From Owenia fusiformis (Eukaryota; Annelida; Polychaeta; Sabellida; Oweniidae): a stretch of DNA of 64,000 nt. The notes under the pieces were generated by a model that worked only from the letters and a program-made list of their open reading frames with translations, was not told the DNA's origin and did not search any database. Made by a program: the position numbers and the translations under genes. Positions within the stretch are counted from its first letter, which is position 1. Each line of letters opens with the position of its first letter. The DNA is taken from assembly GCA_903813345.2 (NCBI GenBank), contig CAIIXF020000007.1, positions 35,186,538 through 35,250,537 on the forward strand, given 5' to 3'. Below, piece after piece: positions 1 to 64,000 of this stretch.

Positions 1-233
1 AAACGTTTTATTTTAATAATTACCCTCTTGGTTTCCTACAATAGATAGTTTTAATATTGTGCATATATCATGGTTTTAAAAATTGATTGTCAACTCAACA
101 AATTTTATCATGGCTATGTATATTGTGGATTCCCCATACAGATCCATTTACTTTTGAAACTGATATCAACCTACTAGGACCAAGTTATAGCTCGTATCGC
201 TGTCTGCCTTACAGTCGCGTCTTGTATTTTCAG
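1..233 (+). other. intron upstream of first visible receptor exon
   Basis: AT-rich sequence before the first receptor exon. By analogy with the downstream copy, a 43-nt signal-peptide exon ending in phase 1 should precede it. No ATG followed by a matching splice donor is present here, so that exon probably lies outside the window. The stretch ends in a good acceptor (TTGTATTTTCAG, up to 233). Confidence 0.6.
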
Positions 234-394
234 TATTTTCTCTCGTAATATCCGACGTGGATAGCTTGAAAGAAGAAGTCCCCTTATTCGAGCATCTGCT
301 TAAGCAGTACAAACCTACATCTCGCCCTGTCCTAGCACAAAACAATACAATAAATGTCACAATGGATCTAGCACTAAACCAACTGAGGGATCTG
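234..394 (+). CDS. copy 1 exon 2: signal peptide end and N-terminal helix
   Basis: 161-nt exon beginning in phase 1. It encodes the end of a hydrophobic leader and the N-terminal helix of the ligand-binding domain (LFEHLLKQY...RPVL), with two possible N-glycosylation sites, NNT and NVT. It ends CTG|gtaaga. The length is identical to 8147-8307 in copy 2, which fixes the acceptor choice. Confidence 0.85.
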
Positions 395-3300
395 GTAAGA
401 CTGTAAAATGATACAAAAAATAATTGCAACGAGCGAACTTTGTAAAAATCTTAAGAAATGAAGTTTGTCTGACAATTTGACTAATCAATTAGAATTTTAT
501 AATATTCATATAGTTTAGTTTAGTTTATTTTTGTGTCACTGATATTACAATATAAAATACATCTGGTAAGACTGTAAAATGATACAAAAAATAATTGCAA
601 CGAGCGAACTTTGTAAAAATCTTAAGAAATGAAGTTTGTCTGACAATTTGACTAATCAATTAGAATTTTATAATATTCATATAGTTTAGTTTAGTTTATT
701 TTTGTGTCACTGATATTACAATATAAAATACATAATAAAAACAATATTTTGTAACATCACCAGCCATCACTAATGAGACACAGTATACATTATATCTGAG
801 TGTCACCCATTACTACCCCCAATGGGCAGCTTGGGTAAACATTCATAACGACAGAGACATATAATGTCTCTGGTAAAGATTTAATGATAATGATTCAATG
901 ATATCAATTCACAACTCTGATTAATCAGTTTGGCATAAATAAGTAGTTCATGGAATCATATTGTCAATCATTACATTAAATACATATATTGCACCTCATG
1001 TGAGATGGATATTGCATAATAATACATATATTGCACTAAATGAGAGTAGCATGTTGCATATGGTCAAATATTACAATAAATACAAATATTGCAATAAATG
1101 TGAATTGTACAAGTATAATGCATATGGTCGAAGACAGATATTACAATAAATACATATATTGCACTAAATGTGAGTAGCATGTTGCATATGGTCAAACATT
1201 ACAATAAATATGAATATTGCACTAAATGTGAATTGTATAATGCATATGGTCGAAGACAAATAAATACATATATTGCACTAAATGTAAGATGCATTTTGCA
1301 TAATAAATACATATATTGCACTAAATGTGAGTTGCAAGTTGTCAAATAATGCAATAAACACATATACTGTATTGCACGAAATGTGATTTGCATGAGTGAA
1401 TAAATAAAACAAGAACCCCGTAGTGTAATATGCACCTCTGTATGTAGTAGTGATCGAGACCATCTTCCCCAAGGGCGATAGCTCAAAGCACTAAAGAGAG
1501 GCATCATAAAACCAAGGAGCTTAATCTGACTAGATACATTTTAAATAAATATTTTATAAAGGAAACTTAGGTGACATTCATACTCATTTAGTGATCATAG
1601 CCTATCAATATTAAGAGATCTCTTATTGCACATATTGTAAACTAAAGCTCCTAATGGTCTTTGGAGTGAAGTAAAACATTTAAAATATGGAACGCTTCAC
1701 GAATTTGCGTGTCATCGTTGCGCATATACAATGTGCACATGCTTATTATGTCAAAAAGGTAACATCTGTCCAAAAAGTTGGAAAAAGGAGGACAGGTTTT
1801 AGTCCAAGAACTACTCATACAAAACAGCAAGTTACTGTTTTGACATCTTTTAGATTAAAGACCATTGTTTTGTTTGGTCACATCAGTTTTGGCATGGTGG
1901 TAGAAACGTGACATCACCTAAATAGGTGGATCCATAATTTTCAATAATTGCTGCAACACGTACTTTGACGTTACGTTCTCCACAGTTCTCTAAAGGATGT
2001 CATGAAGGATGGATGTTATCTATTAGTAGTTTAACAGTTTGAGTTAATGTAGCACTTACTGTAAATCATGAAGTTTGTGGAATGAGCACAACATCCGTCA
2101 GTTTAGGTGATGTCATCCTTCTACCCTTATGCCCCAGTTTAACTCGAACAATCAAACATAACTTTCGTCTGTCCGAATATACATGAATCCCTCTCTACTT
2201 TGAGTCCATTGACATTGTAACACGATACAACATGACACAACACCACGACATTCATTGATTTAGGTGATCTCACCCGTCTCATACTTTGCCCAAGTTTGAC
2301 TAAGACTGGTAAATTCAAACAAAGTTTCGCCTGTTCTCTAAAAGATGTTTAAAGATATACACATGAGTTGAGTAGATACTCAGATATAGCTTTCTCGAAT
2401 AATTCACTTTTTGAGAATCACGTACGTCTTGTCTAAGATGTTCCTAATCCCAGGCTTGTGAATTTGATTAGAATATGTATTTCAATCGTTTGTGGTTTAC
2501 TTTTCAGAATGAACCTGACCAATATTTATTAGTGGTCGTCTGGTTTCGATACGTGAGTATACATTAAAAATACATGCGTTCCCTATTAGTTAAAAAGCCA
2601 ACATATTAGAGAGATTTTGCAACTCACTTATAGCATGTTTATTATTCGGTATAACGTCCTTAAGTGTATATTCTTATAAATGTTCGTATGTACGTTAGAA
2701 TATCACACTTATGGACGTATAGAGCTGCAAGAAATGACGACGTTATCAAACGCTTCATAAGTTATACGTTAGGAAAATAAACATGCTATAAGTGATTTGC
2801 GAAATCTCCATAACATTAGATGATCCTTCTTCCCGTTAATGGAACTATGCGACTAAATCAAAGTTTATGTTATACAGTTTGTTAAAGCTGATTTCCCTCT
2901 ACACAGATTTTACATGTCTCTGCTCTACATGAACAGAAGTAAGATATGTTTTCAGAAAAAACTTCAGTTCATTTCTAAATATCTTTCTTTGCTTCATTAT
3001 CGACTGCGAAAAAATGTATATCATCCCGGGCAAAAATGTTATTTGAGATATCAATCAATATCAATCAATATCATCATCTGCTGGTTAGTAACTATTTAGA
3101 ACGGAAGTGATTACATCATAATGTAGGAATAATAGTACAATAACGTCATTTCGAAGGGCAATATAGTCGGCCCTCGGTCCAATATTTCACTATATTGCCC
3201 GCAGAAATGAGGTTATTAGTATTATTACCACCGTTAATTACCAGGACTGAAACAGCAAGAAAATCTTACGCTCTGAATGATATCTAATTTCCCAGGGAAA

Positions 3301-6300
3301 ATTGCATGCCGGTCATAATTGCACACTTGACCGGCTATGGTAACCGCCACTATGACCTCACATATGGTCCAGGTCGATATAGTAAAATGAATGCCTTCTA
3401 AACTAGCACTAAAACCCCTAGAACTGGCCCGACAAGGTGGTAATAATATGGAAGGGAAAGGGTGAACATAACAATCAAAATAATCAGAGTCATCTTTGAA
3501 GACTAGTCTTATGAGACTAAACCATTAATCTATTTGTAAAAAGATACGTCAAGTTCAATATTGAACATCCACATTTGCACTTCGTTTTTCTTTTTTTTAA
3601 ATTCTCTGATCCGTCTCATAATTGTATACATATCTAGCTGTGACCGATTATAATTGTATACATCTCTAGCTGTGACCGATTGGGCAACTTTAAAATTGTA
3701 TACATCTCTAGATGTGACCGATTGGGCAACTTTATAATTGTAAAAATGTCTAGATTTGACCGATTGGGCAACTTTATAATTGTATACATCTCCAGATCTG
3801 ACCGATTGGGCAATTTTATAATTGTATACATCTCTAGATGTGACCGATTGGGCAACTTTATAATTGTATAAATCTCTTGATGTGACTGATTGGGCAACTT
3901 TATAATTGTATAAATCTCTCGTAGTGACCGATTGGGCAACTTCATAATTGTATACATCTCTAGGTGTGACTGATTGGGCAACTTTATAATTGTATACATC
4001 TCTAGATGTGACCGATTTGGCAATTTTATAATTATAAACATCTCTTGATATGACCGATTGGGCAACTTCATAATTGTATACATCTCTAGATGTGACAGAT
4101 TGGGCAACTTTATAATTGTATACATCTCTAGATGTGACAGATTGGGAAATTTTATAATTGTATACATCTCTAGATGTGACCGATTGGGCAACTTTATAAT
4201 TGTATACATCTCTAGATGTGACCGATTGGGCAACTTTATAATTGTATACATCTCTAGATGTAATGATATTGCAGTTTCACTCTAGGTATGAACACATCCA
4301 ATTTCATCAAACATGTAACTGTCAAAAACCTCTTATAATCTAATGGACAATTTATACCTTATATCAACAGTAAATGATTAATCATATGTACTATGAACAT
4401 TTTAGGATTGTCTCGAGGTCACATTCCTTTTGAGACTCCATCACAGACTAACCATAATTTCATTGCTCGCAAACCTTACACTAGCTTCCCAAACACTTAC
4501 TTTTAGTAAGTGTTGTATGCAGTCAGATATTTCTTCTTGCAAGGTGAAATTAGATAATGTTTTTTCTACTTAGGTGTGTTATTATCCCCTGCACTGATTT
4601 TATTGCGTTCATCTGACTTTGATTGTTCGAAAGATTTATTTATCAATTTAACGTATAAGTGATGATAAACTAAAACAGATCCATTACATTCAATAAATTG
4701 GGGTCGAGATAACCCGAGTATCAAAGGCCGCCATGCAACGTTTGAAGTTATCGTTTATTCATTCATAATTTTATTAAAAATTGACTTTTGAAAAATGTTC
4801 CGATCTTTTAACTTAACAAATATTTGAATTTCCCGCCAAAGCAAAACGTTTTTTGATGATCAAATACATTTTTTCACAATTAATTAATTCGTTTTTCTTT
4901 AGTTTTTGAATATGATTAATTTTAAAATACGCACCTTTGTTGTTGTCTTACTTATCTCGAAAATAAATATTTATCATGTTTTGAATATTTTTCTACCATT
5001 GGTATGAGTGAAAACTGCTTTGGTAATTATCATTTCTATATGTGACTTTGAATCTGTTATAGCACCAAAATAGTGCCAAAAGGGGAAAAAACAAAGAGAA
5101 CTGCAAAACAAATTCTGGGCAACAACTCAAAACGTCTTTAGGCGCGTGACATTAGCCTTCCTTTTTGCCCCCTTTGTCACTTTTGCATGCTTATTTTTCA
5201 GTGGTGGATTGATGAACATCTCACATGGGATCCCAATGAATGGAGTAACATTACCGAACTTCGGTTTCACAGAGATGAAATTTGGAAACCCGACATAATG
5301 ATATATAATCAGTAAATATGCTTTTCTAGTTGATCAAAACTTCAATTGCAAAGTCATTACATGTAACAAGGGAGTATAGATAGAATGGTTTATAATTGAA
5401 TATAAGGTACATAAACAAACAAAACGTGAACTGTTTATATTTTGTCTTCGTGAAAAGTCTACATTATAAATAGAGTATTCTTGTGATTTTAGTGCAGATG
5501 AAGAACGCCATTCTGCAGAGGTTCTAGGAGAGTATTTTATCAACGTATACAGTAATGGTAGTGTCTATTGGCCTGTCCCCGCAATGATAAAAACCACATG
5601 TAAAGTTGACGTAACGTACTACCCCTTTGACACACAGAGGTGTCCAATCAAATTTGGCTCTTGGAGCTACCATGGGTTTCACCTTGATTTGCATCCTAAG
5701 AATGACACAGGAGATCTAACGAATTTCATTTCGCATGGCGAATGGAAAATTTTAGAATTTCCCGCTGTTAGGACATCTTTACTTTACGGTTGTTGTGATG
5801 AACCATACATTGATGTCACGTACACCGTTGTCATGCAACGCAAACCTATGTTTTACATCTTTAATCTGATGTTACCCTGTGTCCTGTTGATGGGGGTTGC
5901 CATGCTGGTGTTTTATTTGCCATCAGAGTCCGGAGAAAAGGTGTCACTAGCAGTTACGTTGCTGTTATCCATGACTGTGTTTTTGCTGGTAATAGCGGAG
6001 AATATGCCTCCTACATCAGATGTCATACCATTAATAGGTTTGCCCCTTTGCTATTTCATTCGGGTCTGTTCATGGCGTTTCTATGAAGAATTCGTTCCGT
6101 TCTAATTATGTCAAAACCAAAACCAGCTTGACTAACAAAACAACCTTTTTTGGGGTTGTCGAGTTGGCCGGCTTGAGCGCCGGCACGTTCAGGCTAGGCG
6201 ATTGGGCGCCGTAACCACGAGGTTGCGAGTTCGAGACGCGTGTGCTCCTTGTGTTTATTCATTGATAAATAATGACATACCTTCATCCGGACACCGTTTA

Positions 6301-7157
6301 CTAATTATAGTATAATTTGTCTCCCTCTAGGTCAATTCTTTGGTGCTACGATCGTCATACTTGGATTATCTACCGTTCTAACGGTGATACAATTGAATAT
6401 ACACTTTAATGGCGAGCATGGGTTAAAGGTGCCAACAGCCGTGCGGAAGATCGTACTGGTCTACATGGCTAAACCAGTCGGTATGAGACGCTTAGTTGCT
6501 TTCCACCTTGAAAGACTGAAGGTAAGCGATTCTGAATACTGAGTATTCTGAGTATTAGTCAATTATTTTATATATAACATTTTATGATTTAAATGGTGTA
6601 TTGTTTACTGTCATTTCTGTAAGATTTATTTCTCTGTTTAGGCATATGATGAAGTAGATGAGGATATCAGACAGAGCATCTGTGATTTACAAGGGCCAGA
6701 TATCATGCAACTTTACAACACCAGAACAAAGGTGCAAAAAATTGAATCCCTGTCAGGTAACTTGTCTCCGTTACCTATGTCAACGATGGGTACTACGTCC
6801 CGTGCGTTGACGCCCAGTTTCGGATCAGTAAGGTCAAAGTCACCAGGTGATAACCGTTATGGTGCTAGGTCGCCATTTGAACCGTCGATGCAAAATAATG
6901 TTGTCACTGGGCAAACCAATTCGATTCTTTTGGACATTCTGCGAAACATGGAAGAGATGAACAACTTTCTTAGTAATGAAAAGGAAGAAAAAGAAACAAG
7001 AGGTTTACACAAGCACGAATGGCAACTGGTTGCTATGGTAATGGACAGGTATCTGTTGATAGGAATGGTTGTATTGACTCTCGTCACGATTCTTGCGATT
7101 TTTCTGGGACCGCAGGATTATTCGAAGGGGATTTACTGGGAAGAAATAACTTCATGA
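234..7157 (+). CDS. nicotinic acetylcholine receptor-like subunit, alpha type (copy 1, 5' incomplete)
   Basis: A Cys-loop ligand-gated cation channel subunit, expected to assemble as a pentamer in the plasma membrane and open on acetylcholine or a related ligand. Exons are 234-394, 2508-2552, 5202-5311, 5493-6037, 6331-6521 and 6642-7157, all with GT-AG borders and keeping frame. The 45-bp and 110-bp exons are typical of the family. Visible features are the 13-residue Cys-loop (CKVDVTYYPFDTQRC), loop A IYN, loop B GSWSY, loop C YGCCDEPY with the vicinal cysteines that define alpha subunits, and the complementary-face Trp (RYWW). There are four membrane segments; TM2 has Glu at -1', Leu at 9' and Glu at 20', which predicts cation selectivity. 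Its introns are much larger than those of copy 2 because repeats have inserted. The signal-peptide exon is missing at the window edge. The exact ligand and the subfamily (alpha7/9-like or a lophotrochozoan-specific clade) cannot be settled by eye. Confidence 0.93.
391..732. repeat. perfect 171-bp tandem duplication spanning a splice donor
   Basis: The 171 bases from 391 are repeated immediately from 562 with no difference that I can see. The duplicated unit starts at TCTGgtaaga, the last exonic bases plus the 5' splice site of copy 1 exon 2, so intron 2 holds a second donor 171 bp downstream. It is either a very recent duplication or an assembly artefact. Confidence 0.9.
851..871. repeat. short palindrome with CAGAGACAT arms
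   Basis: CAGAGACAT and ATGTCTCTG face each other around TAA. The CAGAGACATATAA arm recurs in a longer hairpin at 50536-50580, so both may be marks of a small interspersed repeat. Confidence 0.4.
960..1405. repeat. degenerate minisatellite in intron 2 of copy 1
   Basis: The motif ATACATATATTGCACTAAAT recurs about seven times with drift, alternating with GCATATGGTC-containing blocks. Two adjacent blocks of about 112 bp (near 1024-1137 and 1150-1260) look like a higher-order unit. Small ORFs on both strands here are by-products of the repeat. Confidence 0.65.
1406..2507 (+). other. intron 2 remainder, degraded repeats
   Basis: No coding exon is visible. Stretches near 2095-2210 and 2255-2350 resemble one another (TTTAGGTGAT followed by CCCAGTTTRACT-like sequence). 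GACATCACCTAAAT near 1911 is the inverse of TTTAGGTGATGTCA near 2105. These look like worn interspersed repeats. Confidence 0.4.
2508..2552 (+). CDS. copy 1 exon 3: 45-bp binding-domain exon
   Basis: Encodes NEPDQYLLVVVWFRY between TTTTCAG and gtgagt. A 45-bp exon at this place is a hallmark of nAChR genes. The segment is strand beta1 leading to the loop D tryptophan. Confidence 0.9.
2611..2808. mobile_element. 198-bp MITE with 33-bp inverted repeats
   Basis: The left end GAGATTTTGCAACTCACTTA and the right end read in reverse (GAGATTTCGCAAATCACTTA) match over about 33 bp with two differences. The interior is also weakly self-complementary. It has no coding capacity and lies in intron 3 of copy 1. 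No clear target duplication was found, so the superfamily is unknown. Confidence 0.7.
3128..3226. mobile_element. 99-bp hairpin element
   Basis: AATAATAGTACAATAACGTC at the left and its near-complement at the right (AATAATACTAATAACCTCAT in reverse) form a stem of about 38 bp around a GGGCAATATAG core. A related sequence sits at 54914-55015, so this is a family rather than a chance fold. Confidence 0.65.
3619..4262. repeat. 42-bp minisatellite, about 15 copies
   Basis: The unit is roughly CATCTCTAGATGTGACCGAT followed by TGGGCAACTTTATAATTGTATA. Because 42 is a multiple of three, frames stay open on both strands; the minus strand gives a 205-codon run of a 14-residue repeat (MYTIIKLPNRSHLE). 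It lies within intron 3 of copy 1, and I read it as noncoding satellite. The first unit is shortened by about 13 bp. Confidence 0.9.
4263..5201 (+). other. intron 3 remainder
   Basis: AT-rich intron sequence. I see no exon, repeat or RNA gene. It ends in the acceptor TTATTTTTCAG. Confidence 0.6.
5202..5311 (+). CDS. copy 1 exon 4: 110-bp exon with loop A
   Basis: Encodes WWIDEHLTWDPNEWSNITEL through IWKPDIMIYNH. It carries the loop D Trp, the conserved W-x-P-D motif and the loop A Tyr, plus an NIT glycosylation site. A 110-bp exon here is characteristic of nAChR genes. Confidence 0.92.
5493..6037 (+). CDS. copy 1 exon 5: Cys-loop, loops B and C, TM1-TM2
   Basis: 545-nt exon encoding the Cys-loop, loop B GSWSY, loop C YGCCDEPY, TM1 (FYIFNLMLPCVLLMGVAMLV) and the pore helix TM2 with its EKVSLAVTLLLSMTV core. 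It ends in phase 1 (ATAG|gtttgc). Twelve bases longer than its counterpart in copy 2. Confidence 0.93.
6151..6248 (+). mobile_element. tRNA-derived SINE-like sequence
   Basis: GC-rich block within an intron with an A-box-like GTTGTCGAGTTGG and a B-box-like GGTTGCGAGTTCGAGAC about 60 bp apart, as in RNA polymerase III promoters. No clean acceptor stem or tRNA cloverleaf is evident, so a SINE head is more likely than a tRNA gene. Confidence 0.5.
6331..6521 (+). CDS. copy 1 exon 6: TM3 and start of cytoplasmic loop
   Basis: 191-nt exon encoding TM3 (FFGATIVILGLSTVLTVIQL) and KIVLVYMAKPVGMRR. Ends AAG|gtaagc in phase 0. About 87% identical in protein to copy 2. Confidence 0.92.
6642..7157 (+). 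CDS. copy 1 exon 7: cytoplasmic loop, TM4, stop
   Basis: 516-nt terminal exon. It encodes a Ser/Pro-rich intracellular loop, the amphipathic helix before TM4 (KHEWQLVAMVMDRY), TM4 (YLLIGMVVLTLVTILAIFLG) and a short tail ending WEEITS. Same length as the last exon of copy 2 and about 91% identical in protein. Confidence 0.93.
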   Translation, partial: AYDEVDEDIRQSICDLQGPDIMQLYNTRTKVQKIESLSGNLSPLPMSTMGTTSRALTPSFGSVRSKSPGDNRYGARSPFEPSMQNNVVTGQTNSILLDILRNMEEMNNFLSNEKEEKETRGLHKHEWQLVAMVMDRYLLIGMVVLTLVTILAIFLGPQDYSKGIYWEEITS

Positions 7158-7930
7158 TTGATACAGATGTCCCCGCACAATGATGGCAAGTCAGTTCAAC
7201 AGAGAAGAAAATCAGTTTTACAGGGCTATCCCTGAGCAAGAACATAGTAGTGCACCTGAATGTATTTCCCACACCTGTTTAAACTAGAGCTGCTTATACG
7301 TATTTCCCTGTTACATTGTTTTGTATTAACTTTAAAACACTAAAAATCAAAATATATTTATTGTACTGTAGTATGATGATTTACTTTTGTGCTGTTATGA
7401 AAACAACAGTCCATCAATGTCTTTATATCAGCATCAACATATCATTGAAAAATTAAATATTGCATCAGGTATCGTAAAAAGATCCTAAATAAATAACCAA
7501 TACTCATCATTGCCACGCCTCATGCCATTTTATTCAAGTCTGGACCACTGTTTATTTTTGTATTTTATATATCGAAGCCTTTGAATTATATGTAACACCA
7601 AAACGATGTAAATTGGTATATGGACAAAGCATTTGTCACAAAAATATTGAAATGGATTTAGCCGAAGGTGTACATAATTTGTACATTAGGCTATTAACCC
7701 ATGTCATTTCTCGTTATAAATTGTTCCATCAACATAATTCGATTATGTGCAGTGCAGACTTGACCAAATAGTGTCATTTGAAGTATAGCCCAATATAGAG
7801 ATGATACATATGGTCATATCCTGACAAATTATAATGACAAATCCTATATGGGGTGTGGATGCGCTAATAGATGCAGATCCAGACTATTGTTGATGCTTGA
7901 CGAGAAAATAAGAGTAAAACAAGAAGAGAA
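7158..7930 (+). other. 3' UTR of copy 1 and spacer to copy 2
   Basis: Homology to the copy 2 3' UTR continues for about 60 bp after the stop (TGATACAGATGTC, GATGGCAAGT) and then fades. The rest is AT-rich spacer that must also hold the promoter of copy 2; no TATA box was convincing. Confidence 0.5.
7488..7493 (+). terminator. poly(A) signal AATAAA, copy 1
   Basis: The first canonical AATAAA after the stop, about 330 nt downstream, followed by T-rich sequence near 7550. It is the probable 3' end signal for copy 1. Confidence 0.5.
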
Positions 7931-7973
7931 ATGATTACTCTTAATAAACGGTCATTTCTTATGGGACTTATTG
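7931..7973 (+). CDS. copy 2 exon 1: start codon and signal peptide
   Basis: 43-nt exon encoding MITLNKRSFLMGLIG up to ATTG|gtaagt. The phase-1 donor joins 8147 to give a hydrophobic leader (FLMGLIGMVLGSLG). Only this start keeps the 161-nt second exon in frame and provides a signal peptide. Confidence 0.8.
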
Positions 7974-10900
7974 GTAAGTTTTGTTTTATTCAATATTACA
8001 TTATAGAATACTTCTAAAAGCATTAAACAATTTTTAATGTAATAATTATATATATTATATATATTCTAATGATGTGTTTCTGAAATACCTCAATTATATA
8101 TCAAAGGTATAGTATAACAATTAAGCCTTTAATCTCGTTTTGTAAGGCATGGTCCTAGGGTCACTAGGGGTAAATAGCTTAAAGGAGGAGATGCCACTGT
8201 TTCACCACTTACTGAAGGAATACAAAGCTACGTCACGGCCAGTTCTTGCACAGACAACAGCAATAAATGTAACCATGGATTTAGCTCTAAACCAACTGAG
8301 GGACTTGGTAAGATATCAACATGAACATAGATTTTTTCTTCATTTGAAAGTGCTAAAATGATTCTTGGCCGATTACCCGATACCTTATTATCCAATCGAA
8401 CGTCGTTCTAGAGGGATATAGAAAAGTCATTCGTCTGTCCGTTCGTTCATGTGTCCAGACAGTAACTCAAATACCGATTGACGGATTTGGTTCAAATTTT
8501 AAAGGCTTGTGCCGACGGACAAAGAAGGTGCAGTGCGCAAGAAAATGAATACCAGTGGACTGACTTTGTTCAATTTTACATGCTGATGCCTAGGGACAAA
8601 GTAAATCTGCTTAAGAATTTTCCAAGATAATCGCTTAATTTCTAAATGGTCGCCATTTTTCTCAAAAATGCAACATTCTCTATCTTGTATGAGTACAAGT
8701 TTATGAATACTATATACTAATTCACTATATTTTTGATGATACGCATATTTTTATACAAAGGACTCGTATGTTATGAGAATTGGTTATGACTTGGGAAAGA
8801 ATGAAATGCCCCTTAGTGTTATGGTCTGAAATTGTGATAATGGTATTTGAATGGTGAGGGAGGGGTATTAGACATTGTTTCTTTTCACGTAAGATTATGG
8901 TTTTGGATAGTTGGGGTTAGCTTTTCTTATGACTTCTGTCAGATGTTTATTTTGGGGTACATTATAATGTAAGAGGTGAGGTTAATTAACGTGACAATGA
9001 ATTTAAATAACAACCGAATTGGGAGTATATATTATATAAACGTCCCTGTATGGGTAGCAGTGTAAGATTGTCCATTCTTGGTGTCCATCGACAAATTATC
9101 ATGTTACTGTTTTATGTATTTTTCACTTCAGAATGAGCCTGATCAGTACTTGATGGCGGGTGTCTGGTTTCGATATGTGAGTATACATAAATAGTGGTCG
9201 ATGCAATGTATAAAACTCTTAGTTAGTATTCATCATCCGTGACCAAGGCATAGAAACATAGTTTCTCTAATTGCTGTTTTGAATCAATATCAAAACAATA
9301 CCTTGTGAAATATGTACTCAAAAATAAAAAAACTCGAGCAAGTCGAACCATTAAAACCAGTATATTTCCTTAACTTCATTTCTGACCACTTTTGATATTG
9401 ATTATAAATATTCATGATCATGACATATATGAGAAATTGCCATGGTCATATGTTTCTTTTCGTTGTTTCATATCACATCGGCCAAAATTATTCATCATCT
9501 ATTCCTATCATATACAATTTATAAGAAATTAGTTTTTGACATTGTAACTTGGATCTATTAAGTTGGTGTTTTAGTGGTGGATTGATGAACATCTTACATG
9601 GGATCCTGAGGAGTGGAGTAACATTACTGAACTTCGGTTTCTCAAAGATGAAATCTGGAATCCAGATATACTGATATTTAACCAGTATGTATTCATACGA
9701 TATATCATTCGAAGTAAAGTGAATCAATTTTTTCAAATTAGAAAATATTACGAAAAATGGCACAACCAAATGCTATTTTAAAAACCCCAGTCTTCGCTGA
9801 ACAGGCTCAACAAGTCCATGGTATATACAATGGTAATCCATGTAATCAAAACACGATTAGTTGGCCTAGTTGCATCTCTTGTGTATTTGTGTATTTTAGT
9901 GCAGATGAAGAACGCCTTGCTAGTGAAGTCTTAGGAAACTACACAATCTACGTGTACAGTGATGGTCGTGCCTTTTGGCCTGTCCCCGCCATGATAAAAA
10001 CCACGTGCAAAGTTGATGTCACATACTACCCTTTCGACACACAGAGGTGTCCAATCAAATTTGGCTCAGGAAGCTATCACGAGTTTCACCTTGATATTTA
10101 TCCGAAGAGCTGTACTGGGGATATCAAATCTTTTGTCAACCATGGCGAATGGAAAATCTTAGAAATGCCTGCAATAAGAAAATCTTTGAATAAAGAACCA
10201 TACGTTGAGGTAACGTACACAGTTGTTATGCGACGCAAGCCTATGTTTTACATCTTGAATCTGATGTTGCCTTGTATTGTTTTGGTGGGTATGGCCTTGC
10301 TGGTCTTCTACTTGCCACCAGAGTCGCAGGAAAAGGTGTCGCTTTCAGGAACGTTGCTGTTATCGATGACAGTGTTTCTGTTAGTAATAGCAGAAAACAT
10401 GCCTCCTACATCAGACGTCATACCTCTTATAGGTGGGTTTCTTTTTACATTTGAAGTTTTCCATATGGAAAAATAAAGTTGAATATCGCGCCGTTACCCC
10501 TTTCAAAATTTACGGATATCGTGTAGCTTAGAGACTTTTGATATGGTAAAAATGAGAAATGAAAATCCTCTTTTAGGAAAATAAGTCCAAAACTATTTTT
10601 AAACCACAAGTCTTCACTCATTCTCCATTTCACATCTAGTATTTTGTCGCTCTAGTAAACCATTAACAGCAGCATGTTCATCATGAAAAATGATATGAAT
10701 GAAATATTCATTTTTCTCTCAAGGTCTGTTCTTTGGTGCTTCGATCGTCATAGTTGGATTGTCGACCATATTAACAGTTATGCAACTGAACATTCACTTC
10801 TATGGAGTGCATGGGTTAAAGGTACCCTCAGCAGTGCGGAAGATCGTACTGGTATACATGGCTAAACCAGTCGGTATGAGACGCTTAGTTGCTTTCCATC

Positions 10901-11603
10901 TTGAAAGATTAAAGGTCAGTAATTGTGAATATTACCGTCACTTATATTATAATTGTTTATTTCACCATTTAATGGTTTATGACTGTCGTTCTTCTTTGTT
11001 AGAAATTATAATTGTTTACTGCTTTGTCATTTCTGTTTAATATATCATGTTTACTGCATATCAATCAAGATTTATTTCTATGTTTAGGCATATGATGCAG
11101 TAGATGAGGATATCAGACAGAGTATCTGTGATTTACAAGGGCCGGATATCATGCAACTTTACAGCACTAGAACAAAGGTGCAAAGAATTGAATCCCTGTC
11201 AGGAAACTCGTCTCCGTTACCTATGTCAACGCTGGGTACTACGTCCCGTACGTTGTCCCCCAGTTTCGGATCAGTAAGTCCAAGGTCGTCAGGTGATAAC
11301 CGTTATGGTGCAAGGTCACCATTTGAACCGTCGATGCAAAATAATGTTGTGACCGGGCAAACCAATTCGATTCTTTTGGACATTCTACGAAACATGGAAG
11401 AAATGAACAACTTTCTTAGTAATGAAAAGGAAGAAAAGGAAACAAGAGGTTTACACAAGCACGAATGGCAACTGGTTGCTATGGTAACGGACAGGTATAT
11501 GTTGATAGGAATGGTTGTATTGACTCTCGTAACGATTCTTGTGATTTTTCTGGGACCACGGGATTATTCGAAGGGGATTTACTGGGAAGAAATAACTTCA
11601 TGA
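7931..11603 (+). CDS. nicotinic acetylcholine receptor-like subunit, non-alpha type (copy 2, complete)
   Basis: Seven exons: 7931-7973, 8147-8307, 9132-9176, 9575-9684, 9900-10432, 10724-10914 and 11088-11603, giving 532 aa in frame. Signal peptide about residues 1-25, ligand-binding domain to about 230, Cys-loop cysteines 156 and 170, TM1 about 236-258, TM2 about 263-285, TM3 about 298-320, cytoplasmic loop to about 497, TM4 about 498-517. The pore sequence EKVSLSGTLLLSMTV predicts a cation channel. Three principal-face determinants are gone: loop A Tyr is Phe (IFN), loop B Trp is Gly (GSGSY), and loop C lacks the Cys pair and its Tyr (SLNKEPY). The complementary-face Trp (RYWW) remains. It is therefore probably a non-alpha subunit needing an alpha partner, possibly copy 1, 773 bp upstream. 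An accessory or dominant-negative role is possible. Confidence 0.93.
8147..8307 (+). CDS. copy 2 exon 2: N-terminal helix
   Basis: 161 nt from the acceptor TTTTGTAAG to the donor TTG|gtaaga. Encodes the rest of the leader and LKEEMPLFHHLLKEY...NVTMDLALNQLRDL. It lacks the NNT glycosylation site found in copy 1. Confidence 0.88.
9132..9176 (+). CDS. copy 2 exon 3: 45-bp exon
   Basis: Encodes NEPDQYLMAGVWFRY between CACTTCAG and gtgagt. Same length and phase as copy 1. Confidence 0.9.
9575..9684 (+). CDS. copy 2 exon 4: 110-bp exon, loop A changed
   Basis: Encodes WWIDEHLTWDPEEWSNITEL through IWNPDILIFNH. The loop A position that is Tyr in copy 1 is Phe here, while the loop D Trp is kept. Confidence 0.92.
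9900..10432 (+). CDS. copy 2 exon 5: Cys-loop, altered loops B and C, TM1-TM2
   Basis: 533 nt, 12 nt shorter than in copy 1 through loss of four codons in loop C that removes Tyr-x-Cys-Cys. Loop B reads GSGSY instead of GSWSY. TM1 and TM2 are intact. Ends ATAG|gtgggt. The preceding intron happens to be open in frame from 9757. Confidence 0.93.
10724..10914 (+). CDS. copy 2 exon 6: TM3
   Basis: 191 nt encoding TM3 (LFFGASIVIVGLSTILTVMQ) and KIVLVYMAKPVGMRR, ending AAG|gtcagt in phase 0. Confidence 0.92.
11088..11603 (+). CDS. copy 2 exon 7: cytoplasmic loop, TM4, stop
   Basis: 516 nt with the same Ser/Pro-rich loop, pre-TM4 helix (KHEWQLVAMVTDRY), TM4 and WEEITS tail as copy 1. There are fifteen amino-acid differences in 171. 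The intron before it also retains stretches shared with copy 1 (TCATTTCTGT, AAGATTTATTTCT). Confidence 0.93.
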   Translation, partial: AYDAVDEDIRQSICDLQGPDIMQLYSTRTKVQRIESLSGNSSPLPMSTLGTTSRTLSPSFGSVSPRSSGDNRYGARSPFEPSMQNNVVTGQTNSILLDILRNMEEMNNFLSNEKEEKETRGLHKHEWQLVAMVTDRYMLIGMVVLTLVTILVIFLGPRDYSKGIYWEEITS

Positions 11604-12761
11604 ATCATGACTGATACAGATGTCATAATACAAGGATGGCAAGTTCGTTAAAGAGATGAACATACTTCAGTTGTATAGTGTATTATAGACGGAACCATGA
11701 ACAAGAGCATATAGTAGTCGGAACAAACATATCGTGATATATAAAGATGTCACAGCACAACTATACAGATAAAAGCATTACAATATATCTGAGTTTTACA
11801 TATAGATGGAATCAATGGGAAGCAATATATAATATCCTGGTAATATAGTTATACGTCCATTTATAGCCTTTTTTAATCAAAAGGTTTATTCCATTGATTT
11901 ATGATACCATAGTGTTGGTGAAAATTGCCCCTGGGTATCAAATGCCATTCTCTTGAAATATTCGAGTATCATAAAATATAGCATAAGTTCAATAGAATAC
12001 AAATAATCCCGATAATGTTTAATTTAAATCTTCTATATCATAAGAAAATAAGCGTTCAGCTGTATAGTGTAAATGAACTGAAGTATGCAAATAAAATGGC
12101 AAAAAGTTACTTATTGTTTCAATGATAGTAGATGTGCAGATGATTTAAAAATATTATGTTCAAATATATTTGTGTCAAGTCAGATCAAGCACGAGCCTTG
12201 AAAGATCTACATATATTTACACCTTGACCCATTACTTATACATGTATAGGATGGGCCAAAAAACAAGTACATAAATACCCGTTTAAAGATGAATTATTCA
12301 TGTGATCTATCTCAAACCATGCAATGTAACATATTATATGCTTTTAAAGATAACTAATTCTCTAACAATATGACACCATCCGAGTGATGAAAAACATTTG
12401 TTTTTGTGGAGTTAGAGGCTAGACACCAGGGATCTCAAGAGCGACCAAAATTTAAAAAAAGAAAATTCTCGAATTTCCCTTCACATTGCAGTCACAGGTG
12501 CACTCGATATGCTTGACTGAATCACTCTAAATTTGTATAAGAACAATACACAGTTGATAGTTAATTAAAAGGATATAAGTGTTACTGGTGAATTTTGCAA
12601 TGAACGTTTCTAGATGTACCTCTTTTGAAATGTGAGATGTGAATATAAATGTGTTTATTGAGCAGAATTGTTACATCCTATGCTAAATTCCACACATTCC
12701 ACATTTAAGGGGTAAAATCGTCTTAAAATCATGTTTTGGACGGGTTTTGGCACGACAATAA
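11604..12761 (+). other. 3' UTR of copy 2 and AT-rich spacer
   Basis: AT-rich, with no ORF of note. TGTATAGTGTA occurs twice (near 11671 and 12061), a weak direct repeat bracketing the 3' UTR. Confidence 0.45.
12090..12095 (+). terminator. poly(A) signal AATAAA, copy 2
   Basis: Canonical hexamer about 490 nt past the stop, followed by a T-rich stretch (TTACTTATTGTTTC). Likely the 3' end signal for copy 2. Confidence 0.45.
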
Positions 12762-13362
12762 TAGAGAGGTTAAGCAACACCACTTTTTACAACGTAAACC
12801 GCGAACGGGAAGGCGCGCGCAGGTTTTTCTCAGGATGTGACGTCATATTGTTCTACTTATTTCCCGGTTTACGTACATCCAAACGTGAAAAATCAAAGTC
12901 TAGGTAGGTCGTTCCGTAAAGGATTTTTCATACTTTATCAAGTTCGATTGAGATAAATATGATATAGGTCAAATACATAGATATGTTTGACACAAATCTG
13001 TGTATATATCGAGATCATTTGTGTCCAATCTAATCAAATATAACTTGAATATTGAGGCACACATTCCATATGTAAAATCTGATGAGATTACATGCAATTG
13101 CAATTACCCACATGTCAACTCATCCTAATTCTTTATACATATTGTGACACCATAGTAATAAAACTATGAATGCCTTGAAGACTTGCTTTAAAGATATTAT
13201 TGCGTCCAGTTGTATTTTGTAAGATTCAAGATGTCATAGAACACTACCAGGGTGTGAAACATCTCCTTTGTCAATAAAGTTTGTTCATAGTACGTATACG
13301 GGAACGTAAAGGTTTACGTTTGCGGTTCGCGTCATAAAAAATCGTCTTGCTTAACCTCTCTA
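12762..13362. mobile_element. 601-bp non-autonomous DNA transposon
   Basis: Ends TAGAGAGGTTAAGCAA and TTGCTTAACCTCTCTA are exact inverse repeats; a weaker inverse match continues inward (ACGTAAACCGCGAAC against GTTTGCGGTTCGCG). The interior has no ORF. The superfamily is uncertain; TA flanks are possible. Confidence 0.7.
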
Positions 13363-13500
13363 ATTAATTTTCTGTCAGTACGTTAATGCTTTCATCACAC
13401 AAGCAGATCCCCAATCTGTAAATTTTATGTTTGTTTATAAACACGGGAATATACACGAGAAGTGTCACCCGTTTACTGTACATTTGATGTTGATATATAT

Positions 13501-14589
13501 ACGAGGGGTGATCAATAAGTAATGGACGCTTTTTTACACAGATACTTTTTATAGACTAATCCCTTTGATTTTCCTACCAGTGATACATCATTCAATTATC
13601 TATAATTTCTGAGGATTTGAAGACAAAATTTAAAATATATGTTGATATATCTTTATTTCCGTGAAGGAGGTACAGGTACACCGGGACCGACATTTACGTC
13701 ACATATTCAGTTTTCAGCCAGTTTGGCAAATTTCAGTTAGATTTAAACTTTTCATATGAAACATGTGTTGTGTTGTTTGAAATACTTTGCTGACTGGTCA
13801 ACACATAAACAGAAAGTATTGTGATGTCAGAGTGTTGTATGGAAGGGGTTTGCAGGTCAATTTGAGAAAGCATTGTGGAAGAAAGGGGTGGTGAGAGAAG
13901 GGAACACCCTACTCCATATGGACAATGCCCCTGCCCACAGATCTCAAAATGTTCAGAAAACAATATCCATGGACCTCAAAATTGAGCTCTTGGCCAATGC
14001 ACCATATTGTCCAGATCTGCTCACATTTGACTTATTTATTTCTATACTACTTATTTCTATAGAGAAAGGATGCATGTTTATTTATATTGATGAAATAAAA
14101 CAACCCATGCAACTGCATCTTGCTACCATGTCAGAGAATGGATTCAGTCTTGTCTCGCAATCTTGAATTAAGAGGATGAGGAATTGTGTACATGTAGCAC
14201 TTGATGGAACCTATGTAGAGGGCTCTGTGGAATGAATGTGGCATGAATACCACATAGTGATGATAAAATATTCAAAATCAACTATGGCATAACAAAATGG
14301 GGTAATTCATGACCATAATGGATTGTTTTGTTCAGCCTGCATTCAACTGCATTGCGTGTTAAACAAGCTAAAATAGCTTCAGAATGTTTGACGTAAATGT
14401 CGGTCCCGGGGTACCTATACATCCTTCACGGAAATAAAGATATATCAAAAGATATTAAATGCTTTGTTTTCAAATCTTCAGAGTTGATAGATAATTGAAT
14501 GATGTATCACTGGTAAGAAAATCGAAGGGATTGGTCTATAAAAAGCATCTGTGTAAAAAAGTGTCCATTACTTATTGATCACCCCTCGT
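13501..14589 (+). mobile_element. mariner-like element with about 200-bp inverted repeats
   Basis: Ends begin ACGAGGGGTGATCAATAAGT, a mariner-type terminus, inside TATATAT flanks consistent with TA target sites. The inverted repeats run 13501-13700 and 14390-14589, far longer than the roughly 30 bp usual for mariner. Total length 1,089 bp, with a broken transposase between. Confidence 0.85.
13873..14166 (+). pseudogene. mariner transposase remnant
   Basis: The frame encodes HMDNAPAHRS and, 24 residues on, PYCPDLLTFDLF, matching the second and third catalytic-Asp regions of mariner transposases (typically HDNAxPH and PYSPDLxPxDxxLF). The N-terminal DNA-binding half is absent and the C-terminus diverges, so the product would be inactive. 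Confidence 0.8.
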
Positions 14590-14598
14590 ATATATATG

Positions 14599-14625
14599 AA
14601 TAAATAAATAAATAAATAAATAAAA
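14599..14625. repeat. (AAAT)n microsatellite
   Basis: Six to seven AAAT units directly after the mariner end. Confidence 0.85.
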
Positions 14626-14699
14626 TGTACATGTGCAGGTATGCCAGTTAATCAGGAACTTGTAGTACATTCAGTATGATGTGATTACAGTATGTTAGC

Positions 14700-14783
14700 T
14701 TCAAGATGACATCATGTTATTTAAAGATTCTCGCAATCTTTATCCAATCAGCGTTTGCGAGTGTGTCAGCTAACGTATAAAAG
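14700..14783 (+). promoter_or_regulatory. promoter-like cluster: CRE-like, CCAAT and TATA boxes
   Basis: TGACATCA near 14707, CCAAT at 14744-14748 and TATAAAAG at 14776-14783 are spaced as in an RNA polymerase II core promoter, with transcription expected near 14805. No convincing gene follows; a 67-codon ORF at 14911-15114 and AATAAA near 15675 are the only candidates. It could instead be the control region of a noncoding transcript or part of an old LTR. Confidence 0.4.
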
Positions 14784-14809
14784 GCGAATCCAACTCAAAT
14801 CCATGCAGG

Positions 14810-17019
14810 GGTGTATGAGGTACTCGAATAGGAAAGAGCTCGTGAAATCTGAATTTATATGCACATGGTCAATGTTTACACATGTTTGGAGTTATTGAAG
14901 AAAATGTGATATGGGTGTGGTTCCGGATTTGAAGTCATTGCTGGAAAATATGATTTTAATACGTGAAATTATATCTATAAATACAGCACTAAATATAACA
15001 GTACACATGAAGTACATGTATGATTGTGTCCAGAAATGTTTGAAACCCTTACGGAAAATTCTGTCTGCATTTTGTCACCATTGCTCTTTCTTCCCGCATT
15101 CTAGTGCTGTTTGAATGAATATATTAATTAATGTATTTCTAACTAAAATATATCACATTTTTTATAAACCACAAACATTTAGATCATAAAAGATTATTCA
15201 ATACTTGAGTGAGCACGATATGCAAGGGTTACTTGGGTTAGTTGACACAGTAAATGACCACTGATATTGTGTTAGTCCATGCACAGCGTATTCTGCTAAT
15301 ATACATTTGCTAACACCCCCACTTTCATAGTGAAGTGACTAATTGGTTTATGTTTACGTTTTAATGTGTTTTGGGTTCCTTGTTACAGCAAGGGGGGCCA
15401 GTAAAGTAGACTAACATGTTTGCATGGCAAATTTTGATCGAATATGTGAGACACTTTAAAGTGAATTTAGCTTCAGGCATTTTGTGTCTCAGTATTTATA
15501 TGTATGGATGAATGGCAGTTTGTTTTCTGATATTTTACTGCAACAATATGGTCATGATTTGTATTTTGATTTGATATTCCCTGCTAAGGGCAGATCAGGG
15601 AATCAAACTGCACAGTATAGATCCAGCGTCTTGTGCATACCTTTTTATTCAAATTGTAATAATTATAATATGAAAATAAATAAAACATAACATTACTAAA
15701 AAAAATGTTTATTTAAAACCTGTCATTTATGAAAAGTTTGAGACAGGCTTTACAATGGTATGAAAAATTTAACATATAGAAAATGATGTCCTATCCATAA
15801 AGGAAATTGTATTCCACTGTATAATGGTAAATTGTAATTTATGACATAATTTAAAGGAAAAACTTACCTGAGTGAGTTTGTGGGGCAACGTTTTTAATGA
15901 TTGCTAACTTTTTTTAAATTTGCATCTTATTTCTTAAGAGTTCCACCAACTATATTCACAATGTTTACACCATATACCTCAAAGAGTTTAGTTATGTCAT
16001 AAAAATATTGAAAATGTTATAATGATTGATAAAGGACCATGCGCCATTTTTCTTTACAGAGGGTATATCATAATTCATACCTAAGGGTCTAGTCAGGCCA
16101 ATTGTTAATGGTTTGGCTGTAACAACTTAATTAAGAAAACACCGATAGCATGGTTTTAAATCCGAGCATGTAATTTTTTAAATCAAGCTTGAATTTAATA
16201 TTTCTGTGTACACGGTTTTTGTTTATATTTCCACCAATAAATTTCAAAAGAAATTCACAAATTCTTCGGGCGATCAATTCAGCATTTAACTCTATATTCG
16301 TCAATACTTTATTGATGTGGAGAACTGCGCATAAATTTTGCAATATCTATAAAATATTTTTGCCTTTGTTCAGTTGTATAATCCATTGAATATACATTAA
16401 ACATCACTTTAATTGTTGCCACCAACAATGCAAACCTTTTAATGTGTATTCAATACCGAATTCAATATCTGCTTTTAAATAGATGTTTGTCTGAAAAGTA
16501 TGATGCTTAAACTTTATTTGGAAGGACGTTAGGGATATATTGAAAAACAAATATCCTAGAACTTTTCCTAGAATCAAAATCAAATTCAATTATTCACTTT
16601 CCTGAAATATGTGCTGAGATGAAATATCACCAAGTGTGTCCTTGAAATTGTATATTTTCTTAAACAACATTGACAATTCCGCTTACATAAAGTGTTTTGA
16701 GATGAATTCGGATCATTACAATCATAAGAAACAACCTTTCTACTTGATATAAATGAAACAGAAATCACTCATAGTCATGCCGAATTTATAGTTCGGTAAA
16801 ATGACGTAAAAATGTTGTGAGAAAAAACATGTGGTATTCGGTAACAAACAAGACACACAAGGAAAGATGCACCTCTGATCTTTTACAACGGCTGTTTATC
16901 TATTTACAATTGAATAACTATCATCTCATCAATGCTAACCTCTGTCTCAAACTTTGATGATTTGCAATGTACCACCTGATCCTAACAAATATATTCACAT
17001 TTCATCGATATATAATATT
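14810..17019. other. region without identified gene
   Basis: AT-rich. Short ORFs (for example 14911-15114 and 15484-15690) show no recognisable domain. No strong repeat was seen. Confidence 0.45.
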
Positions 17020-17025
17020 TTATTC
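17020..17025 (-). terminator. poly(A) signal on minus strand
   Basis: TTTATT on the plus strand (AATAAA on the minus), about 100 nt beyond the stop of the candidate exon at 17128-17344. It supports a minus-strand gene ending here. Confidence 0.35.
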
Positions 17026-17127
17026 AGCAATCATATGGGGATACAAATATCTAAACAATTACTATTTATGTGTTTTTTAAGTTGAAAGGAAGAGTATTGT
17101 TGACTGTTTATCGGTTATCGGGTTCGG

Positions 17128-17344
17128 TTACATAAGAAGGTGTGGTAAGGGAAAGGCGTGTTTCCGTTTGCTATGGTCGACTGTGGTATTGTAATTAGAA
17201 TCGAAAATGTAGTCGATTTCGTACAGTTCCATGTTATGCATTGGAAGTTCTATGTCGCATGTTCCTGGATTCCAAGTGGTTTGGAGTGTGTGCTGGTCTA
17301 TGACGTTTGATACGACACGGAAAATCATGCAGATCCACATCGTC
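17128..17344 (-). CDS. candidate terminal exon of an unrecognised minus-strand gene
   Basis: Read on the minus strand, a pyrimidine-rich acceptor (TTATTTTTTTTTAG) precedes an open frame of 72 codons ending in TAA and followed by AATAAA. The local GC content is higher than that of its flanks. The frame encodes a hydrophobic start (MWICMIFRVV), then a polar segment with single Cys and NYNTT glycosylation motifs and a basic KRKH near the end. I do not recognise the family and found no upstream exons, so it may be chance. Confidence 0.35.
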
Positions 17345-18188
17345 CTAAAAAAAAATAAGCAAGGAGGGGTCATACATTGTTTCTTTGTGTTTGAAATCAT
17401 TTTCTATTTAATGACTCTGATAATATGTTTCCAATTTTTTTTTCTATAAGCATTGCTTTAACATTTTGGGGAAAATGTAAAAATTGGTTAGAACCTTTTC
17501 AAATTTGGTGTGGAAAAAGGTTTATCTATATTTGTGGTAAATTGTAGAAATGAATTAGCAACAAATTAGCTATACGGTTGGGTACCAGCCCTTTTGATTG
17601 TCCAATATATTTACAAAGAAACCTGTTCGGAATGCTCACCTTGTAGCCTATTGGTATCTTTTTATCTACTCTTTAAATGTACAAGTTTATAAAATGACTT
17701 AGATGCTTTTTATGAATCACGCTAAATGCTCACGGATACGTTTGATAGTTCTTAATGATTTTGAGAGCACTACCTTTTAAATGGGTTTTAATTAGCGTCC
17801 AGAAAAAGCGAATATCCATTTTGTAGGTAGAGTATAATATCCTAATTCCTTGTTAGTATCACCAATTTAGTTTCCATTCTCCACATGGCTAGGTGACACG
17901 AGCATGCAAGAAAATCATTTCAGTTTTTCTCTTGGGAGTTCTAAGTACCTACCTCTACCTGGTTGTAGATCGTATCATGCGCTTAAACAATTAATTCGGA
18001 TTAAAATAAGCAGGTATACCATAGTATTATTCCTCAGACACCAATTTGTTTCAATCGAGATTTACATCGAAAAAACACATCTGAGATTCATTGCAATCTG
18101 GGCAAATCTGAACAAAGAGCTAACACGGCGAGTTAGTCATATTTTAGACTATTTCCTATATTTCCCACTCATCTCTCTCTCTCTCTGA
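17345..18188. other. region without identified gene
   Basis: No supported exon or repeat. The 94-codon ORF at 17904-18188 has no domain features and ends in a short CT run. Confidence 0.45.
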
Positions 18189-19088
18189 GTAGTCGGTATT
18201 GTAACTCGACTCTGTATTCCAGTCATATCATTGATCCTAAAAGTAGATTCCGTATCCTGGTCATATGGATAGTCGGCCTTGTAACTAGATTCCGTATCTC
18301 TGTCATATGGATAGTCGGTGTTGTAACAGACTTGAACGTGTTCCAGTCATTTTGAATAACCGGTATTGTAACTAGGCTATTCCTTTTATCAGTCTTTCAA
18401 CTAAGCTCCGTATCCTGGTCATATGGATACTCGGTCTTGGATAGTCGGTGTTGTAACTATAATCTGTATCCCTGTCATATGGATAGTCGGTCTTGTAACT
18501 AGACTCCGTATCCCTGTCATATGGATAGTCGGTATTGTAACTAGACCCCATATTCCAGTCGGTCTTGTATCTAGACTCTGTATCCATGTCGTCTGGATAG
18601 TCGATATTGTAACTAAAATTTGTATCCCCGTCATATGGATAGTCGGTCTTGTAACTAGATCTAGAATCTGTATCCCCGTCATATGGATAGTCGGTCTAGT
18701 AACTTTAATCTGTATCCCCGTCATATGGATGGTCGGCCTAGTAACTTTAATCTGTATCCCCGTCATATGGATGGTCGGCCTTGTAACTAGATCTAGAATC
18801 TGTATCCCTGTCATATGGATAGTCGGTCTCGTAACTAGACTCTGTATCCCTATAATATGGATAGTCGATCTTGTAACTAGACTCTGTATCCCTGTCATAT
18901 GGATAGTCGGTCTTGTAAGTAGACCCCATATTCCAGTCGGTCTTGGATCTAGACTCCGTATCCCTGTCATCTGGATAGTCGGTCTTTGAACTTTAATCTG
19001 TATCCCCGTCATATGGATAGTCGGTCTTGTAACTAGAATCCGTATCCCTGTCATATGGGTTGTCGGTCTTCCGATAGTTGGCCTTGTG
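18189..19088. repeat. 42-bp minisatellite with Tyr/Asp-rich reading frame
   Basis: About 20 units of a drifting 42-bp repeat (core CTGTCATATGGATAGTCGGT). Long ORFs appear on both strands because the period is divisible by three. One minus-strand frame reads DYPYDRDTESSYKT repeatedly, which looks protein-like, but it is interrupted by stops (for example near 18747) and irregular unit lengths. A decayed repetitive coding exon is possible; satellite is simpler. Confidence 0.85.
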
Positions 19089-20059
19089 ACGAGATAAAAT
19101 GAATAGAGAATTTTAGATTTGAACAAATATTTTTAAAGATACCAATGTGTTCTTTACACTCCTAATGTTATTTTCTTAAAACAGGATTGAGCTATCATAT
19201 CCATTATCAGTGAAGATTTAAGGTATATTCGTCCTGTCTACTTGATTACAGTTTATTGTATTTTCCAAATATTCTATACAAATTCTATACTATTCTTACA
19301 AATTAAAGGTTAATAATGATCGTAAAATAATTCATAAAACTTTATACAGAAATGGGATTATGAATTATCAATTAAGTTTTAGCATTTTAGCACCAAATGA
19401 TCCATGAAATTACTACATCCGTAAAATCATGATTACTTATGCTGTCAAATGCACGATGCCGAGAGAGGAAAAATGCGTCCCTAGCCTATGATTTTCTTAA
19501 ATTACCATGAATAAAAGATAACGTATGAGGTGTTAATCAAAGTACAAAGTGGCAAACTAGGCTAGGTATTAATTAGGAAACTAATCTCTCTGTTAACACA
19601 TGCAATATGGCAATAACAAACTGTTTTCATACTGCAATATTCATACATTGAAATAATGACTGCCAATATATTTTTAAACATCAATTTTTAAATTTTGTAA
19701 AAATTCATATTGTTCTTCAAATGCAATCCTCCATTCATTTTAGGAGTGCAACACCTTCTTAGATCTGCAAACTATATATTTTTGGAATTCTGTCAATAAA
19801 AAAATTGCGCAAAAAAGGTTATGAGAAAACACAATAAAATTTCTGTTAGACTTTGCATGAATGATTCATTTACAAAGTCTGTATGTTTGAAACCCTAAAA
19901 AGGTAACTTGATGTTAGCCAGTAATCACAGGTCTTAAATTACCAATACTACTTCTATTTTGGATGCTAAATATTAATCTACATGTTTTGTTTTCTTGGTT
20001 AATATTGCTTATAGATATTTTGGAATATCTTGATTTTACATATACTTGTAATCTTTCTG
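19089..20059. other. region without identified gene
   Basis: AT-rich sequence with no supported feature. Confidence 0.5.
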
Positions 20060-20364
20060 TATATAACATTACCGCGTATGCTATGCGAACAGCCAATTGG
20101 AATCTGCAAGCAACAAGCGTTCACCCGCGGGCGATGATATTGGATTGTCCGACAGACACCGGGTGACGTATCAGAGTCGGCAAACGCTCGCATGGTGATC
20201 TATTTTACCTGCGATGAAAGAAGCACGCGTTTCGGTAATGATCTCACACAGAGTATACCGCAAATAAGACACACAGTATCATATATATGAAAGTGTCACA
20301 CAAGGAGAAAAATCATCGGAACGAAACTTTTTATATCGGAGCCGTGAGAAGGATATGACATAAG
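20060..20364 (+). promoter_or_regulatory. CpG-richer promoter or 5' UTR exon candidate
   Basis: GC and CpG rise sharply against the surroundings. AGCCAATTGG (CCAAT) lies near 20090 and GGGTGACGTATC (CRE-like) near 20161, and the block ends in a splice-donor-like AAG|gtaatt at 20364. It could be a noncoding first exon, perhaps of the gene at 28481, whose exon has an acceptor at 28357. The link is speculation. Confidence 0.35.
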
Positions 20365-20365
20365 G

Positions 20366-22220
20366 TAATTTATTTTCATAATCGAGTACTAGTTTCGAAT
20401 AATGTATTGCTGACAATCATGTTATATTCTCTAAAAGGTTATGTTATAAATATTTAGATATTTAATTTGAACACATCCAGTACTATGAACAAATAATCCA
20501 TGTGTATTGTTGAAAATGATATGATTAACTATTGTACTATTGTAAATATGGCGTGCGTAGCTTGGTGTGTGCTGATTAACAATATATATATTTACTTCAA
20601 ATTCTGCAACATGTAAATAATAAATATGAAAATAAATACGTTATGTTAATTATAAATTGTTCTTTTGAAAATGAAAATAAATATTTCCAACACCAAACAA
20701 TAACAGACCAATTTATACAGCCAAGTTCAAAATTGATTTTATCTTTTTTTAAATATTGCATATTTACAGGTAATATTATCGCACTAAAGATAATTCAATA
20801 ATGAATAAACAAAATGATAAATTGATTCATTAATAAATTCAATAAAAAACACCAAACTGTGCAAAATAATTAGGGCCCCGTGCCGGACTATACACAGGCT
20901 GCTATAAACTCCACAAAAATGATTTATGAAAGTAAATGAATGTTGCTAAATGGTGGTAAAATGATACATCTCATTTCTTATATATACATGCCAAACAATT
21001 ACGTAACACTCGATCTGAATTCCATCCTCGCGGTTTTAATTTAATAATCTGAATAGAAGACAATGTATGGATTAAAAACTCTGAAATTAAAAAACAGTCT
21101 ATTAAATCCAAATTGTATCTGGTTTGACAATTTGTGGGTGCAATCTCAAAATCATTAAAAAACTAATTGTATTTCTCTTCTAAATTCTAACTAGTGAATA
21201 GAATTTATTAAAAAACAAAATCATCAAACTTTTTCACTGCTGCTCCCCCACCCCAAATTAGTATTACGGGAATTTTTGTTTTGTTTTTGTACCCTTTAGT
21301 TACTTAATATATATAGATAATAAGTTACATTTCTTCTGTTTGATGGCATATCTGAATTCTGGGTATAATTTATTATCAAAACAACTTTGATTTGCGCAGT
21401 TATACCTTACTTCGATCTTGTCTTAAAGTTTTTCAAGTTCTATGAAAAAGGTCGAGCTAAATCCCCACTTACAAAATGTTGAAAAACCTTTAAACGTTCA
21501 TTTACTCTTATAAGGATCACAATTTTAATGTTACATCACAATCCACATGTCAATAAGCTCATATGGTTACATTCTAATTGTTCTTTAAATTGAAATTAAA
21601 GTACTTGTTAGTCCAAGAAATTAAGTAACTCTTGTAAAGTTGTTCCATGCATTCTGGCCCTACCAACACACATGTTGCCATCTATTTTGCTATTTATATA
21701 GAAAATGGTCAATTGGGGATTGCCATATCATGTAAGCGTGGTCGACCAATTATAGAATTAAAAACAAGACAATTAGATAATATAAATTAATTGCCTTTGT
21801 TTAAATGAAAAAAAATCGATAATGTTTCATTTGAAAAAGAAACAAAACAACTAGCATGTTGGAATATTTTCCTATTCACTCCCAAATTAGAGCTCGACCT
21901 CGTGTACACTGTTCCGGGCTTTGTTTGTTTTCTATATCACTACAAATAAAATGAAACCCCCTGTTGAGCTACTTGAGACATGATTTCGGGTAATTGCTTT
22001 GCATTACTGAATAATTAATTAATAAAAATCTAATAGCGGTGACTTTTGATGAACGGAGTCATCGGTTGGATTAAAACATTTGTGTAATTTCTACTGTAAA
22101 CAATATTGATAATATAAAAATGTTATGCTCTTAATAAATTATTCAAAACTTAATATTTTGGGACCTTTGATGTAAAGATACTTAATGTTCATCATTTGTT
22201 TTGAATTGAATACGACGGGA
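20366..22220. other. region without identified gene
   Basis: Very AT-rich, with no ORF or clear repeat. CTCGACCTCGTGTACACT at 21893-21910 recurs at 48132. Confidence 0.5.
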
Positions 22221-24051
22221 ATATATACACACTACCCTACCTCGATCGCGCATGCGCGAATCTTTTGGCTTTCAAACATGTCGCTTTTGAGTATATCGAC
22301 TGCTTAGTCAAAAGGTTAATACGTTTGGTGCTCGGAGTGAGTCAATATTGCTATTCGCTACACTTCAGTGGTGCAATAGTGAAGTCCATGTTCCAAGTTA
22401 TATGATAGTTGAAGAAATAATGTAAATAATATCGTTTTAAATTTTAAAATATTTGATACGTCATAGTACACGGTACACAGCTGCAAAAGTTGATCAATAC
22501 AGGGTACAAGGAATGTAAATTGTTCAATAGTACAGGGAGCGAGAAAGTAAGCTGATTATACAGACATACTATGTCCCGACCTCATGTACATTTACGTTGC
22601 AAACAGTGAAAGTAATGCTAAAAAGGCCGCCCGTTGATGCTTTGAGGTGTCATCAATTGTTATTTAATCCAAATAAAGTAAACATTATTTTGTAGATTTA
22701 GACACGGGCTTTCAAGTCGTATGCATTTTAGTCATTAAATTAACAAGAACGCTAGATTATACGTGTCAGTGGCGTAGCGTCGTTTACGCAAAGTACGCAA
22801 ATGCGTCCACTGGAACAATCCAATTTTTATCTGAATATTTGGAAATTCTAAATTTCTCAAGTCTTAATAAGCAAAGCCATTGTTCAACCTTATCATTTCG
22901 TATCTTTGAACAGGGTTCAACCATAGAAATTAGGTGTTTATTTTAGTCCCGACATGTCATTAATGATTCTTTCAAATTATACTCTCATAATTTCGTGAAT
23001 ACTCTTATGTAATCCATATGACCTCCCCGTAAATGGCTGCTCATGTGCCGAATCCAGCTCCAGTTTAATGATTAGGGATAGTTAATCAATTACGCTAATA
23101 TCTATATACTATAATAATATTCAAGCAAGATTTGGCTGTACCTTTCATCCATAAATCTTATCGGAAGACATTGAATAAGAGTAATCAACAGTGCTGTCTG
23201 CTGCAGACATCTTTTTGTTCAGTGTAAATTTTTCAGGTAAGATTTTTACAACGATAATAGATTTTTTAAATTTCTCCATTCATTCTTAACGATACATTTA
23301 ATATTTTTGCTTGAATTTCTACAAATTTCAAGTGGAAATGAATGCGTATCGGGTAAACCCCCCCATCCCAATTTTGGAATTTTGCGTCCCCTAGTAAAAT
23401 TGCCACGCTACGCCACTGCGTGTTACTAGGGTATCAAATTGAAATAAAATAACGAAATTAAATATCAACACGTTAATGATAAATGACTATCCGCTATCAG
23501 TATTAATGACTATTTGCTACTCAGAATAATCAAAATTGCCTGAACTACATATGAAGAATCTTTCTATAGAACCCCTGAATGGTCTAATTCACTACCGTCC
23601 TAAAAACCCGACCATTCAAAATGTTTTGTTCAAATTCACAAAAATACAGTTGACTAACATACTAGAAAACGTATCCACCTATAACACGATGACACGCAGT
23701 TTAAATAACAGTTAACTGGGTTTTTTGTTACATATCAATGTAACAATTTCGAAGGGAAACTTACATGCTCCCTGTACGTTGATAGATTTACTGAAATGTA
23801 TCGTGTATTGCATTTGGTTTTGCTTCACTGCGCCCACTATTATCTATCTTTGCCTATAGTGTTTTTTTGCCAACAATATTCTACACACTCCTTGATGAAT
23901 CAATTCTATGTCTGGTAGAACACTAGAAATAAATGTAAAATGTATTTTACGTTCAGAAATATGGAATTAAACCCACGTCCTCCATTTGCAACTAAGCTGT
24001 ACCCTGTTTCCCTTTTAAACGTGGTCACGTGGTAGGGTAGTGTGATATATA
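22221..24051. mobile_element. possible composite element bounded by short inverted repeats
   Basis: CACACTACCCTACC near 22229 and its inverse GGTAGGGTAGTGTG near 24031 face each other, each beside a TATAT-type stretch. The interval contains a separate MITE (22767-23418). On the minus strand near 24005-23960, GGACGTGGGTTTAATTCC resembles a B box, so the right part may be a SINE. The pairing may be coincidental. Confidence 0.3.
22767..23418. mobile_element. 652-bp hAT-like MITE with 5-bp target duplication
   Basis: Ends CAGTGGCGTAGCGT and ACGCTACGCCACTG are exact inverse repeats, with the CAG...CTG termini typical of hAT elements. Both sides carry CGTGT (22762-22766 and 23419-23423), a 5-bp duplication. 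Noncoding. Confidence 0.75.
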
Positions 24052-24120
24052 ACTAACGGTATAACTCAATGGCTTTTACCAAAACAAGGTAAAACATCAG
24101 CGTATAATAGAGTTATTACA

Positions 24121-24262
24121 ATTGACAGAGAGTGACAGATAGCGATGAGATCGGGGAATGGGGCATGAAGGAGAGAGTGAAAGGGAGAGAGAGGGTGGAA
24201 GAAAAAGGGGATGCCTGGGGGATTTAGAGACTAGGGAGGAAAAGAAAGGAAGAGAATTAGAG
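24121..24262. repeat. purine-rich tract
   Basis: About 140 bp almost entirely A and G on the plus strand (GAGAGAG and GGGAGAGAGAGGG blocks). Such tracts can adopt triplex structures. No gene is attached. Confidence 0.6.
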
Positions 24263-24453
24263 TTGAGGGATTTAAAATCAAATTCAAAAATAACAAAAAA
24301 TGCATATCAATAATTAATTTAGAATAACAGGAGATAATCTCAAATGTACAAGTATACGTAGACCTGAACAAAATATCAAATGTATCTTGTGTCCTTCGTA
24401 TATCATTCAATCTATGCTACTTCAGAATACGAAATGGAATATATTTAAATTAA

Positions 24454-25424
24454 TCAGAAAAATTAAACATATCCTTTTCCAAATTCCTACTTGGAGTTGG
24501 TAGAAAGGCCACTAATATGGCTGTTTATGGGGAACTTGGAAGATATCCACTATTTATAGGTATATTTGGCCAAATTCTCAACTTTTTACATCACATTAAA
24601 GATACAAAAAATGTTCTAATCAAGGCAGCTTTTGACTGCTCCAAAGAACTACAAGAAAACTCATGGGTTTCAAACGTAAACAAAATAATTTGCTCTATTA
24701 ATGAAAATTGCTCTGAATCTGTGGATTCTACAATTGATACCTTAAGATGTACATCATTACTTAAACTAAAATTTGACAGGTACTGGAAGAATAAATTAAA
24801 CACTGACATTAGGAAAAATGATAACGGCAATAAACTACGAACCTACAGAACCCTCAAGAAAGATTTTAAATATGAACATTATTTAAATATAATCGACAGA
24901 CTTGATATGCGAAGAAACTTTACACGTTTGAGAATAAGTGCTCACAACCTCCAAATTGAGCAAGGGAGATATACAAAACCAAAGAAAACCCCAATTGAAG
25001 AAAGACTGTGTGTCTATTGCAATATTATTGATGATGAAGAACATTTTATGATGAAGTGTAAAAAATATCAAAATGAAAGATTATTACTTCAAACTGAATT
25101 GTCTGATACGGCAAAAGCACAAACTAATCAATTTATATACCTCTTAACTTGTATAAATCAAGATTGCATCAAGGTTGCAAAATATATTAGTGATGCCTTC
25201 CGAATTTTAGAAAGCAATACTTAATTTAGAAAGGCTAATTCCTGCTGCGCAAAAAAGCATTTTGTAGTAATACATATTTTACATTTTACAGTATTAAGCA
25301 TATATTATATGTAGTATATAGTAGTCTAGTGTTAAATCATATATATTCTTTTTGTGTACTGCACTTTCTTGTACCTGACCCTCAGGGGTGTGAATGTACT
25401 CAATAAATATTCTATTCTATAAAA
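24454..25424 (+). mobile_element. 5'-truncated non-LTR retrotransposon (LINE) with 3' tail
   Basis: The open frame 24454-25224 encodes KFLLGVGRKATNMAVYGELG and RYPLFI, motifs typical of the region after the reverse transcriptase domain in invertebrate LINEs, then a zinc-knuckle-like C-x2-C-x7-H-x4-C (CVYCNIIDDEEHFMMKC). The catalytic reverse transcriptase and endonuclease are absent, so this is a dead 3' fragment. A 3' UTR follows with AATAAA near 25402 and a TATTCTATTCTAT tail, as in target-primed insertion. Confidence 0.8.
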
Positions 25425-25826
25425 ATATGACATTTAATTGTTCAGAACGACGTTATAACTTCCATTATCATTCGTCAATCCAACCAATTGTATATAAATG
25501 ATTTAAACTTTATTTTTATTTTTCAAAAGGTCGGCACGTTCAATGCGCCCTTGGAATACATCTGTACAAGCAACTTATAATGAGCTAACAATGAGGGTAT
25601 ACTCCCTTAGACGAGTTTTTCGCGACTGGTGGGTAATTGTTTGTGCCACAAAAGCAACAAGAACCAGCGAAATGAGCAATATGGACAACCCACCGGGCTC
25701 GTATTAAACAAATATCGCTTTCATTTTGATTCATTCACAAAAGAATAATTATCGCAATTATATAGAGTATACATTCGACAAAGAAATGACATTCCGACTC
25801 ATCAAACTCAGGTCCATTGTACAAGC
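25425..25826. other. region without identified gene
   Basis: Moderately AT-rich; nothing supported. Confidence 0.45.
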
Positions 25827-26323
25827 TTAAAACCCCATTAAGATTTGCTATACGGGACCGTACATGTACGTCGACTCTGAAATCGGCAAATTCCTACGGC
25901 AACCGTAGAAGATCTCTCCAGCTTTTAAAGGCCGTAGAGTCGCCATAGAAATAACGACTTGGAGTTAAAACTTTAATTTCTACGGTTACTGTAGAAGTAA
26001 CAAGCCAAAACGAAATGTTCCACGATGGACCACGTATATAAGGGACCCCCTGCGACAGGCTTGCATCTGCCTTGGTACTTAGAAAAACTACGCCTGTCGT
26101 AGGGACGCCCTACGGTGACCGTGCGTAGTCATTTCAAAGGTTATATCATGGCAACCGTAGTTTTTCTGTATCTAAAAGATATAATTACGCCGTACGGCTA
26201 CCGTAGCAAATGTGACTGTTAAAGTGTCCGACCGTAGAATTTCCACGACTACCTTAGAATTACTCTTGGCCGTACAAATAATAGACCGCATGGTCACCGT
26301 AGCAAATGTAACTGAGGTTTTAA
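25827..26323. mobile_element. PIF/Harbinger-like MITE with CTACGG/CCGTAG palindromes
   Basis: Ends TTAAAACCCCATTAAGATTT and, in reverse, TTAAAACCTCAGTTACATTT are related inverted repeats flanked by TTAA/TAA. The interior holds repeated short palindromes such as CCTACGGCAACCGTAG and TACGGCTACCGTAG. It is related to 31749-32220. Noncoding. Confidence 0.65.
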
Positions 26324-26372
26324 TATAATGTTGAAATCTGCCGGGAACAACTTCATCTAAATTAGGATATTA

Positions 26373-27448
26373 CAGGGTGTCCCAGAACTCATGAGAATTT
26401 TTTGAGGGCGATATAAGACATGGGTGATTTTTCCTCAAATTTGGTATACTTATTTAACACACTTTAGGGAATGACTGACATGGATTTCAGGCACTTATCT
26501 TTTATATTTCCGAATTTATTGACATTTGAATTCTACATCGCCACAAACCCCGGAGTTATCGGGAAAATTACAGATTATGTCACATTTTATCAATTTTATA
26601 CATATTCTCAACTATAAAACCAATGTTTTTGTATAAGCTTAGTTCAGCATTTTTCTCATATTGATGATGCACTTTGATAAAACGATATATAAACTTTGAT
26701 AGAGACCCAATACATCAACAGATTATACATTTGGTTTGCTGAAAGATCACAATGATATGTTCCTGAGGGATTGAAAGAAATGTCTCCATTTGCTAGCCAA
26801 TATGATCTTGCATATTGACAATGCACCAGTGAATAAGTCACTACTATGCATGTCAGTAGTACATCCAATTTACTTTCTATTGAGACTTTACAGTATATAG
26901 TAGCTCCATATACTTGCCAGATTTTGCTCTACTAGACTTTTGATTTCTTTTGGGACCTTAAACAAAGATTACTGAGCCATGTCACTGAAACGGAGGAAGA
27001 ATTGAGTCATGTTGTTTCAGAGGATCCTACAGAAATGCCTATTGGACGATTTGGGAATGTGTATAAAGAGTAGCTAAAAATACGACATCAACTGTAGATA
27101 ATATGCTATAATAACTCTGTAGAGATACGTTAGCTGAATGTGTATGATCCTATTAACTAATGTACTGAAACGCTGAAATAATTCAATGGAAACAATGCTA
27201 TTAGAGTAGAGAAGTTGTGTAAATATTATCAAAATGTGACGTAAATTGATGTATTTCTCTGACTACTCCAGGGTTTGTGGCGAAGTAGAATTCAAATGAC
27301 AATAAATTCGGAAATATGAAAGATATGTGCCTGAAATTCATGTCAGTTATTCCTCAATGTTTGTTTATTAAGTGCACTTAATTTGAAGGAAAATCATTCA
27401 TGCCTTATATCTCCCTCAAAAAATTCTCATGAGTTCTGGGACACCCTG
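26373..27448 (+). mobile_element. mariner-like element with about 185-bp inverted repeats
   Basis: CAGGGTGTCCCAGAACTCAT at the left and its inverse at the right, flanked by TA on both sides. Inverted repeats extend to about 26555 and from about 27264. Total 1,076 bp with a decayed transposase inside. Confidence 0.85.
26804..27073 (+). pseudogene. degenerate mariner transposase
   Basis: ILHIDNAP matches the second catalytic-Asp motif and, further on, APYTCQILLY-stop-TFDFFWDLK matches the PYSPDLxPxDFFLFPxLK region, with stop codons and frame breaks. The third catalytic motif has lost its aspartates. Inactive. Confidence 0.7.
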
Positions 27449-28357
27449 TAGCCTGGAAAAAATATCAACCAAAAAAGCAAAGGAATAAATTCGAAAATCT
27501 TCGAACGGTTAAAGACGATTAAAGGCATATGAACTATTACTTTTTCCGGATCGCACGTATCGTGTTAACTAAACATATCTAGCCACTTGGGAATGGGTAA
27601 CCGCATGTTAAAAGGTATCATCTCTAAAAGGGCTATAAGTCTTTGTCTCTGGTCTTTTAATCACAGATGATTGATTAGAACAACGCGAGTTTAAAAGCCC
27701 CTTCAACTTTGAAGTCCACGTAATTCGCAGAGTAAGCGGCTAAAATACTGATGTTTTACTAAGTACATGGATTCCCATTTTGCATGATCCAAAGCGTATT
27801 GAAGTGAGGTTAGAATAATTAGTGACTACAATAGTTAGCCATTTCATCTCCCTTCCTCTGATCAGTTTATGAGATACGCTATGATTGTTCATTTGCAGTA
27901 TTTATGGAGTATTATCACGTTTTTCTCGTTTGAGCAAAAAGTAAAAACCTGTGGCTTATAGTATAGTAGATTATTCCGCAGCGCTGATCAAATTCCCTAT
28001 GTAAGAGAAATTCCATTGATCTCACAATCAGGATTCATTTTCATCATTAAATTGTCATTTAATCATCGATGCATGTGTTTTGCTCTTATTTGAAGTTGTT
28101 AATTAATTACAGTGTACCTATGTTCAATTGGTCTGTAATTGCTGTTGGTTTCCTGAAATTGAAATTAAAAGTGTGATGAAGCTATATAACTGTCTCAGAA
28201 GACATTTTCAATTTCATGTTGTTCACCGTGATCCTATGGGAATTATCTATTTATGCGATGATGATAGCCATGTTTAAAACAGTCGAACGTCAAGTTAATA
28301 TGAATATAATAAACACTACCTTTTGTAAAATAACAAGCCTTCCTTTGTCCATTTCAG
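27449..28357. other. upstream region of the 28481 gene
   Basis: No ORF or repeat. It ends in an acceptor-like TTGTCCATTTCAG (28355-28357), so the coding exon may be preceded by an untranslated exon elsewhere. Confidence 0.4.
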
Positions 28358-28480
28358 TTTCATATTGACAACACCGTTGCATAGAGCATAAAAGGAGGGG
28401 AAAAGAACGAACGTAGGGCTGGTTGACTACAAGTAACGGTAATACTGAACACCGAACATAACATCCAAACATAATAAGCG

Positions 28481-29557
28481 ATGATAACTGAACATAATTT
28501 TAAAAACAGAATGGATCCGTGTCGAATATCTGCTCCTGCGGACAATGTTAAAACCACGAATTATGCCATAGATCAACGGCTTGAGGTAATCCATTCTAAG
28601 CATATGTCGAATGTTGGTCGCACGTGTATGGATACGGAAAAGGATAAACAATATCCCCTACGTGTAGGAGTCATATCCGACAATACTCAGCAAACAGACT
28701 TCACGAATACGGATGATATCCCCGTAACCCAAACTAGGGAAAATGGAATATTAACTGAACACTCGGAAAAGACTATGAGTAAATGTAAGTATTTTCACAG
28801 CACTACCAACTATCTAGTCAAAGAAAAACAGGTTCATATGAACGTTGAAGAAACGCGCACCACAAGCGTAACTTCTAGAGCGTCAACTTTATCTTCGTAT
28901 CTATCCTCAATATCAACATCGGAATCAGGGTCATGCTGCGTCTCAAGCTTAGTTAGCTCCGACGTTTACCTGCCATCGGAAAGTGATATTCTGTTCCAAC
29001 TTCTCCCGACAGCTCCACCAAACTCAGATATTGAATCGGATTTTTTCTCGGACGAGGAAGCCGATCTTTCGAGCCACGTTATGAACATTACGTGTGATGC
29101 TCAATTTGGCACACTGGAAGCAACAAGTGCGTGCGTCTACAATTACTCAGATGACGCGGTGCTGTTATCTGTTGACAGGCATGACGCGTTTGAATTTAGA
29201 GACTTAAAAAGATGGTTAACCGAAGATGTAGTTCAATACTCAAGTTCCATGAAATCAAATAAATTTAAATCGATGCCGGACATCAGTGATTCACATGGAA
29301 ATATAAAGCAACGTTCGATTTCATCTTCAGATCTGAGATGTACGGCATTCGAGGACGATTTCAAAGATCAACCAAGTAGGACTGTCTTAGGGTTAAATCT
29401 AAAACACTACCACAACGAAATGGACTTTAGTTCATTATCAGAATTAGAAGCCAGCCACAAGTCAGTGTCTATGTGCAGTTTGGATTCAACTGAGGCCAAC
29501 TGCAGCCTATGTTGTTGTTGTTGTCGATATTGCTGCAGTCCACCGTGTTGTGAATAA
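28481..29557 (+). CDS. unrecognised Ser-rich protein with cysteine-string C-terminus, 358 aa
   Basis: A single open frame of 358 codons, far the longest non-repeat ORF here, with higher GC than its flanks and a poly(A) signal about 215 nt after the stop. An in-frame TAA directly precedes the first ATG; a second Met (MDPCRIS) is at codon 11. I recognise no domain. Seen: a Ser/Thr-rich stretch (about 125-170), an acidic patch (SDIESDFFSDEEADLSS), likely phosphorylatable KSMPDIS and RSISSSD, and a last 18 residues with ten cysteines (CSLCCCCCRYCCSPPCCE). No signal peptide or membrane helix is evident. Inference: a soluble regulatory or scaffold protein tethered to membranes by S-palmitoylation, perhaps lineage-specific. 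The cysteine tail could instead bind metal. Confidence 0.75.
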   Translation: MITEHNFKNRMDPCRISAPADNVKTTNYAIDQRLEVIHSKHMSNVGRTCMDTEKDKQYPLRVGVISDNTQQTDFTNTDDIPVTQTRENGILTEHSEKTMSKCKYFHSTTNYLVKEKQVHMNVEETRTTSVTSRASTLSSYLSSISTSESGSCCVSSLVSSDVYLPSESDILFQLLPTAPPNSDIESDFFSDEEADLSSHVMNITCDAQFGTLEATSACVYNYSDDAVLLSVDRHDAFEFRDLKRWLTEDVVQYSSSMKSNKFKSMPDISDSHGNIKQRSISSSDLRCTAFEDDFKDQPSRTVLGLNLKHYHNEMDFSSLSELEASHKSVSMCSLDSTEANCSLCCCCCRYCCSPPCCE

Positions 29558-29770
29558 TGAGTCCCAACGCCGAATCATGCTCCCAAACTACAACTAACAT
29601 GAAGTTTATTTAATGCCATTTTCTCGTATTTATTCTTGTTTATTTATTATCGTATTATTTTGATTATATCATTATATTATTATATCATATATATTTTCTC
29701 TCCATATTTGGAGGTTTTATTTTAATTTAAGAATGTGATTGACAATTTAGATTTCTTTGAACCTACCTAA

Positions 29771-29776
29771 AATAAA
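29771..29776 (+). terminator. poly(A) signal AATAAA
   Basis: AATAAA followed about 20 nt later by a GT-rich element (GTTGTGTTGT near 29797), a classic cleavage and polyadenylation arrangement for the 28481 gene. Confidence 0.75.
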
Positions 29777-29799
29777 ATACATTTCAAACTGAAAAGTTG

Positions 29800-31748
29800 T
29801 GTTGTATATCTTTGATAGAATTGTTATTAAATTTGCGCGGTGCAGATAAACAGAGACTGTTTCATCATATCAAATCACCTCACTTGTATTGTATGTTACC
29901 TAGGTTACACTCAAGTTTCATCAAATTGGCGTTAATTGTAATTCATGTTACCAAAATTGATTTAAAAACTGACATGACGTTCATGTTTCCATTCCTCTGC
30001 TGTTAACAATTTTTCTAGGCTGTATACGCGATGGATGTTTTTTTATTAAGCTGGCGGGCAAATTGCTGGGAATCAAATGACGTAATTTGAATCAAGTGTA
30101 GTTCATTCATCATTTTTATGTTTGTTACTTCATACTGAATAATAATCCGTATCAGTCTGAGATATGATGATGAAAACGGAAAAAGTAGAGTTAGAAACTG
30201 TTGTCTTGTTTTCGCACCATTCCCTTGCCCCATATTCAGGGTTCACATGTTGAAATCATCACATACAGTCCATTGCCAAAAAGGCAACATAAGCCTCTGT
30301 CACATCTGTTGTACGGCGGGCATACGGCGGCCGTAGCTTCACAAAATCGATATAGAAAATCGATATCGTAATGCTTATCCCTATATTTTATGCTGCATAT
30401 TTCTCTCGATTTTGGGAACCTATAAAATGTGATCGAGGCATTATTATTCCAAGTTTCATGTCACTAGCAGTTATAGGCAGCTGAGTTAAGCCATATTCTG
30501 ATCATTATTATTAAACAATCATAAGGTAGTAGAGGTTATACATATATACCACGATGTATTGACCCCAATAGCAGTGGTTTTACATTCTTGAATCTAGATC
30601 GGGAGTTACCCTTTTTACTAGTTCACCTAAATACTAGGGTCAGGCAATCAGAAATATCTGAAGTTATAATCGATGATCCTAACACGTCCGAAAATAAAAT
30701 GATATTTCGGACGCTCGTCTATTTTATCAGGTTTAGCACTATTTTTTCATATTCTCGACATTTTCAGAAGACTATATCTATCATCAGAATTCATCTTCCG
30801 TTCAACTGTTGCTATTGGAATAAAAATCTCTGTATTCTCTGTATCGCGTAGAACAATTGAAGTGGTATTGTATCGCACTATCTATCCTTTCAAAGCGTCT
30901 CGTGTTCTAACTTGGTAAATGAAAATTCGATCCACCAGTTTCTAACAATGCAAAAAATAAATGAACATGTCATTTTTTAATAAACATCTTAATATTGTGC
31001 TTTTGTCACGATGAGACTGTTAATTTTAGTTAATTAAAAACTTGCCTTTCGCAGGGGTGTAATATTTTAACGAGTTATCCATATCAACAATTAGGGCACT
31101 CCGCGTCTGTCATATAATCTCATACGTCTTGTCGGAGAACTTCGTGCGGAGAGAACAACCGTCAGTGGTTTAATATTTTATGGGGGCCTATGGTGAGAAG
31201 TCAGGAGAAGGTCAGGGGGTTGGGGTACTGGGTTACCAAAGGAAAGCTTACGTGACACTACTGGATTTCTTCATTTTGCTTATGCACGAAGTCTTAGAGA
31301 AGTCGTAGTGACTTGGATAAACTTAGATGAATTCATACTTCCGTATATTCCAAAATGCAGGACGGTTCCTTACTTTTTGAATATTGTATGTCTTTAGCAA
31401 ACAAAAAAGAAATAACAAGAACGTTTATTCATTTTAATATTACGTAAAAGAGTGTAATATTACATAAACAATGGACAAGTATCACAATCACCATAAAATA
31501 TATAAGTATTAGGAAATCGGAATTAATTACTTGTTGTTTTTGTTTCATATTATGTTAACCTATTTTGTTCAAATATTACATTGTATGCTTAACAAAGTAA
31601 TGAATTTTAAAGTGAAATATTGTTTTTTCCCATCATGAGAAATCATGGCCTTCTATTAGCTTCAAACTAGTACTGGTTGAAGACAGAAAAATGTGATGAT
31701 TATCAGAATGTTTTTTGCCGTGTACGCTGATATACCCGAACTAAATAA
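29800..31748. other. intergenic region with a fragment of the CTACGG MITE family
   Basis: Mostly featureless. CTCTGTCACATCTG followed by TACGGCGGGCATACGGCGGC at about 30294-30336 resembles an end of the Harbinger-like family. A short hairpin (CGTCCGAAA / TTTCGGACG) lies at about 30685-30713. Confidence 0.4.
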
Positions 31749-32220
31749 CACCCCAGTCACATTTCCCACGGCCTCCGTGAGGTCTATCATTTCTGCGGCC
31801 AGTAGCTTTTCTGCGCTCTCATACTTTTGCAGTCACATTTCCCACGACAGCCGCACGGTGATTTTTTAATTTCTGTTGATAAATAATACCTTTTTCATTT
31901 TATTTACATCAGGACAATTTTTAAATGTTATTCATAGTGCTAGGATGTAATATCAAATGAAAAATGATCGTGAAACATTGACAAATAATGATTCAATCTT
32001 GTTGAGCCAGTTGATTTCTACGGGGACCTCAGAAATGAACAAATATTATAACTCCGAGTTATAATTTCTACGGCGACCCTGCGGCCTGTAAAAAACTGGA
32101 TACGCCGTACGGAGGCCGCAAGGCGAGCGTAGTTTTCCTACGCTCGCCGCAGAAATACACTGATTTAATTGATCCCGGTCGACGTACGGCCGCCGTACGA
32201 CAAATAATGTGACTGGGGTG
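31749..32220. mobile_element. PIF/Harbinger-like MITE, 472 bp, TAA target duplication
   Basis: CACCCCAGTCACATT and AATGTGACTGGGGTG are exact inverse ends, with TAA on each side, the target typical of PIF/Harbinger. GC-rich palindromes (TACGCCGTACGG, CTACGCTCGCCGCAG, GTACGGCCGCCGTAC) fill the interior. No ORF of note. Confidence 0.75.
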
Positions 32221-32472
32221 TAAACGACTCTCAGCTGGTTAGGTTGCAATGCTGTTTAAATTGATTTAACTTAAACTCCGTAATTACTTTGACATCGCCC
32301 ACAACTGACTTTCATCAAATGAGATTGATATTTTAATCGTATCGTTCTGTGTCCTACAAGGGCGTTGGAAATCTTGAAATATTTCGCTCTTGAATTTGTT
32401 ATTTTACTACATTTTCCTGGATTGCGAAGGACATCCCCATCGTGAGAGAATATGAATCTATTTCTGATGGGC

Positions 32473-32868
32473 TTTAGGTGTCATACAATGTCAGTCTTTA
32501 GGTGCCATACAATGTCAATCTTTAGGTGTCATACAATGTCAATCTTTAGATGTCATACAATGTCAATCTTTAGGTCTCATACAATGTCAATCTTTAGATG
32601 TCATACAATGTCAATCTTTAGATGTCATATACAATGTCAATCTTTAGGCGTCATACATGGTCAATCTTTAGATGTCATACAATGTCAATCTTTAGGTGTC
32701 ATATATAATGTCAATCTTTAGGCGTTATACAATGTCAATCTTTAGATGTCATACAATGTCAATCTTTAGATGTAATATACAATGTCAATCTTTAGGCGTC
32801 ATGCAATGTCAATCTTTAGGTGTCATATTATGTCAGTCTTTGAGTGCAATACAAAGTCAGGCATCTAC
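32473..32868. repeat. 24-bp minisatellite, about 16 copies
   Basis: Unit TCTTTAGGTGTCATACAATG plus TCAA, with one- to two-base insertions in several copies. The apparent 8-residue repeat peptide (MSIFRCHT) is a by-product and is broken by the insertions. Confidence 0.9.
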
Positions 32869-33468
32869 AGCAGGATCCTTTTAATTGTGGAAATCAAACC
32901 CCACACATAGATCAAGTTGATTCTCTCTCGTGCCTTTTAATAAAGAAAATCTTTATGGAAATTCATTAAAATGCCATACAATCAGGTGCATGGTAAATCC
33001 ATGGATTCAATATCCTATGATAAATGACGAAGATGACAATAAACTAGCGACAATTATAGTGCATGTTTTAACGAGGAGTGGTAAACCTTGTATTTATAAC
33101 GATTGACGATGATTGATTGTCCCTTTATTGAAACGGAAACGTATATTCCTCGCAAAGAGGTCTAATTGTTTTTTTCACTTGATGACACAACTGTGACAGT
33201 GTATGCATTGGCTGGCCATAAGGAGAGGGGAAGGACATGTGACGGTAAAACTTCCCAGTAAGTTGAACATGTTTTAAGGAATCATGTGATCGGCGAAAGG
33301 AAGCGGAGAATGGCAAACATCCAAAAGTATAATTTTCATCATATTATTTACTTTTTCCTAAAAAGCACACTCCCTCCAAGGTTTTGGCAACCCTGAACCC
33401 GCCCTCTTTTTGGATGCGTGTTAAATGCGGTTTATGTTTGTTTTATTTTTGTATCTGCATAACATGTA
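32869..33468. other. region without identified gene
   Basis: No supported feature. Confidence 0.45.
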
Positions 33469-34407
33469 CAGGGTGGTCATATAAATGGAAACCATGTCTT
33501 TTCCCCACATCTTTGTCATTTAAAAAATGACTCCCTGATATTATACACATTTGTAAATCATTAAATTTCCTACCACCCTACAATATTTAATGACCGTGAC
33601 TGGACTTATAGTCACAAATTTACAGCACTTTGAACAACATACCTTGGGTTTGGCTATCATTGCGCTTTAGGCAAACCTGCACAGTTGTCAATGACCAAAA
33701 TGCATCTTTTAGCAGGTATGGCCTGAATGATACAAATGATCTCACTTTTGAGGTCTGCAATAACCCAAATGCGAGTAGAAATAATCTTGATTTATGTCAT
33801 TAAAAATTCAAAATTCAGTCAAAGTAATATCATATTTGAAATCTACATGTAATATAAAATTACATCTAGAAATGTGGTTTTAAAAAGTGTTTATCAACTT
33901 TGAAAAATTAATTTCTTTGAAAATGTGACTTTTAGCTCGGGGAGATTCCCCATAGATCCCATGCTATAAAATCACAAAAAAATGAAATATCTTTTCTTTT
34001 AGTAGACAGATAATATTTTGCTTTACTGGACATATTTTCATTAGTATAAGAATCAGACACATAAGGGTTACATGAAAATTGAGCTACTTAAATTGATAAT
34101 ATATTATTCAAGTTTAAGGGAACTTTCTTATATACCTGCCATGTTAATTGACCCGAATCAGTCACCTGGTGGTGAAACTGGTAACTACCCACTCCCATTT
34201 GGGTAATTGTCCTGAGGTCATTCTTATACACTCTATATCTGCCATATCCCCATAGGTAGGGACATTTTGGACGACATGTGCAGGTTTCCCGACAGCTCAA
34301 TTTGTGGCCTCCGAGAATGTACTTTAAAGTGCTGTAACACTGTGACTATCAATCTGATGGCCATGAAATAATAACTGTGTAAGGTTTCTAGTTTTTTGAG
34401 CACCCTG
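33469..34407. mobile_element. mariner-type element, 939 bp
   Basis: CAGGGTGGTCATATAAATGG at the left and, in reverse, CAGGGTGCTCAAAAAACTAG at the right, flanked by TA. A second inverse match (ATAGTCACA...TTACAGCACTTT) extends the repeats to about 33640 and 34318. A minus-strand 70-codon ORF at 34088-34300 inside is not recognisable as transposase. Confidence 0.7.
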
Positions 34408-34440
34408 TATTAACATGCAAAATGTCACTAACTGCTATTT

Positions 34441-37397
34441 CACGGGTTGTATCCAAAGCCCCGTTATAATTGAGAGATCGCGAGCAAGTTCCCGCTGAAA
34501 TCACGAGCAAAGTCCTTTTTATTTAATTCATCTGGAAATATGGACCAAAAAGGTAAGAATACGCATTACTGTTCTTTGATACTTTAGGTATACTTTCAGA
34601 ACAGGTATATCTTCACAAACAATGACATGAAAGATAACTATTTTTACTGGCATGGAAGAAACGGGCGTCAATATGCACGTTTGCATAATTTACTGTTAAC
34701 ATATTACTTTTATGGTTAAAATAGAGACAAGAACTACGATATACATACCTCATTATGAAAATTGGACCAACATTGTATGTATTGATAAGTTTGTTTTCAA
34801 AATCATCCACTGTGGGGGGTGAAATACATCATTGAAGGTGTGCCAGTGGCCCCGCTGAAATTATGAGGAAGCCCCGCTGAAAACATGAGGAGGTCCCGCT
34901 GAAAACAGGAGCAGATATCACGAGTACCCGCTTCGATCACGAGGAAAGCTCATTACTATTACATAAAATATTGAGGTTCTTCAAATAAACGTACACGAAA
35001 GACCAAGTTAAGTATTTCTAATAGCCTAATTACTGTATATATACTGTTTCATTCTAGGGCCAGGTTTCTAATGTTTCCATTCCAACTTCAAGCCACCAGA
35101 GATTTCGTCAAACATTTTATAGAGTTACATCCATATCAAAATGTATAGGAGAAAGGTGGATATCATTTCAAGAATGAACTTAATTGAAGCCTGAGGTTCA
35201 GGGTAATGAGTCTTGTATTAAACAAAGACACCCCAAGTTGCAAGAAGATGAAATTTAGAGAGAAATGAGAACCACAAAGTCTCCATGATAATTCAGGTTC
35301 TACTTTTATAATTTAACAATAACATTTAACAATAACATTCAAGTTTTTGTTTTTAAATATTTATTAAAATAATGATGATTTGTACTCCATACCTGATAAT
35401 TTTCAGGGACATATCAACCGGGAATATATTCCATATCCGGGCAAAATTTTTTCGTATGTCCCGCTCAAACGAGGATCCGGGACATATAAATCGTATGTCC
35501 TGCATAAGCCATTTTCCTGGACATATTGTTACGTGGTAAACACGATACAAATATATGTCATATTCCACAATGAATATGGCATATTCACTTGTGGAGTATG
35601 ATAGATTCACCTGCGGTATATGGCATACTCACCTGCGGTGTAAGGCATATTCTGCAAGTGAGTATGACATATTCTGCGAGCATGGGGTATTTACTGAAAT
35701 CAATGTTTCACATATTCAATACGGAATATGCCATACTCACCTGCGGAATACGCCATATACCACAGCTGAATATGGCATATACACCCGTATCACAAATACC
35801 ACGCAACCATGAATATATGCCATATTCCGCGTAACACATACGATGTTACGCGGAGTATGGCATACATTTATGGTTGCGTGTTATTTGTGATACGGTTATA
35901 CAGTATATGCCATACTCACCTGCAGTTTATGGCATATTCCGCAGGTGAGTATGCGATATTGCGCCGTGAATATGCGATACATTGATTTCAGTGAATACCT
36001 GATAGTCACCTGCAGAATATGTCATACTCACTTGCCGAATATGTCATATACCGCAGGTGAAAATGACACAATGATTTCCCGTTTGTTCAATCAATGCAAT
36101 TGACAATTGCGTACTTCTGTATCGTGTTCTCATTGCTTAGTGGGTATGCAATATACTGCAGCTGAATCTGTCATACACCGCAAGTGAATATGCCATATTT
36201 ATTGCAGAATATGACACATATTTGCATCATGTTTTCCGCGTAACACGTGCGTTTAACATAACCTACGATTAATTGTTAATGATGAAATTATTTGATTATT
36301 ATTATTTCGGACTCATAATCGGATGATGTACTCCTTTGTTACTTACATCTAGCAGTTGATCCATAAATTGCCTTTTCAAACGTGTGCGCCATTGGTGCTG
36401 AATCCTCTAAGGTAGTAATATACTGAACTACAGTATAATGTAACTTCAGTGAAATATAAATATATATTGCATACAAAGAAGAACGAGTTCTTTGAAACTT
36501 GTCAAAAGTCGTGGAATGGATTTAAATCTTCTCTTGGTAAATTTCTCGATGGAGTCAGGTCGAAATACATTAAAGGAATATTCCTTGCCAAACCATCTCT
36601 CTCCTCATATGGTAGCTATAACCATATATATGCTTGCCATGTTTAGCAAAACACGCAAACATGTTTTGATATGGTCAAATTTGATCACTTAGAAATATGA
36701 TGCTCAATTCCAGTAAGCTGCCATCTTTTACAATTTCACACAGGAAGTGATGTCATCGACTCTCAACTTTGTATATAGCATTAGGTGAGGATCTATTAAG
36801 AATATCAACAATTAATATATTTATTACGTTGGCTACAGTCGTGGCAGATTTGCAAAGTCAAATTGGTCTTCACTCCATTTTAGAGAGCCACTTGTTCCTG
36901 ATTTCAGCGGGACCTCCTCATGTTTTCAGCGGGGCCTCCTCATGTTTTCAGCGGGATCTTTAGTTTATTGCTCATGGTAGAAGCGGGGCCTCAAGGGATA
37001 TGCTAAGATTGAAATATATAATTTTTTGTGAAACTTTAGGAAGTGAAACTCACAATACCTTCATTTCATATTACTATGACCATTTCAACTGAAGGGCAAT
37101 GACCTTCTTCAGCTATAAAATATAGAAATATATAGATAAAGATTCAAGATGATACATTCTCTCTCCAATTATCGAATAACAAAACTCAGAACATCAGCTC
37201 GTGATCCTTTTTTGCAGAAGTTGCTTTTTAGTATCAATACCATGTAATAATTGAGTAAAATTAAATGAAAACGCTTTTTATAACATACAATTTAAGTAAA
37301 CAAAAGATAACCCTTCTTTTCTTTTAATTGCTCGCGATTTCAGCGGGTATTTGCTCGCGACTTCTAAATCATAGCGGGGCTTTAGATACTACCCGTG
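34441..37397. mobile_element. 2.96-kb TIR element with 5-bp target duplication and subterminal repeats
   Basis: The first 68 bp (CACGGGTTGTATCCAAAGCC...) match the reverse of the last 68 bp (CACGGGTAGTATCTAAAGCC...) at about 85%. TATTT flanks both ends (34436-34440, 37398-37402). Motifs of the form CCCGCTGAAAACATGAGGAG occur several times near each end in opposite orientation, like transposase-binding subterminal repeats. No transposase was found. Neither the CACGGG terminus nor the 5-bp duplication fits a superfamily I can name with confidence. Confidence 0.8.
35529..36249. repeat. giant palindrome of about 720 bp
   Basis: The sequence reads as its own reverse complement around about 35841, where CCGCGTAACAC meets GTTACGCGG. 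The left arm is about 310 bp and the right about 410 bp, the right carrying an extra block near 36065-36150. GTTACGTGG/CCGCGTAAC also closes the outer ends. The arms are built from recurring CATACTCACCTGCGG / CCGCAGGTGAGTATG motifs in alternating orientation. It lies inside the 34441-37397 element. Confidence 0.85.
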
Positions 37398-38875
37398 TAT
37401 TTGTTCAGACGCCGAACGCTGTAACCTAGACGCCGACCGCCGAACCCCAGCCACAGAAAAGTTGGAGACTATAACAATATGTCACCACTTCTGGTGGTGA
37501 CAAAAATACTATTTAGGCAGAAAATATAACTTGGTTTTACATTTAATACTTCCAATGTCTCAATCTTCTTCCTGTGTGAATTCGGCAACTACAATTGCTC
37601 TAAAATTGTTAATTTTATGTAAACCATTTCTAGATTTATTTAACCCAAAATTGAAGGTGTTCAACGTTAACACTGTCTTTCAAGAAATGTATTATTGAAA
37701 TAGTATGATTTTAAAGTACCAATATTTTTTAAAGTCTAATAAATGTGTATTATCCAATTTAAAGGGGCATGGGAAAATAGCTACGTTGATTAGCGTGTTT
37801 ATTTCAGATGACTCCATTGAGAACGGGAGATATGAGTGTACTTTTCCAAAACAACGTATGACATGAAATACAAAAAATCAAGTGTTTCAAACACAGTGAA
37901 AAATCTTTAACTTTTCTAAAAAGATGTCGATAACTATTGTGAGAAATCAGTTTTTGAAGAGATATGATACGTTTCAGCACTGGTTTGTAAATTGATAACG
38001 CCCGGTTTCACTAATGCTTTTTGCCCAAGAGATTAAGACAGGCAGGTTATTTACTGGAATCACCAAAAGTGTCCAGATTACCAGTTGCTCGCATTTCAAG
38101 GTATTTCAATATGGAAGTGTCTATCGTAGATTAAAAAATAGGACCGAAATATGGTTCACAATTAATAGTACCCCGGCTACCGACACATGTCCACTAAATA
38201 TGGTTTCGCACACACACACAGAAATACGAATGGTCACGCAGAGGATGTTGCATTTGACAGAAGTCTGTCTACAATCGACATAAAAGTCATATCTAGCTCT
38301 TTAATCTCTCTAATCTTGACCCCTGACTTTTAGACTGACCTTGGCCTTTGATATGATGGGAGGCTGATCTGACTCAACTTTAATTATAAGACAGTCTTTT
38401 TACGCTTTAAAACACACATGCAATGACATATTTATGCCACCATCATAATCTGTCCATGGCCAAGGGTACACTTACAATACTTCCCATCGAAGACAGTTTT
38501 GAGACTATTTGACGTCATCCGATAAAAGCCTACCAATGTATCAATGAAAATTTCTCTCCAGCTGAAAAGCCTCATAATTGTATGTTTATCTCAAATATTA
38601 TGAACAAAAATGTGTATATTGTCCATGTCGTATAAACCCTTTAGGAGCCAGTTTATGGATTTTTGCTCATGTTTTCTATAAACTCCCTCCATCAATATAT
38701 GCCATCTATATATTTCTGCTTTTTCTATTTATTCTGAAAATGCAAAGTATTAGAAAGTGAGATGATACTGCCATCTATCTTATTTTCCATGTTAGATTTT
38801 TCATATTGTAATTATACAGTTCGGGAGAATTGACTGCAAAACACATTTTCCATTACGCAAATTCAGAGTAAGGTA
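37398..38875. other. region without identified gene
   Basis: A short CG-rich direct repeat (GACGCCGAACGC / GACGCCGACCGC) follows the element at about 37409-37445, and a short CA run sits near 38210. Nothing else is supported. Confidence 0.4.
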
Positions 38876-39033
38876 GCATTCGTGAATTCAGCTGGCGGCT
38901 GATGTTTTGGCCAACTCATTTGAATATGAATGGAATAGTGACAGGTACTATATATTTACTATTTATTTAAATGAGTTGGTGATGAAAAGGTAGGTTTAAC
39001 CGTCAGCCGGCATTTGAATTAGCGAATGCTAGC
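38876..39033. mobile_element. 158-bp hairpin MITE
   Basis: GCATTCGTGAATTCAGCTGG at the left faces GCATTCGCTAATTCAAATGC in reverse at the right, and CCAACTCATTT is mirrored further in. TAAGGTA occurs just outside both ends (38869-38875, 39034-39040), a possible 7-bp target duplication. Confidence 0.6.
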
Positions 39034-39039
39034 TAAGGT

Positions 39040-39490
39040 AGACATAGTTTAACAAATAATCCGACTCATTATAGGCAGGCAGAGTTATTAAGAAGGGTCG
39101 GGTCCAAAAACTAACAAAACCAAAAATGGGCCCAAATTTGAAATTTCAGGCCCATTTTCTTGATAATGTGGCCTTAAATTAAAAACAAGGCCCAAAACGC
39201 CCAAAACTATCTGGCTCAGAGATTAATGAATAATCTTCCTATTAAGACATTTTAAAAAACTATCTGACTGATTATGGAAGGCAAAGTATAATAAATAATC
39301 TTGCTAGTTATGATGTGGCAGACCTTATATAAACTTTCTGGCTCAGAGATTAATGAATAATCTTGCTATTAAGGTAGGCATTTTAAAAATCTATCTGACT
39401 GATTAAGGAAGGCAGAGAATATTAAATAATGTTGCTTTGTAAGGTTGGCAGAGTTTAATGAATTATCTGGCTAATTAAGGTAGGGCAAGG
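39040..39490. repeat. degenerate tandem repeat plus GGGCCC-rich fragment
   Basis: From about 39210, blocks such as TCTGGCTCAGAGATTAATGA and AAGGAAGGCAGAG recur with a spacing near 45-50 bp and a possible higher order near 140 bp. Between 39095 and 39210, AAAATGGGCCCAAATTTG-like sequence resembles the interior of the hAT-like MITE at 52514-52724. Confidence 0.6.
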
Positions 39491-40382
39491 TTTTAGGAAT
39501 GACATACCTAATCTACCTGGCATTGAGGATATTCATTTTTATGAGTTTTATGGATGAGTTGAACCGTTCTCAGATATAAAGCTACGAGTGGTGATTGGTC
39601 TGCCATCTATGTTTAAAAAGCGAGGATTTTGTACAACTATATGAATACATGATGGATACAACATCCTACACTGCAACGAACAAATGTAAGACTGTGAAAT
39701 ATGCAGACATGTCACCATAAAAAGTCGCCTATAGTTTTTTAATGTGTCGTCCCCAATTTGCCTTGTGTCATAAATGAACATTAACTCATTCCCCCGAGCC
39801 AGAAGCTATAATGTAAACATCTTTATGGTTGGTATTGTTTTACTGCTATCCTGGTCACATTTATTACTGCCTACACCTTAACGAACATCTTTCCATCTTA
39901 CAGCCCCCTCAATATATTTGGTAACCCAGGCCTAATTCTCAAGTGGATGTCTAGGTCTGAACTCGATTTTTCCACAGTAACATGAGGTTGATGATTTGGG
40001 AAACACGATTTTTTAAATTACAAACAAGAATTGATATATGGTACGATAGGGATGCTGGGTTTAAAAAAACTTTCGAAGGGGTGTATTTCTCCGAGACATA
40101 TGTTCCACGATCCACCCATACCCCTATACAAGTATGCGCCGAATGAGAGAAATGTGTTAATGCTTGGCATCCTTGGTCCAAGGGTATTCCAATTTATTCC
40201 ATGAGATGGGGCAGTGAATGCCCGATCTTGAAGGATGGGCAATGGGGTAATTAGAGGCTTGAGCTGGTAAAAGACTTTAGTGTACCTGCTACATGATAAT
40301 AGCGTTATTTTAATTGTACGACGACAAATGCAATTGTGTTAAGTTGTACGTTGTTTCATGCAATGAGATACATTTATGAAAT
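39491..40382. other. region without identified gene
   Basis: No supported feature. Confidence 0.45.
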
Positions 40383-41004
40383 ACTTATAGTGTTGCGAGG
40401 TCTAGTGTAGTATAGTTTAGTGTACTGTGATTTCTACTTTAGTGTAGTATAGTGTAGTGTATAGTAGTATGGCGTGTTTTAGTATAGTGTAGTTTTGTGT
40501 AGTATAGTGTAGTGTATTGTAGTATGGCGTGTTTTAGTATAGTCTAGTTTTGTGAAGTGTAGTATAGTGTAGTGTATTGTAGTATGGCGTGTTTTAGTAT
40601 AGTGAAGTTTTGTGAAGTGTAGTATAGTGTAGTGTATTGTAGTATGGCGTGTTTTAGTATAGTTTAGTTTTGTGAAGTGTAGTATAGTGTAGTGTATTGT
40701 AGTATGGTGTGTTTTAGTTCAGTGAAGTTTTGTGAAGTGTAGTATAGTGTAGTGTATTGTAGTATGGCGTGTTTTAGTATAGTCTAGTTCTGTGAAGTGT
40801 AGTATAGTGTAGTGTATTGTAGTATGGTGTGTTTTAGTATAGTGAAGTTTTGTGAAGTGTAGTATAGTGTAGTGTATTGTAGTATGGCGTGTTTTAGTAT
40901 AGTCTAGTTCTGTGAAGTGTAGTATAGTGTGTATTGTAGTATGGCGTGTTTTAGTATAGTGTAGTCAGTTTGTGAAGTGTAGTATAGTGTAGTGTACGTG
41001 ATGA
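40383..41004. repeat. 60-bp higher-order minisatellite built from AGTRT pentamers
   Basis: Units of exactly 60 bp (AGTATAGTGTAGTGTATTGT onward) repeat about seven times from 40561, with a few variable bases and one shortened copy near 40921. Inside, AGTGT and AGTAT pentamers make up most of the unit, so a simple repeat has been amplified as a larger block. Confidence 0.92.
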
Positions 41005-42449
41005 AGCGCACGTTTAGTGTAATGAAGTGCATGTAGGACAACTTTTTTATGTAGGGCAACTTGGTTTAGAAAATAGAATAAGGTGTCAAATTGGTAAATG
41101 GGATGTGCTGTAGTGCACGGTGATCGTATAGCAGTTTGATGTACACGTAAGGAAAGAAACATGGATTTGACTTTTAGCTATTTCAGTTTCTTTTTGAAAA
41201 ACGTCCAGAAAATGGTAAAATTTCTCTTTTCCTATTTTATTGGAAAATTGCAAATCAGTCTTCAATCAAGCAAGACAATCAGCTAAATATGAAATGGAAT
41301 CAATGCTCTACTGTACGACCGTGACCTCATTGTAAAATATCTGAAATAGACAGAAGTCGGCGTTGTTCATAGCTGATTTCCCTTCGACTTGTAGAAATGT
41401 CATATTTTTAAATGGACACAAGAAAAACAGAAATACCCTCGACCACCGATTTGCAGCTAAAATCTATAATGATAACACATTTTTGCACTTAAATGGCAAA
41501 TAGTCCTATTTTAATGACAAACATTTAGCGAGGTAGCAAAAAGCTTTTGTTAGATGTGTTTCTTTTAACTTCTTTTAGCAATTGTTTACTTTTACTGGTT
41601 ACTTTGCCTGAAGAGAAATTCAGACTCAGAATCAATATTTCGGCATTAGTGTCTTACAAATAGGCCAAATCTTGTCATCTCAAAGGATTCCAATTGAAAT
41701 TATAAAATGCAGATTTACAATGCTTTCACATATTTATGTAAATAACTCAATGAGGATTGTTACAAAAATACGCATGAATATAGGATTTTTGGTACGCCAT
41801 TCAAGAAATCAATAAAAAATATATCGTTTTTGGCATAGGTGTAGACGAACTGGATTTATAGTGCACTCTTTTTATGGGTAGACCAGAGATGTGCGACAAG
41901 GGACTGTGAAGTGAGTGATATCATTTTAATTAAATTCCTCCTATCTTAGTACAATATATTATTATATAAAATGAATTCATTATATTTATATGCGATACAC
42001 AGTCATGCATAAATGCATTAACTTAGATTTGACAGTTGAACATTACTATTTTGAGAAACACCTTTTTAGTTCACGATTGAGTAAAATGTGACATACTTTG
42101 ATACATTACATTTTTTATATAATGTTTATTGTATCGTAATGTTCACTGCCCCCAACAAATGTTTTTGCAGTCTCCTATCTCTGGGTATTATATTTGAAAT
42201 CACGAGGGTTATATTTGTAGGCTGTGCTTAAAATCTGATTCTGCCTTTAATAAAGGTCATGATTTCGGATTGACCTAGACACGCGGTCAATAACCTGATA
42301 ATGACCTACCAAGAATAATGATTGGCCTTATCACCTTTTGAATAATATATTGATACATTTTTACACCCTGATCTCGATTCTAGTTCTTGAATAACCTTGA
42401 AAGGGTCGATCACACTGATATATTGCCTTGCATGGCCAAGGGATTACAA
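41005..42449. other. region without identified gene
   Basis: AT-rich; no supported feature. Confidence 0.45.
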
Positions 42450-42523
42450 TACTCTTTGCATTTGCTTTCGGCTTCTTAAAAGAGAGTTTCATCTGCACCC
42501 ATCCAGACTCTGCGCGCAGGGTA
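42450..42523 (+). mobile_element. micro-element copy A (about 75 bp)
   Basis: TACTCTTTGCATTTG to TGCGCGCAGGGTA, with CTTCTTAAAAGAGAGTTTCA inside. Same family as 55680-55762, 57303-57382 and 57607-57682. Confidence 0.65.
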
Positions 42524-42531
42524 GGATTACA

Positions 42532-42917
42532 CTATAATACCAGAGGGGGAGAAACACCAGGGTTCAAAGATGACATACGCTTATAATGTAAATCTGTATT
42601 GAGATGACACGGTCGCTGATTGGTCAAAAGTCGCCAAACAAATGACGTCATCAATGGCGGTTTCAAAATTTTCGAAATACGCTTCGAATAATATTATGTT
42701 CATTTCTGGCGTGTTAACCAATATCATAGCTTCTCATTTCACATCAAGATAAAGAAAGGTGTACGGAATATGCCTATATCAATTATAACATACCATCGAA
42801 GTGTAGTATTTGATAACTAGCCGATGAAAATTCGAACGAACGAAGGTGGTAAGCAAGAGAGGTAATTATGTCTGTCATCTTGAAACTCTGGGGCTTTCCC
42901 TCCTCTTATAATACTAT
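42532..42917. mobile_element. 386-bp MITE carrying CRE and CCAAT motifs
   Basis: TATAATACCAGAGGGGGAG...TTCAAAGATGACA faces its near-inverse TGTCATCTTGAAACTC...CTCCTCTTATAATA at the right, imperfect over about 45 bp. The interior contains ATGACGTCAT (a perfect CRE palindrome) and GATTGGTC (inverted CCAAT) near 42635-42655. Noncoding. Confidence 0.65.
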
Positions 42918-43849
42918 ATCATTATAACATCAAACTCAAGCATTGTACAGTGTTGCAAGACCCACACATTTCTAGATCGACTGTGACTACTAGTATATAG
43001 TAACCTCAAATATGATTTACATAGAACCTGCAGATCTTTTGCATTACAACATATAGTCAGTTATGTAGTTTTATCCTTATTAAACGTGATACAGGGTTTG
43101 CAATAAGTATAACACACACACCTAATAATGATATCGGACTACACATTTGTGTTTTCACACTTATTGGGGGAAGTGTACTGTGATGTCAAGTCAATTCAAA
43201 CCGATTATATGATTATTAGACTCTCAAAATGTGTTTCCTATGATTGCCAGTTGTGATGTATTACGCCAGATATGCTATCAAATAGAATATCCCGATGTTC
43301 TTCTAGATTACTACACCCGTAAAATACACTGCATCTTTGTGCTGCTGCGTCCATTTATCAGTGGTTAGCTTCCCGTCAATTTAACGACATTTGTGGCAGG
43401 TGTCGTAAACTTCGCCACCTTTGGGGCAAACAATTGCAGTAAATCTGTCAAGTTTTCAGGTAAGTTCAAATGCAGTGGCTTTTGCAGTGATAATCTCATT
43501 TTCACTAAACTATGCTAACTTGTTAAAACATAAAAAGGAATGGCGGTTTTCGAAGTTTCATAAGTGAATGGTTTGCAAACCAAAATAACAATTCGACTGA
43601 TGTTGTTCGAGATTGTGTGAGTATATTACAACATTTAATGTTTAATGTAATGTAATTTATCAATGCTGTATATTATTATAAAGAAACTTAAAACAGAAAT
43701 TTATTTTTTCAAAGGCGATGTGTATGCTGAAAAATAGGTTACATTGTAGATCAAAAGTTATTAAACGGATGCATTTATTTCATTCAACAATCGTTTTACA
43801 AATAGAGTTCAACATATAGCACACAAGACACTTCACAACATCGCTCAGC
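42918..43849. other. region without identified gene
   Basis: No supported feature. Confidence 0.45.
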
Positions 43850-44375
43850 ACTATAACAACATGACCTAGCACATTTGGATAAATCACCTCACACGTGGAC
43901 ATCACATATCGACATATCACATCACGAATGACCATAGCACATCACATATTATCATATCACATTACAGATGAACATAGCACATCACATATCGACATATCGC
44001 ATCATGAATGAACATAGCACATCACATACCAACATATCGCATCACGAATGAACGTAGCAAATCAAGCAAATCACATACTGACATAACACATCACGAATGA
44101 ACATAGCACATCGCATACCGACATACAGTGTACGCATCGTGAAAGAACATAGCACATCACATACTGAAATATTGCAACACAAATGAAAATAGAACATCTC
44201 ATACTGACACATCACATCACTAATGAACATAGCACATAATATATTGCAGCACGAATAAACATAGCACGTCATATATCACATGACAAATGAACATAATACA
44301 TCACATACCGATACATAGCACATCACATATTGACATATTGCACCACGATTGAACATTGCACATTACATCCGGACA
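43850..44375. repeat. about 40-bp minisatellite
   Basis: Units around GAACATAGCACATCACATAT plus CGACATATCGCATCACGAAT, with indels. It grades into the 20-bp array that follows and shares the GAACAT...ATCAC vocabulary, so the two may have a common origin. Confidence 0.85.
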
Positions 44376-44382
44376 TTTGTGA

Positions 44383-45199
44383 TGAACACATGATATCACA
44401 GCTGAATATATGATATCAAAATTGAACATTTGATATCACAGCTGAACATATGATATCACAACTGCACATTTAATATATCACGAATGAACATATGATATCA
44501 CAGCTGAACATATGATATCACAATTGAACATTTGATATCACAACTGAACATATGATTTCCAAACAGAACATATGATATCACAACCGAACTTATGATATCC
44601 CGACTGAACATATGATATCAAAACAGAACATATGCTATCACAACTGAATATATGGTATCACAACTGAACATATGATATTAAGGCTGAACATATGATATCA
44701 CAACTGACCATATGATATCACGGCTGAAAATATGATATCACGACCGATCATGTGATATCACGACTGAACATATGATATCACGACTGAGCATATGATATCA
44801 CGGCTGAACATATGATATCACAACTGACCATATGATATCAAAACAGAGCGTATGATATCACGACTGAACATATGATATCACAAATGACCATATGCTATCA
44901 CAACTGAACATATGGTATCACAACTGAACATATGATATCACGGCTGAACATACGATGTTTCAACTGACCATATGATATCACGGCTGAAAATATGATATCA
45001 CAAATGGACATATGATATCACGACTGAACATATGATATCACAGCCGATCATATGATATCACGGCTGGACATATGATATCACGATTGAACATATGATATCA
45101 CAACTGACCTTTTTCGATATCACGACTGAACATATGGTATCACAACTACACATATGATATCACAGCTGAACATATGATTTGACAGCTGAACATATGATC
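44383..45199. repeat. 20-bp minisatellite, about 40 copies
   Basis: Unit GAACATATGATATCACAACT with variable positions 17-20. Each unit carries CATATG and TGATATCA palindromes. Period is very regular, with a few 1-4 bp indels near 45110. Confidence 0.92.
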
Positions 45200-46131
45200 A
45201 TTGCACATAAGTTTTCTGTAGTACTTTATAGGATGCCATAACGCACAAAAAACTCAAAGACAACGCATCCCAACAGAACTAAAAAAAAACACAATCAAAA
45301 CAGTAAGCAAAAACAATATGTTTGTATAGTACTAAGATGACTTTGAAATTATTCTACTTAAATGTCAATGGGAATTAAACACAACTTAATGATGTTATAA
45401 TTGCAAACATAAAAAACATTGGTTGAAAAACAACTGGCATACCGTCCAAGGAGAGCCTGGCAGCAAAAAGTTATTATTTCTCCGCAGTGGATTCCATTAT
45501 TCATAGAACTACAGAGTGACATGATAAGATAATGAAAAATTATAGTTACTAGAAACAATTAATTCCCACTCAGTTTCTGCAATATAGCAAAGTATTGCCG
45601 AATGTTATCTATAGCGCTTCCACTGTGAACGCCATTCTCAAAGGATCATTGCTTCCCGAGGAAACAGGAGCCAAACAAGACTGAAAATTGAATACGATAT
45701 GTACGTAGTTCTCGATCGTTTTAGAAAAATAAAGTTTAAATGGTTCCAGGGTCTACTGTCTGATACCGCTGTGCTTAAATTAACAAACCCGCTGGATGCG
45801 ATCGCCTGAACGTTGGGTATTGATGCAAACTGCCGAAGATAGAGAAACGCTCAGGTGAGAACCTATAAATTAGTCCACAGCCTATACACTTGATATTGCT
45901 ATCAATTAGAAAACAATTATCTTGTGCTTGCGAAGCCATGAAATGAATTTATCTGTAATAAAGAAAACGCTACTAATGTTTATTGGGTATCTGCGATATA
46001 TTAGCATGTGTTTCTGTTTGGATTACCTGCTTTTCAATGTATCTTTATAAGCCCCATTGAGGTAACTAAAAGAGTAGTATGTGGTGTGTACTTCGTTTAC
46101 TATATATAGGCGATTGGGATTAATAAAATTA
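45200..46131. other. region without identified gene
   Basis: No supported feature. Confidence 0.45.
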
Positions 46132-46481
46132 CAGGGTGACTGAAAATTACAATCCTTAAATTTTGGACTAGCTTTAATCGATTACGATTGAATCTTTTTG
46201 TATTTTTGCGTTTATACAATGTTAAATGAGTGACCTGACTGTCAATAGATGGCGAAGAAATTAATGTGCTAAATTGTATACTTTCACATGTAAAATTACT
46301 TCAAAATTCTTCCAGGATTAATTTCAAAACATCCAAAACCTTACGATTTTGAATCTTAAAGGAGCAACCCACTAAAAAATTAGTGAGCTGCCATCTATAC
46401 AAGTCCCGACTCCCATAACACCATTGTTTCAAGCATTGAACACTCCGATTATTAAAAGGGATGATTTTTTGTGTCACCCTG
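46132..46481. mobile_element. 350-bp mariner-type MITE
   Basis: CAGGGTGACTGAAAATTACA at the left and, in reverse, CAGGGTGACACAAAAAATCA at the right, each flanked by TA. No coding capacity. Confidence 0.75.
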
Positions 46482-48725
46482 TATAAACTTCACAATAACA
46501 GACCTATATTTAAAATAATACATAGTTAATGTCGTGGCATTATATTTAATTGATTTATCACATTTAGTACTTAAGTGGCACTAATAACAACTATTTTTAG
46601 TCAAACATTTTATCGTTTATTGTTTCAAACTGACTGGTTCGAGAGACTACATTCATTCATCGGTTAAGGAGGGCGGAGTGCGTCAGCTTTGAGACATGTT
46701 TACGCTCGAAGACGCCTAGATTAAATAGTCAGAATTCTATCCTGCCTACCTTAGTTTGAATTTCTACAATTGTTATAATCATCATCTCATCACACCTCGA
46801 CATTTATTGCCGTGTTCCATAAGCTAATTATTAGCAGAAAGCTGTTATTTCTGATGTATTTTCAATTCATTTTAGATTTCTAAGGCGTATTCTAGTCAGG
46901 CGGAAAATAACTACCGTGTTGAGATGTGAATTATTAAGATACAACATATGCCACTGTCATTCAGATGTAACTAATTTAATGAAATGAGCTAAAGTGATTG
47001 AATTAAAGTGTCACAGGATGAACTGATGAAGTACCTGTATACAGGAATACTGTATATTCCATTCCTAGTGAGTAAATTGAACCTTGAATGTTATAGTAAT
47101 ATACGAAATCAAATACTGGGGGACGTGTCAGTGTCACGTGTCACGTGTGTTTATTGTGTCACCTCATTTTTAGAGCATACATCATATTTGTATATTGGGT
47201 TGCGTAGCTATGTTGAGTTGTTTAGGAACAATATAACAAGGTCGACGTGACCTACCATCTATTATGGAATTTGATATTAGTATACTGTGACAAACTTGGA
47301 TGTATTAGGGAAGCATCCTCAATAAAGACCTCATATAAGAAGGACTAAATCTCCTGGAGACCATATCTACTGATGTGGCATCAGTCTGATAGCAAAACAA
47401 CTAATTAATCCCTCCCATTATATTATAAATATCTCGAAGAATCCTTTTTTTATACTTGATACACATTAGTCATATATCTGAGTTACCAACTGACTGGTGT
47501 CGCTCTTTTATTTGCTAATAGCGTTTAAGTGAGTTTTATCGCTAGAGAATCAAAACGTCAATTTTGCATAGAAACCCTCATTGATCTGTGAGAAGGTAAC
47601 TGGAGGCTATTTTTCAAAGAACATTACATATCCTTTATTTAAACCAATATTGCATTTTACCTCGCCTGTTTATCATTAATTATTGAATGGTGGAGAAAAG
47701 TGTATCAATATAGAGATCTTTAATATCGCTGCTTTTATTTATTTGCAGCTATACAATGTTATATGTTCACCTGTTTCTGAAATTATAAATTTATTGTAAA
47801 AATCACTCATTTATACATCTGTCCTGTAACTGAAATGATACTTTAAGTTTGGATTGCGAAAGCGCATGGCTGGATGCGTGACAGGGCTATGCGGGACCGG
47901 GAACTCACATTTAGTTTAATAAGAATTTTAGGCCAGGTTTGCTTATTTGAAGAATTGATCAGAATTGGATTAGAATTTGTCATTGGCTAGGTATGGACGG
48001 ACGGACGCTCACTATTTTGAGATAGGCTGCGGAGCATATTATTCTACCGATCACTTTTAACAACAACATTCTATTCAGAAATAAAAACAAATTCAGTTTC
48101 ATGGATTAGTGTCACATACCCTCTCCAAGAACTCGACCTCGTGTACACTCTGTATTGGAATTGAAATGATTTGTGTCTGGCAACATCGGTATAATATCTT
48201 TCCACTTGTAACTAACCAACATTTATTACGTTATAAAAGCGATATATGAGATCAATTAGATCGGGAGTTATAAGTTACGTGTTCAAGCCCATTTTAAGAT
48301 CTCATCCAAAACCATTCGTTGTTGTGAGAGGGCTGAGGGTGTAGTGTGTTTAGCCGATTAAGAATCAGGGTAAGTGTCAGTTTATGTGCCATTCCAATTA
48401 CCAGAGAAAATGCGTAACATCTGTTGTGACAAGTATTTTTTTTGTCTTTAATGGATTCATAAGGAAAAAATGATGAATGGTTTATAAAGAGAATATTTCA
48501 GGTCAGTATGTAGAAATTCAGTTTCAATTCAGCAATGCTTTTCGCGGTCAATAGTCAAAACTCTTGACCGCTATTTGGCTGTTCGGAATCGAGCATTTGT
48601 AAAAGGATGACAACAGGTATAGCTCGGGTTAATGATGTGGTTAGATACTAAATGTGGTAAAAATGCTGTTTAAGGTTTAGACCCCGCTGCATTCAAGATG
48701 ACCACTGGGCAAAAACTACACTTTA
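46482..48725. other. region without identified gene
   Basis: CTCGACCTCGTGTACACT at 48132-48149 repeats a motif at 21893. The 80-codon ORF at 47008-47250 has no features. Confidence 0.45.
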
Positions 48726-49040
48726 ATGTGTCACGTGACAACGACAAAGATGAGCGCGCGCAAAAGCAGCAGCAATGCTATTCGAATAGGCATATCTCAG
48801 TTAACGAGGCTTCCTATTGTAGATTCTAAGTTGAACCCTTCAAGTTTTAACAAAACTGAAGTGGCAAAGTTGAATTATTGTCCAATAACTAACATGTTTC
48901 ACCACGATCTTGGCTTATCTCCGTTGGATATATGTTTTACAGTATCCACTGACAATACCGTAAATCACGCCGATACAGCACTTAAGGTTCCCGTAATGTT
49001 ATCGAGAGACTTGTCAGAGGATAAAATACAACTTTTATAA
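48726..49040 (+). CDS. possible small gene, 96-104 aa
   Basis: Open frame with GC above its flanks. The second ATG (48750, MSARKSSSN) has the better context. The product begins basic and Ser-rich and ends hydrophilic, with no signal peptide or domain that I recognise. The perfect palindrome GTCACGTGAC (E-box type) overlaps the upstream ATG. No clear poly(A) signal follows, so it could be a first exon or chance. Confidence 0.3.
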   Translation: MCHVTTTKMSARKSSSNAIRIGISQLTRLPIVDSKLNPSSFNKTEVAKLNYCPITNMFHHDLGLSPLDICFTVSTDNTVNHADTALKVPVMLSRDLSEDKIQLL

Positions 49041-51710
49041 CCGCGTAATTATTAACCCAAACGAGTAAAAGCTAGCATAGGTTTTATGAATTTATGACGG
49101 CCTATAAAACATAGGAGATTAAAAATATAAGGCTAAATTACTTGTTAATTCATTGTGAACTGTATGCAATGGACGGGCATTTACAATACAAGTAAAAAAG
49201 AATGTAAGTATCGAACGTTCTTCGGAATCTGCCAGAGGCGTTTGCAATTTTTCCCAATACTTGATAATGCATCTGTACAGCAGAGCAGACTCACTCTTAT
49301 AATGGAATTGATGGATGTAAGCACGAGAATACCAGGAATTAATCATATATCGGTGAGTTAACGTCTACAATATTTCATCATTAATCGTATACCGTACACG
49401 TTTTTTTAGTTTTAATAGGACTTCGCTGACTCGGCGATTTTGGTCACTTTCCGAGTGGAGTAGTTGGAAAAGGGTATTACCAACTCATCCGAAAGCACAC
49501 GTGTGCAGACTTGATAAACAGATTTGACAGTAGCTTCATATAAGTTCGAATTTGATTAGTTAACGATGGTGTTGATAAGAAAAAGTTTTCTTACGATCAG
49601 GAAGATGGCATCTTTGAAATCACTCTTGACCAACTTAAATGTACGTGTCTTATTGTCATCAACATCATTGAGATTTTTTCAATTTGTGATCGATCGGACA
49701 TCTTCATTTTAAAATGATCATTTATCGTGAGATTCAACTAATTTCGATCTAACAATCGGCCAATGCCCGCCCACCCACTCATCTATGTTCAGATCTATGC
49801 TATTGCGATCGATTAATTAAGTCCAATGCGCTTGTCTATATTTGAAATCTCACGTGCCTCCGGTCTCATAGAATGTCACTCCGTCCTTCTGTTTCTGACA
49901 CTGATTAGAATTATCAATTAAAGGCAGTTACCATAGCTTCCCTTTAAGAATGACTGGTTTACGACTGCAAATAAGTGCCAATGTGTTGTCATAATGCCAG
50001 CCATTACGTATGTCAATACCCATTGCCTACGCTAATGCACCATCAAATAACAAAATAATCGCATTTTGTGTTGTATGATTTGGTATCTCTGCTCGTTGAT
50101 TATTGGGTGCGTATTTGACATCAGCTTTGTAAGCGTTGCAAGTCAATCGATTATCTAAATCATCGTACCTCGATGTTGCAAGAATAACGATACAACGGTT
50201 TGTTTTAGTACACTATCTGCTAGTTCAATATTTGGATCCATTTCACATAATTGATATCTCTCTGGATGTAAGCATGGATCTTCCGAGTGGTTTTTCTTGT
50301 CGATTTTTGCCATCTTCGTTGTAAAATACAATTTATAGAAGTGTTGGCCTCGCTTTCCATAAAGTGAAATTAGATTTTGAACGGAATAAAAACTAAGGAG
50401 TCAGCAATATCGCTATATGCGCATAATAGATCTCATTTTGGACTAATTGGCGCATGACGTCATGGACATCTCAATATTAGAATTGTGTACTGGTTGTGGT
50501 TAATTGATCACAGAGATTATTTCGATTTTATTTAGAATATATCAGAGACATATAACTGTTTTATATGTCTCTGAATATATAAACCAAGATATATCAGTAT
50601 CATGCACGTTCAAATTAAGGATAGGCTAAGGGGGGGGGGCTCCATGGTCCCTTCCCCATCGTGGATTGCCATGACAATCTTTTTGTCCTTTGTGAGAGAA
50701 GAGATGCGGTATAAGTATCAGAATGACCTCAGTTGTTGTGTTATATACACTACCCTCCGTAAGTTTGGAAAACCTTCATTGGATAGCTGATCAAAAAGCT
50801 GTCTTTCACTATTTGAATCTTAATTCAGTACCTTGATTGCAATAGAAATTCAAGACATATTTGTTGATTTTTCTAAACACAAACAGGGTTTTAAAAAGAA
50901 ATCCAAAACGTGGACTTGCGGTTGGCATATTTATGGAGGGGAGTGTATGTTTTGACAACTCTTGGCCTTGACACTTTGACCTAATTGCAAGTTTATTATC
51001 AAATATTATGATGTTGCCATTCTCGCTAACCAAGTTGAATTCACGTAGAAACTCGAACTCGAAAATCCAAAGTTCGACGTGGTTTGCGCGATTGAACGTC
51101 CTCTTATAGTGGCGAAACATAGATTTCATTTTTGTCAACCAAGCTGGGAGCCCTGAATTCACTAACCATGATATATTATTCTTTCTAACATAATCAATTA
51201 AAAATGCATAACACATTATTATGCAAGGTTTCAGTTATTCCATGGGGTTTCAACAGAGGTCGCAACCTGACCTTGAGAGTCGAAGATGAGGCGATGTTAA
51301 ACAGAAAGGCTATCAGAATAGGGAGCTGAGCCCACCTGTACCACTGTTTCAATATACTTTCTCCTGCTAGTTGGTAGTTAATCATCTTGAAATATAGTCT
51401 GATAGCAAAGCATTCATTTATTTTTCTAGAGGAATGACTCTATTTGAGAATACTCGACAGTATTAACACTTAGGTTGATTTCTGATAATCTGCGTCGTAA
51501 TGAAAGGGTAATTAGTTAGCGTGTATGTATACTAAGTGCACTGGCTCTGGGAACCTCTTTGGGAGGAACCACTAAACAATGTGTTGATTAAAAGAATTGG
51601 AAACCTAGGTGGTACTATTTCTCACATAAGTAGTTAACATTGAATCCCATTAGAAATATTCTATAGAGCACTTGGGGCACTAGAAATACTTATTACTAGT
51701 GTGTGTTTAT
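49041..51710. other. region with isolated motifs only
   Basis: Contains a splice-donor-like TCG|gtgagt at about 49351 after a 66-codon open stretch, a CRE palindrome (ATGACGTCAT) near 50454, a ten-G run at 50630-50639 and TATACACTACCCTCCGTAAG near 50745, which resembles a Tc1/mariner terminus. None forms a supported gene. Confidence 0.4.
50536..50580. repeat. 45-bp hairpin
   Basis: TCAGAGACATATAA and TTATATGTCTCTGA form a perfect 14-bp stem extended by ATAT flanks around a 4-nt loop. The arm is shared with 851-871. Too short for an ordinary microRNA precursor. Confidence 0.55.
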
Positions 51711-51950
51711 ACGAGGGGTGCCAAAAAGAGAGTTCTTAATCTTATTTTAAAACCCGAAACTGTAAACAAAATTAAGGCTTTTACATTTCTGGATAAAGTA
51801 CATCTCATTTTATTGGATCCTGATTATTTTGGCTCCGATAGGGTTTCTTTAATGAATTGCTCCATATATAAAATAAGCGATTTCCCCAGGATCTTGCGAC
51901 GAGTAAGTGTATTTTTATATTGCGATTGTTATTTTTTGAATACGCCTCGT
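51711..51950. mobile_element. 240-bp mariner-type MITE
   Basis: ACGAGGGGTGCCAAAAAGAG at the left and, in reverse, ACGAGGCGTATTCAAAAAAT at the right, mariner-type ends, with AT/TA flanks. An overlapping ORF is coincidental. Confidence 0.6.
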
Positions 51951-52513
51951 ATGCAATAGATAATAGTTGAATTAGAGTTCCGTAATTGACGGTATTCTCT
52001 CTCGCGTTTTTATACAAAACTGAATCAATGACAAGCTTTATCCGAATAATAGTTTGTAATTATAACTATTCCTAGTCTCGTTGTCCATGCTCTGCATCTG
52101 TATTTATATTTAATCTACTTTAATTCATCGAACTTGATGGGATTCAGCTTGTGTGAAACAGTCTAAGCTTGCTGCTTGTAACTTTGCTTGATTGAAAATG
52201 AAGTCTTTATCATAAGCAGTTTACCATGAACCTTTAAAAGTGCAACATCTGAGATACACTAATCAAGCATACCAATGGTAATGGCGATGCTGTTTTATAC
52301 AAATGTTATTAGAGAACTCCCTGGGGACGCGGAACAAAATGTATGTTGGAAAATACAGAGAAAGGGGCACCTGAATAGTCACGATGCTTTATCATATAGT
52401 TAGGTTTAATGCCCCCCTTTTATGTTAAGTTGCCCTAACTGATCCTGAGCTTTACAGAGGGAATTGTTTTGAAATTGTGTCCTTGTATAATTCAAACGTA
52501 GAGGGAGCATACA
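51951..52513. other. region without identified gene
   Basis: No supported feature. Confidence 0.45.
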
Positions 52514-52724
52514 CAGTGGCGGATCCAGAAATTAACAAGGGGAGGGGGCAAAAATATTTGGGCCCCTATAACCAAAAATTGGGCCCAACTTTTAAAAATT
52601 AAGGCCCATTTTTAATAAATTGGCCCAAAGAGGCCCAATTTTGAGGCCCTGCAAAATTTTGGGGCCCAAAAACTAAAACATTTTCTGGGCCCACTAAAGG
52701 GGGAGAGGGGCGGATCCGCCACTG
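52514..52724. mobile_element. 211-bp hAT-like MITE rich in GGGCCC
   Basis: CAGTGGCGGATCC and GGATCCGCCACTG are exact inverse ends with CAG...CTG termini. The interior repeats TGGGCCC and AGGCCCA. No matching 8-bp flank was found. Confidence 0.75.
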
Positions 52725-54140
52725 ATACATCTCTGGAGACAATAATCCCTGTGTCACTGCATAATTCAAGCGTGGAGGGGACATTGAACTTCGGAGACAG
52801 TCATCTCTACCACATCGATTATTGGGCAGAAATTGTTTATTGTGTGTTTTGCTCTACTTTTTTCTCTACTACGGACGTATACTATTTACAACACACCTTG
52901 GGTCAAGTACCTTATACATCTTAGGTGGCACTTCAAACATATTCTTTTAATGTGCACCAATTTAAGAAGCTTCATCGTATGTGACGCGAGGCTTTTTATC
53001 GTTGCACGCTCGGTTTCACTACGTTCAGCGACCGTGGTGTTGAAAGTGGACGACAGTTTTTTCATCAGCGTCAAATATCGCGAAAAGTGAAAATGATCAG
53101 TATCGGTTATAAACAGTTATTACAATTTCAATAGTTTCACTTTGCCAGTCTCATCATATTAAACATTTAAGAATCAAACAGAAATCATTTGTCCCATCAC
53201 AAACATCATCAACAAATGTAATGCTTGAAACAACATTAGTATCATCATCAGTAGCTGCGTCCATAGCATCATCGTCAATGCGATGCTTGATCCCATCCTG
53301 ATACGCATCACTTCTTTCTGCTTTGCCAGAAATATAGGTAAATATAACTGAGATAATGGTTATTTATGATGATTTAAACCAAGTCATTAGGACTCTTATC
53401 TTTCAGACTCCCACTTTGACGGCTAGTACAGAGACTAGGGGTTTGGGTATCACACTGATTCAATCGTGTCTATGCGCTAGGCCTAGGCATTTTGTGTCAA
53501 TATTATTTCGACGCTTTTTAGATATTGTATGTATTTAGCAAACAGGAGCTTCTAGACTTTTTATGACCCCCTCATTAACAAACGACTGAAATGATAAACT
53601 GGTACCATAAACAATATATATCTTGGACGTTTTAATTGAACCCAAGTCATGTATGGGTTGTATTTTTTGATAATGCGAATCATTACGATGGCAAAATCGA
53701 CTCTCAACTGAAGGTGTCACATCATCCCCACTGACAAAGGTGAACCTCAAAAGCCATACATTAAACATTTTATGACATGTAAGCGTAACAATAAACTCAG
53801 AAGACAAAAAACATTTTTAGTCTGTCATTATAATTGACGACTGTATGATATACTTAAGGCGAGTTATCAACTGACATATATATCAAGTTGATAACTTTTT
53901 TTCAATTTATCGACTATCGAGGTTCTTGAGAAATGTTAGGTGGATGACTTATTGCAATTGTTAGGTAGATTTTTGGCAGATGTCAGTGTGATTAACATCC
54001 TCGGTTTGGGTCATCATACTTCCCCATTTCATTTTTTCCGATATTATTTATTTACAAAGATTTCCGTATCTCATTTTGGGATATCTCATTCGTTGATGAA
54101 TCAATTTTTAAATATCCTCGAAGACGATGGGGATGGAATA
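52725..54140. other. region without identified gene
   Basis: An ATC/CATC-rich patch near 53195-53300 is the only texture. No supported gene. Confidence 0.4.
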
Positions 54141-54200
54141 TTGCCTAAATAGAGCATTCGACATGCAATCGGGGGGTTGTGGGTTCGTTTCTGGCCACCA
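54141..54200 (+). mobile_element. tRNA-derived SINE head
   Basis: TAGAGCATTCGACATGCAAT, then GGGGGGTTGTGGGTTCGTTT and CTGG, follow the tRNA D-stem, anticodon and T-loop (B box) order. The B box has a T where a functional tRNA would have A, and the acceptor stem is not closed, so it is a SINE fragment and not a tRNA gene. Confidence 0.6.
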
Positions 54201-54913
54201 AGGTGGGGTGTTTTTTTCAAAACAGCCCTTTTTAGCATATTATTTGATCCTATATACAGCTGGAGTGTGATGTAAGTTTTGCCGTCAAGCAAATTTTTTC
54301 TTATGTCAGTTGTCTCGATTGTACAGTGATTCTGAGAAAATTTGTATAATTTACGAGGGTGTACTACGAAAACTACACATGATTCTAGCAAGTTTTGTTC
54401 ATTTACTATGAAACAGCTTTTGTTGAAATTGTAAAAATACATATTTTGCAATGTTGATAGAGAATATGCAAAAGCCCGAACACACATTGTTTTAATGTGC
54501 CTAATTTTGGTTTTATAAAATCTAATCGATGGTACTTCATGTTTTGTTTCGATTTTACCGTTTGACAGAGAGGATATTCAAGTTGACAAAGGGTGCCTAA
54601 AGCCTCCTTGAAATATCTTATCACAAAACTGATACAATAATTCCACTTTGCACAATATATAGTGTCACACTGGTATTAGTATAAAACTGTTTGTGTTCGT
54701 GTAACTGATAACAGTTTAAAGTACATACTCATATTTGAATTCTAAATATGTGAGAATAATTTGAATTTGTTTGTTTTACTCTTTTTATTACTCTTTCTAT
54801 TATCTAGTAATTATGATCTCTGGGGTTTCTTAGATAATTATGTTTTATTTTATTGCTGGAACGCACCAGCTACGAACTCGTTCTTAGTCTTCAATAGGTG
54901 AAGATAATTGTTA

Positions 54914-55015
54914 CGAATAACCTCATTTCAGCTGGCAACATAGTGAAATTTTGGCCAAAGGGCAGCATTTGAAATAAAGCAATTGCTTTATTCTCGTTGG
55001 CCATTGTGATTTCAC
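54914..55015. mobile_element. hairpin element related to 3128-3226
   Basis: AATAACCTCATTTCAGCTGG and CAACATAGTGAAATTTTGGCC match the reverse of the 3128-3226 element. A perfect 20-bp palindrome AATAAAGCAATTGCTTTATT sits near 54973, and TAGTGAAATTTTGGCC is mirrored by GGCCATTGTGATTTCA at the right end. Confidence 0.6.
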
Positions 55016-55021
55016 GATTAT

Positions 55022-55240
55022 ACGATGGGGGTATTCAGACCCATAGCCAGGGGCCCGATCCCCTTGTCCAAAATAATTCCCAAATTATGCCGTCTCCCAC
55101 CATCTAAGCACTCAGTTTCAAGTGATTTTGGCAACTTTTTGGCCAAAATTGTCAAATGTGAACTCCCCCTGGATTTTTTTAATAAAGTGAACCCCGCCAT
55201 TGTAAAAAGCTGGCTACTGGTCTGGTACTCTACTCCAAAG
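55022..55240. repeat. probable interspersed repeat fragment
   Basis: GC-shifted block beginning GGGGGTATTCAGACCCATAG, with CAGGGGCCCGATCCCC near the left and AGCTGGCTACTGG near the right. Both strands are open for 78-79 codons without domain features. The TAGCCAG motif at both ends suggests a decayed DNA transposon. Confidence 0.35.
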
Positions 55241-55679
55241 GAGCACAGTGACAAATATCTATAAGACTAGCGAAAATGATGTAAAAGTTTATGCTGGTTT
55301 TAAAGATGTCGCTGTATTAGTTAGTACCACTTTATCAAATGAACGAACAACAAAACTAATGAGATGAGAGTGCAGAGTGCATATCCATTGAGAGAACATC
55401 AACATACTCCATTCAACAGAACTTTTGAAATGGCTTTCAACATAATTACTTGCCTAGCTAAATTTTGTTTTTATAAGAATTATCGATTGCGTGTGTCAAC
55501 AACTTATTTATTGCTTTTACTTTTTAAATTTAGAATTCGGGAATTGTGTATTGAAGTATCATCTATACAGTTCATACTCCGGCTTTTATTCCTAAGAGAG
55601 AATCCGAGGTCAGAATGGGAATTAAGTATAGATATTTATTAAATCATTTTGGCATTTCAAAATGCAATTATTCCTTTTT

Positions 55680-55762
55680 TACCATTTGCAATCGTTTGAC
55701 TTCACTTCTTAAAAGAGAGCTTCATCTTCAGTAGTTTATAACTAGAATCTGCGTGCAGGGTG
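55680..55762 (+). mobile_element. micro-element copy B (83 bp)
   Basis: TACCATTTGCAATCG, then ACTTCACTTCTTAAAAGAGA, ending GCGTGCAGGGTG. The last base of the terminal GGGTA has changed. Confidence 0.65.
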
Positions 55763-57302
55763 TCCTTTTTTGGACTAATACTTGAACATTTTCTTTTAAC
55801 CACGTGTAGGTTAGGCGCCAAAAGCGTGTTGCGAGAGCGATCCCCAAAACAATGAGGCTCTCGAATTGCCAGTTATTGTTCCTGAGAGCCCAATGGATTT
55901 TTTATATTGAAATCCATCATGAAGGACTTTATTGCTGTTTTGTTGGCGTGTCAGCCATCACAGCTAAGAGGAGTTGTTCAATTTTATAAATCATTCAACG
56001 TGAAACTTAAATAAAACAAAATAGTTCGGACATTGGGTACCTCATGTGACGATTATTGTTCCACTTTGAAAAGGGACAATTATAAATATTAAATGGTAAT
56101 GGTTTTATTGATGGATGGTTGAATGTGTTTGATTACCCTTAAAGGGGTCGAGTGTTCTCAAAATATCTATAGGCCAAGTTGGATGTCGGAGCCTAGTACA
56201 TTACATGGAGATGTAGCTCTTTTTAAATGAAGCAAAATCACATTATTAGGAATAGTACACCATTGTACCTTCAGTCCCGCCTTCAATCGTGGTACCTTAG
56301 GATAAAAAATATTGGCACTTTAAAAACCATATAATCTACACACTGTGAAGCATATTTTCATTTGATTGCTAGTTCGGGTACATGGGGTTAAATCTTGTAT
56401 TTGGCATGAACATTCATTCTAATGCATCTGGCACTCTTATACCTGCATCCTTACTACGTTATCCTTTTTTATCCATTTTATCTTAGTCCTCACAGTAGGC
56501 GGACTTCACCTCGGATACTCGATGTCTGTGTTTTCATGTCGTTTTTAACAGTCTCGTAATTCTAGGCATATTCCAACTTCCCAAAGCAGGCTGAATCTCG
56601 ATAGAAGCAAAGGTGTTTTTACTCAAGTGATTGACAAGCGCTAAACGATTCAGACATCGTACTGCGAACACTCAATCTCCCTCGCAGCGTCCAACAAGCG
56701 TTGTTCACTGGTTGTCGATGGAACCATAGGAGATTGGGGATTGTAGAGCTTCTAAGCACTTCTACGTGCCAAGAGCCACCACCCGAGGTTCGAGGTTAAT
56801 TTTCTGACATGGCACGACAACATTTACAAAATAAAAATGCTGAAAAAATAAAGAAAACAACCTTGTCTCTTGCGCACTAACATCTATTTCCGTTATTAAG
56901 CTAATATATCTAGTTCTGGTATGTTATGGAAGTACAATACGTCGATGCAATATGGGTAGGAGATAAATTTGAAATCATAAACTGAAAAAATTATATTTGA
57001 AAGCGATAATATATTACACTTCATGATCAGTCCGCAGTGGAGGGAATGACCCATAATTCCTAGAAGAACCTAGCTCCATATAAAGATAGCATGTAGAGAG
57101 TCATCTTATGAATTCTGGGGTATTGCCTTATCTTATCAGTAGGTATAAATCTTCGAAATTATGCCAATTTTGGCAGCATCATTTCATATTCAACCGATTT
57201 TTCATATAAAATGATCATTCCCCGCGGCAAGGTCATGTGCGTACCATCTTGGAGTGAACATAGCAAGACATCTTTCGCGAACTCGAGAAGGTCGAGAGAG
57301 TA
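55763..57302. other. region without identified gene
   Basis: No supported ORF or RNA. Slightly GC-richer patches near 56640-56800 carry no recognisable exon. Confidence 0.4.
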
Positions 57303-57382
57303 TACCCTTTGCATTTGTTTGACTTCACTTCTTAAAAGAAAGCTTCGTCTTCACTCTTTTTAACTAGACTGCGCGCAGGGTA
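57303..57382 (+). mobile_element. micro-element copy C (80 bp)
   Basis: TACCCTTTGCATTTG to TGCGCGCAGGGTA, with GACTTCACTTCTTAAAAGAA inside. TACCCT...AGGGTA ends are inverse repeats next to TA. Confidence 0.75.
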
Positions 57383-57606
57383 TCGAGGGAGCTGGGCGTT
57401 TAATGAACACCTGAAGCCTGCGTTCAGGTGTGCATGTAATATACATATGACCAGTTGTCTTAATAGACTCTAATACTTCGTATAAAAAGAGACATTAATT
57501 ACTGTGGAATAATAAGTCCTGTTGTTGTATACGATAACTGAACATGTGAATATATCACCTATCTTCACAAACTTGGTCTTCCCTTAGTTGTAGGGAGTCG
57601 AATGAA

Positions 57607-57682
57607 TACCCTGCGTGCAGAATCTAGTTAAACTAGACGAAGCTCTCTTTTAAGAAGTGAAGTCAAACGAATGCAAAGGGTA
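57607..57682 (-). mobile_element. micro-element copy D (76 bp, inverted)
   Basis: The reverse of copy C, 225 bp away: TACCCTGCGTGCAG to TGCAAAGGGTA on the plus strand. Contains the palindrome TCTAGTTAAACTAGA. Confidence 0.75.
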
Positions 57683-58867
57683 TCGAATGAACAAAGTTAC
57701 AGTATATGTATTGCCTAGTAGCTTCTAGTTTGAACATTGCCCTTCATACCTATAGCGTGCAATGAACATCATTTCAATGAGACAATTATATTTCATGAGT
57801 GAATTCATAACGGGGCAACAGCTATAACATCAAGTAATTATTCATTGCAATTATTGATAATTCAAAGAGGCTGGCGTCTTTGCAAATTATTTTCTGCATG
57901 TTTCCAAGTTATTATATAACTAAGACAGGTAAATGGTCACGCAATGTGTGACGTCATTGCTCTTGCAGGTGCTTAAGCCATGGGAGCTATGTTTTCCGTT
58001 AGTTCAATATTCCAGCGGGACGTGATTGTGGTTTTTCCTGTCACGTAATTTCATATTCTGTATATCAACACGGTGTTCCTCTAGAGCACAATATCTAGTA
58101 GTTTCTTGAGAGTAAATTTATTTGATCCTATTTGCCCCCCCATTGACCTAGATACTACAAGTATGTTCTGTATTTGTTCGATCGGTGTCCGTAAGGGCCA
58201 TTAAAAGGGGACTATTATCTCTAGGGGACATTTTTTATTATGTTATAGATAATCGAACGATAATTGAAATTTATAGTGCATAGGCTTATTCCGTTTTAAT
58301 AGAGACCGGAAGCATTCAATAGTAGTTAGTGGATGTCAGCACGGTGATGTCAGAATAGTCAGATCTGGCTTAAGGATGTCAGTTTTCACAGATGTTGAGA
58401 AATAAACAAAATATTATATTTCTGAGTTGATAAAAAAGGAGATAAAATTACAGCCACGCATGGATGATTTTTTCGTTATGTGTGACTTTAAGGGATTGGT
58501 TTTGACGTATCTTTCATTAACTGAATTCCAGAGATCGGTCATCGTGACCTACTCCTAAAGCTTGATGTCAGTCTCGCTGTTGCCAATTTCAGGACCTCGG
58601 CGTGACATTATACGATCGGTATCCTTTCCAATTGTTTAACTTTTTTATTATGCATAGAGCTTCATTCACTATGGCTCTGGCCCCCGGGATTCATGATCAA
58701 GTTCTTCCTTCTGAAAACTAAAATACAAAATCCCCGATGCTTTTTGAAAAAACAACTCACCCTGGAACTACATTCAGCGCTCAAGACAACAATTGTGTAT
58801 CGTGGTTTTAAAATCGATATTAAAGAGGCCCTGAGTCTCATATACCCCAAATTGGTTAATCAAATAC
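57683..58867. other. region without identified gene
   Basis: No supported feature. Confidence 0.45.
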
Positions 58868-58957
58868 CCTAAATTGGTGTATGTGGGATCAGAAATATCA
58901 AATAATCTAAATTGGTGTATGTGGGATCAGAAATATCAAATAATCTAAATTGGTGTC
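58868..58957. repeat. 38-bp tandem repeat, about 2.4 copies
   Basis: AAATTGGTGTATGTGGGATC followed by AGAAATATCAAATAATCT, repeated with almost no change. Confidence 0.85.
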
Positions 58958-61900
58958 AAAAGGTCTAAGTATACAGGGTATCAAAAATAGGGATACCCTT
59001 TAAAAAAACTATTCCGCAAAATGATTTCATGAAAATACATAGTATGTCTTCTGTATGGAAAACCTAATCTGTATTTCTTTATTCTCGTGAGATATCACGA
59101 TGAATAATGTTATATGTTTATGTTTCTTTATTTCCACCTTAAAGATGAGTACATACATCATTTTAAATTTTAAAAATTACAACATTTACAGAATAAGAAA
59201 ATAAATATGAAAATATAAAATATAAAATAAGCCCATGACATCGTTATAAAATGCATATGCACAACGCCAAGAACATAAGCAACTTCACTGTGGCTGAAGA
59301 CTTTCTATCAAATACAACAATTAATTAGTAAAACTTTTTCAGAAAAAAACTGACATATATATTAATTATTAAGATAAAATCATCTAGGGATTGGACCTGT
59401 TTGCAATTCCCTTTCACATCGCATAATAATACGATCGTGTATGACCGTTATCACTTTTACTTTACGCTTTTTGATAAAATCTCCCTTTATGATATTTCTA
59501 TAAAGATGTCAGCCAATATAATATGAAATTAACTTGGTCAATAAATTCACATTAGCGGTAATTGTGATGCATATATCCAATTTGTAAATCATGATTCATA
59601 TTAACTGACCGATTCTTGAAAAGTAATTGAAAAGTATTTGCTCTAGAAAGTAGTGGCATTTTCAAGTTTATTAGCTATGGTCTACACTAAGATCATTCTG
59701 AAATCGATTTATGAACAGCTGACTCAACATTTATTTCACACGCTTTTTATAAAAAGAACCAAAAGTTTTGAAAGTATCTCTTAAAAAGATGAATTAATGT
59801 CGTACCATCAAAGTTACGAATACGAAATCATAAACATAGAATTATAAAGGGTGTCAGTTTTGGATGTTCATCGAATGGGGGTTATTTTGCATTGTTGATG
59901 CATTTTCACGAGTCTAGCTCCCTGTCCTTGCCAACAAGCTATGAGAAGTGTTTAGTCAAGTAAAGGGGGGGGGGGGTCACAGAGGCTTGCAGTTAGCAAT
60001 GTACATATTTTCACTATATATCTTGCTTGGTGACAGATATGCCAATGGATCGACATATGAATTGTTCCTATTCCCGTGACCATATAAATGGAATATTTTT
60101 GAAGCTCAAATAGTTTTCCGATGATCAGGACCGAGTGTATGAGTTGATGTAGCCCTCTTGTCATAAAAGAAGCAAAATGAAACTAATGGAAACGATACTT
60201 AAAAGTCATTGTTGAGTTGATCTGGTTTATGTTTCTTGTATTCCATACTCTTTCTGGCCATTATCTCTTGTAATACTTCTTGTATATTGCGCTTATTCAT
60301 AAAGCCTCTCCTCATTATCTGTCAGTCACAATCTGACACGAATTGGAATTACGTCTGACCGAAGCACTTTTCATTTCAATATTGGTTTATTCATTCATTG
60401 CTATATAGATGCGCAACTTGTGGAGTTATAGTCGTTGTTATAATTTTTTCCTAACAACGGAGGCGCCACACATGACAGTTTATGATTATCATTTGAAGTG
60501 ATAAATTCATAATAATTAGATGTAATTGTGCAGCTTGCTTTTTCTAAAAGGTGACATTTGTAATTACATGTATAACTATGGAATTAAACCTATTTGTATT
60601 CCTTTTGTGTTTTCAGTTTACGACAATAGTACATTAACAATACCTTAATGAAGTAGGGGTCAACAATCGCCATCAAAATACAATATTTATTCCAAATGGT
60701 GTTTGGGCCTTCGAGGAACTGTGCATTGAACTAAAAAGTACGTAATTTTGATATTTACTTCTATAATAATGGCACACAGAGGGATAAGTACGGTGTGCAT
60801 CAATACAAACACTGTTACATATTATATAATTAATACTTGCTTGACCTAGAAAAGAACCATTTGATTGTGCAAGCGAGCTAAAGTAAATCAATGATTCCTG
60901 GTACAAAGACTGGTATTGGCCGCTCAAATTTTATCATTCCAATAAGATGGAGACTAGCTATTAATAACGATTTTTAAAAATAAAGATATTTTAACATCAC
61001 AATGAAGTTCATATGAAAGAATATAATTTTTATTTAGACAGAATTTAGCTTGTATATCACGTGACCAAATGCAATATACATTTGTTACGTAAAAGGAGGG
61101 TTAATTTGGTGCCCAGTTTTTGGACAAAAGCTTAACCTTATATTATATATAATATGTCTCTTAAATGACACTGCCATAGAACTTTCCTTGTCTCACACTC
61201 GAAGCTAATTATATTAAGTTTTGACAAATTCAAGAGCAATGAAAAGAATATTAGAAAAAAATTGAAACACTCATCCAGTTATTTTATAGATGGCAGTGTG
61301 GTCAGCAATTGAGGTAGAGACATCTACAATGATTGATTTGATATTCTATACACGAACTATTGATCAGCCAGTACTCTAAGTCAAATATATAAGTAAATAT
61401 TTCCTTAATACGTGATTATATCAGATTGACGTCTCATATAATGAAACAAATTAAAGTATCTTTATTGATCTAGGAAAAGCCATGGATATCCGTCATATTT
61501 AAGTTATATACATAATTAATTTTAAATATATATACTTAATACGTAACCATGTGTCGATTGGGCAATCCTACCTACATTCCCTTATCTCATATTTTATTTG
61601 TCTGATATTCCTCTGAGTTATATGTTTTTCATTAGTTGTTTAGAAATCATAATTAATTGTACCAATTATAAGATGGATGGCGACTGTCTTATGAATTCAT
61701 GGGTCTGTTGATTGAATAATTATTTCCTGTTTTGATTTCAATATGCTACTCCTGCTCGACCCAACTAGAATTAACTTTATATTAATTGAATTGGCATCAT
61801 CAAGGTTCTGTATCATTCAAAATTAGTAGCGTAAAACTAAGAAATCCATACGATTAGTCAAATTACGCTCATTGTGATTTCTTCATAATTAGCCCCCAAA

Positions 61901-62374
61901 GACAACCACATGGACAGTCTTTGGGATGCGTCTCTACGACAGATGTTTCGATCATGCCTGTCCAGCGCGGTCATTATTTTCGCAAATAATTGATGTAAAA
62001 ACAGTGAATAATTTATTTAGAAAGATGACCAATCTCCCTAGTGTCATTCAAGTTTAATCAAACGAGAGAAATTAGTTTTAATTTTAAAAGCCATCACATA
62101 TGGGGATGGGGACGCCATTGTGACGTAATCGTAGCGTAGCTTTGTATTTTTCTCGCTGTTAATATCTCGAACAGAAGATAAGGTAATTTCTTGGTTTGGT
62201 ATCATTTACTTCAATTATCATTATACGAATTCAGTACTATATGGTTTGAGTTTTGAATTTCGATTTGGTGCATTATATCTTGAACATTACATACCACGTT
62301 GTATAAATATGAAGTGTTAATTCTTTACGAAGACACCCCACGAGGGTCATTTCACTGGATTATATTGTCGTACT
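58958..62374. other. long AT-rich region without identified gene
   Basis: A run of 12 G at 59965-59976 stands out. Short ORFs (for example 59952-60164 and 60673-60927) show no domains. Nothing else can be supported. Confidence 0.5.
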
Positions 62375-62430
62375 TTTGTTTGTATTTTTGTATTTGTTTG
62401 TTTGTTTGTTTGTCTGTTGTTGTTTGTTGA
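62375..62430. repeat. (TTTG)n microsatellite
   Basis: Irregular TTTG run with a pure core of about five units. Confidence 0.8.
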
Positions 62431-64000
62431 AACCACACACATTACATGAATCATCCACCCATCTGCGATTTATCTTAATCATATGTCTATTGAAGATAAA
62501 GTTTTGAAAACGACATGATAACATGGACTATAAACAATATAAACAGTAAATACAATAACAGAGTTAAAGAAACCATAGATACTATTTTTCTCAGTTTTCG
62601 AGAATAAATATATATCCAAAGACCGTTCAAACAGAACTTAGATGCTAGTATTGACTCCAGGCGTCAGTTTAACACATCTTTTCACACATGTAGCCAACAG
62701 ATTTTTCACACTAGAAAAAAACGATCAGAAACGCGTACAATCACGCTGGGAATTCCGTAAATCTCTAATGTCAGTTTATCATTGTGCCAGAGACAATTAG
62801 TTTGATTTTTCGGATTAGCTCCATCAATGGCGGGGTGTTTTCGTAAGTCTATACACTTGGTTTCATCGTGGTTACGTTCTGTTTCACATGAGGTCATCTT
62901 TTCAGACACACTCTATGATGTTGGAAACGACTGTTCACACTTCCTAAACTCGAAATCTTCCCGGGGTTATATGCCAATATGTAATTTATTATCGGCAGTG
63001 ACTCATAGAGTAGAAAAACAGAAATGAACGAAAAATAATTTGTTAAAATATTTTTATAATTACTTAATATAAGTTTAAAAATGGGAAGGTGGTTAACCAT
63101 GCCATGAACTCTGCTTATTGCACTGGATTGTCTTCCAAATGAAATGACGCTTCGATAAATACTGATATATTTGACAATTTAACGCAAAGTAGTCCCTTTG
63201 GGAAAGAGGGGGATTACCATGTCGTCTAATGCCGTTAGTCATCGCTAAATGTCCTCTATTCCTCCTTCGGGTAGAGTCTTTCAGAATATTGTTTAATACA
63301 AAATATTCGATAGAATTTGGCATGCCCTCGGGGCAATTTGTAACCCAAGTTATTGATATGCGATTGAGAAGCGTCTGAAACAATGGGCTCTGAAGATGAG
63401 AGTTTTTTTCTATGAGGGGAAGGACGGTTCAAAATTCGATCCACATTTTTCTGTTTCACTTTCTCGTTTGTATTAAAGACTCAAGTGCTTAACTGACAGA
63501 TATCTGAAAAGAATAATCATTAAGGATTCCCTAGTTAGTCTGATTCAGAATACGGAAGCATCAAAACGCTAGGAAGTTTTTGTTTGCAAACTGCTTCAAA
63601 TAGCCAGAGGCAGGGTGCGAACATGGACTGTATTGTATTCTCTAATAAAAGCTAATCGAATACGCTGCGAAGAGAAATCAATCGAACAATTTGTCTTTAC
63701 GACCTTTCACTGTTAAAAATTTGGTAACAACGCCTGGAATTTTTAGATCCCATTTCCTTAAAGCTTAACCTAAAACAAACTGATTGAAAGGTATATGTAC
63801 GCAGAGCTTATATTTTCGCGCCAGGTTGATTGTCGTTCCACTTGAAGCCTTTAAGACTCTCTTAACCCCTGTCAGCAACAGTTGTTACGTCATTAGCTTG
63901 ATGGAACCTTCTTCACATGGTTGCCAAGTATAAGGTTCCAAAGCAATCGTTCATTAAAGACCTACGATTGCAAGATCACCGTAACCTTTTGCATAGTATA
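62431..64000. other. region without identified gene
   Basis: ORFs of 66-96 codons on both strands (62706-63459) overlap one another and have no recognisable motif. No repeat or RNA gene is evident. Confidence 0.45.

Follow-up and report, generated by a model that had tools for sequence, protein, structure and literature searches.

How an alpha-type nicotinic acetylcholine receptor gene and a close relative lacking most of its binding residues come to lie side by side, and what the altered gene may do, is the question raised by two adjoining nicotinic acetylcholine receptor-type genes on the + strand of Owenia fusiformis. In the window (the whole stretch of DNA analysed, 64,000 nucleotides), copy 1 spans 234-7157, with its exon 1 just upstream, and copy 2 follows at 7931-11603 after an intergenic gap of ~0.8 kb. 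Both copies are members of the nicotinic, or Cys-loop, receptor family. Full-length copy 2 matched the Pfam models Neur_chan_LBD (171.5 bits, cut-off 26) and Neur_chan_memb (119.3 bits, cut-off 28.1), two ligand-binding domain (LBD) exons of copy 1 were matched by the LBD model in a profile search of the genome, and the Cys-loop, with 13 residues between its two Cys, reads CKVDVTYYPFDTQRC in both. Eight other long open frames of the window, scanned against Pfam, gave one weak match.

The frames of both copies, read together with their splice sites, are open and spliceable. Copy 1 begins with a 28-nt exon 1 assigned on splicing and frame (C7:35186256-35186283; L001:7719-7746), which starts 282 bases 5' of the window's first base. 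It continues on the + strand with exon 2 (234..394; N-terminal part of the LBD, from splice sites and frame), exon 3 (2508..2552; 15 codons, carrying the loop D Trp in VWFRY), exon 4 (5202..5311; loop A Tyr codon 5304-5306, IYN), exon 5 (5493..6037; Cys-loop, loop B Trp codon 5662-5664 in GSWSY, loop C YGCCDEPY at 5785-5808, M1 and M2), exon 6 (6331..6521; M3) and exon 7 (6642..7157; intracellular loop, M4 and stop). Copy 2, also on the + strand, has exon 1 (7931..7973; start codon and signal-peptide-like beginning), exon 2 (8147..8307), exon 3 (9132..9176; loop D Trp retained), exon 4 (9575..9684; loop A Phe codon 9677-9679, IFN), exon 5 (9900..10432; Cys-loop, loop B Gly codon 10069-10071 in GSGSY, an additional loop F Cys codon at 10111-10113, loop C SLNKEPY at 10183-10203, M1 and M2), exon 6 (10724..10914; M3) and exon 7 (11088..11603; intracellular loop, M4 and stop). 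Exons 2, 3, 4, 6 and 7 have the same length in both (161, 45, 110, 191 and 516 nt), the splice phases agree, as the preliminary description had stated, and the lengths differ only at exon 1 (28 versus 43 nt) and at exon 5 (545 versus 533 nt), where copy 2 carries a 4-codon deletion. This shared structure throughout, together with an exon 5 identity of 78% when the next paralogue among the 98 matches listed reaches 62%, rules out chance resemblance.

The binding loops set the two copies apart. The adjacent Cys pair of loop C, the mark of an alpha subunit, is present in copy 1 and absent from copy 2, and the alpha-type aromatic box is broken in copy 2, with Phe in loop A, Gly in loop B and the first loop C Tyr gone; these motif letters are as originally described. 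The accompanying claim that the whole principal face had been lost holds for most of that face but not for all of it, because the final Tyr of loop C (EPY) remains and Phe preserves the loop A ring. Similarly, the Cys-loop and the loop D Trp are indeed identical in both copies, but the suggestion that nothing else had been damaged does not stand, as loops E and F and the surroundings of M2 also differ, with three changes in or beside M2 (ESGEKVSLAVT in copy 1, ESQEKVSLSGT in copy 2). At chosen positions (two sets were tried), copy 1 and copy 2 agree at 12/21 of the principal face and 13/21 of the complementary face, compared with 125/154 in the remaining LBD (p 0.02 and 0.08).

With the columns of loops A, B and C left out, a 53-sequence tree (taking in 50 paralogues from this genome and a single alpha7) made copy 1 and copy 2 sisters with support of 100/97, which bears out their description as duplicates; the end branches were 0.014 for copy 1 and 0.24 for copy 2. 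An LBD-only tree gave the same pairing (100/99; branches 0.042 and 0.185, respectively). Copy 2 does not fall in an old, separate non-alpha clade, the outcome that would have spoken against a duplicate with a changed role: forced placement in a five-member non-alpha clade was rejected (AU p 0.0015), as was grouping with L002, the nearest outside paralogue (AU p 0.0014). Given this sister placement and these rejections, copy 2 appears to be a duplicate of alpha origin rather than an old non-alpha subunit. The two copies sit in a 14-row clade (97/98) in which 11/14 rows keep the Cys pair, so the losses in loops B and C are most likely derived in copy 2; of the 13 rows with a loop B letter, copy 2 alone lacks Trp. 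The change in loop A is not firmly polarised, since L002 also has Phe there, and loop A letters among the paralogues are only approximate, that exon having been aligned in separate pieces; 14/50 show no letter at that position. Unique LBD changes number 14 in copy 2 and 5 in copy 1, an excess that is only suggestive (p 0.06). Across the genome, absence of the Cys pair is common (17/50 surveyed paralogues), while replacement of the loop B Trp is rare (2/49), and mixed alpha/non-alpha neighbours are few (2/14 adjacent pairs within 100 kb, from 52 receptor places surveyed).

From these sequences we infer, with a probability of about 0.5, that copy 2, derived from an alpha gene, serves as a non-alpha subunit in heteromeric receptors for which copy 1 is the best candidate partner. 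An alpha7-like nicotinic receptor gene would have been duplicated in tandem in an animal whose nicotinic family is large; copy 1 would have stayed near the ancestral alpha state, and copy 2, with Phe in loop A, would have lost the loop B Trp and the loop C tip with its Cys pair while retaining its pore, its membrane segments and the Cys-loop. Copy 2 would then be unable to build a normal principal (+) face for acetylcholine, and it would consequently act solely within heteropentamers, beside alpha-type subunits, where it would either supply the (-) face at alpha(+)/copy2(-) interfaces or fill a non-binding position, with a putative part in gating. Copy 1 is the likeliest partner because the genes are ~0.8 kb apart and encode a near-identical intracellular loop and M4. 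A dedicated complementary subunit, as first proposed, would be plausible. On the putative complementary face, loop D is identical (6/6), but loops E and F together agree at only 7/15 positions, and this face shows no special preservation in copy 2. However, a purely accessory subunit or one with a changed ligand would fit copy 2 nearly as well.

Perhaps one chance in a few falls to the first of these alternatives, in which copy 2 occupies the pentamer outside any acetylcholine site and instead has a regulatory effect on trafficking, conductance or desensitisation. Accessory-type subunits that do not join any acetylcholine site are represented by muscle beta1 and neuronal beta3. The alteration of both faces relative to copy 1, with the pore and intracellular loop largely retained, is consistent with such a role, but the unchanged loop D, including its Trp, argues against it, and the changes in loops E (4/9 alike) and F (3/6) are weak evidence because these loops also vary among other relatives: copy 1 agrees with L002 at 6/9 and 3/6 of the chosen positions, and with L003 at 2/9 and 4/6.

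Less probable still is a site remodelled for a different ligand, whether copy 2 acts alone or in heteromers. Lophotrochozoan orphan receptors with unusual binding sites are known (for example Alpo4, as presented in the sections consulted of PMC10338036), copy 2 still has Phe in loop A and one of the Tyr residues of loop C, and pairwise dN/dS in the LBD is low at ~0.10, a rough value given that it is a pairwise measure, not specific to the copy 2 branch, with dS close to saturation. Set against this, little of the aromatic box is left, as loop C is shortened and the loop B Trp, which Alpo4 keeps as W159 (PMC10338036, same sections), is gone; that Trp is seldom replaced in the surveyed paralogues.

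The two copies are old duplicates, yet their last exon, which encodes the intracellular loop and M4, has diverged much less than the rest. dS in exon 7 is 0.146 versus 1.30 in the LBD, about ninefold lower, with synonymous differences at ~15/113 sites compared with 136/236 in exons 1-6 (p 7e-16), and fourfold sites differ at 11/66 in exon 7, 26/60 in exon 5 and 13/16 in exon 2. Exon 7 is ~94% identical between the copies (91% at the amino-acid level), and the less diverged tract runs from the 3' part of intron 6 through exon 7 into the first 3' UTR bases of copy 1 (6595..7210, + strand) and corresponds to 11000..11660 (+ strand) in copy 2, with all ends approximate and placed by eye from the alignment. 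Gene conversion, which we infer from this pattern, most simply accounts for the last exon, which would have been homogenised once the binding domains had already diverged. Conversion through cDNA was considered because the match is closer across the exons than over most of intron 6. It is unneeded, however, since the final part of that intron matches as well and conversion at the DNA level suffices. For the mosaic alone, and whatever the role of copy 2, it is improbable that exon 7 was kept alike by selection to bind common intracellular partners instead of by conversion: the amino-acid identity would agree with this, but synonymous divergence is reduced too, the neighbouring intron bases match, and synonymous sites in exon 7 appear free to vary, as ~74/82 differ between copy 1 and L002 in a control for which the intracellular loop aligns poorly. 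Among the papers listed by literature searches, no title dealt with gene conversion in nicotinic genes. The much younger last exon is compatible with co-assembly of copy 1 and copy 2, without being proof of it. More speculatively, and rather doubtfully, the pair may form a self-maintaining alpha/non-alpha module, in which selection holds the binding domains apart while gene conversion holds the intracellular loop and M4 alike; adjoining genes would then always give subunits that match inside the cell and present opposite binding faces outside it.

It is very improbable that copy 2 is decaying or a product of misassembly, for although several binding residues are lost and its branch is longer, its seven-exon open frame, usable splice sites, in-frame deletion and low pairwise LBD dN/dS reject a pseudogene, and among the 98 matches listed there is neither a third close copy nor an alternative haplotype, with the next match at 62% identity.

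Changes of the kind seen in copy 2 are already known in the nicotinic family, and a missing Cys pair is common in print. For example, vertebrate muscle gamma (PDB chain 9avu_B) resembles copy 2: its loop A Tyr is replaced by Glu and its loop B Trp by Gln, and the Cys pair is missing. However, muscle gamma, delta and epsilon form an old vertebrate non-alpha group, whereas non-alpha copy 2 is sister to the adjoining alpha copy 1, and the far less diverged last exon also sets the Owenia pair apart from them. In vertebrates, several nAChR genes are products of local duplication and are still found near one another (sections consulted of PMC6354393). Among polychaete receptors (PMC10338036, in the parts consulted), Alpo3-like and Alpo4 also have no Cys pair and Alpo4 shares the loop A Phe, but Alpo4 retains Trp in loop B and two Tyr residues in loop C, where copy 2 has lost the Trp and the first Tyr; the orthosteric site of Alpo4 is ligand-occupied in its solved structure, which counts against the heteromer-only reading of copy 2. 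In C. gigas, 33/132 nAChR genes are alpha and 13/33 of these keep the full principal site, and the lophotrochozoan expansion shows, as here, a large family, tandem arrays and intronless members (Jiao et al. 2019, PMC6896357, in the parts examined). The examined parts of that paper describe no alpha/non-alpha sister pair, and the terms 'gene conversion' and 'complementary' are absent from its main text.

In the Owenia locus an alpha subunit has apparently become non-alpha, and the case is a clear one: the likely direction of change, an ancestral-like sister and a mosaic of divergence can all be seen in one place. If the copies co-assemble, it would show how a small number of steps can yield heteromeric acetylcholine receptors, and how duplicates that exchange sequence can stay alike in one domain as another takes on divided roles. 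A comparable case in the same genome is L036 (C10:21720865). Like copy 2, it lacks the Cys pair, carries Phe in loop A and shows a gap of 4 residues where loop C has its tip, and its sister group is a four-member alpha clade (98/92); unlike copy 2, it keeps the loop B Trp and has its alpha-type neighbour, L021, 54 kb off.

Two nicotinic-type receptor genes lie head-to-tail at window positions 234–11603 (contig C7), and both are complete within the window bar exon 1 of the upstream gene (copy 1, 234–7157), a 28-nt exon of splice phase 1 at C7:35186256–35186283 that starts 282 bases 5′ of the window. The downstream gene (copy 2, 7931–11603) matched the Pfam ligand-binding and membrane models far over their cut-offs, with alpha7 receptors as its top-scoring solved relatives. 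Its start codon lies 773 bases beyond the copy 1 stop, with candidate polyadenylation signals between the copies at 7452 and 7488. At 390–733, a 171-base unit is repeated perfectly in tandem (two copies, 100% identity); the duplication begins within copy 1 exon 2 and takes in the splice donor, giving a second donor-like site in the intron.

The principal (+) face of these receptors comprises loops A–C and the complementary (−) face loops D–F (PMC8634148). The principal loops read as in the preliminary description: loop A is IYN in copy 1 versus IFN in copy 2, loop B GSWSY versus GSGSY and loop C YGCCDEPY versus SLNKEPY, and the copies agree in the Cys-loop, in the Trp of loop D and in splice phase. 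Loss of the whole principal face was an overstatement, as the final loop C Tyr is retained in copy 2. Nor were the pore and the rest of the protein untouched, as had been proposed: ESGEKVSLAVT in copy 1 is ESQEKVSLSGT in copy 2, at and beside M2, and copy 2 loops E and F are altered, with a new Cys included. This extra loop F Cys (10111–10113) is absent from copy 1 and from L002, the nearest outside paralogue, and is possibly an unpaired thiol close to the subunit interface. At face positions numbered on alpha7 (PDB chain 43sn_A), the copies are identical at 12 of 21 on the principal side versus 125 of 154 elsewhere in the ligand-binding domain (LBD; p = 0.02); for the complementary side the count is 13 of 21 (p = 0.08 against the same remainder). 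An earlier position set gave 9/18, 11/19 and 131/159 for principal, complementary and other positions, respectively. Both faces have thus diverged between the copies, except for loop D (6/6 identical). Copy 1 matches L002 at 6/9 loop E and 3/6 loop F positions, and a further paralogue, L003, at 2/9 and 4/6.

Searching the 498 Mb genome with copy 1 exon 5 returned 98 matches, of which the best 52 (both copies and 50 other places) formed the survey and 46 weaker ones lay outside it; the 5′ flank of copy 1 (L001) was fetched besides these places. Gene models were full for the two copies, lacked exon 1 for L002 and were partial for all other paralogues. A tree was built from 53 rows, comprising the two copies, the 50 other places and one alpha7, over 195 columns that excluded loops A, B and C; in it the copies were sisters (support 100/97), and not, as the preliminary description had allowed, split by placement of copy 2 in an old non-alpha clade. 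The pair was nested in a 14-row clade (97/98) with L002 and eleven others, mostly long open frames of intronless genes. Forced placements of copy 2 with a five-member non-alpha clade (L023, L025, L028, L030 and L031) or with L002 were rejected (p = 0.00146 and 0.00144, respectively), both groups having been picked after the tree was seen. LBD columns alone again recovered the sisters (100/99), with L002 joining the pair (100/91) and not the intronless genes.

The loop B Trp is reconstructed as ancestral in both trees, and loss of the Cys pair as derived in copy 2 on the 53-row tree. On the LBD-only tree, two losses cost the same as one loss and a regain in copy 1; separate losses in L002 and copy 2 are the preferred reconstruction because they differ in kind, L002 keeping full loop length (YHDGYAEPF) and copy 2 carrying a deletion. 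L002 shares the loop A Phe with copy 2, so that change may have gone in either direction. The end branch of copy 1 measures 0.014 and that of copy 2 0.24 (0.042 versus 0.185 for the LBD only), which suggests that the change fell on copy 2 while copy 1 remained as it was; a plain count of unique changes (5 versus 14, p = 0.06) is a weaker sign of this asymmetry.

Divergence between the copies is not uniform along the gene. Synonymous divergence (dS) is saturated in exons 1–3 and drops thereafter (exon 4, 0.68; exon 5, 0.93; exon 6, 0.57; exon 7, 0.146), with 1.30 for the whole LBD. Fourfold sites differ at 13/16 in exon 2, 26/60 in exon 5, 8/27 in exon 6 and 11/66 in exon 7, and at 0/3 and 4/7 in exons 3 and 4, where such sites are few. 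Introns barely align save near exons (copy 1 5160–7520 versus copy 2 9530–11960), the same stretch showing matches at the end of intron 6 and in the first bases after the stop. Exon 7, which encodes the intracellular loop and M4, is 91% identical between the copies, versus 30–38% for the six other genome matches listed, and copy 1 and L002 differ at ~74 of 82 of its synonymous sites, in a poor alignment. The simplest reading is that the last exon was gene-converted after the LBDs had diverged.

A normal (+) acetylcholine face requires the Trp of loop B together with the tip of loop C, and copy 2 would not be expected to form one. Since it retains the features required for folding and the pore, the likeliest role of copy 2 is that of a non-alpha subunit within heteropentamers, where it would contribute a (−) face or just fill a place. 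The intracellular loop influences trafficking and assembly in this family, and copy 1 would be the natural candidate partner because of its position and the shared loop. Pairwise dN/dS (~0.10 in the LBD, 0.16 overall) argues against decay, albeit roughly, as dS is high and the ratio is not assigned to one branch.

A missing Cys pair is ordinary in this genome (17/50 surveyed paralogues; present in 33/50), but a lost loop B Trp is unusual, this residue being replaced in 2 of 49 paralogues with a readable letter (Lys in L044, Arg in L048). Loop A is other than Tyr in 14 of the 36 paralogues readable there. On the tree, the Cys pair requires at least 9 changes, loop B at least 3 and loop A at least 11. 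None of the 35 paralogues with all three loops read had lost all three determinants; in L048, whose loop A is unread, both the Cys pair and the Trp of loop B are missing. Tight alpha/non-alpha neighbours are uncommon here, with two mixed pairs among 14 within 100 kb (52 places): copy 1/copy 2 and L036/L021. The kind of change is already known, and this pair adds one more case. For example, the classical non-alpha gamma subunit (PDB chain 9avu_B) has the same three losses as copy 2. Neighbouring alpha and non-alpha genes arising by local duplication are described in vertebrates (PMC6354393), polychaete receptors that lack the Cys pair have been reported (PMC10338036), and alpha genes make up only 33 of 132 in oyster, 13 of these 33 keeping the full principal site (PMC6896357). 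Such a pair combined with a homogenised last exon was not found described in literature listings on nicotinic gene conversion or by word search of the available text of PMC6896357 and PMC6354393.

L036 (C10:21719800–21721500), 54 kb from its alpha-type sister L021, has loop A Phe, lacks the Cys pair and shows a gap of 4 residues at the tip of loop C; it seems to have undergone part of the copy 2 change independently. Four nicotinic genes in the same orientation at C7:727000–768900 (L025, L028, L030 and L031) lack the Cys pair and keep the loop B Trp. Five more, also in one orientation, occupy the 25 kb contig C155 and belong to the same clade as copies 1 and 2 (L008, L009, L011, L034 and L043); three are long frames uninterrupted by a stop across the match, L011 contains a single stop and L043 is broken, and they were possibly retroposed and then tandemly duplicated. 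A 42-base minisatellite of ~15 copies lies in a copy 1 intron (3648–4261); its period being divisible by three, it leaves a 248-codon minus-strand open frame that is probably meaningless. Further arrays occur at 18244–19070, 40403–40996 and 43899–45198 (periods ~42, 60 and 20 bases), and a weak DDE transposase-like fragment at 13825–14163 (DDE_3, E = 7e-4, under the curated cut-off).
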